From contig JAFQOR010000021.1 of NCBI GenBank assembly GCA_017403125.1, positions 1 through 38,680 of the forward strand: a stretch of DNA of 38,680 nt. Direction: 5' to 3'. The position numbers and the translations under genes are program-made. The notes under the pieces were generated by a model, which saw only the letters and a program-made list of their open reading frames with translations, ran no database searches and was not told the origin of the DNA. Shown here in pieces: positions 1 through 38,680 of this stretch. The first letter of the stretch is position 1. Each line of letters begins with the position of its first letter. Source of the DNA: Alistipes sp. (GTDB lineage Bacteria; Bacteroidota; Bacteroidia; Bacteroidales; Rikenellaceae).

Positions 1-324
1 ACCTTTGATGTTACACCACAAACTCTTGCTCAAACTGTATGGGATGCGGAGATTGAATATTTTGATGAAAACGGTAACGCAACAGGTAACGATAGTTGTA
101 TTGTAGAATTTCTATCGGAAACCGAGGGCAAATACAGCGAGCCTGATATGAATACCGTGCGACGATTTACCTATGAGGTAGATAGAGCAATTATTGTTAT
201 CGATAGTGGTATCTACACTCTTTTGAATGGCACCTGGCATATTGTAGAGAAGTCGGAACAGCAAATACTCCTGCAAGGCTATGGCCCAAACAAGGTATTG
301 ATAACATTGAGTAGAGTGCTATAA
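1..324 (+). CDS. C-terminal part of a probable secreted protein, lipocalin-like (5' end outside window)
   Basis: Frame 1 is open from the first base to a TAA at 322-324 and gives 107 residues without a start. The piece is rich in alternating hydrophobic and polar residues typical of beta strands (for example IVIDSGIYTLLNGTWHIVE and a final strand ILLQGYGPNKVLITLSRVL), with acidic and glycine turns between them. This resembles the C-terminal half of small Bacteroidota lipocalin-like proteins, where a GTW segment followed by a last strand ending in L is common. That family call is tentative. The gene ends just before a symmetric hairpin that also serves the convergent response regulator gene. 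Nothing can be said about its signal peptide. Confidence 0.65.
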   Translation, partial: TFDVTPQTLAQTVWDAEIEYFDENGNATGNDSCIVEFLSETEGKYSEPDMNTVRRFTYEVDRAIIVIDSGIYTLLNGTWHIVEKSEQQILLQGYGPNKVLITLSRVL

Positions 325-354
325 TTATAGGAGGATATTCGATAGCAATAGAAA

Positions 355-388
355 AATGGCGACTGCAATGTGCAAAGCAGTCGCCATT
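355..388. terminator. bidirectional intrinsic terminator
   Basis: A perfect 12-base stem (AATGGCGACTGC at 355-366 with GCAGTCGCCATT at 377-388) encloses a 10-base loop between the convergent stops of the partial gene and the response regulator gene. It is preceded by AAAA and followed by TGATTATTTT, so it can act in both directions. The same stem sequence recurs at 3162-3197. Confidence 0.8.
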
Positions 389-390
389 GA

Positions 391-1071
391 TTATTTTAAC
401 AGATAGCCAACACCTCTGACGCTCTCTATTTCTACGGTCGGGTCGGCTTTGAGATGGTTGCGCAGGCGTGTGATATAGACATTGAGGCTGCGGAGGTTAA
501 AATAGTTATCATCGCCCCAAAGTTCCTTCAAGAGTTCCGATGCCTCAACAACACGCCCTCTTTTGCGGCACAATCTAACTAACACGGCAGCCTCTCGTGC
601 CGCCAAAGTTGTATGCTGACCTCGTATGGTTAGCTCCTTCGAAGATGGGTTAAACTCATATTCACCTATAACATAAGATGTCTCTTGCGTATCCCTAACC
701 TCGGCTTTTCCAGCCAAAGCCTTGACCCTTACAATGAGTTCATCGATGGCAAAAGGTTTTTTCAAGAAGTCGTTACCTCCTGTTTCAAATCCCTTAACAA
801 CATCCTCGGTTGCAGATAGTGCCGTAAGGAAAAGTATTGGAGTATTGCATCCCTCGTTTCTGAGCTTTTTAGCAAGAGAGTAGCCATCAAGATTGGGCAT
901 CATCACATCGCTGACAATAACATCAAAAGGCTCTTTTTTTATGGCCTCCAATGCGTGGATTCCATCATACGCAAGATGAACATCGAAGTTCCTATCAGAT
1001 AGCGTATCTGATAGTATTTCGGCCAACATCTTTTCGTCTTCTACTAAAAGTATCTTTATTCTATTGTTCAT
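391..1071 (-). CDS. OmpR-family response regulator
   Basis: This 226-residue protein is a DNA-binding response regulator that would be phosphorylated by the adjacent sensor kinase. Residues 5-120 form a receiver domain: acidic pair E11-D12, phosphoacceptor D55 in SDVMMPN, switch T83, and K105 in LKKPF. Residues about 130-226 form an OmpR/PhoB-type winged helix ending in SLNVYITRLRNHLK...VRGVGYLLK. Length and architecture are standard for the family, and it resembles the RprY group of Bacteroides. The start ATG lies inside the 3' end of the kinase gene (11-base overlap), so the two are translationally coupled. Its likely operator is the repeated GTTAAC array upstream of the kinase gene; that is inference. 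Confidence 0.95.
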   Translation of the reverse strand: MNNRIKILLVEDEKMLAEILSDTLSDRNFDVHLAYDGIHALEAIKKEPFDVIVSDVMMPNLDGYSLAKKLRNEGCNTPILFLTALSATEDVVKGFETGGNDFLKKPFAIDELIVRVKALAGKAEVRDTQETSYVIGEYEFNPSSKELTIRGQHTTLAAREAAVLVRLCRKRGRVVEASELLKELWGDDNYFNLRSLNVYITRLRNHLKADPTVEIESVRGVGYLLK

Positions 1072-2284
1072 TCTTAGGTAGTTTAATGGTTACGGTCGTA
1101 CCCTTGCCGACACTACTCTTAATCGATATTGTACCCTTGTGCAGCTGTACAACCTGCTTTGCATAATAGAGCCCCAATCCGTAACCTCTGACAGTGTGTA
1201 TATCACCAGTAGGTACGCGATAGAACTTCTCGAAAATGTGCGAAAGGTGCTCTTTGGCTATGCCACATCCGTTGTCCTCCACGTCTATCGTAATACTTCC
1301 ATTCTCCTCAAAAACACTTACATTGACAACGGGCTCTTCGGCATATTTAACAGCGTTGTCTATGACTGTCGCCAGTAGGTTTTTGATATGGAACTCATCT
1401 GCCGACACGGTAATGCCAGAAGGACAATCAATATGGAATTTTGGCTCCTTGCCTACATTCATTCCGGCACCTTGAACTACTCCATTGATTATATCCTGAA
1501 TGTGTAGAATGGTAGGATTGTATCTATACTCCCTGCCCTCAACAGATACTGATAGGATATGTTCAACCATTGTCGATAGTTGGGTAAGTTGCGCCTCAAC
1601 AATCTCAAGGTAACGACTCCTCCTTTCGGGATTGGCATCAGCGGAGAAATTACGCAGCGCATCTGTCGCTGTTACGGCAACTGAAATGGGGGTTTTCAGC
1701 TCGTGGGTTATATTGTGTGTAAAATCTCGCCTCATCTCTTCAAGGGTTTTCTGTCGAAACATAGTTCTTACCAAGTACAACAAAACAACCGACAATAGCA
1801 GGACAATAGCCACAGACGAAAGTATCAAACCTCGCATTCTCTCCAAAAATGCCTTAAACGGTGTCTCTATGGAGAGCCTGAGTGAATATAGCTCGTCATC
1901 ATCAATCGGCACAACGATAACCATCGGATTATTCAAACTCGGTCTTTCTCCCTTAGTCATCATCACTCGCGTACTGCCAGCATCATGAAATAACACCTCT
2001 GCATAGTATGGCTGTAATGCATCAAGTTCCATCAGATTTGGCTCGAAGTAGAGGCTAAAATCATCAAGATTCATCTTAATGTGGGTTGCGTTGGCCAAGC
2101 CGGGAATGGCGTCCATACGGAATGCTTTATATATACTTTTGTATGTGGCAGACTCCACTCTGCGCTGGAAGTCGGCCACGGAATCATTGTACATTCTATA
2201 CACCCATACAGCCTGCACAACGGCGAGGCATAGTAATGATGCCACTGCGATAATTGATATGTTTCGAAAGAATTTCTTTGACAT
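1061..2284 (-). CDS. sensor histidine kinase of the two-component system
   Basis: A 407-residue inner-membrane kinase. One membrane helix lies at about residues 8-28 and a second at about 154-173; the roughly 125 residues between them form a periplasmic sensor region with no recognised fold. The HisKA helix carries the phosphorylated histidine H194 in HELKTPIS. The ATPase domain has an N box (IDNAVKYAEE), a G1 box (DNGCGI), an F box (FEKFYRV) and a G2 box (GYGLGLYYAKQ). The family role is autophosphorylation and transfer to the receiver aspartate of the downstream regulator. It is the first gene of a two-gene operon and diverges from the plug-like protein gene at 2456. The ligand cannot be deduced. 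Confidence 0.95.
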   Translation of the reverse strand: MSKKFFRNISIIAVASLLCLAVVQAVWVYRMYNDSVADFQRRVESATYKSIYKAFRMDAIPGLANATHIKMNLDDFSLYFEPNLMELDALQPYYAEVLFHDAGSTRVMMTKGERPSLNNPMVIVVPIDDDELYSLRLSIETPFKAFLERMRGLILSSVAIVLLLSVVLLYLVRTMFRQKTLEEMRRDFTHNITHELKTPISVAVTATDALRNFSADANPERRSRYLEIVEAQLTQLSTMVEHILSVSVEGREYRYNPTILHIQDIINGVVQGAGMNVGKEPKFHIDCPSGITVSADEFHIKNLLATVIDNAVKYAEEPVVNVSVFEENGSITIDVEDNGCGIAKEHLSHIFEKFYRVPTGDIHTVRGYGLGLYYAKQVVQLHKGTISIKSSVGKGTTVTIKLPKNEQ

Positions 2285-2301
2285 AGCTATTACTTTATTA
2301 G

Positions 2302-2309
2302 CAAAAGTA
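2302..2309 (-). promoter_or_regulatory. putative -7 box for the two-component operon
   Basis: The minus strand reads TACTTTTG, matching the Bacteroidota -7 consensus TAnnTTTG, about 17 bases before the kinase start. No strong -33 TTTG is seen at the expected distance, so activation by a regulator bound to the neighbouring repeats would make sense. Confidence 0.4.
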
Positions 2310-2335
2310 GTTATTATTTCTCATTTATAACACGA

Positions 2336-2372
2336 GTTAACATTAGTTAACAGTTATTAACAACCAGTTAAC
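2336..2372. repeat. four helically phased GTTAAC-type repeats, probable operator
   Basis: GTTAAC occurs at 2336-2341, 2346-2351 and 2367-2372, with the variant ATTAAC at 2356-2361. The start-to-start spacing is 10, 10 and 11 bases, about one DNA turn. OmpR/PhoB-family regulators bind tandem half-sites spaced in this way. The array sits between the divergent -7 boxes at 2302-2309 and 2395-2402 and covers the -33 region of both. Binding by the local response regulator is inference. Confidence 0.5.
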
Positions 2373-2394
2373 TCACAATAGCCATTCTTGCACT

Positions 2395-2402
2395 TATCTT
2401 TG
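2395..2402 (+). promoter_or_regulatory. putative -7 box for the plug-like protein gene
   Basis: TATCTTTG matches TAnnTTTG and lies 53 bases before the chosen ATG at 2456. The -33 region is occupied by the GTTAAC repeats rather than a clear TTTG, which suggests regulated transcription. Confidence 0.45.
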
Positions 2403-2455
2403 CACTAAGAAAACCGGTTTCATTGTTGTTGAATCTATTAAAAGTGAATGTTACT

Positions 2456-3136
2456 ATGAAAAAGTTGTTTTTTATTTTCTTAATGAGCATTGCAACTAAC
2501 TTTGCATTTGCACAATCTGGTGAGGGACAAACTCTCTACATTATCGATGGAGTCGTATCTACCAAAGCAGCAGTTGATGAATTGCCAAGCGATATGATTC
2601 GCAATATGAATGTTGTCAAAGGTGTAGAGTCAGTGGTTATCATCACTACCCAAAATGGTAGAGAAATTTCTGGACGAGTTGTCGATACCGAGGGAAAGCC
2701 TATGGCCGGAGTGCTTGTAATGGTGCCAAAGACCAAAGCAGGCGTTGCAACAGATGCCAATGGATATTACAAGATTAATCTTGCAGCTGGCGAGGCGTTC
2801 CTCCAATATATGTATGTAGATTATCCTACAATAACCGTTCAAGTTGACAAGGCTAATATGGACGATGTTGTTATGGATAAGAACGCGCTGCCGAATACTG
2901 TTGTGGTTAAGGACCTGAAAGGCGATGTCGTAAGTGTCAGAGGAGAAAAGAAGCCTGAAAGCAACCCTCTTTATCTTACAAAGTCGGCTAATGGAGTAAT
3001 CAAGAAGGTTGATAACCTTGAATCAATCTCACCTAACAACATCAAGACGATGAATGTCTTCAAGGGCGAGCAGGGCGAGCAGTTCAAGAAGTATGGCGAC
3101 ACATCCAATGGAGTAATCCTGATTGAATTGAAGTAG
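2456..3136 (+). CDS. exported protein with carboxypeptidase-regulatory-like domain flanked by two TonB-plug-like motifs
   Basis: From ATG 2456 the protein has 226 residues. The open frame extends 11 codons further upstream, but the chosen start puts a normal signal peptide (MKKLFFIFLMSIATNFAFA, cleavage near A19/Q20) at the N terminus. Residues about 70-140 form a carboxypeptidase D regulatory-like beta sandwich (ISGRVVDTEGKPMAGVLV, TDANGYYKI). On each side is a segment resembling the plug signature of SusC/RagA receptors: YIIDG at 28-32 with IRNMNVVKG at 48-56, and NNIKTMNVFKG at 194-204 with NGVILIELK at 218-226. No beta barrel follows, so it is not a transporter. It may be a periplasmic or surface partner. 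It diverges from the two-component operon and may be its target. Confidence 0.85.
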   Translation: MKKLFFIFLMSIATNFAFAQSGEGQTLYIIDGVVSTKAAVDELPSDMIRNMNVVKGVESVVIITTQNGREISGRVVDTEGKPMAGVLVMVPKTKAGVATDANGYYKINLAAGEAFLQYMYVDYPTITVQVDKANMDDVVMDKNALPNTVVVKDLKGDVVSVRGEKKPESNPLYLTKSANGVIKKVDNLESISPNNIKTMNVFKGEQGEQFKKYGDTSNGVILIELK

Positions 3137-3161
3137 TTATTCTTTAATATCACCATATACC

Positions 3162-3197
3162 AATGGCGACTGCTCAATACACCGAGTAGTCGCCATT
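3162..3197. terminator. intrinsic terminator after the plug-like protein gene
   Basis: A 14-base stem with a single G-T wobble (3162-3175 with 3184-3197) and an 8-base loop is followed by ATTTTTAC. The stem core AATGGCGACTGC is the same as in the terminator at 355-388, so the two are probably copies of one element. Confidence 0.8.
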
Positions 3198-3230
3198 ATT
3201 TTTACATATTATAAAAAAATCTCATTTTTA

Positions 3231-3261
3231 TTTGCAGATTCAAAAAGTAGTAGTACATTTG
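3231..3261 (+). promoter_or_regulatory. Bacteroidota-type promoter for the PadR operon
   Basis: TTTG at 3231-3234 is followed after exactly 19 bases by TACATTTG at 3254-3261. This is a full match to the -33/-7 arrangement. Transcription would start near 3268, about 35 bases before the PadR ATG. Confidence 0.7.
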
Positions 3262-3301
3262 CATTATACAAGTTGTTTAATACATAAAGAATACTATAAG
3301 T

Positions 3302-3664
3302 ATGGAGAACGATGTAATGATAACTGAACTGCTAAATGCGTGGGAAGAGACCTACAAAAAGGGGCAACTAACCTTCTGGGTATTTCTATCTCTTAAAGAG
3401 AGCAATAAATGCGTAGAAGAGATAAAAGAGTTTGTTGAGAAGATGTCGGAGGGTTCGATGTCTTGCGAAGAGCAAAGCCTGTACAGAAATTTGCGAAAGT
3501 TCCTAAATTTAGGAATAGTCGCATACGATAGTAAGCGTGTCAGCAAGGGTCCTGATAGAAAATACTACTATCTGACAGAGCTTGGTAAGGAGTTGTTTCA
3601 GCACTTCGTTGAACGAAACATCAAGATATTTACAAAAGAATCCATTATAAACCTTTTAAATTAG
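3302..3664 (+). CDS. PadR-family transcriptional regulator
   Basis: A 120-residue winged-helix protein. Residues about 20-105 match the PadR fold: a hydrophobic first helix (LTFWVFLSL), a helix-turn-helix with SLYRNLRKFLNLGIV, and a basic wing with the family pattern GPDRKYYYLTELGKEL. An internal Met at residue 6 (3317) is an alternative start. PadR proteins are usually small repressors that sense a ligand or partner and control a neighbouring membrane or transport gene. The next gene, six bases downstream, encodes a four-helix membrane protein and is the likely co-regulated partner. Confidence 0.85.
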   Translation: MENDVMITELLNAWEETYKKGQLTFWVFLSLKESNKCVEEIKEFVEKMSEGSMSCEEQSLYRNLRKFLNLGIVAYDSKRVSKGPDRKYYYLTELGKELFQHFVERNIKIFTKESIINLLN

Positions 3665-3670
3665 TAAGTT

Positions 3671-4084
3671 ATGAAAGCATTGACAATCAGATTAGGACAG
3701 TTTGCAATTTGCGCATTAGTTTTGACCGTGTTATTCCGATATGCTCTAAACTTATGCATCGAGGCGAACAATGTTATTGGAACAACTACCTGCTCCATTG
3801 TGTATGGAGGTTTAATGTTTCTGGTCGGCTGGTATTTTGGAACGAAGGATGCCAAGGAGAATGAGGTGCACGACATCGGTTTCAGATACCATTTAGTGAC
3901 CTATATTTTATGTATTGGTATTGGATACGGCGTTCATTATTTGGGATGGAATGTAGAGAGCCTGCGAGCAATGATCATTACCGCAATTTCTTGGGGAGTA
4001 GGTCTTCTCGTTCATTTTATCTTCTATCTCATCGAACAACGCAAGACAATAAAAGGATACGCCAAGGACGAGATCTTCCAATAA
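3671..4084 (+). CDS. small integral membrane protein, PadR operon partner
   Basis: A 137-residue protein with four predicted membrane helices at about 8-26, 39-58, 72-92 and 98-120, and a short charged tail (QRKTIKGYAKDEIFQ). The loop after helix 2 is charged (TKDAKENEVHD). No enzymatic motif is visible and I do not recognise a named family. It starts six bases after the PadR stop and ends before a strong hairpin, so the two genes form a bicistronic unit. Pairing of PadR regulators with small membrane proteins is common, which suggests a role in membrane stress or transport, but the function is unknown. Confidence 0.85.
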   Translation: MKALTIRLGQFAICALVLTVLFRYALNLCIEANNVIGTTTCSIVYGGLMFLVGWYFGTKDAKENEVHDIGFRYHLVTYILCIGIGYGVHYLGWNVESLRAMIITAISWGVGLLVHFIFYLIEQRKTIKGYAKDEIFQ

Positions 4085-4144
4085 ATGACAACGGCGACTG
4101 CATTTCTGGTGATGTTTTAGAATAAATTGAACATCAGTCATAAC

Positions 4145-4188
4145 AAAACCTTTCGTTTTTGCATTTTATTGTAACAACGAAAGGTTTT
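4145..4188 (+). terminator. intrinsic terminator of the PadR operon
   Basis: AAAACCTTTCGTT at 4145-4157 pairs perfectly over 13 bases with 4176-4188 around an 18-base loop. The T-rich end of the stem and the following TATTATT give the U-rich tail. Confidence 0.75.
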
Positions 4189-4194
4189 TATTAT

Positions 4195-4202
4195 TAACTT
4201 TG
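4195..4202 (+). promoter_or_regulatory. putative -7 box for the HEPN-like gene
   Basis: TAACTTTG matches TAnnTTTG, 28 bases before the ATG at 4230. No good -33 TTTG is present at the right distance. Confidence 0.35.
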
Positions 4203-4229
4203 TGTAAACCAAAATAAAACTTTTTACCC

Positions 4230-4432
4230 ATGGCTAAAACTATTACATTTATAGAGACCAAGCCCTGCAAACTTTTGAAGGAAGTATTAGAACTCTAAAT
4301 CAACATATACAGTTAGTTGATAGATCTTTACTTATTGCAAATAAGATTGTTAAAAAAGATGCTAAATCAAAGCTAATTTGTGAAGCACTTGGATGTGCGA
4401 TTGACACTCATCCACAACTCAATGTTCCATGA
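4230..4432 (+). pseudogene. 5' remnant of the HEPN-like gene, out of frame with the 3' part
   Basis: An ATG at 4230, well placed behind a -7 box, opens a frame that stops after 22 codons at 4298. From 4238 a second frame (shifted by one) is open for 64 codons to the TGA at 4430-4432 and reads as ordinary soluble protein (DQALQTFEGSIRTLNQHIQL, then NKIVKKDAKSKLICEALG). It has no ATG of its own. The downstream HEPN-like frame is back in the phase of ATG 4230. The simplest reading is one gene with two compensating indels, or sequencing errors at two points. An intact small gene in either frame is less likely. Confidence 0.4.
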
Positions 4433-5009
4433 TCGTCTATTGATATTAGTCGGCGTTTACACAACCTCTAGAAAGAAAATTCATGAACAGGCCATTGTCG
4501 ATTTGTATCGATTTTTTTCAAGATACATAAAAGATTTAATAGAGGAGTTTATGCATACAGACCCGATGCCGTTATTACAACAAGTTTGTGGAAATAAAGA
4601 TAACACGATTAACTATGCAAAAATTATATCAATAGGAGACTATGGGAAAATCATAGAATTTATGGCTAATTCTATTTATAGAAAATTTGAGAATGAAAGA
4701 AGTACTACAAAGTTATTAGATAAGATTTTGTCATATACAAAAATTAATATTGATAGCGAAGTCAAAGAAAATGCATTATTATACCTTGAAATACGACATC
4801 TTATCATACATAACAGATCTTTGGCTGATGATAATTTTATGACGAAAGCTAATGGGAAATTGACAATCAATGCAAACAAAAAACTGCCCATAAATTATGA
4901 GATGTCATCTAGTGCTATTAAAAAAGTTTGTGAACTATGTCGTTTGATAGATAAAGAGTTAGTTGCCAACCACATGGTAAGAGAGCGCTGTATAGTATAT
5001 AACAAGTAA
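4380..5009 (+). CDS. HEPN-like domain protein, probably lacking its native N terminus
   Basis: The frame is open from a GTG at 4380 (209 residues); ATG 4422 is a likelier translated start if the piece is used alone. It is helical and AT-rich in codon use compared with the neighbours. The key feature is RHLIIHN within EIRHLIIHNRSLADDN, an R-x4-H pattern as in the RNase site of HEPN domains, set in a long helix. HEPN proteins are RNA-cleaving toxins or defence components; several act as abortive-infection or RiboL-PSP-type nucleases. No cognate antitoxin or nucleotidyltransferase is adjacent. The preceding out-of-frame segment suggests the gene is broken. Family assignment rests on this one motif and the helical pattern. 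Confidence 0.55.
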   Translation: MKHLDVRLTLIHNSMFHDRLLILVGVYTTSRKKIHEQAIVDLYRFFSRYIKDLIEEFMHTDPMPLLQQVCGNKDNTINYAKIISIGDYGKIIEFMANSIYRKFENERSTTKLLDKILSYTKINIDSEVKENALLYLEIRHLIIHNRSLADDNFMTKANGKLTINANKKLPINYEMSSSAIKKVCELCRLIDKELVANHMVRERCIVYNK

Positions 5010-5132
5010 TGAACCTCTGTTAATAATAATGCTTCAAGTTATTTGAGTTGAGGACGGAGACCGTATTAATTACCATTGGAGATACTACCATATGTAATTC
5101 CTCATTTTATGGGAGTATAAATATAAGACGAT

Positions 5133-5459
5133 ATGAAAGATAAAATATACACATTTCATCCGATTGAGAATCAGGATAATGCAGAGGTGGCAAAATATAC
5201 CACTTTGTATGTAATGAAGTTGCCAGCATTGAATGATCTTGTACAATTTATATGGGACGGTTGTCATCGAAGACCTACTGAAATTACAGAAGCTACGCTT
5301 GATGATGCTTTTGATTGCGTAATTTATCGAGACCAAGCTCGCATATACGCAAGTGGCTTATCCAAAGATGACAAGAAACACCAAGCAAATTCGGTGGAGG
5401 CCGAATGGAAAGCTCTAAGAGATTGTTTTAAGTCTAGTCTAAAAGTTAAAGACGAGTAG
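5133..5459 (+). CDS. hypothetical protein in the AT-rich accessory patch
   Basis: A 108-residue soluble protein without signal peptide or membrane segments. It is mixed alpha/beta with a central aromatic and histidine patch (LVQFIWDGCHRRPTE) and an acidic helix (EATLDDAFDCVIYRDQARIYA). The C terminus is lysine-rich. I do not recognise a family. The gene ends 27 bases before a strong intrinsic terminator, which supports it being expressed. It lies between the broken HEPN-like gene and a mobile-element relic, so it probably belongs to the same acquired segment. Confidence 0.6.
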   Translation: MKDKIYTFHPIENQDNAEVAKYTTLYVMKLPALNDLVQFIWDGCHRRPTEITEATLDDAFDCVIYRDQARIYASGLSKDDKKHQANSVEAEWKALRDCFKSSLKVKDE

Positions 5460-5486
5460 AGTTCAATATCGAGCGATTCTTCTTTT

Positions 5487-5522
5487 ACACACGGTTGAGG
5501 CAGTAACGCCTCAACCGTGTGT
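5487..5522 (+). terminator. strong intrinsic terminator
   Basis: A perfect 15-base stem (5487-5501 with 5508-5522; core ACGGTTGAGGC) around a six-base loop AGTAAC is followed by TGTTTATC and preceded by TTCTTTT. It closes the hypothetical gene ending at 5459. Confidence 0.85.
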
Positions 5523-5649
5523 TGTTTATCACTAAAACTTTGATATAAATATCCCGTACCATCTACAACGATATAGTCGGCATTCTGTGTCTAATATTTA
5601 TCATCAGTCCGAACTTTCGCATTCGCAGGATATCCGGGATTGAGTATGG

Positions 5650-5922
5650 GTGGTAGGCACTGAGGCTATGCAGGGCAAAGCAGATGTCGAGGCCTTTGAA
5701 CACTTCTGCTACTGGCTGCCAATCCTCGTATGCAGACATCTCAGCAAGGCGTTGCGAATCACTAAACGCACATTGCAGCAGTATCGAGATGACGGGCTTG
5801 TGTCGTTTGTCGCACTGCCCAGCAAGATGCTCTACAAAGAGTCGGATATTTTGGCTCTGCTGCAACAAAATTATATCCCCGCTTTCGTGCACGAAAATCG
5901 AGGAAATTTACTACCTTTGTGA
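5650..5922 (+). CDS. helix-turn-helix (excisionase-like) protein remnant
   Basis: The C-terminal half of this 90-residue frame is a clear small helix-turn-helix domain: ITKRTLQQYRDDGLVSF followed by MLYKESDILALLQQNYIPAF. This is the pattern of MerR/excisionase-type proteins carried on Bacteroides mobile elements (a KRTLQ recognition helix, RD-GL, then a Y-ESDI wing). The N-terminal 35 residues do not look like the usual lead-in helices, and no -7 box or credible start precedes them, so the frame is probably a truncated or rearranged gene. It sits in a stretch with no other convincing genes. Function as a regulator today is doubtful. Confidence 0.4.
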   Translation: MVGTEAMQGKADVEAFEHFCYWLPILVCRHLSKALRITKRTLQQYRDDGLVSFVALPSKMLYKESDILALLQQNYIPAFVHENRGNLLPL

Positions 5923-6261
5923 GTGAAGAAAGCAGCATATAAAGAGTAGTGAAAAATGGTGAATTATAGCCGTGTGCAATTCGTGAGCATTGGATTAGGC
6001 TAAACATCAATGACACTAATACACAACAGGTTACGCGCTTGGTAATGTTTCCCGGTGGCACCACGACGAAGAGAGAACTCACATTGAGTTCTCTCTTCGT
6101 TTATGGCGAAAGTATAGCCCACGGCTACCATCGAGAGTGTTGCATGGCTATGATGTAAGCATCGATTCATTGCCTAATATTGTCCAGCAAGCTGACCTCT
6201 CGCCCGGAGTTGTCTGCTCTTTCTGTGTATAATCATGCATTAGTGCAAAATATATTGAATT
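5923..6261. other. gene-poor stretch, likely mobile-element relic
   Basis: No convincing complete gene is seen. A plus-strand open stretch around 5985-6150 reads INDTNTQQVTRLVMFPGG and ends in a short tail, but it has no credible start and crosses the hairpin at 6066-6100. With the helix-turn-helix remnant just upstream, this looks like eroded accessory DNA. Confidence 0.4.
6066..6100. terminator. long perfect hairpin, terminator-like
   Basis: A 16-base perfect stem (6066-6081 with 6085-6100; core GAAGAGAGAACTC) has only a three-base loop CAT and is followed by TTATGG. It is very stable, but the T tract is short. It may be the terminator of a gene that has since decayed. Confidence 0.6.
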
Positions 6262-6459
6262 GTGACAAAGATTGTTAAAATAAGTAGAGGCGAGTGGTTC
6301 TCTATCAAGAGGGAGAAGGCAAGGCAACAAGGCTACTATTTCGTAGAGGATTTGGGCTATTGGTCAAAAAGTGAGCGCGAGATATATTGCAGAAGAAATA
6401 ACTTTTGCCACATAAACGAGAGCTCTGCGGGGCTCTCGTTTTGCTATGTTAATGGTTGA
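6262..6459 (+). CDS. short hypothetical ORF, doubtful
   Basis: A GTG-initiated frame of 65 codons. Its first 53 residues are basic and aromatic (ISRGEWFSIKREKARQQGYY, then FVEDLGYWSKSERE) and look like a soluble small protein. The last codons run through the hairpin at 6414-6441, so either the gene ends in its own terminator or the frame is accidental. It is not recognised and has no clear promoter. Confidence 0.25.
   Translation: MTKIVKISRGEWFSIKREKARQQGYYFVEDLGYWSKSEREIYCRRNNFCHINESSAGLSFCYVNG
6414..6441 (+). terminator. intrinsic terminator upstream of the NRPS gene
   Basis: AAACGAGAGC at 6414-6423 pairs with GCTCTCGTTT at 6432-6441 (10 bases, eight-base loop), with the T run at the end of the stem. 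It would isolate the NRPS operon from upstream transcription. Confidence 0.65.
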
Positions 6460-6571
6460 AATACACAGTTTGGCTCACTGTGAAATATAGTTGGGCGGTA
6501 AAATTTTTCAATGAAACTAAATTTCTGATTATAAAAAAGCTCTTATATTATTATTTTTGAAAAAAAATATA

Positions 6572-6579
6572 TACTTTTG
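6572..6579 (+). promoter_or_regulatory. putative -7 box of the NRPS operon
   Basis: TACTTTTG matches TAnnTTTG in a very AT-rich stretch, 75 bases before the NRPS ATG. A TTTG at 6556-6559 is too close to serve as -33. The resulting leader of about 70 bases contains a small hairpin (GCTCATTT with AAATGGGC near 6589-6608). The 195 bases from 6460 hold no other feature. Confidence 0.45.
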
Positions 6580-6654
6580 TAGGGATTTGGCTCATTTGTA
6601 AATGGGCTCTTTCCGGTGTTGGAAATTGAAGAAAACTAAAAATAGGGACTATAT

Positions 6655-9600
6655 ATGAGCAACAACCCAAAATCTACGCACCTATCGCAATCGCAGATGG
6701 GTATATATGTAGAGTCGATACAGCATCCAAACGAGTTGGTATATCACATGCCGTTTCTTTATACGCTCAACAAAGCGATAGACCTCGAACGCCTGCGAAA
6801 TGCATTATACAAGGTTATAGCTGCTCATCCGGCGTTCTACTCCTACTACACGACCGACGAGAGTGGCGAGCCGCTGATAGTTGAGCGCCGTGATTTGCCT
6901 ATTGTCATCGACATAGAGAGTGTGGATGACATGGAGGCTGTAAAGCATAGCATAGCCCAGCGTTTCGATCTTGCCGATAGTCGCCCAATAAAGATTGCGT
7001 TGTATGCCGGCAAGGAGCATAACTATATGCTCTTTGAGGTGCATCATATAGTCTGTGACGGAGCATCATCAAGTGTGCTTATGGCGGAGATAGACCGTGC
7101 CTACCGTGGTGAGGAGATAGAACCGGAGGACTATACGTTATACGACGCGACGCAGGAGGAGTTGCAACTGCGTGCCGGAAGCGAAGAGTATGATGCGGCG
7201 CGCAAGTGGTATGAGGAGAATTTTAATGTTGGCGATGTAGATACACAGATTATCCCCGACCGCAACGACAAGGAGCATAGGGTAGTACATGCGGAGTATA
7301 ACCTGACAATTGATGTCGCCAATATTCGCAAACTCATGGAGAGTGCAGGTGTGAAGGCGGGAACGCTCTTTACGTCGGTATATGCACTCGTTATGTCGAA
7401 GTTTACGGGTGACGATCAGGTGTTGTTCTCGACGATATGGCATGGTAGAGACGATAAGCGCATGGCGCGCACGGCGGGCATGTTCGTAAAGACGTTGCCC
7501 GTGTATTATGCATTAAATAGCGAAATGACTCTTGCCGAGTTGTTTGCACATGGCGATAAGATTATCAGAGGTGCGCGTCAGCACAGCATATTCTCGTATG
7601 CCGATGCCAATACGGCGTTGGGCATAAAGTCGAACTCGCTGTTTGTATATCAAGGCTATCTGTTCAATAATTTGGCGATAGATGGTCATCCGATGACGAT
7701 GGAGGACTTGGAGGAGAGTGCTACGACAGAGCCCCTTTCGATGCAGATATACCAGGAGCGTGACGGTAGTTATCGTGCTGTGGTGGAGTACTTCTCGCAT
7801 ATCTACTCCGAGGAGCTAATCGGACAGTTTGTTGAGAGCTATGAGGCGGTACTCAACTCTATGTGTGATGGGGCGCAGAGCATTGGCGACTTGTCGTTTG
7901 TGACACCCAGGCAGGAGGCGTTGCTCGATTCGTTCAACGACACGGAGCGCGACTACGATACGACGCAGACGATACTCTCGTACTTTGCAAAGCACGTTGC
8001 GGAGAATCCTACACAACCTGCTGTGGTGTATAAAGATAGAAGCTACACCTATCGCGAGGTGGATGAGTTGTCGAACAAGATTGCCCACCGCCTACACAAT
8101 GCAGGGTTGGGTAAGGGAGATGTTGTGGCCGTGCTCATCCCGCGCTCGGAGTGGATGATGATTGCATCGTTGGGCGTGCTGAAAGCGGGGTGTGGGTACG
8201 AGCCTCTTGATCCGAGCTATCCGCGCGAGCGCCTGCAATTTATGACCCAAGATGCCGGTGTGCGTATGATTATTGGCGACGAGGTTCTTGTAGCGGAGAT
8301 GGAGTTGGGTATCGACAATGTGTTGTTTACGAAAGATATAGCATCACTCGATGAGCCTGCGACAGCTGTGGGTGTTGAGGTGCGCCCCGAAGACCTATTT
8401 ATCATGCTATATACCTCCGGCTCGACAGGTGTGCCCAAGGGTTGTATGATTGAGCATCGCAACGTTTTGGCATTTGCTATGTCGCATAGCCAGATTTGTG
8501 ATATAACATCAGCATCGCGCGTTGCGGCATACGCAAGTTATGGTTTCGATGCGTCGTTGATGGATATCTACGGCACGATTGTGGGAGGTGGTACGCTTCA
8601 TATTATTGCCGAGGAGATTCGCCTCGACTTTGTAGCGCTGAACGACTATTTCCTTACGAATCGCATAACTACTTCGTTTATGACCACGCAAGTGGGATTC
8701 CAGTTTGCTACGGCGTGCGAGAGTCCCTACTTGAAGACGTTGATGGTTGGTGGCGAGAAACTTGCCCCAATCGAGCCGCCAAAGGGCTTCAAATTGTTTA
8801 ATGCCTATGGCCCTACGGAGTGCTGTGTATATACAAATGTATATCATGTGGCGGAGTACGAGGATAACATTCCCATTGGTAAGGCACTTCCAAATATCAA
8901 ACTCTATGTGGTGGACCCCAATGGCAAGCGTCTGCCGGCAGGTGCCGTGGGCGAGCTGTGGGTGGCAGGACATCAGGTATCGCGCGGATACCTAAATCGT
9001 GAGGAGCAGATGGCAAAGGTCTTTACTCCAAATCCGTTCTGCAACGATGTGGCGTATAATCGCGTATATCATACGGGTGATATTGTGCGCTACTTGACAG
9101 ATGGCAATATTCAGTTTGTGGGTCGTCGTGATGGTCAGGTCAAGATTCGTGGCTTCCGTATCGAACTGAAAGAGATCGAGGCAATTATTCGCCAGTATCC
9201 CGACATTCGCGATGTTACGGTGCAGGCGTTCGATGAGGAGAGTGGTGGAAAGTTTGTTGGCGCATACATCGTAAGCGATAAGGAGATTGATATCAAGGCT
9301 CTCAATGATTTTATACTCGAAGAGAAGCCGCCATATATGGTGCCTGCTGTAACCATGCAGATTGAGCGCATACCGCTCACGCAAAATCATAAGGTCGATA
9401 AGCGTGCATTGCCGAAGCCCGAACGTAAGGCCGAGAGCCTCGAAGTGGAGAGTAATGTGCCTATGAATCTACTCGAAAAGGAACTACACGCCATAATCGC
9501 GGGGGTTGTGAATACCGAGCAGTTTGGTGTTACAACGCCGTTGGCGTATGTGGGTCTTACCTCCATTGCATCAATTAAACTTACGACACAGATATACAAG

Positions 9601-12600
9601 CGCTATGGTGTGGCTCTCGACAGCAAATCGCTGTTGAAGGGCGGTACGTTACAGAGTATCGAGAACGCCATCCTCGATCATCTGCTTTCGGCGGATACGG
9701 CTACGACTGTAACAGGTGCCGATGGTAGGGACGAGGCTGTCGATAGCGTGCCGTTGAGCTATGCCCAGATGGGTGTGTATTACGAGTGCATGAAGCGACC
9801 GCTCGATACGACGTATAATATTCCGTATAGTCTGCACCTCCCCTCGGGTACCGATGTCGAAAGACTTAAGAAGGCTATCAGAAGCCTTGTGGCTATGCAT
9901 CCCGAATTGGATGTATGTTTCGAGTCGAACGAAGATGGTGTGGTACAGCGACGAGGCAACTATGGCGAGGCGGCTGTTGAACATGTGCGCACCTCGGATG
10001 CGGAGTTGCAGATGCTCAAAGAGGGCTTTGTGCAACCCTTCCATCTCGCCAAGGAGCCGCTCTATCGCTTCGCTATTGTCGAGACCGAGAGCGGCGTGCA
10101 TCTACTTGTCGATATACATCACCTTGTTGCCGATGGTTACTCACTCGATCTATTCAATCGCCAGCTGTGTGCGTTGCTCGATGGAGGGAGTGTCGAGGCA
10201 GAAGGCTGCGACTATATGAGTTTTGTCGCCGAGCAGCAACGCAACGAGAGCGGCGAGGAGTTTGCTGCGGCAAAGAGATTCTTCGATGAGGCTCTTGCCG
10301 AGTGTGAGGGTTGTAGCGAGTTGCCTGCCGATTTCAAGGGCGACGAGAGTAACGGACGCTCACAGCGCATAGTCCTTCCCTTTGATTTCGAGCGCGTGGA
10401 GCGATTTAGCCGTGAGGTGGGTGTCACACCGGCACATACGATGCTTGCTGTGGCGAACTATACGCTTTCGCGTTATACAAACAACCGCCATATATATATT
10501 GCTACGGTAAGTAACGGACGCTCGAATCTTCGCGTTGCCGATACGGTTGGTATGTTCGTAAATACGTTGGCACTGCACGCCCACATCGAGGAGCAGACTG
10601 TCGAGAAGTTTGTGCGCACCGTAAGCGAGAATTTCGATGGTGCAATACGCAACGAGAACTACCCATTTGCCCGCATAGCAACCGACTATAACTTTGCGTT
10701 TGCAACCAACTATGCCTACCAGATTGGAGTGATGACGGAGTATAGCGTAGATGGTAAGAGTGTGGCCATGGGCGAGCTGAAACTCGACGTGCCGAAGCAG
10801 AAACTCGACATAATGATTACGGAGGTCGATGGTCGTGCCGTGATTCAGCTTCAATACAACGATGCCGTATATCAAGAGGAGAGTATTCGTCGCTTTGGCG
10901 AATCGATGTTGGCGGTGCTCGATGGCTTTATGGCGGATAGGGCAGCAAGCCTTCTCAAAATATCGATGATTGGCGACAAGGCAGAAAGGGAGTTGGCGTC
11001 GTTGCGTGCGGGAGATTCGGGCAAAGCGCTGTTCTATCTGTTCCACAAGGCAGTGGAGCACTGGGCAGATAATCAGCCCGAGGAGGAGGCTCTTATCGCC
11101 GTAGATTGCAGCTACAACTACGCAGATATGAACATGGAGATGAATCGCATCGCACATGCACTTATTAGGCGCGGTGTGGAGGTGGGTAGTCGTGTGGCTC
11201 TCTTGTTACCACGTACCAGCCGACTGATACTCTCGATGTTTGGCGTGATGAAGGCTGGCGCTGCCTATATCCCATGTGACCCCGACTACCCGGCAGAGCG
11301 CGTAAAACTTATCTTGGAGGATTCGGGTGCCGACTTTGTTATTACCACCTCGGAGCATCTTGCAGAGTTTGCGGATGGTCGCGCTCTCGATGTCGAGGAG
11401 TTGTTGCGAGAGAGGCGTTGCGATAATCCCGATGTGGGGGTTACGCCCGATAGTTTGGCTTATCTTATCTATACGTCTGGCTCGACGGGACGCCCCAAGG
11501 GTGTGATGCTGCACCACAAAGGTATATGTAACTACTTGTATGGTCATCCTGCAAATGTCTTTGCAAATGCTGTTATGACCGATGCATACCGTCTGTTGAG
11601 TGTTACGACAATCTCGTTCGATGCCGCATTGCAGGATATAGGTATGTCGATGTATAATGGTAAAACTCTTATCCTTGCGACCGAGGAGCAGGCAAATAAC
11701 CCCATCGAGCTGGCATCGCTTATCAACGACTTGAAGATAGATATGGTTTCGGGAACACCTTCTCGTTGGCAGACATGGCTCACAAGCGATGATTTTGTGC
11801 GTGCTATTTCGAATATTCGTATTGTGCGTGCAGGTGGCGAGAAGTTCTCGATGCAGCTGCTCGAACAATTCAAGGCAATAACCACTGCACGTATCTTCAA
11901 CTGCTATGGCCCTACCGAGATTACCGTTGCATCGAACAATGCCGAGCTTACCAATGCCGAGATGGTGACAGTAGGTCGCCCGCAGTTCAATGTGCGTGAG
12001 TTTATTGTTGATCAGGATGGTAACGAGTTGCCTGTTGGCGTTGTTGGCGAACTATATATCGGTGGTATGGGAGTAGCGAAGGGTTATAACAACCTCGACG
12101 AGATGACGCGCGAACGCTTTATCGAATATCATGGCGAGCGTGTCTATCGTTCGGGCGATTATGCCAAGTGGTTGGCTGATGGTCGTGTAGTGATTCTTGG
12201 TCGTACCGATAATCAGATAAAACTGCGCGGATTGCGCATAGAACTTGGTGAGATAGAGAGCGTTATGCAGTGTGTGGAGGGCATAGACAAGGTTGTAATC
12301 CTTATCCGTAAGATAGGAGGCAAGGAGCACCTTTCGGCATACTATACGGCAAATCGAGATATAGACCCTGCGGATCTCAAAGCCGAAATATCGAAGAGTT
12401 TGACGCAATATATGGTGCCTACGGCATATCTGCAACTTCCCTCAATGCCTATGACCCCCAATGGCAAGACCGATATCAAGGCGTTGCCCGAGCCTGAACT
12501 CTCGGCAAGTAGTGCCTACGAGGAGCCGGCGAATGATGTAGAGCGTGCGTTCTGCGAAATCTTTGCTTCTATATTGCAACTCGATAGGGTAGGCGCTGCC

Positions 12601-13965
12601 GACAACTTCTTTGAGTTGGGTGGCACGTCGCTCGTTGTTACGCGCGTAATTATCGAGGCGGATAAGGCGGGCCTGCACGTAAGCTATGGTGATGTATTTG
12701 CTAACCCGACACCGCGCAAGCTCGCTCGCCTGCATACATCGTCGGATGACGATAATTTGCTCGACCCCACAATTGTCGATTACGACTATACGGCAATAAA
12801 CGATACGCTTGCTGCCAACAACCTCGATGCCTTCAATCGTGGTGCAAGACAGAAGTTAGGTAACGTGTTGCTTACGGGAGCTACGGGGTATCTCGGAATA
12901 CATATTTTGCGTGAGTTGGTTGCGTCGGATGCCGAGAAGATATACTGCTTGGTGCGCGGCAAGAGTATCGCATCGGCACAGAGTCGCCTTAAAACAATGC
13001 TCTTCTACTACTTTGACTCTACGTTTGAGAATATCATGGGCGACCGCCTGAATATCGTTCTTGGTGACGTCACAGATGACCTTGCGTCGCTGCTCGACGG
13101 AGTCAAGATCGATACCATCTTCAACTGTGCTGCCATTGTTAAACACTTTGCCGAGGGAACCGAAATCGAGGATGTAAACATTGGTGGTGCGGAGCGATGT
13201 GTGCAGTATTGCTTGCAGCACGATGCACGCCTTGTGCATATCTCTACTGCCAGCACACGCGGTTTGAGCATCAACGATGTGCCTGCACCGACACAGGTGT
13301 TCAACGAGCAGACGTTGTATTTAGGTCAGTATCTTGGTAACAAGTATATCTACTCGAAGTATATAGCCGAGCGAATAATTCTCGAAGCTGTGGCTATGCG
13401 TGGACTTGGAGCCAAGATTATGCGTGTGGGTAACCTTGCTGCGCGCTCGACAGATGGCGAGTTCCAGGCAAACTTTGCTACGAATAGCTTTATGGGACGC
13501 ATAAAGGTGTTCAATATGTTGGGATGCTGCCCGCACGAGATGCGAGATAATGCAGTTGAGTTTTCGCCTATTAACGAGGTGTCGCGTGCCATAGTTCTCT
13601 TGGCGCATACTCCGAAGGAGTGCTGTGTATTCCACCCCTACAATAACCACGCTGTGCTCTTTGGCGATGTTCTCTCGGAGCTCGAATGTGTGGGAGGTGG
13701 CGTAGAGTTCGTCGATGGCGAGGAGTTCGCAAGTCGCATGGAGAGTGCAAAGGCTGACCCGGACAAGGCGCGTGAGCTATCGAGCCTATTGGCATATCAG
13801 GATATGGCTCATGGTCGCAAGACCTCGGATGTCACACGTCAGAATATCTATACGATGCAGGTGCTCTATCGCTTGGGATACAAGTGGTCACACACTACGT
13901 GGGATTATATCGAACGCTTCTTGAAAGCTATTGCCGGCATGGGTTTCTTTGATGCCAAAAACTAA
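6655..13965 (+). CDS. two-module nonribosomal peptide synthetase with terminal reductase (C-A-T-C-A-T-R)
   Basis: A 2436-residue cytosolic megaenzyme. Module 1: condensation domain 1-425 with intact HHIVCDG (130-136); adenylation 440-920 with LYTSGSTGVPKG and NAYGPTE; carrier 935-1012 with serine S970 in an unusual GLTSI context. Module 2: condensation 1032-1430 with HHLVADG (1155-1161); adenylation 1455-1945 with YTSGSTGRPKG and NCYGPTE; carrier 1958-2030 with S1992 in LGGTSL. Residues 2066-2436 are a thioester reductase: TGATGYLG nucleotide-binding loop at 2074-2081 and a catalytic Y2231/K2235 pair. The reductase releases the product as an aldehyde. A condensation domain ahead of the first adenylation domain suggests an N-acyl cap. 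There is no epimerase or thioesterase. The gene is intact and is followed 12 bases later by a MATE exporter. Confidence 0.95.
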   Translation: MSNNPKSTHLSQSQMGIYVESIQHPNELVYHMPFLYTLNKAIDLERLRNALYKVIAAHPAFYSYYTTDESGEPLIVERRDLPIVIDIESVDDMEAVKHSIAQRFDLADSRPIKIALYAGKEHNYMLFEVHHIVCDGASSSVLMAEIDRAYRGEEIEPEDYTLYDATQEELQLRAGSEEYDAARKWYEENFNVGDVDTQIIPDRNDKEHRVVHAEYNLTIDVANIRKLMESAGVKAGTLFTSVYALVMSKFTGDDQVLFSTIWHGRDDKRMARTAGMFVKTLPVYYALNSEMTLAELFAHGDKIIRGARQHSIFSYADANTALGIKSNSLFVYQGYLFNNLAIDGHPMTMEDLEESATTEPLSMQIYQERDGSYRAVVEYFSHIYSEELIGQFVESYEAVLNSMCDGAQSIGDLSFVTPRQEALLDSFNDTERDYDTTQTILSYFAKHVAENPTQPAVVYKDRSYTYREVDELSNKIAHRLHNAGLGKGDVVAVLIPRSEWMMIASLGVLKAGCGYEPLDPSYPRERLQFMTQDAGVRMIIGDEVLVAEMELGIDNVLFTKDIASLDEPATAVGVEVRPEDLFIMLYTSGSTGVPKGCMIEHRNVLAFAMSHSQICDITSASRVAAYASYGFDASLMDIYGTIVGGGTLHIIAEEIRLDFVALNDYFLTNRITTSFMTTQVGFQFATACESPYLKTLMVGGEKLAPIEPPKGFKLFNAYGPTECCVYTNVYHVAEYEDNIPIGKALPNIKLYVVDPNGKRLPAGAVGELWVAGHQVSRGYLNREEQMAKVFTPNPFCNDVAYNRVYHTGDIVRYLTDGNIQFVGRRDGQVKIRGFRIELKEIEAIIRQYPDIRDVTVQAFDEESGGKFVGAYIVSDKEIDIKALNDFILEEKPPYMVPAVTMQIERIPLTQNHKVDKRALPKPERKAESLEVESNVPMNLLEKELHAIIAGVVNTEQFGVTTPLAYVGLTSIASIKLTTQIYKRYGVALDSKSLLKGGTLQSIENAILDHLLSADTATTVTGADGRDEAVDSVPLSYAQMGVYYECMKRPLDTTYNIPYSLHLPSGTDVERLKKAIRSLVAMHPELDVCFESNEDGVVQRRGNYGEAAVEHVRTSDAELQMLKEGFVQPFHLAKEPLYRFAIVETESGVHLLVDIHHLVADGYSLDLFNRQLCALLDGGSVEAEGCDYMSFVAEQQRNESGEEFAAAKRFFDEALAECEGCSELPADFKGDESNGRSQRIVLPFDFERVERFSREVGVTPAHTMLAVANYTLSRYTNNRHIYIATVSNGRSNLRVADTVGMFVNTLALHAHIEEQTVEKFVRTVSENFDGAIRNENYPFARIATDYNFAFATNYAYQIGVMTEYSVDGKSVAMGELKLDVPKQKLDIMITEVDGRAVIQLQYNDAVYQEESIRRFGESMLAVLDGFMADRAASLLKISMIGDKAERELASLRAGDSGKALFYLFHKAVEHWADNQPEEEALIAVDCSYNYADMNMEMNRIAHALIRRGVEVGSRVALLLPRTSRLILSMFGVMKAGAAYIPCDPDYPAERVKLILEDSGADFVITTSEHLAEFADGRALDVEELLRERRCDNPDVGVTPDSLAYLIYTSGSTGRPKGVMLHHKGICNYLYGHPANVFANAVMTDAYRLLSVTTISFDAALQDIGMSMYNGKTLILATEEQANNPIELASLINDLKIDMVSGTPSRWQTWLTSDDFVRAISNIRIVRAGGEKFSMQLLEQFKAITTARIFNCYGPTEITVASNNAELTNAEMVTVGRPQFNVREFIVDQDGNELPVGVVGELYIGGMGVAKGYNNLDEMTRERFIEYHGERVYRSGDYAKWLADGRVVILGRTDNQIKLRGLRIELGEIESVMQCVEGIDKVVILIRKIGGKEHLSAYYTANRDIDPADLKAEISKSLTQYMVPTAYLQLPSMPMTPNGKTDIKALPEPELSASSAYEEPANDVERAFCEIFASILQLDRVGAADNFFELGGTSLVVTRVIIEADKAGLHVSYGDVFANPTPRKLARLHTSSDDDNLLDPTIVDYDYTAINDTLAANNLDAFNRGARQKLGNVLLTGATGYLGIHILRELVASDAEKIYCLVRGKSIASAQSRLKTMLFYYFDSTFENIMGDRLNIVLGDVTDDLASLLDGVKIDTIFNCAAIVKHFAEGTEIEDVNIGGAERCVQYCLQHDARLVHISTASTRGLSINDVPAPTQVFNEQTLYLGQYLGNKYIYSKYIAERIILEAVAMRGLGAKIMRVGNLAARSTDGEFQANFATNSFMGRIKVFNMLGCCPHEMRDNAVEFSPINEVSRAIVLLAHTPKECCVFHPYNNHAVLFGDVLSELECVGGGVEFVDGEEFASRMESAKADPDKARELSSLLAYQDMAHGRKTSDVTRQNIYTMQVLYRLGYKWSHTTWDYIERFLKAIAGMGFFDAKN

Positions 13966-13977
13966 TAAGTAGGAAGA

Positions 13978-15309
13978 ATGAATATATTTGACCGCAAGGA
14001 GTTAAATACACGTTTTTGGAGATATTTGAGTTCGTCGATACTCATCACGCTCTCCGGAGCTTTGGGTGTTATCGTCGATAGCGTGATTGTGGGTCATCTT
14101 ATTGGTGGCGACGGCGTGAGTGCCATCAATCTGAATAGCACGATGATTCAGCTGCTACTGACCATTAGTCTTATAATTGCGTCGGGAGGTGGCATGATGG
14201 TGGGCTATGCTCTTGGTCGCAAGGAGTATAACCGAGCGCGATATATCTTTACGCAATCAACTCTCGGAAGCCTTGTTGTGGGTGTGCTGTTTACCGTGGT
14301 GGGTGTGCTGTTTACCGACCAAATAGCTTCGATTCTGTGTCAGAACGAGCAGCTACATGGCATGGTTAGCGACTATCTGAATGTGGTGCTGCTTGGAGCT
14401 CCGGCATATATGCTGATGTGGGGAATATCAACGATGATAAGCGTTGATGGTAGCCCCCGATTGGCATCTTTGGCAATTATAATTGATAATATCGTAAATC
14501 TCCTGCTCGACATCGTATTTATTGAGTATCTTGACATGGGCGTTGCAGGCTCGTCATTGGCAACGGTTGTTGGACATGTGGTGGGTATTGCAATCATGCT
14601 TCTGCATTTCCGTAGCCGTAGTCGTGTGCTGTCGTTGTCGTTCAAGGGTGGTAGGCTAAAAGAGTGGCGAGGTATAATTTCGCAGGGAGCACCTTTGGCT
14701 GTCGCCTCGGTATGCCTGACGTTGTTGCTCTTTACTTCGAATAAGATTGTGCTCGGAGCCGTAGGTCGAGAAGGCATCTTTGTATTCTCGGTAAGTATGA
14801 ATCTGTTGCAGGTATATAACCTATTTCTTGCCGGAACATGTCGTTCGTTGCAGACCCTTGGAGCTGTGCTCATTGGTGAGAGAAATAGCGATGGGGTGCG
14901 TTTCGTATTCGGCAAGTCCTTGAAGTTTATCACCGTAGCCATGATAGTTACGTGTGCCTATGTCTGGGTATTTCCCTCGTCGATTGCCATGTTGTTTGGC
15001 GCCGAGGGCGCAGATATTATCGCCGAGTGTAACTATGCGTTGCGAATATTTGCCGTAAGTTTCATTCCGTTCTGCTATATCTACTTCATAATGATTGTCT
15101 TCAAACTTTTGGCATTCAATCGCATGTCACTATTTATCTCGTTGTTGCTTTCGCTTACCGTGATACCGGTGATAATGCTTATGGCGCAGTATGCACCGGA
15201 GTATATATGGTATAGCTACCTTGTGGCGTATATCATCGAGATAGTTGCGATATTTATTGTCTATAAGGTTGCGCGTATGGATGTGAAGACAAGAATAGCC
15301 AACTTATAG
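13978..15309 (+). CDS. MATE-family multidrug/metabolite exporter
   Basis: A 443-residue membrane protein with about twelve hydrophobic helices in two homologous halves, as in MatE transporters (first half with VDSVIVGHLIGGDGVSAINL, the family's early motif; second half beginning near residue 230 with ISQGAPLAVASVCL). It would exchange cations for organic substrates across the inner membrane. An AGGAAG sequence lies just before the ATG, and the gap to the NRPS is only 12 bases, so the two are co-transcribed and it is the natural exporter for the peptide product. The length is normal. It converges with the PPTase gene, and the two stop regions overlap by six bases without a terminator. Confidence 0.93.
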   Translation: MNIFDRKELNTRFWRYLSSSILITLSGALGVIVDSVIVGHLIGGDGVSAINLNSTMIQLLLTISLIIASGGGMMVGYALGRKEYNRARYIFTQSTLGSLVVGVLFTVVGVLFTDQIASILCQNEQLHGMVSDYLNVVLLGAPAYMLMWGISTMISVDGSPRLASLAIIIDNIVNLLLDIVFIEYLDMGVAGSSLATVVGHVVGIAIMLLHFRSRSRVLSLSFKGGRLKEWRGIISQGAPLAVASVCLTLLLFTSNKIVLGAVGREGIFVFSVSMNLLQVYNLFLAGTCRSLQTLGAVLIGERNSDGVRFVFGKSLKFITVAMIVTCAYVWVFPSSIAMLFGAEGADIIAECNYALRIFAVSFIPFCYIYFIMIVFKLLAFNRMSLFISLLLSLTVIPVIMLMAQYAPEYIWYSYLVAYIIEIVAIFIVYKVARMDVKTRIANL

Positions 15310-15894
15310 CGTGACGAGGCGGAACTCTTCGTGTTGCTCGGGATGTGAGTAGCACGCGGTGCAGACGTAATCTTTGCCGTGATGACGGGTGAAGGAGTAT
15401 TTGTCGATGGCCAACTGCGGGAGGTTGTCGCATAGTCCCTCACCTGTCTGTTTTAGTATGCTCTCCTTTGTGGTCCATAGCTCACAGAAGCTGCGCTCGG
15501 GGTTGGGTGACGATGCGATTGTGTGGAGTTGCTCGTTGTTCATGACGTGCCGAGCGACATCCCAATCAATCTCGGTTATAGCCTCTATATCTATGCCGAT
15601 AGGGTAGCGGCTGATAGCACAAGCCACCCCTTGCTGGCAGTGGCTCATGTTAAAGTGAATGTTTAGATGAGTTGATATATGAGGTTTGCCACCATTGCTA
15701 TAACTGAAATCTGGCGCTGTGTCTATGCCGTACTCCTGCATCAGTCCATGCTTCAACAGAAGATATGCCGCAATGCTCTGTCGTCTATCTCGCTCGAAGC
15801 GATAGCGAAGACTCCTCTCCCTACGCTCTGCCGATACCGCACGCAGTGCCATCTCGATATCGAAATCGAGAATATTTTCACATATATAAATCAT
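15304..15894 (-). CDS. 4'-phosphopantetheinyl transferase, Sfp type
   Basis: A 196-residue enzyme that moves phosphopantetheine from coenzyme A to carrier-domain serines. The signature is present: IGIDIEAI with metal ligands D102 and E104, then W140 and K143-E144...K148 in WTTKESILKQTGEG. Length and spacing fit Sfp-type enzymes (short form, near 200 residues) rather than AcpS. Upstream, FSYSNGGKPHI and FNMSHC match the substrate-binding region (usual forms NxxGKP and FNLSH). The gene lies opposite the NRPS-MATE operon, so the NRPS carriers at S970 and S1992 are its likely substrates. It is the last gene of the partner-switching operon, 15 bases after the STAS gene. Confidence 0.93.
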   Translation of the reverse strand: MIYICENILDFDIEMALRAVSAERRERSLRYRFERDRRQSIAAYLLLKHGLMQEYGIDTAPDFSYSNGGKPHISTHLNIHFNMSHCQQGVACAISRYPIGIDIEAITEIDWDVARHVMNNEQLHTIASSPNPERSFCELWTTKESILKQTGEGLCDNLPQLAIDKYSFTRHHGKDYVCTACYSHPEQHEEFRLVTL

Positions 15895-15909
15895 CTACCG
15901 CAGCCGAAA

Positions 15910-16203
15910 CTACTCTATAAAGAGTATGCGCGAGAAGCCTGTCATGTCGAGTACGGAGCGCACTTCGGTGCATATATTGCGTAGCGTGAGACGTTGCTCT
16001 GCTGCCATAAGATGTTTGTGCGACGCGAGAATTACGCGCAGACCGGCGCTACTAACATACTCCAATGATGAGCAGTCCAAGACAACCTCCTTGGCGGTGA
16101 TGCCGTTTAACGCAGCCTCTAATTCGGGTGCAGTATTTGTGTCGAGGCGTCCAACAATCAGCACGATGCTCTGATTCTCGCAATTACGTATTGTTATCTC
16201 CAT
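15910..16203 (-). CDS. STAS-domain anti-sigma factor antagonist
   Basis: A 97-residue single STAS domain like SpoIIAA/RsbV. The phosphorylation loop is LDCSSLEYVSSAGLRVIL; the serine equivalent to the usual phosphosite is S52, although the aspartate normally before it is replaced by serine (YVSSAGL rather than MDSSGL). Unphosphorylated antagonists bind the RsbW-type kinase and free its other partner; the kinase phosphorylates them and a SpoIIE-type phosphatase resets them. All three components are adjacent here, in the order phosphatase, kinase, antagonist. Confidence 0.9.
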   Translation of the reverse strand: MEITIRNCENQSIVLIVGRLDTNTAPELEAALNGITAKEVVLDCSSLEYVSSAGLRVILASHKHLMAAEQRLTLRNICTEVRSVLDMTGFSRILFIE

Positions 16204-16207
16204 ATAT

Positions 16208-16621
16208 CTATTTGTTAATGATTTTAGTCAGTATTAAAATGTTTTTCTCGCAACGTCGGCAATACTCCACGGTGTCCATTATTTGTCGCGTGATGAATAT
16301 CCCCAAGCCTCCTATCTCGCGCTCTTCGGCAGGGAGGCTTATATCGGCATCTGCTACACTACCGGGGTCGAAGGCTACTCCGTAATCCTCGATGGTGATA
16401 ACTACGCTATGATGATTGTACTCCATGCCTATCTCGATGTCGCCACTCTCCTGTCCCGGATAGGCGTAGTGCATGATATTTACAACACTCTCTTCAATGG
16501 CGAGTTGTAGGGGCATCACCATCTCGTTGGCTATCTCGGCATCGTGCACAAACTCCTCTACGAAGCTCATAAGCCGCGGCAATTCGTAGGTGTCGTTATG
16601 TAGAGTTATCCGCCTATTCAT
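16208..16621 (-). CDS. RsbW/SpoIIAB-type serine kinase (anti-sigma factor)
   Basis: A 137-residue GHKL ATPase. The N box reads AIEESVVNIMHYAY (N48), the G1 box IEDYGVAFDP (D79) and the G2 box EIGGLGIFITRQIMD (G104-G107). This is the anti-sigma kinase fold with standard length. Such kinases phosphorylate a STAS antagonist and sequester a sigma factor or another target. No sigma factor gene is linked, so the output partner is unknown. The start overlaps the phosphatase stop by eight bases, and the STAS gene follows after four bases, so the module is translationally coupled. Confidence 0.9.
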   Translation of the reverse strand: MNRRITLHNDTYELPRLMSFVEEFVHDAEIANEMVMPLQLAIEESVVNIMHYAYPGQESGDIEIGMEYNHHSVVITIEDYGVAFDPGSVADADISLPAEEREIGGLGIFITRQIMDTVEYCRRCEKNILILTKIINK

Positions 16622-18578
16622 CTTTGTTATACGTGAGTTTTATGTCGAGTATAGCTATGTCGTCACTCTGCTCGCATCCTTGACCATAATTGCCAATCTC
16701 TTCGAAAAGAGCATTCACCACATTGCACGGCTGTTGCTCGTGGCGGTGAGCGAGGAACGCCAATAATCGCTCTTCGCCATAGAGCTTGCCACATGCATTT
16801 TGTGCCTCGGTAATACCATCGGTATATAGCAATATGTGCGAGCCTTGATTAAGGTGATATTGGCCACCGACAAAGTCGAAATCGTCGATGACTCCCAATG
16901 CGATATTGGTCTCGATGTTGAGTGCTTGGGGCTCGATGTTGTTGCCGAATATTATTGGATGGTTATGTCCTGCGTTGGCGTAGTTGAGCGTTCCCTCTTC
17001 TATATCGAGCACACCCACAAATGCTGTGCAGAACATGTTCCTTTCGTTGTTCTCGGCAAGCACTCTGTTTAGCATTGCCATGATGTCGGCAGGCGATGCT
17101 TGTGCACTTGCTACCGTACGGAACATGCGGCATATTACGGCCATAAGCATAGCTGCGGGCACGCCTTTGCCCGATACGTCGCCTATGATAAAGTAGAGTT
17201 TGCCATCCTTTACGAAGTAGTTGTAGAGGTCGCCTCCAACCTCCTTGGCTGCAACAAGATGAGAAGCAAGCTCAATTGATGCTACATGTTGGGCTATGCT
17301 CTTGTCTTTGGGTAACATTCCGAGTTGTATGTCGCGAGCCACGCGCAACTCCGATGCCATGCGCTCCTTTTGTGCTGTTGTCGAGCGTAGCTCGTCGATG
17401 TAGTTGATAAGCGAAAGGCGCATCTCCTCGAACGCATCGCGAAGTTGTCGCATCTCGTCCCTGCCGCTAACCCTTGGTGTGTTATTATCGAAGTTGCCGG
17501 TGGCAATATTGGCCGCAGCCGCCGTGAGTCGTTTCAATGGACGTGTCAGGCGGCGAATGGTGATGTGGCAGAGTAGTACAATAAGTACGGTGCCAATGAC
17601 AAATATTGCAATGATGGTGTCGCGCAGGCTATATACGCCGCCAAAGATGTCGATATAGCGACATGCTACGGCTATTGACCAACCGGTGTTGGCAACGGGG
17701 GCATAGAGGACGTAGTACTCTGTGTCGTTACGCTCATAGACGCAAACTCCGCGCTCCATGGCTATCATCCTATTGGCAATATCGATAAGTTGTGGCTCGT
17801 TGAATCGTATGGCATTCTCGAATATCGTCTCCGTGAATATCGCCTCGAAGCGCGAGTGGGCAAGGAAGGCTCCTTGACGCGATAGCATGAAGTTATAGAC
17901 ATCGGGAAAGGGCTTTATTGCCCTTACCTGTTCGGCAAATTGCTCGATGGAGATGTCGGCGGTGAATATAGCATATATCTCACCGGAGTCGTTGCGTATG
18001 GGGTAGGAGTAGGTGGCAAGAAAGGTCTCGGCACCGTCGATGTCATAGTAGGGTTCACTCCAATAGGGTGCACAACTCTCATAAGGCACGCTATACCACT
18101 CCATGTTGTGATAGTCATAGCTCTCGGAGCCGAGTTGCTTGCATGCAATTTCTTCACCTTGTCGATAGGAATACGGAGCGAAATATTCGCCCTTGTCTGT
18201 GTAGAAATTGGGAGCAAAGGCTATGGCAGAACCCACGATGCCGGGGTTGTTTGTGAGTAGCTGATGTGTTATGTCGTACATCGCATCGGCATTTTGCACC
18301 ATTTCGCCAATCATTGGCGAGATACTCTCTACCGCAGTCTCTACATCTTGCAATATGGTATTTATTTGCAGTATCGTATTATCGAGTGATGCCTGTGCAT
18401 GATCAACAACCTCGTTCTGTACATGTCGGCTTGCTGTGCGATATGTCACCACGAGAGTAATGACGAATATGAATGTTGTGATAAGCAGAATGTAGAGGCT
18501 CAAACGTAGCGAAAAGGAGCTCCGAAAGAGCCCTACTATACCTTTGGTCTTATTTCCTGCCTTCATAATACGCACCAC
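16614..18578 (-). CDS. membrane sensor phosphatase (dCache-HAMP-SpoIIE)
   Basis: A 654-residue inner-membrane protein. Helix 1 is at about 27-46, helix 2 at about 322-340, and the 275 residues between form a periplasmic dCache-like sensor (EWYSVPYES, WSEPYYDIDGAETFLATYSYPI). A HAMP linker follows (about 340-393), then a short coiled coil and a PP2C-like SpoIIE domain from 410, with metal-binding aspartates in GGDLYNY (D450) and GDVSGKG (D467), and NAGHNHP. SpoIIE-type phosphatases dephosphorylate STAS antagonists. Here the sensor would detect a small extracellular molecule and switch the downstream kinase/STAS pair. An internal Met at residue 5 (18566) is an alternative start. The ligand is unknown. 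Confidence 0.93.
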   Translation of the reverse strand: MVRIMKAGNKTKGIVGLFRSSFSLRLSLYILLITTFIFVITLVVTYRTASRHVQNEVVDHAQASLDNTILQINTILQDVETAVESISPMIGEMVQNADAMYDITHQLLTNNPGIVGSAIAFAPNFYTDKGEYFAPYSYRQGEEIACKQLGSESYDYHNMEWYSVPYESCAPYWSEPYYDIDGAETFLATYSYPIRNDSGEIYAIFTADISIEQFAEQVRAIKPFPDVYNFMLSRQGAFLAHSRFEAIFTETIFENAIRFNEPQLIDIANRMIAMERGVCVYERNDTEYYVLYAPVANTGWSIAVACRYIDIFGGVYSLRDTIIAIFVIGTVLIVLLCHITIRRLTRPLKRLTAAAANIATGNFDNNTPRVSGRDEMRQLRDAFEEMRLSLINYIDELRSTTAQKERMASELRVARDIQLGMLPKDKSIAQHVASIELASHLVAAKEVGGDLYNYFVKDGKLYFIIGDVSGKGVPAAMLMAVICRMFRTVASAQASPADIMAMLNRVLAENNERNMFCTAFVGVLDIEEGTLNYANAGHNHPIIFGNNIEPQALNIETNIALGVIDDFDFVGGQYHLNQGSHILLYTDGITEAQNACGKLYGEERLLAFLAHRHEQQPCNVVNALFEEIGNYGQGCEQSDDIAILDIKLTYNKDE

Positions 18579-18584
18579 TTAATA

Positions 18585-19307
18585 CTACCACTCATCCTCT
18601 TGCGTGTCAGCCTCGAAGAGCACGAAGGTAGTGGTAAAGTTGTAATCCAGAAAATCGACAAGACGGAAGTATCGGTAGCCGCCTGCCTTGTCACTATATG
18701 GGTATAGTAGATTGGCTATGGGGGCATATGCCTTTTCGGTTGATAGTGATAAGGCATATATTCCCAGCGACCCACCTCGCGAAGCCTTGTACTGTATGTT
18801 GGATACCGAAATCTTGTAACGTCCTTCTCTAAATTCGTAGGTTACGATGCCCTTCCAATGAGCATGTTTTATGCCCCATGGGCGCCCCAACTCATCGCGT
18901 ATGAACCCATGTTCGATTATGCCTCCAACAATCTTGTTATCCGACTCATGTATAATGCTCGCCATGCGTTTGCGTGCCGCCATCATTAACTCCTCGCGTG
19001 GTGCGTCACTCTCCACAATGCGCTCCCACACGATGTTGCCCTCGCCTACGAGCTTAATGCTATGTTGTATGTTGTCGCGATAGAAGTCGGCCTCTTGCGA
19101 GTGGTCGTGGCGCATACCATTGCCAAAGTGTTTGCGGAAAGCCTTGCGACCAAATCTATCTTGCCACTCGTCGCGTGTGAGCCAGTTGCCGTTCTCGTCG
19201 GAGAAGTAGAATACCTCGTTTCTATCTTTCAGCACCTCATACTCTTGGGCATGACTCGACACCGCGCCAAGAAGCATGATTACGGTGATTGCTATGTATC
19301 TGTTCAT
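18585..19307 (-). CDS. exported hypothetical protein, possibly DUF4468-like
   Basis: A 240-residue protein with a signal peptide (MNRYIAITVIMLLGAVSSHA, cleavage before Q21). The rest is a mixed alpha/beta soluble protein; residues about 85-180 (VWERIVESDAPREEL, KRMASIIHESDNKIVGGIIE, TYEFREGRYKISVSNIQY) recall the DUF4468 TBP-like fold common in Bacteroidales, but the match is from memory. It is the first gene of the partner-switching operon, six bases before the sensor phosphatase, so a role as a periplasmic accessory or ligand-binding partner of the dCache domain is plausible. Confidence 0.8.
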   Translation of the reverse strand: MNRYIAITVIMLLGAVSSHAQEYEVLKDRNEVFYFSDENGNWLTRDEWQDRFGRKAFRKHFGNGMRHDHSQEADFYRDNIQHSIKLVGEGNIVWERIVESDAPREELMMAARKRMASIIHESDNKIVGGIIEHGFIRDELGRPWGIKHAHWKGIVTYEFREGRYKISVSNIQYKASRGGSLGIYALSLSTEKAYAPIANLLYPYSDKAGGYRYFRLVDFLDYNFTTTFVLFEADTQEDEW

Positions 19308-19361
19308 ATATCGCAGAATTTAGGATTAGTAGGGTAGTTGCTATAACCAAACAATCACCTA

Positions 19362-19369
19362 CAAAGTTA
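19362..19369 (-). promoter_or_regulatory. putative -7 box of the partner-switching operon
   Basis: The minus strand reads TAACTTTG, matching TAnnTTTG, about 55 bases before the ATG at 19307. The -33 region is T-rich but has no exact TTTG at the right distance. Confidence 0.45.
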
Positions 19370-19392
19370 TAAAATTTTTCTTAAAAAGAAAA

Positions 19393-19422
19393 ATCGAGGG
19401 CAGTTCAATGTTTGCCCTCGAT
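19393..19422 (-). terminator. intrinsic terminator downstream of the nuclease gene
   Basis: ATCGAGGGCA (19393-19402) pairs with 19413-19422 over ten bases with a ten-base loop. In the minus direction it is followed by TTTTTCTTTTT, a good U tract. The stretch 19423-19589 between it and the nuclease stop holds no supported gene. Confidence 0.8.
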
Positions 19423-19589
19423 AGTTTTTGCTTGTAACAATGGCGTGTTGTCTCCGTCACTACCTTTGTTTGTCATACTCCTCGAACTCGATGTTTGATA
19501 TGTACAGACCACCGAGATTTAATTTGCGCTCCTCTTCATGATTGTTACTCCGTTTTATGACTTTGTGCTAAAAAGTGCTATCTTGGTGG

Positions 19590-20360
19590 TTAGTATATCT
19601 CTTCGAGAAGGGCTGCAAGGCGCAGACCTCCGTAGAGAAGTTGTTGCTCGATGACAGGCGCATATTGGTGAACGTAGTCGTAGGAGATGTTTGTGCCTGC
19701 TGGTGTGTTTGTGTAGATGTCGGCTGCGAGCTCCACTGTCTGCTCTATCCAACCATCGGGCGTGCCGTGCTGAATTGTCGCAATCTCCTTGCGATTGAGC
19801 CTATCTATCTGCTCTTGCCACTCCGTGTAGCTCCACTTGTGTGCGCCCTCTACAATGTCGCTATCCCATACGCTGTGGAGGTTTGTGTGCTTACCAAAGA
19901 ACTTAACCTTTGTGCCATTACCTCCGCGGTCATCCTTGTGTCCGGCATGCATGGGGCAGTGCATGTCGCCCACGAGGTGTATGAGCATCATTACGCCTAT
20001 GCGCTCCTCGTCGGCACTCAACTCGCCACTTTTTAGCTGTGCTACAATCGTGTTTATGGCAGTCACAACATCACCCCTTGACTCCTTCGCAGATGGGGCA
20101 TAACTCTGCTCGTTGCTATCGACATTGCAGTAGTGCCACGTCTTGGTATGAGCATACTCCGTGGTGTGGCTGGCGTTGTCTAACCAATTGGCAACATAGA
20201 CCATCGATTTGCCGCCGAGTAGCATTTCGACATGTTTTTTGGTGCGTCGTGATAGGTGCTGCTCGGCAATATATGCTACCGTATCGTGCCCCTTGGGCCC
20301 CCAAGCAAAGCAAGGTATTGTTGTGAAGATGGTTGCTAAAAGTGCTATTAGTCGTCGCAT
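19590..20360 (-). CDS. S1/P1-type nuclease, periplasmic
   Basis: A 256-residue zinc-dependent phosphodiesterase that cleaves single-stranded nucleic acids or 3' nucleotides. The signal peptide ends at CFA, so the mature protein starts with tryptophan W20 (WGPKGHD). In this family the N-terminal Trp itself binds zinc, and His six residues on (here H25) is the next ligand. The second cluster is MLIHLVGDMHCPMHAGH, and SVWDSDIVE provides the remaining His/Asp region. Length is typical. It probably salvages extracellular nucleotides. It is a single gene between two intrinsic terminators. Confidence 0.92.
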   Translation of the reverse strand: MRRLIALLATIFTTIPCFAWGPKGHDTVAYIAEQHLSRRTKKHVEMLLGGKSMVYVANWLDNASHTTEYAHTKTWHYCNVDSNEQSYAPSAKESRGDVVTAINTIVAQLKSGELSADEERIGVMMLIHLVGDMHCPMHAGHKDDRGGNGTKVKFFGKHTNLHSVWDSDIVEGAHKWSYTEWQEQIDRLNRKEIATIQHGTPDGWIEQTVELAADIYTNTPAGTNISYDYVHQYAPVIEQQLLYGGLRLAALLEEIY

Positions 20361-20385
20361 GGCGTTGAATTTTGATGTTAGGGTG

Positions 20386-20420
20386 GATAAAAGGCGAATT
20401 TCAACAATTCGCCTTTTATC
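20386..20420 (-). terminator. intrinsic terminator downstream of rho
   Basis: A perfect 15-base stem (20386-20400 with 20406-20420; core AAAAGGCGAATT) with a five-base loop lies 11 bases after the rho stop. The T-rich arm supplies much of the U tract. Confidence 0.75.
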
Positions 20421-20430
20421 ATACTCTCTA

Positions 20431-22134
20431 TTATTGGTTCATCGTGGCAAGGAACTCGTTGTTGTCCTTTGTGAGGTTCATCTGCTTTTGCAGGAACTCC
20501 ATTGCCTCTATTGTTGTCATATCCGAGAGGTGCTTGCGCAGTATCCATGTGCGCTGCATTACGCTCTGCGATAGCAGTAGATCTTCGCGACGTGTGCTCG
20601 ATGCGATAACATCCACCGCCGGATAGATGCGTTTGTTCGAGAGGCGGCGGTCGAGTTGAAGCTCCATGTTACCCGTACCCTTGAACTCCTCGAAGATAAC
20701 CTCATCCATTTTCGAGCCTGTGTCGATAAGTGCCGTGGCTATGATTGTGAGTGAGCCCTTCTCCTCGGTGTTACGCGCTGCGCCAAAGAAGCGCTTGGGC
20801 TTGTGCAATGCGTTGGCATCGACACCGCCCGATAGCACCTTTCCGGATGCGGGCTGTACCGAGTTGTAGGCGCGTGCAAGGCGGGTGATTGAGTCGAGGA
20901 AGATGACTACGTCGTGACCACTCTCCACCATGCGCTTTGCCTTCTCCAATACCATCTCGGCAACCTTGACGTGGCGCGATGCCTGCTCGTCGAAGGTCGA
21001 AGCCACGACCTCTGCCTTGACGTTACGAGCCATCTCGGTGACCTCCTCCGGGCGTTCGTCGATAAGCAGAACAATCATATAAACCTCGGGGTGGTTGTCG
21101 GCAATAGCGTTGGCAATAGACTGCATAAGCATCGTCTTACCCGTCTTGGGTTGAGCTACGATGAGTGCACGCTGACCCTTGCCAATTGGGGCAAATAGGT
21201 CGATAATGCGGTTAGACATGGTGTTGTGACCGTTGCCCGTAAGTGTAAACTTTTCGCTCGGAAAGAGTGGTGTGAGATACTCGAACTGCTGTCTATCGCG
21301 GATATATTCGGGTTCGAGGCCGTTGATAAGACTCACGTGTACCAAAGGGAAGTACTTCTCTCCCTCCTTTGGGGGGCGTATGGTGCCGGTGACCGTATCT
21401 CCGGGTTTTAGACCAAAGAGTTTGATTTGCGAAGGCGATACATATACATCGTCGGGCGAGTTGAGGTAGTTGTAGTCCGCCGAGCGAAGGAATCCAAAGC
21501 CGTCGGGCATAATCTCCAAAACGCCCTCGCCCTCGATTACTGCCGTGAAATCATCCTTTGTTATATCCTCGTTGTCGAACTCTACGTCGTCGTCCTCGTT
21601 ACCATTGAATATATCTTCGATGTTCGCACCGGCAAGGTTATCCTGCTCGTGCCTCTCAACGATCTCCTCATTCTGCTCCCTAATCTCGTTGGTTTCGTGC
21701 TCGATGTTTGTAGTATCCGCCTGAGTCAGAGTAGCCTCAGCGGCCTCTTGCTCCAATAGCCACTTTGGTTTTCGACCTCGGCGCTTCTGTGTGGGTGCCG
21801 AGGGTGTAAGGGTAGATGTGGGTGCTACCGCTTCAACTGTCGCGGGGGGTGTGACATTGGCGATCGATGCAGCCTTATCTGCAACATCCTCGGTTGTCGG
21901 TTGTGTTTGTTGTGCGCGGCTTTCAATCTTGACGCTGCCCATTCTGGGGCGACGCCCCCGCTTTGGAGTGTTATTTTGGGGTGTTGCCTCTGCGTTGTTG
22001 CTGTTGGTTGCCACCTCCATAATCTTGTCGAGAAGCTCGCCTTTTTTCATTGTCGAAGGGGTGATACCGAGTACCTTGGCTATTTCGCGCAACTCTACGA
22101 TAGTCTTACCCTCTAACGCTGTAATATCTTGCAT
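20431..22134 (-). CDS. rho: transcription termination factor Rho
   Basis: A 567-residue hexameric RNA-DNA helicase. Residues 1-42 form the Rho N-terminal helical domain ([20 protein letters not shown]). Residues about 45-195 are a low-complexity insertion typical of Bacteroidota, with two basic AT-hook-like patches (KRGRRPRMG near 58-66 and RRGRKPKW near 118-125) and an acidic stretch ([14 protein letters not shown]). The RNA-binding cold-shock domain is at 200-270 (GFGFLRS), the Walker A loop is QPKTGKT (328-334), and [13 protein letters not shown] carries Walker B. It has its own promoter, leader and terminator. Confidence 0.97.
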
Positions 22135-22161
22135 ATCCTAAATAATAATTGATTTTTGCTC

Positions 22162-22200
22162 CCGGCATCGACACGCCGGAACAAGTGTGAACTACTTGTT
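22162..22200 (-). promoter_or_regulatory. two tandem hairpins in the rho leader
   Basis: Within the leader of rho, CCGGC (22162-22166) pairs with GCCGG (22175-22179), and directly next to it AACAAGT (22180-22186) pairs with ACTTGTT (22194-22200). Rho genes are often autoregulated through their leaders, but a role for these hairpins is inference. Confidence 0.4.
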
Positions 22201-22209
22201 TTAGCAGTG

Positions 22210-22240
22210 CAAATATAGTGCTTATTTTGGGTATTTCAAA
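22210..22240 (-). promoter_or_regulatory. Bacteroidota-type promoter of rho
   Basis: On the minus strand TTTG (22237-22240) is followed after exactly 19 bases by TATATTTG (22210-22217), a full consensus match. The start of transcription would be about 70 bases before the rho ATG. Confidence 0.75.
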
Positions 22241-22293
22241 ACTATTTGCAAATAATTTTATGCTGCGGTGTATGCCGTTTCGCAAATATGTAT

Positions 22294-22301
22294 TAAATTT
22301 G
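22294..22301 (+). promoter_or_regulatory. putative -7 box for the pRiA4b-like/miaA operon
   Basis: TAAATTTG matches TAnnTTTG, 29 bases before the ATG at 22331. The -33 element is weak (TTTCG nearby, at too short a distance). Confidence 0.45.
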
Positions 22302-22330
22302 TGTTGCCTAAACATAAAGCGAGATACAAT

Positions 22331-22837
22331 ATGAATATTATTTTCAAATATCGAATGTTGAGTGACGAGAGCGATAACTTCGTTCGTGACTTTGAGGTAT
22401 ATCCCGACATGACGCTTGCCGAGTTCCACGACTTTGTGCGTCGTGCATTGCGCTACGATGATGCTATGGTGTCGATTTTCAAGTCCGATGCCGAGTGGCG
22501 TCCCGTCGAGGAGTTCGGTCAGTTGGATATGGGTGATGATATGCCGGGGGCTCCGCGTTGCATGGATAGCGTGCGACTTATGGAGGTAAACAATGACTTC
22601 CACGACCGCCTTATCTACACCTTCGATATGCTCAACAATCGTTCATACTACCTCGAACTTATCGATATGCAGCGTCCTGCCGATGGGCTTACCTATCCGC
22701 GTGTTGCCTTCGAGCACGCTCCTGTCCCCGACCAGTACGACCCCGAGGCTACCGAGGAGTCGGGCTCTATTTTTGAGGAGATGATGAGCGACTACAACGA
22801 GTTCGATGGTGACGATAGCTACGACGATGAGTTCTAA
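22331..22837 (+). CDS. pRiA4b ORF-3-like (IS1096 passenger-like) protein
   Basis: A 168-residue acidic soluble protein starting at MNIIFKYRML. The open frame extends 21 codons upstream, but that part overlaps the -7 box and is not protein-like. The pattern of a short strand, then YPDMTLAEFHDFVRRAL, then hydrophobic strands and a DRLIYTFDM segment fits the ubiquitin-like pRiA4b ORF-3 family, often labelled IS1096 passenger TnpR. The label is historical; these are not resolvases in Bacteroidales. The C terminus is strongly acidic (SDYNEFDGDDSYDDEF). The stop overlaps the miaA start, so the genes are translationally coupled. The function is unknown. Confidence 0.85.
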   Translation: MNIIFKYRMLSDESDNFVRDFEVYPDMTLAEFHDFVRRALRYDDAMVSIFKSDAEWRPVEEFGQLDMGDDMPGAPRCMDSVRLMEVNNDFHDRLIYTFDMLNNRSYYLELIDMQRPADGLTYPRVAFEHAPVPDQYDPEATEESGSIFEEMMSDYNEFDGDDSYDDEF

Positions 22838-23738
22838 ACGCGGAACACTGATTGTTGTTGTCGGACCCACAGGGTCGGGAAAGACTGCTCTCTCCATCGC
22901 ACTTGCCCGACACTATCATGCGCCGATAATATCTACCGACTCGCGGCAGGTATATCGCGGTATGCCCATAGGTACGGCACAACCTACTGCCGAGGAGTTG
23001 GCTGCGGCACAGCACTACTTTATTGCTGATAGGGATGTCGAACAGGAGTTTAATTGCGGTCGCTACGAGGTCGAAGCACTTGCGCTTTTAGAAGAGTTAT
23101 TTCGTGAACATCGCTATGTTGTTGCCGTTGGAGGCTCGGGACTCTATGTACAAGCCTTGTGCGAGGGTATGGACTCCCTTCCCGAGGCGGATGATGCGTT
23201 GCGTGCCGAACTTAAACGTCGCCTCGACGATGAGGGGTTAGAGAGTTTGGCGAAGGAGCTACGCATGCTCGATCCGAAGTATGCCGAGGTTGTGGATTTG
23301 CAGAACCCTGCGCGCGTTATGCGCGGCTTGGAGGTATGCTTGGTTACGGGACGTCCCTATTCCGAGCAGAGGGTTGGCGAGAGGACCGAACGCCCGTTCA
23401 ATATCGTCAAGGTAGGTACGGATATACCGCGCGACGTGCTATACGAGCGCATAAATCGTCGTGTCGATACTATGGTCGCCGATGGCTTGGTCGAGGAGGC
23501 GAGGGCTATGTATCCCAAGCGTGCGCTAAATGCTTTGCAGACGGTGGGGTATAGAGAGCTGTTTGAATATTTCGATGGTCGTTGCACACTCGACGAGGCA
23601 ATAGAGCTAATCAAACGCAACTCGCGACGCTATGCCAAACGACAGCTTACATGGTTTCGCCGTGATATGGCCACCGGCTGGTTTCCGCCAAGCGATTTAG
23701 ATGGCATAATAGCCTTTGTGGATAGCTCTACTCGGTAA
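22827..23738 (+). CDS. miaA: tRNA dimethylallyltransferase
   Basis: This enzyme adds a dimethylallyl group from DMAPP to the N6 of adenosine 37 in tRNAs that read codons starting with U. The P loop is GPTGSGKT near the N terminus, followed by the family signatures STDSRQVYRGMPIGTAQPT and the C-terminal NALQTVGYRELFEYF and KRNSRRYAKRQLTWFR. Length (303 residues) is normal. ATG 22827 is preferred because it puts SSKRGTLIVVVGPTG at the start and overlaps the upstream stop by 11 bases; ATG 22806 is the alternative. Confidence 0.95.
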   Translation: MSSKRGTLIVVVGPTGSGKTALSIALARHYHAPIISTDSRQVYRGMPIGTAQPTAEELAAAQHYFIADRDVEQEFNCGRYEVEALALLEELFREHRYVVAVGGSGLYVQALCEGMDSLPEADDALRAELKRRLDDEGLESLAKELRMLDPKYAEVVDLQNPARVMRGLEVCLVTGRPYSEQRVGERTERPFNIVKVGTDIPRDVLYERINRRVDTMVADGLVEEARAMYPKRALNALQTVGYRELFEYFDGRCTLDEAIELIKRNSRRYAKRQLTWFRRDMATGWFPPSDLDGIIAFVDSSTR

Positions 23739-23757
23739 TACAAGGTTAAAAAAAAGA

Positions 23758-23812
23758 TTGAGCAATGTGTATGTGCAAACCAATAGTAGGAAGCGCAAAT
23801 CACATTGCTCAA
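23758..23812 (-). terminator. intrinsic terminator with long loop, after the coiled-coil protein gene
   Basis: TTGAGCAATGTG (23758-23769) pairs perfectly with 23801-23812 over 12 bases around a 31-base loop. In the minus direction it is followed by TCTTTTTTTT, a strong U tract. In the plus direction, after miaA, there is no U tract. Confidence 0.7.
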
Positions 23813-23880
23813 ATTAGTTGTAATAAGGGATATGCCAATAGTTTTAGAACTTATAACCTATTTGCATATAGCTCCGGGTT

Positions 23881-24267
23881 TCACTTTATGTGCTCTTCTT
23901 TTTCTTTTTTTGCTTCGGCTTTTGCTTTGGCTGCTTTGCGCTCCTCTTTTATCTTTTGTGCTTCTGCTTTGGCAGCTGCGCGTATCTCTTTTCTCCTTTC
24001 TGCTTCGGCTATCAATTTTGCTATTAGTTCTTCTCTGATTCTAATAGCTTCTTCTTCGGCAGCTGCACGCTCTGCCTTCCTCTGTTTCTTATACTCTATT
24101 TTCTCATCAAAAGTCATTTTTCGTTCAACGGTTGTCGTTACCGTCTTATAAGTTGTGGTTGTGGTCTCTGTAACTACACCTTGTGTAATTCTTTCCTCTT
24201 TGGCTTGTGCAAATGCGCTATTCACACAAAGGATAAATAGCGCACACAATGGTATAAACTTATTCAT
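23881..24267 (-). CDS. exported lysine/alanine/glutamate-rich coiled-coil protein
   Basis: A 128-residue protein with a signal peptide (MNKFIPLCALFILCVNSAFA). A threonine-rich segment (TETTTTTYKTVTTTVERK) follows, and from about residue 50 to the end it is one long charged helix (AERAAAEEEAIRIREEL, AAAKAEAQKIKEERKAAKAK). It is probably a periplasmic or cell-envelope coiled coil. No enzyme motif is present. It follows the lipoprotein gene by two bases and ends in a terminator, so the two form an operon and may interact. Confidence 0.75.
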   Translation of the reverse strand: MNKFIPLCALFILCVNSAFAQAKEERITQGVVTETTTTTYKTVTTTVERKMTFDEKIEYKKQRKAERAAAEEEAIRIREELIAKLIAEAERRKEIRAAAKAEAQKIKEERKAAKAKAEAKKEKEEHIK

Positions 24268-24269
24268 AA

Positions 24270-24788
24270 CTACTTATTAACTTCTACTTTAACAGTATCG
24301 TCCACTGTTGTGAATACACTAACTTGTGCCTCGTTTGCCTCTTTAACAAGGTCTATATCTTTTGTTGTGGCATTTCTGAAGTTTTTATAGTTTGCAGGAT
24401 AGCCCGTTACGGTTATCACAAAACGACCATCTTCGGTCTTTACATCAACATCCGTATTAACAATAACATCTGCGTTATAAGCTAATGCTGCACGACCTAT
24501 TGCTGTGCGCTTGTATTCAGCAATATTTGCAATTGTTGATCTGTTTACCTTTACCTCGGCAAAAGCATCCTTCTCAACGTGGATTATTTTCTTATTTGAT
24601 ACTTCGAGATTGGCTATGATAGGTAATACCAAGAAATTGTTGCTTGCGTCGAGAAGGTGTGCTGAACTCTCGCTGTAATCTAATATGGTTTCCTGAACAG
24701 CTACCTGATGTGTTTGCATTTCTTGTACCATAGGCGCGCATGACGATAACATGCCAATAGTGGTTGCAAATAGAAAAAGTTTTCTCAT
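24270..24788 (-). CDS. putative lipoprotein of unknown function
   Basis: A 172-residue protein with a lipoprotein signal peptide; the lipobox is LSSC with acylated cysteine C17. The mature part contains an alpha/beta domain with AYNADVIVNTDVDVKTEDGRF and ITVTGYPANYKNFR, which recalls small Bacteroidales lipoproteins of unknown role. It is the first protein-coding gene downstream of the structured RNA at 24850-25048 and has no obvious promoter of its own in the 60 bases upstream, so its transcript may begin at the promoter near 25089-25120. The coiled-coil protein gene follows after two bases. Confidence 0.8.
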   Translation of the reverse strand: MRKLFLFATTIGMLSSCAPMVQEMQTHQVAVQETILDYSESSAHLLDASNNFLVLPIIANLEVSNKKIIHVEKDAFAEVKVNRSTIANIAEYKRTAIGRAALAYNADVIVNTDVDVKTEDGRFVITVTGYPANYKNFRNATTKDIDLVKEANEAQVSVFTTVDDTVKVEVNK

Positions 24789-24849
24789 GGTTTTGTTTGT
24801 TTTGTCGCTCCTCGCACAACTCCTATGCGGGGGTTAATATACGTAAACA

Positions 24850-25048
24850 GAAAGTGTGGAGTTGATTAGTTTGTCTGACGCGAGGTTCTGGAATACCTAT
24901 GACCAAACAAACAATACCCCACACTCGTATCGAAGCGTGGGGCGGAACACCCCAAACATTACAATACGGAGTGACGAGTGTGTTGCTATCCTTGGTCAAT
25001 GAGAAATTTTCCAGATTTCGCGTCAAGGACAAAAGCTAATACACTTTC
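24850..25048 (-). ncRNA. long rod-like structured RNA, 6S RNA candidate
   Basis: The two halves of this 199-base segment are complementary along their length with small internal loops. Plus-strand pairs: 24850-24857 with 25041-25048 (GAAAGTGT); 24876-24883 with 25018-25025 (TGACGCGA); 24887-24893 with 25009-25015; 24900-24906 with 24992-24998; 24920-24928 with 24974-24982 (CACACTCGT); and an apical TGGGG at 24938-24942 with 24950-24954. A promoter reads into it on the minus strand and no convincing protein is encoded. A single long hairpin of about 200 bases with unpaired bubbles is the shape of 6S RNA, the RNA polymerase decoy. The alternative is an elaborate leader of the lipoprotein operon. 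True ends are not defined; the transcript may start near 25083. Confidence 0.5.
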
Positions 25049-25088
25049 ATCAATTATATGTCAGCACGCTATTAAAGCATTGCTAATG

Positions 25089-25120
25089 CAAATTTAGGTA
25101 TTATGTTCCGAAAAAACAAA
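25089..25120 (-). promoter_or_regulatory. promoter for the structured RNA and/or lipoprotein operon
   Basis: On the minus strand TTTG (25117-25120) is followed after 20 bases by TAAATTTG (25089-25096), a near-perfect promoter that points into the rod-like RNA. Transcription would start near 25083. Confidence 0.65.
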
Positions 25121-25126
25121 TAAAAA

Positions 25127-25160
25127 AGCGACTTTGTGGCTTGTGTGCCATTAAGTCGCT
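25127..25160 (-). terminator. intrinsic terminator of the long ispF operon
   Basis: AGCGACTT (25127-25134) pairs with AAGTCGCT (25153-25160), with a further GGC/GCC pair inside the loop. In the minus direction it ends in TTTTTTA. It closes the operon that ends with ispF, just ahead of the RNA promoter. Confidence 0.8.
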
Positions 25161-25201
25161 ATTGAAGCTATGCTTGTTATCGCTGTTTTTTCGGAGGTGG
25201 G

Positions 25202-25681
25202 CTATGCCTTATATATCAGCGTTATGGCGGTGGCAGATACACCCTCCTCTCTGCCCTCGAAACCGAGGTGCTCGGTGGTGGTGGCCTTGACCGAAACGCG
25301 CTCAACATCTATCGACATAACCTCTGCCAAGCGACTGCGCATATGGTCAATATGCGGACGCAGACGTGGGCGCTGCATGGCTATTGTGCAGTCTATGTTG
25401 CTGATTTCGTAACCTTTCTCCCTGATAATATCAACCACCTCTTTAAGCAATTTCGTGGAGTCGATACCTTTGTATTTAGCGTCGCTATCGGGAAAGAGCT
25501 TGCCGATGTCGCCCAGAGCCAAAGCCCCAAGCAGGGCGTCGCAGATGGCGTGTATGGCAACGTCGCCGTCGGAGTGTGCAACGCAGCCTTTGTAGTGCTC
25601 TATCTCTACTCCGCAGATAACAAGACGCAACCCCTCTGCAAGGGCGTGAACATCGTTGCCGTGACCTTTTCTGAAATCCAT
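25202..25681 (-). CDS. ispF: 2-C-methyl-D-erythritol 2,4-cyclodiphosphate synthase
   Basis: This MEP-pathway enzyme cyclises CDP-methylerythritol diphosphate to the 2,4-cyclodiphosphate. The zinc site is DVH in RKGHGNDVHAL, with HSDGDVAIHAICDALLGAL and LFPDSDAKYKGIDS following, and the C-terminal VSVKATTTEHLGFEGREEG signature. Length (159 residues) is standard. It is the last gene of a long minus-strand operon, 44 bases after the S26 peptidase gene, and its terminator is at 25127-25160. No functional link to the genes upstream is apparent. Confidence 0.97.
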   Translation of the reverse strand: MDFRKGHGNDVHALAEGLRLVICGVEIEHYKGCVAHSDGDVAIHAICDALLGALALGDIGKLFPDSDAKYKGIDSTKLLKEVVDIIREKGYEISNIDCTIAMQRPRLRPHIDHMRSRLAEVMSIDVERVSVKATTTEHLGFEGREEGVSATAITLIYKA

Positions 25682-25725
25682 ATTATCGATTTTATAAGTG
25701 TTTTATTATTCAGTAATTGTGTACT

Positions 25726-26178
25726 TTATCTCTTGCGTCGCTCTAACCAGCGTCGCATAATGGCAAGGACGTAACGGCGCACTATGCGTGGCTGCCAAAG
25801 CCAGAGCCGTTCGCGGGTGCGCCACCACCAACTGGTGCAACTTATGCTCTTGCCACTTTCGCGAATTACTCTATCAACCACGCCAATAATATCGTGCCGC
25901 CTGCAACGCTCCTGTTGAATGGGGTTGCCATCGCCTTGCAGCGTAACAATATCGTCGTCGATAGCTACGACACGATGTGTCACCAGCTTGCCATTTGCAG
26001 AGCGAAACATGGCTATGCGGTGCATGATGTCATCGTTGGCGGAGGTGCGTCGAATGACTATCCTATCGCGCGATTTGCCTAATAACGGCAGCATGCTATA
26101 CCCCGTGACAATAATCTCGAAGCTATCCCCAATATCGGTCAGTAACTCTATGTTATCTAATGGATTACTCTGCATCAT
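25726..26178 (-). CDS. S24/S26-family peptidase, signal-peptidase-like
   Basis: A 150-residue protein. The catalytic serine S28 lies in VTGYSMLPLL, and the second conserved region is GKLVTHRVVAIDDD with H68 where bacterial LepB has its lysine, so it resembles the Ser-His SipW/eukaryotic type. QGDGNPIQQE matches the later GDGN box. There is no N-terminal membrane helix; instead the C terminus is rich in Trp and Arg (WWWRTRERLWLWQPRIVRRY) and may associate with the membrane. It overlaps the HprK-like gene by 14 bases. In Bacteroidota such peptidases are often found beside HprK-like kinases and exporters, where processing of a small peptide is suspected. No precursor is visible here. Confidence 0.85.
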   Translation of the reverse strand: MMQSNPLDNIELLTDIGDSFEIIVTGYSMLPLLGKSRDRIVIRRTSANDDIMHRIAMFRSANGKLVTHRVVAIDDDIVTLQGDGNPIQQERCRRHDIIGVVDRVIRESGKSISCTSWWWRTRERLWLWQPRIVRRYVLAIMRRWLERRKR

Positions 26179-27070
26179 CTATGATTGTGCTATATGACAA
26201 AAGGGCGGCATCTCTATCTGGAAGGCATCCGAGGCTGTATGCCGGAGTTGTGCGCAACACTGTGTCTAATGTCGAACATATTGCATCCTGCAAAATCTCG
26301 TCGTGAGCAAACGCAGGTGGACATGATGGTAGCAGGGCTCCGATAGCGGCGATTGTTGGCAGGCGACTAATCTTGTTGTATGGCGCCTGGTATAGACGGC
26401 AGAAGCCTGCAACGGGGTAGTCTTGGCTCTTGTAACATGGTGTCTTGCCACTCCATGGCGAGCCGAATACACGTGCTTTGCCATCGACAATACGCACTAT
26501 GGGTGAGTCGTCGTTAAGCAGTGTGCTGCCCTCGATATTTTCGCGCCATAGACGCGTATGTGTGCTCTTGCCTGTGCCCGACTCTCCGAGGAAGAGCACG
26601 CCGCGTTCGCGTGCGACAATAGCCGAGGAGTGTATGGCTATGCCTTGGTGACTGCACAATACTATGCCGAACATTACCCATAGGCCGAATCGCACTATCG
26701 AGATGGATTCAATGTCGTTGTCACGAGCATTTGTAGTTATGGTGTGTTGCGGAAGCGCGATGTGAAAGAGTATCGGCTCGCGCTCGTTATCCCGTGTGCG
26801 CGACAGTGATAAAAGATAACCGTTGTTACATTTGTAAAGAGTACATGTCGAGTTGGTTTGCGCAAAAACAGTGTGGTATATTGCTTTAAGTACAGCGTGA
26901 GTTGATGTTGTCAATGTGCTGTCGTATCGCAAAGAACACTCTGTATCTATGCAGCTGTTGTAGGGATGCTCAAAGGGCTTGAATCCTTTTATCCCCATCT
27001 CTACGATGTCTATCGTTGAACGGAGGCGAAGACCTGCAATTATGTAGTCGAAACACTGCATGCTATTCAA
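26165..27070 (-). CDS. HPr-kinase-like / PEP-carboxykinase-like P-loop protein
   Basis: A 301-residue protein. After a variable N-terminal half, the catalytic core begins at HSSAI (H147), then Walker A GESGTGKST (162-170), THTRLWRENI, LLNDDSPIVRI (D187-D188) and GSPWSGKTP (203-211). This is the HprK-like family common in Bacteroidota, often annotated as phosphoenolpyruvate carboxykinase (ATP); members in RiPP clusters are proposed to phosphorylate peptides or lipids. It overlaps the ABC exporter gene by eight bases and the S26 peptidase gene by 14. The substrate is not known. Confidence 0.85.
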   Translation of the reverse strand: MNSMQCFDYIIAGLRLRSTIDIVEMGIKGFKPFEHPYNSCIDTECSLRYDSTLTTSTHAVLKAIYHTVFAQTNSTCTLYKCNNGYLLSLSRTRDNEREPILFHIALPQHTITTNARDNDIESISIVRFGLWVMFGIVLCSHQGIAIHSSAIVARERGVLFLGESGTGKSTHTRLWRENIEGSTLLNDDSPIVRIVDGKARVFGSPWSGKTPCYKSQDYPVAGFCRLYQAPYNKISRLPTIAAIGALLPSCPPAFAHDEILQDAICSTLDTVLRTTPAYSLGCLPDRDAALLSYSTIIDDAE

Positions 27071-28763
27071 TGGTTATTACTCTATCGCAGTACTCAATCG
27101 AGCTGTCGCGATGTGCTATGACAACGATGGTTAGTGAGCTATTTTCGCGCGATAGACGGCGTAGCGAGTTGTTGATGTTCTCCTCGGATAGGTTGTCGAG
27201 TGACGATGTAGCCTCGTCGAGGAGTAGTATATCGCAACCTTTGTACAACGCTCGCGCGATGCCTATGCGCTGGCGCTGACCTCCCGATAGGCGTGAGCCC
27301 TGCTCGCCGATATGCGAATCGATGCCCATGGGGAGTTGTGCAACGAAGTCGTCGAGGTCGGCAAGTCGTATGGCCTCTGCGACCCTTTCGCGGTCTATGT
27401 CTTCGGTCGCAATGCCCAAGGCGATGTTCTCGGCTAATGTCATGTCTGCGATGAATACGTGTTGTGAAACATATCCCACACTACGCTGCCACCTCCTGAT
27501 ATTATCGTCTGTGAGCCTCTCGCCGTCGATTGATATGGTGCCCGATGTAGGGCGATATAGTCCGAGAATCAGGTTGAATAGGGTGCTTTTGCCAATGCCC
27601 GATGCTCCGCGAATGCCTACTCTTTCGCCCTTGTCTATTTTTAGCGATAACTTCTTAATTATGGGCGTTGAGCTATCCTCGAAGCTGAATGTCAAGTCGG
27701 CAATCTCTATGCTGTCGTGTAGGTGAAAACGCTCCCCATTATCATCGTTAGATGGTGTGGGGTGGTTAGAACTGTGAATATCGGAGAGAGTGTCGATAGT
27801 GTAGCTGTTGTAGCGTATCGAGCTCCAATTTGTCATGATATTGCGAATCGAGGGGATGAGCCTTACGGCCGCTACTGCGAGGATGCCAAAGAGTAGTTTC
27901 ATCTGGTCTCCGTCGCTATTTGTTGATGCAATAACAAGTACAGCAAGACCTATGGCAAGAACAATCTCCATGAGTATTTGCGGTAGCATGGCTATTGTGG
28001 CATTGCGTTTTCGGAACTTAACTGCTTCGTTAAGTGAAGAGGTGAATTTGTTGAAATATAGCTGATATGCGCCATTTACATGAATATCTTCATAACCTCT
28101 GAACGATTCGATTACTATGCGACTTTTTGCGCGCTGCATCTCGTTTTCGAGTTTACCGATGTTGTTAAGCCTGCGCCGTACTAACAGGTAGAATAGGGTG
28201 GCTGCGGGGATGAAAATAATGCTGATAAGTAGCGCTGCCGATGGCGAATATATCAATAGTGCGATAAAGAAGAAGAGTAGCAGTGTTGCTTCGCTTATGA
28301 TGGATGCTATGGGGCGAAGTATGCCCGTGACGAATGTCAGGCAAACCACATTTATGTTGCGACTCAATATTGCAGAGTTGCTGCCTTTGATGAATCCTAA
28401 ACCGCGACTGTGGTAGTCGGCATATAACTGTTCCGATAGCTCTTTGTAGAGCGAATAGATGAAGTTGCGCTCGTAGCGATAGAGTAGTAGTACAACGATG
28501 TTTTTTATGATGATGAGTGCAACAATCGCTCCGCATATTGCCAACACGAATGAGTCGTAGTCGTTGAAGTCTAATCTATTATAGATTTTACCTAATAATG
28601 GGTTTGAGCTAATGCTGCCACTGTCGAGTATGAGAATAAGTATGGGTATGAACATGGCTATACCCACAAAGTTTAGTAGGGCGCGTAGTAGTATTGTGGC
28701 TATGACAACTGCCGCGCGTCCTCTGAACTTGGGGGGTATAATTCTCCATAAGGTCTGCTTCAT
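27063..28763 (-). CDS. ABC transporter, fused membrane and ATPase domains
   Basis: From MKQTLWRI the protein has 566 residues; an upstream ATG at 28784 is possible. Six membrane helices occupy about residues 15-310. The nucleotide-binding domain follows: Walker A RGASGIGKST, a Q loop near SQHVFIAD, signature LSGGQRQRIGIARAL, Walker B ILLLDEATSSLD and a switch histidine in VIAHRDSS. This is an exporter half-transporter of the MsbA/lipid-peptide type that works as a dimer. It is followed without a gap by the HprK-like and S26 genes, so its cargo may be what those enzymes modify. There is no peptidase C39 domain. A TATCTTTG lies directly ahead of the start, so an internal leaderless promoter is possible. 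Confidence 0.92.
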   Translation of the reverse strand: MKQTLWRIIPPKFRGRAAVVIATILLRALLNFVGIAMFIPILILILDSGSISSNPLLGKIYNRLDFNDYDSFVLAICGAIVALIIIKNIVVLLLYRYERNFIYSLYKELSEQLYADYHSRGLGFIKGSNSAILSRNINVVCLTFVTGILRPIASIISEATLLLFFFIALLIYSPSAALLISIIFIPAATLFYLLVRRRLNNIGKLENEMQRAKSRIVIESFRGYEDIHVNGAYQLYFNKFTSSLNEAVKFRKRNATIAMLPQILMEIVLAIGLAVLVIASTNSDGDQMKLLFGILAVAAVRLIPSIRNIMTNWSSIRYNSYTIDTLSDIHSSNHPTPSNDDNGERFHLHDSIEIADLTFSFEDSSTPIIKKLSLKIDKGERVGIRGASGIGKSTLFNLILGLYRPTSGTISIDGERLTDDNIRRWQRSVGYVSQHVFIADMTLAENIALGIATEDIDRERVAEAIRLADLDDFVAQLPMGIDSHIGEQGSRLSGGQRQRIGIARALYKGCDILLLDEATSSLDNLSEENINNSLRRLSRENSSLTIVVIAHRDSSIEYCDRVITIE

Positions 28764-28795
28764 GGTGCAAAGATACAAAATCAAACCAAATAAAT

Positions 28796-31700
28796 TCAGA
28801 CTACACGTTCAATCTTACCAAGAGTTATATACCAGATGTAACCCTCGATGCTATCGTATCTACCCATCTTATGCAGTAGCTCCACGTAGTTGTGCATCTG
28901 TGTGTGGTATCGCCTCTCTTCATTTTCGCCAAATTTGTAATCAACGACCACTGCTCGACGACCCCTTATCATTACGCGGTCGGGGCGACGAACGTTGCCA
29001 TCAGCGATGATTTCTGCCTCACTCTTTACTTCGCTCCATATATCGCTAAACCACTCTTTAACAATAGGGTTTTCGAGTGCTATCTCAACTTTTTTCCGTA
29101 ACTCTGCCGCCTCGGTTGTATCGATGTAGCAGTTCTGCTCCATAAGTGTAATGCGGCTGCGTAACTCCTCCATATTATGCGCCTTTTCGAACAGGGCATG
29201 TAACTTGATGCCAAGGCTCTGTATCGACGCACCTGCTGATAAACCCTTCTCGTCGTATCGTGTGCCTCTATGGCGTATTTTGAGCTGTGGTATATTGCTG
29301 TCGTAGTTTCCGAGCAGAGTTCCCGTAGTGGCGCTTGACTTGCGATGATCCGAGGCGTGCGCTATGGGAGAGCCATAGGTGTATGTAATGCTCTCTATCG
29401 TATTATCCTCACCAACGATGCGTGATTCCAGACATGTGTCTGCCGCAGCGTTGGAGATAAACTCTACGATACTTGCACTTGCTGTGCTACTCTTGGTGTT
29501 TAGTCGCTTTGGAACGTAGATATAGAGCTCATCTACGGCACGTGTGAAGGCTACGTACAGCAGGTTTATGGCATCGACGTGGCTCATCACCAACTCGTTG
29601 AAGTAGTCGTTGGTGAATGCTGACTCACGCATGGTTTTGCGGTAAATAACCGGAAAATCGCCATTAAGTCCCTTGCTCTCTGCGTCACTTGCGTCTGCCT
29701 TTGCCCATACAACTTGTTGGATGTTGCCGCTTGGTGTTGTATCCCATTTGCAATAGGGTATAATGATTATGGGGCGTTCCAACCCCTTTGCCTTGTGGAT
29801 TGTCGTAATCTCAATTGTGTCATCGCTCATGTCTATGCAAAGCGACTCATCCTTACCCTTTTCGTCCCACCACTTCAAGTATTGCTGTATGTCGGCAACG
29901 CGCTGCGAACTAAACGATACTATCTGTTCGTGCATGGCTTGTAGCGCTGCTATATCTTCGGTGCGTTCGTCGAGCTTGTAGTGTCGCACAATCTCTTCAA
30001 ATGCCTCCATAAGTGATAGATGGGCAATGCGGTGTAGTGTCTCTATCTCCTTGTCGTCAAGGGTGCTATGCAGCGGTTTGAGCAGATATCTGTTATATAC
30101 ACCTCGTTCAATGTCATTATTGCTACGAACGGCTAATCTGAATACCGCAATGATAAACTCCACTATGGAGCATGCCCCAATGGTAAGTGCGTCGGCAGTT
30201 AGCACATTAAAGCCACTCTTGCCTTGCGATGTAAAGTGCGCCTCCTTGTATTCGAATAGGGCATTTGCAACCTTGTGGGCATCTGTCGCACCACGTACAA
30301 GTATCAGAATGTCACTATAACGGTAACCTCGCTCTATGGCGCTTTCGATAGCGTCGATAAACGGACTGTCGATCGAGGTGTTGTCGAAAAGTGTAACCTC
30401 GGCATAGCCTCCCTCGGTGCTCGTGCGAGCCGGCAGTTGTTCGTGCTCGGCATAGGCGGTGGCTACAATGTTATAGTGCAAAGCATGAGTTGTTTTGTCT
30501 ATATTCTTGCTTTTTAGGGCTGTGTCAAGTTGTTCGTTCAGATAGCTGTTGTCTTGGCGGATAATATTCTCTATTATCAAGTTGTTGAAACGCACTATAT
30601 TGGGTAGGCTGCGATAGTTCTCTTTGAGATGCAGTTTTAAGGTGCTCTCGCTGCCTAAATCGCGCTCTGCCTGCTGCTGTAATAGACGCCAATCGCCGCC
30701 GCGCCACCTGTATATCGACTGCTTGACGTCGCCAACGATAAAGACCGAAACCTTGTCGCTCGACGCCATGGCGTTATGCAACAGAGGTAACATATTCTTC
30801 CACTCCTTCGACGAGGTGTCCTGAAACTCGTCTATCATAAATCGCTCATAGCGGTTGCCCACCTTTTCGTAGATGAAAGGTGTGTTGCTGTCGTTGATGA
30901 ATGTTGCAAGTATATGTTTCGTTTCGCCAAGAATCATGATATTCTCCTCGTCGCACATCTTTGCAATCTGCTCATACAGGTCTGCAAGGAGAGCGAAGCT
31001 GCGGTAGTTCTCGCGTAGCAGCGACGTGGTGTTGAATACCCTGATGGCCTTATCGTAGGTTGTGCATAGCTTGGCGAGTAGGGGGCGTAGCTCCTCGGCT
31101 GCGCAGCGAAGCAATCCGTTGGCTCCCTTTGCAAGCCATAGCTCGACATCCTCGGCAGCGTTGCGTGCGCTCTTTGAAGGCTCTTTTATCTCTCCCGCAG
31201 CATAGCGTTCGAATATTCTGGCGAAACTCGTAGATTGACCCTTGAAATGTGTTGCCAATACTCCGTGTCTGTCCATGATGGCAACTCCCTGCTTACCAAT
31301 ATCTTGCAGTTTGGTTTTGTATTGCTCGCTGCTTGCTATATATTGGTTTACAATGCCCAAAAGCTCCTCCTTTGACTCTCTTGTCGATAGTCGCTCACGC
31401 GCCCTCTCCTTGAATAACTCATGTCCGAGCGATATCAAGTCACTGCGCATATCCCACTTCGTGCCGTCGTTCATGCGCTCTTCGGCAAACTCCAACATCC
31501 ACTTGCGTAACTCCTCGTCCTGGGCAATAGATTCGATGAGGTTTTCGGTGCCGTGCATGAGCATGTTGTTGGGTTGCAGCTCGATATTATAGTTAAGGTC
31601 GATGCCCAACTCCTTGATAAAGGCGCGTATTATGCGCTGAAAGAAGCGGTCGATAGTTAGGATGCTGAATCGTGAGTAGTCGTGAAGTATGAGTGTCCGT

Positions 31701-31972
31701 GCGTGCAGGGCGCGCTCACGTATTTGACCTTCGCTCAACTCCAACTCCTCCATAAGGCGCGTTGTGTAATTGCTCTTTTGGTTCGATGCCAATAGGTGTA
31801 TCTCGCGCAGTATTCGCGACTTCATTTCTTCGGTAGCCTTGTTAGTAAAGGTTACGGCAAGGATGGCTCGGTAGAGTTCGGGCTGCTCGATGACATCACG
31901 AACATATTTGTATGCCAGCTGGTATGTCTTGCCGGATCCAGCACTTGCGCTGAGTATGTGTGCTCGTTTCAT
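28796..31972 (-). CDS. AddA/RecB-like UvrD helicase with PD-(D/E)XK nuclease domain
   Basis: A 1058-residue superfamily 1 helicase-nuclease for double-strand break processing. Motif I is ASAGSGKTYQL near the N terminus, motif Ia AVTFTNKATEEMKSR, motif II MIDEFQDTSSKEW, motif III VGDVKQSIYRWRGGD, and late motifs TIHKAKGLE and LLYVAFTRAVDELY. The C-terminal nuclease is RPDRVMIRGRRAVVVDYKFGE. The chosen start shares an ATGA overlap with the stop of the AddB-like gene; ATG 31981 is an alternative. The pair is equivalent to AddAB/RecBCD and would load RecA and degrade linear foreign DNA. Confidence 0.92.
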   Translation of the reverse strand: MKRAHILSASAGSGKTYQLAYKYVRDVIEQPELYRAILAVTFTNKATEEMKSRILREIHLLASNQKSNYTTRLMEELELSEGQIRERALHARTLILHDYSRFSILTIDRFFQRIIRAFIKELGIDLNYNIELQPNNMLMHGTENLIESIAQDEELRKWMLEFAEERMNDGTKWDMRSDLISLGHELFKERARERLSTRESKEELLGIVNQYIASSEQYKTKLQDIGKQGVAIMDRHGVLATHFKGQSTSFARIFERYAAGEIKEPSKSARNAAEDVELWLAKGANGLLRCAAEELRPLLAKLCTTYDKAIRVFNTTSLLRENYRSFALLADLYEQIAKMCDEENIMILGETKHILATFINDSNTPFIYEKVGNRYERFMIDEFQDTSSKEWKNMLPLLHNAMASSDKVSVFIVGDVKQSIYRWRGGDWRLLQQQAERDLGSESTLKLHLKENYRSLPNIVRFNNLIIENIIRQDNSYLNEQLDTALKSKNIDKTTHALHYNIVATAYAEHEQLPARTSTEGGYAEVTLFDNTSIDSPFIDAIESAIERGYRYSDILILVRGATDAHKVANALFEYKEAHFTSQGKSGFNVLTADALTIGACSIVEFIIAVFRLAVRSNNDIERGVYNRYLLKPLHSTLDDKEIETLHRIAHLSLMEAFEEIVRHYKLDERTEDIAALQAMHEQIVSFSSQRVADIQQYLKWWDEKGKDESLCIDMSDDTIEITTIHKAKGLERPIIIIPYCKWDTTPSGNIQQVVWAKADASDAESKGLNGDFPVIYRKTMRESAFTNDYFNELVMSHVDAINLLYVAFTRAVDELYIYVPKRLNTKSSTASASIVEFISNAAADTCLESRIVGEDNTIESITYTYGSPIAHASDHRKSSATTGTLLGNYDSNIPQLKIRHRGTRYDEKGLSAGASIQSLGIKLHALFEKAHNMEELRSRITLMEQNCYIDTTEAAELRKKVEIALENPIVKEWFSDIWSEVKSEAEIIADGNVRRPDRVMIRGRRAVVVDYKFGENEERRYHTQMHNYVELLHKMGRYDSIEGYIWYITLGKIERVV

Positions 31973-34812
31973 CGTCTGCAAATCGTCTTAAATTCACAAT
32001 AGGTACAGGCATCCTCGTCTGCTGCTTGTCGAAATGGGGTTTCGTAGTCGAAAAGTTCGTTCAGTACGGTATCGAGTGCCTCTTCGAACTCCTCGGCATA
32101 GTCGCTGTATTTGCCGATGTGCTCCTCTCGGGAGTGGTCGATAAGTAGCGGTGAGTAGTCATTGGAGAGCATGCGCGATGCGTAGTAGAGCGATGGTGTT
32201 ACATCGATATTGCGCCCACGATATAGCATCATGGAGTAAAGCAGTGTCTGGAAGATGTTTGATATGCGCTCTTTGGGAATACCAAAGAATAGCCCATCGA
32301 CTCCATTAAATTCGAGATGAGGCTTATTCCCGCTCTTGTAGTCAATGACTTGCAGTTCGCCATTTGGAAGTTTGTCGATGCGGTCCGCGCGCCCCGATAG
32401 GTTTACTTCGCGACAGCCGGCTATCGGGCGTCGATACGCAACGTCATCCTCGATGCCGACGATTGCAAAGCCCTCTCGCGATAGGTCATAGCGCATGATG
32501 CCGCGCATGATATATTTGATGATAATGTCCCTTACAAGTAACGTATCGCCCGAGAAATCGCCAACCGTGGCACTTGTGTTGTCGAGCAATAGTCGTCCTA
32601 TGGTCTTATCCGTAGCTGCCTCAATAACCTCGCGTTTGCGCAGCTTTGCTATCTTTGGTATTGGATTTTCGTCGCCCAAAAGAGGTGTGTACAACTCCTG
32701 CATTGTCTCGTGCAGGATGTTGCCAAAGGTTAGTGCGTCGATGGTGTCGCTAATTTCGTCTTGTGCTTTTAGGTGTGCGACGGTGGCGAAATAGAACTTC
32801 ATCGGACACTCAACATATCTGAAAAGTGCCGTGGGAGATAGGGTGTAGCCACTATCTTTGGTGATGTATCTGTCGAGAATGCGACGCTCGTGCTCCCCCT
32901 TTCTTACCTCGATAGCGATACTATCCTCGATGCTCAAATCGACACCAACCGATATCTTGTCAAGGGTGTGATGTGTTTCGTAGTCAATCTGGTGGATATA
33001 GCGACTGCACTCTCCCGTACTCTTATCGTCGGCACGAGAGCAGTAGAGCATATTTACGTTTTCGGCGCGTTGTATCAGACGATAAAAGTAGTAGGCGTAC
33101 ATTGCCTCGTGCTCCTCGGGCGTCGGCAGCGAGTATGCTGCACGAAGGTTGTAGGGGATGAATGACGCCTGGCCTGTCATGTTGCCGGGAAAGTTTGCGT
33201 CGGTCATCGAGAGTATAATGACATTCTTGAAGTCGATATTTCGTGTCTCCAAGATACCCATTATCTGTATGCCCTCTAACGGCTCTCCCTCGAATGGAAT
33301 AGTCGTTGTTTGCAGGTGCTTGCGTAGAAGTGAGGCAAAGACCTCGGCAGATGGTGCAGGTGTGATGTTGCACATTTCGACCGAGAGCGTTGTCTTGCGC
33401 ACCTCCTCTTGTGCTACACGCAGATACTCGGCATGTAGGTCTCTGGTGGCATTGATTGAGGGCGATAACGTTGCAAGCACATCACTGATATATTTAGATA
33501 ACGACACCCAATCATCTGTTTTTCTGAATATAGGTTTTAGTAATTCGCTATCGACAAATAGTTCGCTCTGGACGCGTATCATGCGGTTTGCAATGATGCT
33601 GTTGTGGAGTCGCTTTGCGTCGTGGGCGCAGTAGTCTGTGATGTAGGGGTGTGATAGTATGTTGCTCACATCTTCGTGGTAGAACTGTGCGCTCTCCACC
33701 GTGCCCCGGCAGTGCGCTTGCAAGCTTATAAGGCGTTCAATGAGCGTATATACGAGTGTGAGTTTTAGCGGATAACCCATTGTGACGTTCACGCTCTCGA
33801 TGTGCTTGGGTAGCGCATGGAGCAGTGGTATGAGTAGATGCTCGTCGGTTAGCACGATAGCAGTGCGTTTGTCGAGTTCTTCGCGTGGCAGTCTATTCAG
33901 AATTTCGGCTACGTACTTGCATTGAACGACATTCGATACGCATGATATGGACTTGAAGCGTTTGTCTGGATTCGAAAAGTTGTCGTGCGATAGGGTCGTT
34001 GCAGGTCGAAACATGGCGAGATTTTCGCGCATGAACCAGCCGGCTTCGTGCGCTCTGTTTTTGACATAGTAGTTGTCGTAGTCCCAATAGAACTCCGCCC
34101 CCTTTTCGGACTTTTCGAGGTAGCTAAACAGTATCTTCTCGCTCTTGGATAGGGCATTGAATCCGGCGATGATGTATCTCATGTGTGGAATATCGACATC
34201 TGCTCCTGTGCTGATAAGCTCGGCGCTATGTCGATATATCATTCCGGTGTATGCGATGCCTAACTCGGCGAGGCGTTTGCGATATTCGGTGTAAATGCTC
34301 GGCAGAGTGCGCCAAATCTTCAAGAAACGTAGCTTCTGCTCGCTTAATGTCTCGTCGTTGCTAATGCTTTTCCAGAACGAGATTATACGCAACTGTTCCG
34401 GAGTGAGGTACGAAACGTCGGCTTCAAGCTCCTTAATATCCTCGATGTTGCGCATCAGCTCATGTGCATCGACCATGTACTTATCGATAAGGTCGAAGTC
34501 CGATATGAGCATCTCTCCCCAAAAGTAGAACTTGTCGAATATCTCGCCGGGGTGATACTTGACGTATATGGAGTAGAGTTCGCTAATGAGTCGTATTCTT
34601 TCGCCCGATTTCAGCCCACTTATCCGCTCCATAAGTTCGTCTATTGTGCTCCACGACGCTTGCCATATTGGGCGCTCGGTGGCGTTCGATATGGCATCAT
34701 TGAAGAAGGCTCGGGCACGTATCGATGGAAATAGTATGACGAGTGACGATAAATCACTATCGTAGCGACGCAGAAGCTCCTGCGCCAACTCTTGTTGAAA
34801 CGACTTATGCAT
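31969..34812 (-). CDS. AddB-like nuclease subunit with iron-sulfur cluster motif
   Basis: A 947-residue partner of the AddA-like protein. The N-terminal half is a helicase-like fold without a Walker A motif (LVILFPSIRARAFFN), with ILSMTDANFPG in the middle. The C-terminal nuclease has LSGRADRIDKLPNGELQVIDYKSGNKP. A cysteine in FRYVECPMKFYF and three at the end in ACTYCEFKTICRR match the four-cysteine [4Fe-4S] pin of AddB nucleases. Both subunits having a nuclease domain fits the AddAB rather than RecBCD arrangement. It starts six bases after the GIN-domain gene. Confidence 0.9.
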   Translation of the reverse strand: MHKSFQQELAQELLRRYDSDLSSLVILFPSIRARAFFNDAISNATERPIWQASWSTIDELMERISGLKSGERIRLISELYSIYVKYHPGEIFDKFYFWGEMLISDFDLIDKYMVDAHELMRNIEDIKELEADVSYLTPEQLRIISFWKSISNDETLSEQKLRFLKIWRTLPSIYTEYRKRLAELGIAYTGMIYRHSAELISTGADVDIPHMRYIIAGFNALSKSEKILFSYLEKSEKGAEFYWDYDNYYVKNRAHEAGWFMRENLAMFRPATTLSHDNFSNPDKRFKSISCVSNVVQCKYVAEILNRLPREELDKRTAIVLTDEHLLIPLLHALPKHIESVNVTMGYPLKLTLVYTLIERLISLQAHCRGTVESAQFYHEDVSNILSHPYITDYCAHDAKRLHNSIIANRMIRVQSELFVDSELLKPIFRKTDDWVSLSKYISDVLATLSPSINATRDLHAEYLRVAQEEVRKTTLSVEMCNITPAPSAEVFASLLRKHLQTTTIPFEGEPLEGIQIMGILETRNIDFKNVIILSMTDANFPGNMTGQASFIPYNLRAAYSLPTPEEHEAMYAYYFYRLIQRAENVNMLYCSRADDKSTGECSRYIHQIDYETHHTLDKISVGVDLSIEDSIAIEVRKGEHERRILDRYITKDSGYTLSPTALFRYVECPMKFYFATVAHLKAQDEISDTIDALTFGNILHETMQELYTPLLGDENPIPKIAKLRKREVIEAATDKTIGRLLLDNTSATVGDFSGDTLLVRDIIIKYIMRGIMRYDLSREGFAIVGIEDDVAYRRPIAGCREVNLSGRADRIDKLPNGELQVIDYKSGNKPHLEFNGVDGLFFGIPKERISNIFQTLLYSMMLYRGRNIDVTPSLYYASRMLSNDYSPLLIDHSREEHIGKYSDYAEEFEEALDTVLNELFDYETPFRQAADEDACTYCEFKTICRR

Positions 34813-34818
34813 GTTTGG

Positions 34819-35532
34819 CTATTGTAATCGGCTAACTTCGCCTCCGAACATCGGGGTGTAGATGCGCAGAATCTCGGGCAATGAGCGATACTTGATATAA
34901 CCGCTCGTCGATGTCTTTGCTTCAAGACGTTGATAAGCATCTACCTTAACCGATGCGCTGTGTGATGACGACACGACGGTGGACATTGTTCGCAGGTTTG
35001 ATGCGTCGTATTCTGCTGTCGATACATCGGCTGTTTGATAGAGTGCCGAGCCGGTGATGGTTACTCGGCTCTTGCCTGTTATGTTGATTATCAGGTCCAA
35101 AACGTCTATCTCTGCCATGAAATGAGTGTCGTTTGATAGGGTAATGTCGAGCAACTCGGTGTCTAATATGTCTGCCACCGATACATCTGCCTTGGCGATA
35201 GTGATGTCGCTCAAATCGTGGTAATACACCTCGACTTCGGTTATGCTTTCGCGTTTGGGATCGACCCTTTCGCGTATTTTTAGTTGCTTATCTTTGTTCA
35301 CCTCGGCAGTGAATTTAGACGTATATACACCCTTTGTGTCATAGATGATATGAGGACCTTGACCCTCATCGCACTTTATCAGTTTTAGCTTAATGGGGGC
35401 ATCTACGTCAATAGACGTAAATTCGCCGGTCCACTGCTTGATTTGGGTGCCGGTAACGGTCTGCGTACCCTCCTGTGCGTAGAGCTCTGCTACGCCTAAC
35501 ATGATGAACAAAAGGAGTATAATGCGTTTCAT
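34819..35532 (-). CDS. exported head-GIN-domain (DUF2807) protein
   Basis: From MKRIILLLFIMLGVAELYAQ the protein has 237 residues and a clear signal peptide; the frame extends 17 codons upstream, but that start is less likely. The mature part is a repetitive right-handed beta structure with short strands (ITIAKADVSVADILDTELLDI, INITGKSRVTITGSALYQTAD, VSTAEYDASNLRTM), the pattern of the head GIN domain once annotated as an auto-transporter adhesin. The function of this family is unclear; envelope location is likely. It is the first gene of the long operon to ispF. Confidence 0.85.
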   Translation of the reverse strand: MKRIILLLFIMLGVAELYAQEGTQTVTGTQIKQWTGEFTSIDVDAPIKLKLIKCDEGQGPHIIYDTKGVYTSKFTAEVNKDKQLKIRERVDPKRESITEVEVYYHDLSDITIAKADVSVADILDTELLDITLSNDTHFMAEIDVLDLIINITGKSRVTITGSALYQTADVSTAEYDASNLRTMSTVVSSSHSASVKVDAYQRLEAKTSTSGYIKYRSLPEILRIYTPMFGGEVSRLQ

Positions 35533-35572
35533 AAAGAGACATAAGTTTATAAATGCGAGCACAAAATAGTGA

Positions 35573-35606
35573 AAAATCATCAATTTTCCAAGAAACTGAT
35601 GATTTT
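35573..35606 (-). terminator. intrinsic terminator after the HAD gene
   Basis: AAAATCATCA (35573-35582) pairs with 35597-35606 over ten bases around a 14-base loop. In the minus direction the stem ends in TTTT followed by TC. It separates the M23-HAD operon from the GIN-domain operon. Confidence 0.65.
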
Positions 35607-35631
35607 ATTTGCAAAACGACCCTTTTTTCTG

Positions 35632-36195
35632 TTAGTCAAGTTTGACTATCGCGTAGTGTGCTCCGCTGCTTTTCGCAGCTGCGATACCCATAGGTGAATC
35701 CTCAAAAATTATGCTTTCTGTGGGTGTCGCGCCAACGATGTGCATAGCTTTTAGAAAGCAGTCGGGCGCCGGTTTAGGATGCTCTATATCATCGCCCGAA
35801 AGTATGCCATCAACACCATTCTCGATATGTAGAAATCGCATTACATTGCAGATGTTATCTATGTGACCCGTAGATACTATCCATACCTTAACTCCACCTT
35901 TTCGCATCTTTTGGCACCACTCCCAAAGAGGACGGTTTAGGGTTATACTTTCGAAGTAGTTGGGGTATAGCTCAACCTTCCTTTGTCGTATAGATTTTGC
36001 CATCTCTTTGTCGGTTATACCCAGTGAGGCGAGAAATTCCATACACCTCATTCCAAAGTGCTTGGCGTAGTACTCCTCCTCGTTTAGCGCAATGCCACGT
36101 TCGCCCAATGCGGCAATATAGGCTCGGGCATTGGCAATGCGTGTGTTGGCGAGAGTGCCGTCGAAGTCGAGTATAATTAACTTTAATTGAGCCAT
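35632..36195 (-). CDS. HAD-superfamily hydrolase (phosphoglycolate phosphatase-like)
   Basis: A 187-residue enzyme from MAQLKLIILDFDGTLANT; the open frame extends 11 codons further upstream, into the M23 gene. HAD motif I is DFDGT (nucleophile and acid aspartates), motif II is VSTGH, and motifs III and IV are KPAPDCF and FEDSPMGI. A helical cap lies between motif I and II, as in the beta-phosphoglucomutase/phosphoglycolate phosphatase subfamily. It would hydrolyse a small phosphorylated metabolite, which is not identifiable. It begins one base after the M23 stop and is the last gene of the operon. Confidence 0.9.
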   Translation of the reverse strand: MAQLKLIILDFDGTLANTRIANARAYIAALGERGIALNEEEYYAKHFGMRCMEFLASLGITDKEMAKSIRQRKVELYPNYFESITLNRPLWEWCQKMRKGGVKVWIVSTGHIDNICNVMRFLHIENGVDGILSGDDIEHPKPAPDCFLKAMHIVGATPTESIIFEDSPMGIAAAKSSGAHYAIVKLD

Positions 36196-36196
36196 A

Positions 36197-37150
36197 CTAA
36201 TCGAATGATTGCATGCTTGATGTGGCAATGCGTATTATGCGCTGGTACTCCTCGGGATTAAGTTCCATGAAGAAGTAGTGCACGGGATCAACGCGCGTAT
36301 CGTTGTATATCACTTCGTAGTGTAGGTGTGGGGCAAACGACAATCCGCTATTCCCCGAGAGTGCTATGATGTCGCCACGGCTAACCTTATCGCCTACCTT
36401 TTTGCGAATATCGAGGAGGTGGCTATACGATGTTTTATATCCATTCCCGTGGTCTATGATTATGGCCTTGCCATGGGTAGAGTTCTTCTCGGAGAGTGAC
36501 TCAACCCTGCCATTTGCAGTCGCAAAAACGGGAGTTCCCTCGGGTATGAGGTAATCCACTCCATGGTGCTCTTGCATAGTGCGATGGAATGGGTTAATTA
36601 AACTCTTTTTCCCGGCTGCCAATAACGTGAGCTGGCTATTGTTTATCGGTTGAATTGATGGGATATAGTCTATGCTATGTGAAGTATTATCGTGGGAATA
36701 GACATAAATAATATCTTCATGTGAACTATTGAGCTCGTTGAACATCTCTTCGGCTTTGCGAAGGCGCTCGTCAAAGGTTGCGGATAGCTCTTTGTTGTCC
36801 ATCCCGGATAACCCCAACTCCAACTCGTATCGCTGGTTGTTATACTCCGAATTAAGATCGTAAGGATTCGCTTCAAAAAGCTTGCGGAAGACATTGATGT
36901 CGCGGTCTATGACATTATCCATTACTTGCGATAATTCGTCATAGTATGCTGATAGAGTGTTGTATTCGGCTCTTAATTCATCTGTCGAGTGACGTAACTT
37001 ATGCTCTTTTGGGGTATCCATAAACAGAGTTATAACCACATACCACACTACGACCAATCCAATCCATGCCAATATGTTGAGCGTGATTGGAACCCATCGA
37101 TGTCGTTTGTGCGACTCGTTTGCGGCTATATCTTTTTTATACTCTCTCAT
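36197..37150 (-). CDS. M23-family peptidase, membrane-anchored (second copy)
   Basis: A 317-residue protein with one membrane helix (about residues 20-46), a helical region (about 50-160), and a LytM/M23 domain from about residue 190. Zinc ligands are in HHGVDYLIPEGTPV (H and D) and HLHYEV; the catalytic His is in SYSHLLDI. These enzymes cut peptidoglycan cross-links or activate amidases in the periplasm. It is closely similar to the next upstream gene in domain order and end (VDPVHYF against VNPIHYF), so the two are tandem paralogues separated by three bases. Confidence 0.92.
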   Translation of the reverse strand: MREYKKDIAANESHKRHRWVPITLNILAWIGLVVVWYVVITLFMDTPKEHKLRHSTDELRAEYNTLSAYYDELSQVMDNVIDRDINVFRKLFEANPYDLNSEYNNQRYELELGLSGMDNKELSATFDERLRKAEEMFNELNSSHEDIIYVYSHDNTSHSIDYIPSIQPINNSQLTLLAAGKKSLINPFHRTMQEHHGVDYLIPEGTPVFATANGRVESLSEKNSTHGKAIIIDHGNGYKTSYSHLLDIRKKVGDKVSRGDIIALSGNSGLSFAPHLHYEVIYNDTRVDPVHYFFMELNPEEYQRIIRIATSSMQSFD

Positions 37151-37153
37151 CGG

Positions 37154-38113
37154 TTATTCAATGTTTTGTGCCGATTCATCCAGTTGCTCCATAAGGGCTT
37201 TGTAGGCCTCGGGCGACATATCCTTGTTGAAGTAGTGTATCGGGTTTACGGTGTTGCCTCGGAAACGAACTTCGTAGTGTAGGTGCGGTCCCGACGACAC
37301 GCCCGTATTGCCAACTTCGCCTATAACCTCGCCTCTGATGACGCTGTCGCCAACCTTGACGTGGCGTTTCGAGAGGTGCCCATAGCGACTTTTGTAACCA
37401 AAACCGTGGTTAATTTCGATAAGTTGTCCGTAGCCGCTACGCCATTGCGATTGGCTCACAATTCCATTGCCTGTTGCATATACCGGGGTGCCGATAGGTG
37501 CCGAAAGGTCGATACCTTCGTGCATTCTCCAATATCCATATTTGGGGTGAGTGCGGTAGCCATAAAGGCTACTCACGTTGCGAAGTTTAGTGCGGTCAAT
37601 AGGCCAAATTGCCGGTATGATGGTCGAGAACTCCTCTTTCTTCTCGGCTAACTCCTGGGTTGCGTCCAATGAGCGTGATGCATAGTATATGTCGCGTGTT
37701 AGGCGGTCAATCTCGCGCCATGTCGAAGTAATGAGCTCGTGGTAGTTGCCATTGCCGATATGTGCATACTTGCTGTCATTATAGTCGGTATATACCTCCG
37801 GAATATCGAGAGTATCGACGCCGAGCAACGGGCGATAGACAAAGTGGTCGCGATGCCGGATATCCAATAGAGACTGCTTATCGGCGTTTATCTTTGTTCG
37901 TAGCAGGTGGTACTGCTCCTCGATTTGTCGGTTTTCGTTGCGAATCTTGGCGAGTTTTGGCGTGTCGGCATACTCCGAGAGGAGTATGCTGCAAATTATG
38001 GCAACCACAATCGAGCTGGCGAGGTAGAGCGAAATGCGTGCAACCTTTGACCTTAAATAGGTAGATAGCTTGCGCTTCGTAGCAGTGTCGCGATACTCTG
38101 TGTTTGTTGCCAT
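37154..38113 (-). CDS. M23-family peptidase, membrane-anchored (first copy)
   Basis: A 319-residue protein with a membrane helix at about 28-48, a coiled-coil-like segment (about 55-170, ENRQIEEQYHLLRTKINADK) and an M23 domain. Zinc ligands H and D are in HEGIDLSAPIGTPV, the catalytic His in RYGHLSKRH, and the last ligand in HLHYEVRF. The active site is complete, so it should be an active endopeptidase of cell-wall remodelling. It is the first gene of the M23-M23-HAD operon and diverges from alaS, an arrangement seen in other Bacteroidales. Confidence 0.93.
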   Translation of the reverse strand: MATNTEYRDTATKRKLSTYLRSKVARISLYLASSIVVAIICSILLSEYADTPKLAKIRNENRQIEEQYHLLRTKINADKQSLLDIRHRDHFVYRPLLGVDTLDIPEVYTDYNDSKYAHIGNGNYHELITSTWREIDRLTRDIYYASRSLDATQELAEKKEEFSTIIPAIWPIDRTKLRNVSSLYGYRTHPKYGYWRMHEGIDLSAPIGTPVYATGNGIVSQSQWRSGYGQLIEINHGFGYKSRYGHLSKRHVKVGDSVIRGEVIGEVGNTGVSSGPHLHYEVRFRGNTVNPIHYFNKDMSPEAYKALMEQLDESAQNIE

Positions 38114-38149
38114 TAAATAAAAAATATTAAAATTATCATTTTAACGCTA

Positions 38150-38180
38150 CAAAATTAAAGTAAATTGTGTAATTTTGCAA
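38150..38180 (-). promoter_or_regulatory. promoter of the M23-M23-HAD operon
   Basis: On the minus strand TTG (38178-38180) is followed after 20 bases by TAATTTTG (38150-38157). It overlaps the alaS promoter, so the two divergent genes may compete for polymerase. Confidence 0.5.
38170..38177 (+). promoter_or_regulatory. putative -7 box of alaS
   Basis: TAATTTTG matches TAnnTTTG, 43 bases ahead of the alaS ATG and inside the spacer of the divergent M23 promoter. Confidence 0.5.
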
Positions 38181-38220
38181 CCGCGTATAAAATATAGGTA
38201 AAAAAATAAATTTAATATAT

Positions 38221-38680
38221 ATGGAATCGAATCAAGTAAGACAAGCCTTTTTGGACTTTTTCCGAAGCAAGCAACATGAGATTGTGGCTTCGGCTCCGAT
38301 GGTTGTAAAGAACGACCCTACGCTGATGTTTACCAACGCCGGCATGAATCAGTTTAAGGATATCTTTTTGGGTAATGCACCTCGCAAGTGGCCACGTGTT
38401 GCCGATACTCAAAAGTGTCTGCGTGTGTCGGGTAAGCACAATGATTTGGAGGAGGTGGGTCACGATACCTACCACCACACCATGTTCGAGATGTTGGGTA
38501 ACTGGTCTTATGGCGACTACTTTAAGAAGGAGGCGATAGATTGGGCATGGGAGCTCCTTACGGAGGTATATAAGCTCGACAAGAGCCGCATGTATGCCAC
38601 AGTGTTCGAGGGCTCGGAGGAGGATGGCGTAGCTTTCGACCAGGAGGCATACGACTATTGGCGTCAGTATCTTCCCGAGG
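38221..38680 (+). CDS. alaS: alanyl-tRNA synthetase (5' part, 3' end outside window)
   Basis: The first 153 codons of alanyl-tRNA synthetase, which charges tRNA(Ala). The start of the class II catalytic core is unmistakable: [20 protein letters not shown], then [19 protein letters not shown], the [17 protein letters not shown] segment, and [22 protein letters not shown]. The ATG at 38221 gives the usual short N terminus. The frame is open to the window end. Confidence 0.97.

What the first reader, a model, noticed from the sequence alone, without database searches (positions are those of the whole stretch)
6655..13965. Compact two-module NRPS ending in a reductase, predicted to make an N-capped dipeptide aldehyde
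The domain order C-A-T-C-A-T-R is complete, with active-site residues present in all seven domains (HHxxxDG in both C domains, carrier serines S970 and S1992, and reductase TGATGYLG with Y2231/K2235). R-terminated dimodular synthetases from gut bacteria are known to release dipeptide aldehydes that inhibit proteases or cyclise to pyrazinones. A condensation domain in front of module 1 implies an acyl cap, which would block cyclisation to a pyrazinone and keep the aldehyde reactive. The exact product cannot be read from the sequence.
Basis: partly seen in the sequence, partly recalled or inferred. Interest (0 to 1): 0.78.

Follow-up and report, generated by a model that had tools for sequence, protein, structure and literature searches.

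The report
Gut peptide-aldehyde synthetase with regulatory switch
A gut Bacteroidales bacterium carries a complete enzyme assembly line that probably makes a small capped peptide aldehyde (a likely protease inhibitor); it sits with its own activating enzyme, an exporter and a phosphorylation switch, in a cluster type already described in a rumen methane-producing archaeon.

Summary
In detail: one intact 2,436-aa NRPS (6655-13965, +), C-A-T-C-A-T-R, with the reported active-site residues. Its two C domains are the only ones found in the 1.84-Mb, 88%-complete genome.

The aldehyde is well supported. The cap is plausible but unproven. For: C1 is intact and conserved, and its counterpart in one relative (G531) follows an in-cis A-T loader lacking the amino-acid-binding Asp. 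Against: C1 resembles LCL/DCL domains more than solved starter domains, an elongating C domain (G520) falls in its clade, and no loader was found in this genome.

Much the same gene set was described in Methanobrevibacter ruminantium (PMC2812497), so this is a new member of a known kind. New here: partner-switch genes lie in the NRPS cluster in 8 of 11 related genomes (2 of the other 3 seen from one side only) and in 0 of 7 distant ones; in 3 of the 11 the exporter is fused to an RsbW-like kinase domain.

The parts
6655..13965 (+). NRPS, 2,436 aa, C-A-T-C-A-T-R
6676..7962 (+). C1 condensation domain, HHIVCDG; proposed to take an acyl donor
7966..9429 (+). A1 adenylation domain, specificity residues DAMFMGAVY (aliphatic residue suggested from recalled patterns, unproven)
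9466..9678 (+). T1 carrier domain, Ser970
9751..11016 (+). C2 condensation domain, HHLVADG; forms the peptide bond
11041..12501 (+). A2 adenylation domain, specificity residues DAQSRGCVA, identical in window, G081, G022, SIG104 and G621, different in G531; substrate not assignable
12532..12738 (+). T2 carrier domain, Ser1992
12850..13944 (+). R thioester reductase domain, TGATGYLG, Y2231/K2235
13978..15309 (+). MATE exporter, 12 bases after the NRPS stop; in the cluster in 8 of 11 related genomes (not seen in G520, G295, G502)
15304..15894 (-). 4'-phosphopantetheinyl transferase, nearest NCBIfam model AusB (92.8 bits, cut-off 225)
15910..16203 (-). STAS anti-sigma-antagonist-like protein, SSAG motif
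16208..16621 (-). RsbW/SpoIIAB-like kinase (HATPase_c_2), conserved Asn-box and DxG-type motifs (roles recalled)
16614..18578 (-). dCache-HAMP-SpoIIE (PP2C-type) sensor phosphatase
18585..19307 (-). Conserved protein of unknown function, N-terminus looks like a signal peptide; next to the phosphatase gene also in G081, G022, G063
6572..6579 (+). TACTTTTG, fits the Bacteroidetes -7 element TAnnTTTG (consensus recalled); no well-spaced -33 TTTG seen by eye
   Evidence: read

Best explanation
The locus is a complete pathway for a short reactive peptide. The adjacent PPTase activates the two carrier domains. C1 joins a carboxylic-acid (acyl) donor, delivered in trans, to residue 1, probably an aliphatic amino acid on T1. 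C2 joins this to residue 2 on T2. The NAD(P)H-dependent R domain releases the chain as an aldehyde; with a capped amine it cannot close to a pyrazinone. The MATE protein exports it. A membrane phosphatase with a dCache sensor sets the phosphorylation of the STAS protein against the RsbW-like kinase, and this partner switch tunes production or export to an outside signal. Shown: domains, motifs, gene order, conservation, fusions in relatives. Inferred: chemistry, cap, substrates, export, regulation. The likely activity is inhibition of cysteine or serine proteases.
For: All seven domains are intact and conserved. Best solved matches of T2-R are NRPS R-domain chains. In G531 a 49%-identical NRPS has an in-cis A0-T0 before C1, with no Asp in the A0 motif (AAPFYFIAG); G003 carries a separate A-T-TE protein of the same kind right after its NRPS. 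Window C1 and G531 C1 fall in one 7-row clade apart from the window's C2 clade in three trees (98/95; 95/92; 99/97). Related set: 11 genomes whose C domains fall in one clade (100/99, 100/100, 100/100). A partner-switch gene lies in the cluster in 8 of 11 (G000, G081, G022, G531, G621, G520, G003, G666) and in 0 of 7 genomes outside that clade (G209, G269, G319, G496, G690, G706, G827; 16-20 kb each). The PPTase lies in the cluster in 7 of 11 (not SIG104, G666, G295, G502). MATE-HATPase fusions in 3 of 11. In 393 order genomes the G003 fusion query hit 3 at E<=1e-40: G000, G531, G621, all carriers. Precedents, passages read: capped dipeptide aldehydes from a Clostridium cluster and Ruminococcus (PMC8518294, PMC12327764).
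Against: C1 profile scores: BacC 139.8, PvdL 130.2, TycC 128.1, LgrA 118.2, against 39.5 (CDA) and 36.1 (7c1k) for acyl-accepting starter domains. G520's second, elongating C domain falls in the C1 clade, and the N-terminal C of G003 in the C2 clade, so clade alone does not give the donor. The G520 N-terminal C has SHIVLDG, not HHxxxDG. No A-T loader was found in the window genome: three other AMP-binding frames, two of them scanned and without a carrier domain, the third not scanned. SIG104 keeps NRPS and MATE without PPTase or partner-switch genes beside them; its one SpoIIE match is an 808-aa frame at 47% on another contig. G295 and G502 (same genus) show no MATE, PPTase or partner-switch gene, though their NRPS gene runs off the contig so only the downstream side is seen. 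G063 keeps the PPTase/partner-switch operon with no NRPS or MATE on its 13.8-kb contig. SpoIIE relatives are common: 181 of 393 order genomes at E<=1e-20. No expression or product data.
Confidence: 0.5

Rival explanations
1. C1 is silent or only structural. The synthetase starts at A1 and releases an uncapped dipeptide aldehyde that closes to an imine and oxidises to a pyrazinone, as AusA does.
For: C1 is not starter-like by profile; no acyl loader found in the genome; the best-scoring NCBIfam models for synthetase and PPTase are AusA and AusB. The AusA model is 2,373 positions long although the paper names six domains A-T-C-A-T-R (PMC12153313, passages), so extra N-terminal length may not mean a cap; what that extra length is was not tested.
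Against: C1 keeps HHxxxDG and is conserved like the other domains in the closest orthologues; its counterpart in G531 is fed by an acid-type A-T; AusA and AusB cut-offs are far from met.
Confidence: 0.25
2. C1 takes an aminoacyl or peptidyl donor from another carrier protein in trans, so the product is longer than a dipeptide.
For: C1 resembles LCL/DCL domains; G003 has a longer relative, with A-T-C-A-T-C-A at one contig end and A-T-R at another whose ends share 101 bases.
Against: No further C domain was found in the genome, though it is only 88% complete; no other A-T found among the frames looked at.
Confidence: 0.15
3. The partner-switching genes are only neighbours and regulate something else.
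For: G063 has the operon without NRPS on its contig; SIG104 has NRPS and MATE without it; none is seen downstream of the NRPS in G295 and G502; related phosphatases sit beside ABC transporter genes in three other genus members.
Against: Present in the cluster in 8 of 11 related genomes of four families, in a tight same-strand gene run in G531 and G520, and fused to the exporter in three; the methanogen cluster has similar neighbours.
Confidence: 0.33

Closest known systems
Methanobrevibacter ruminantium M1 NRPS mru0068 cluster (PMC2812497, passages read)
   Same: Two modules, each C-A-T; terminal domain called thioesterase in the text and thioester reductase in its Figure S8 legend; beside two serine phosphatases, an anti-sigma-factor antagonist and a MatE exporter; the authors also suggest N-acylation and sensing.
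   Different: Archaeal host; PPTase, kinase and an acyltransferase are described in a separate locus there, while in the window the PPTase and kinase are in the cluster. The mru0068 sequence itself was not reached.
Gut N-acyl dipeptide aldehyde clusters (Clostridium BGC0001686, octanoyl-Met-Phe-H; ruminopeptin from Ruminococcus bromii)
   Same: Gut NRPS clusters whose reported products are N-acylated dipeptide aldehydes (PMC8518294, PMC12327764, passages).
   Different: Other phylum; sequences not reached here, so homology was not tested; whether they have partner-switch neighbours was not looked at.
Staphylococcus aureus AusAB (aureusimines; PMC12153313, passages)
   Same: Dimodular, R-terminated, own PPTase; AusA and AusB are the best-scoring NCBIfam models for the two window proteins.
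   Different: Scores below both cut-offs (1125.9 against 2500; 92.8 against 225). AusA is described as A-T-C-A-T-R with uncapped pyrazinone products.
Rsb/SpoIIAB-type partner-switching modules
   Same: PP2C-type phosphatase, HATPase_c_2 kinase and STAS protein encoded together.
   Different: No sigma factor target looked for or known; in three relatives a kinase domain is fused to the exporter.

Membership tests
Dimodular NRPS-R of the mru0068 / gut peptide-aldehyde kind | C-A-T-C-A-T-R on one chain with active-site motifs | tested here: met
Dimodular NRPS-R of the mru0068 / gut peptide-aldehyde kind | MatE exporter adjacent | tested here: met
   13978-15309
Dimodular NRPS-R of the mru0068 / gut peptide-aldehyde kind | Serine phosphatase and anti-sigma-antagonist genes nearby | tested here: met
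   15910-18578
Dimodular NRPS-R of the mru0068 / gut peptide-aldehyde kind | Sequence kinship to the archaeal enzyme | tested here: inconclusive
   Best T-R match is 6vtj (330 bits); that 6vtj is the M. ruminantium protein is recalled, the output only says non-ribosomal peptide synthetase
Dimodular NRPS-R of the mru0068 / gut peptide-aldehyde kind | Product is an N-acyl dipeptide aldehyde | not testable with these tools
   needs chemistry
AusA (NF047350) | Curated equivalog cut-off 2500 bits | tested here: not met
   1125.9 bits
AusB (NF047349) | Curated equivalog cut-off 225 bits | tested here: not met
   92.8 bits
Starter C domains | First C domain of the assembly line, catalytic motif intact | tested here: met
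Starter C domains | Sequence nearest to known starter C domains | tested here: not met
   LCL/DCL structures score far higher than CDA-C1 and 7c1k; only solved structures were compared
Starter C domains | Acylates the first amino acid | not testable with these tools
   indirect support only: acid-type A0-T0 before G531 C1
Partner-switching module | PP2C phosphatase, HATPase_c_2 kinase with ATP-binding motifs, STAS protein with the phosphorylatable Ser motif, encoded together | tested here: met
   (motif roles recalled)
Partner-switching module | Cognate sigma factor or other target | not tested
   no target searched for

The most novel reading that the evidence does not exclude
A family of Bacteroidales (and methanogen) peptide-aldehyde pathways carries its own partner switch, in which an RsbW-like kinase works on or at the exporter: in three relatives (G003, G531, G666) the MATE protein ends in a kinase domain. 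The pathway could sense outside conditions, or its own exported product, through the dCache phosphatase and set synthesis or export by phosphorylating STAS, without any sigma factor.
Probability: 0.28. Interest if true: 0.65.

Novelty: new member of a known kind. Interest (0 to 1): 0.42.

Why it matters
Peptide aldehydes of gut microbes inhibit proteases, and how their production is controlled is a question I found little about in the papers seen. This locus joins a Bacteroidales lineage to a cluster type reported from a rumen methanogen. It also points to a testable control layer: a sensor phosphatase, a kinase and a STAS protein that usually travel with the synthetase and, in three relatives, a kinase domain built into the exporter. 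The in-cis acid-type loader of G531 gives a handle on what the first condensation domain accepts.

Tried and rejected
Considered and rejected: chance ORF or pseudogene (orthologues at 80-84%, pN well below pS); membership in the AusA equivalog (cut-off not met); classical starter C by sequence; assigning the A2 substrate from DAQSRGCVA (no match I could verify; Arg at position 299 might suit an acidic side chain, speculation only); loss of C1 function (motif and conservation speak against it).

Firmicutes and archaeal reference genomes were not reached: the 'of' option needs a genome handle, and the single genome-contig scan returned 10 loci, of which 3 were full-length kin, labelled Lentimicrobiaceae, Rikenellaceae and Alistipes (both families are in Bacteroidales). 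Plasmid searches gave only matches under 60% identity. The AusA characterisation paper is not held. Literature: no paper held all of partner switching, Bacteroidetes, SpoIIE, anti-sigma; only PMC2812497 held three of anti-sigma factor antagonist, nonribosomal peptide, phosphopantetheinyl transferase, serine phosphatase; none held three of MatE, RsbW, nonribosomal peptide, HATPase as whole words. These cover only the open-access library.

Rows dropped before counts: A-domain pieces under about 300 aa; C-domain pieces of 250 aa or less (so the cut C of G295 was left out, and put in only); three long-branch rows (G209_C2, Mycetohab_C1, L015_C1); G666 is in the tree but not. Surroundings of a second, frame-broken NRPS piece in G621 (L019) were not examined.

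Full report
What is there. The window is a whole contig (G000:C19, 38,680 bases) of a 1.84-Mb genome in 31 contigs, 88% complete. The finding is real: one 2,436-aa frame, 6655-13965 (+), with Pfam matches for two condensation, two adenylation, two carrier and one reductase domain. HMMs built here give C(8-436)-A(438-925)-T(938-1008)-C(1033-1454)-A(1463-1949)-T(1960-2028)-R(2066-2430). HHIVCDG (130), HHLVADG (1155), TGATGYLG (2074) and Y2231/K2235 are present; S970 and S1992 are invariant in the alignment with G081 and G022. These two C domains are the only ones found in the genome.

The cluster. Directly downstream are a MATE exporter (13978-15309) and, converging on it, a run of minus-strand genes: PPTase (15304-15894), STAS protein (15910-16203), RsbW-like kinase (16208-16621), dCache-HAMP-SpoIIE phosphatase (16614-18578) and a protein of unknown function (18585-19307). 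The PPTase scores best with the AusB model (92.8 bits, cut-off 225) and the NRPS with the AusA model (1125.9, cut-off 2500): nearest named kin, not members.

Relatives. In the window's family, 5 of 268 genomes match the NRPS at E<=1e-100: four of the same genus (G000, G003, G022, G081) and G209 at 26%. In an even sample of the order, 9 of 393 match at E<=1e-150, and in a sample of the phylum 4 of 247; these counts include the window. Families of G531 and G621: 1 of 7 and 2 of 15. Both family names belong to Bacteroidales. For G081 and G022, pN is 0.05-0.16 and pS 0.61-0.77 in all seven domains, C1 included.

Does C1 add a cap? For: the HHxxxDG motif is intact in window, G081, G022, SIG104, G621 and G531. 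In G531 an A0-T0 pair precedes C1 in the same chain. In the A0 motif the Asp that binds the alpha-amino group (numbering from GrsA, recalled) is absent (AAPFYFIAG), and so it is in a separate A-T-TE protein right after the G003 NRPS (ASPFYF); by solved-structure search both are ordinary members of the adenylating superfamily, nearest to amino-acid-activating NRPS domains. C1 of window and G531 fall in one 7-row clade, apart from the window's C2 clade (98/95; 95/92; 99/97). C1 is the least conserved domain towards G621 (36%, against 50% for C2, 74% for A2 and 67% for R), as if the cap changes while the peptide stays. Against: the C1-clade profile scores LCL/DCL structures at 118-140 bits and the starters CDA and 7c1k at 39.5 and 36.1; Rausch et al. 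describe starters as a separate group (PMC1894796, passages). G520 C2 lies inside the C1 clade and the G003 N-terminal C in the C2 clade. The G520 N-terminal C reads SHIVLDG. No loader was found in this genome. I put the cap at about 0.6.

Residues. A1 reads DAMFMGAVY, A2 DAQSRGCVA, the latter identical in window, G081, G022, SIG104 and G621. A1 suggests an aliphatic residue (recalled pattern); A2 I cannot assign.

The partner switch. I call related the 11 genomes whose C domains fall in one well-supported clade. Partner-switch genes lie in the NRPS cluster in 8 of 11: window, G081, G022 (phosphatase, kinase, STAS); G531 (phosphatase-kinase fusion, STAS, and a MATE-kinase fusion); G621 (kinase and STAS at a contig edge); G520 (STAS, phosphatase-kinase fusion); G003 (phosphatase-STAS in front of an NRPS start on one contig, MATE-kinase fusion behind the NRPS end on another); G666 (MATE-kinase fusion; 8.4-kb contig). 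The other three: SIG104 has none beside its NRPS and MATE; G295 and G502, of one genus, show none, nor MATE or PPTase, downstream of an NRPS that runs off the contig. Outside the clade: 0 of 7 (G209, G269, G319, G496, G690, G706, G827; 16-20 kb each), with a PPTase alone in G319. In G531 and G520 the genes follow the NRPS on its strand within a few tens of bases, apart from a gap of about 110 bases before the G520 phosphatase frame as called. Background: a phosphatase match at E<=1e-40 exists in 11 of 268 family genomes, including the four NRPS carriers of the genus, and a match at E<=1e-20 in 181 of 393 order genomes, so presence alone says little; adjacency and fusion carry the argument. Other genus members keep a longer (787-795 aa) phosphatase of this kind, in three of four cases beside ABC transporter genes, and G063 keeps the PPTase operon without NRPS on its contig.

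The exporter-kinase fusion. G003 (569 aa), G531 (605-aa frame) and G666 (607-aa frame) encode MatE followed by HATPase_c_2, both above the Pfam cut-offs, with Asn-box and DDG motifs kept in G003 and G531. Searched in 393 order genomes, the G003 fusion hit 3 at E<=1e-40: G531 along nearly the whole length, G621 and the window over the MATE part only. The window MATE has no kinase domain.

What is known. The M. ruminantium genome paper describes mru0068 with two C-A-T modules, flanking serine phosphatases, an anti-sigma antagonist and a MatE exporter, and a second locus with PPTase, acyltransferase, phosphatase, antagonist and kinase, and already suggests N-acylation and sensing (PMC2812497, passages). 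Rumen genomes hold thousands of NRPS clusters, with some archaeal-bacterial similarity (PMC8241843, passages). Capped dipeptide aldehydes of gut bacteria are known (PMC8518294, PMC12327764, passages). So the window is a new member of a known kind; the linkage across Bacteroidales families and the exporter-kinase fusion are the parts I found no print for (searches, open-access library only).

Verdict. Observation right; interpretation partly supported; the more interesting part lies next door. Interest 0.42.

Noticed in passing
L022:6540-8249 (+), L106:1492-3306 (-), L120:3463-5283 (+): MATE exporters with a C-terminal RsbW-like HATPase_c_2 domain, each in an NRPS cluster.
   Followed up: partly
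L064:4072-8038 (-), genome G063: PPTase, STAS, kinase, phosphatase and the unknown protein at 53-69% identity to the window genes, without NRPS or MATE on a 13.8-kb contig.
   Followed up: partly
L065, L066, L067, L068: A longer SpoIIE-type phosphatase (787-795 aa, perhaps with a kinase part, not scanned) with STAS genes, beside ABC transporter genes in three of these four (NMT1/THI5-like protein, ATPase and permease confirmed by Pfam in L065 only; none seen in L068).
   Followed up: no
L120:5280-8418 (+): The G666 NRPS frame is interrupted by one in-frame TAG; decay or assembly error cannot be told apart.
   Followed up: no
L019 (G621:C115): A second NRPS piece in G621 (A-T-C-A, then T and R parts in changing frames), its C domain in the C2 clade.
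   Followed up: no
L028:15900-17707 (-): Acid-type A-T loader fused in front of a C-A-T-C-A-T-R synthetase in G531.
   Followed up: yes
window:2423-3136 (+): Short protein with a carboxypeptidase-regulatory-like domain that matches only the start of SusC/RagA; a 24%-identical protein in G090 also lies beside a matching response regulator/histidine kinase pair.
   Followed up: no
window:3302-4084 (+): PadR-type regulator followed by a small protein with a sub-threshold 2TM match, upstream of the NRPS; no relative of either was hit in the G081 and G022 stretches searched.
   Followed up: no
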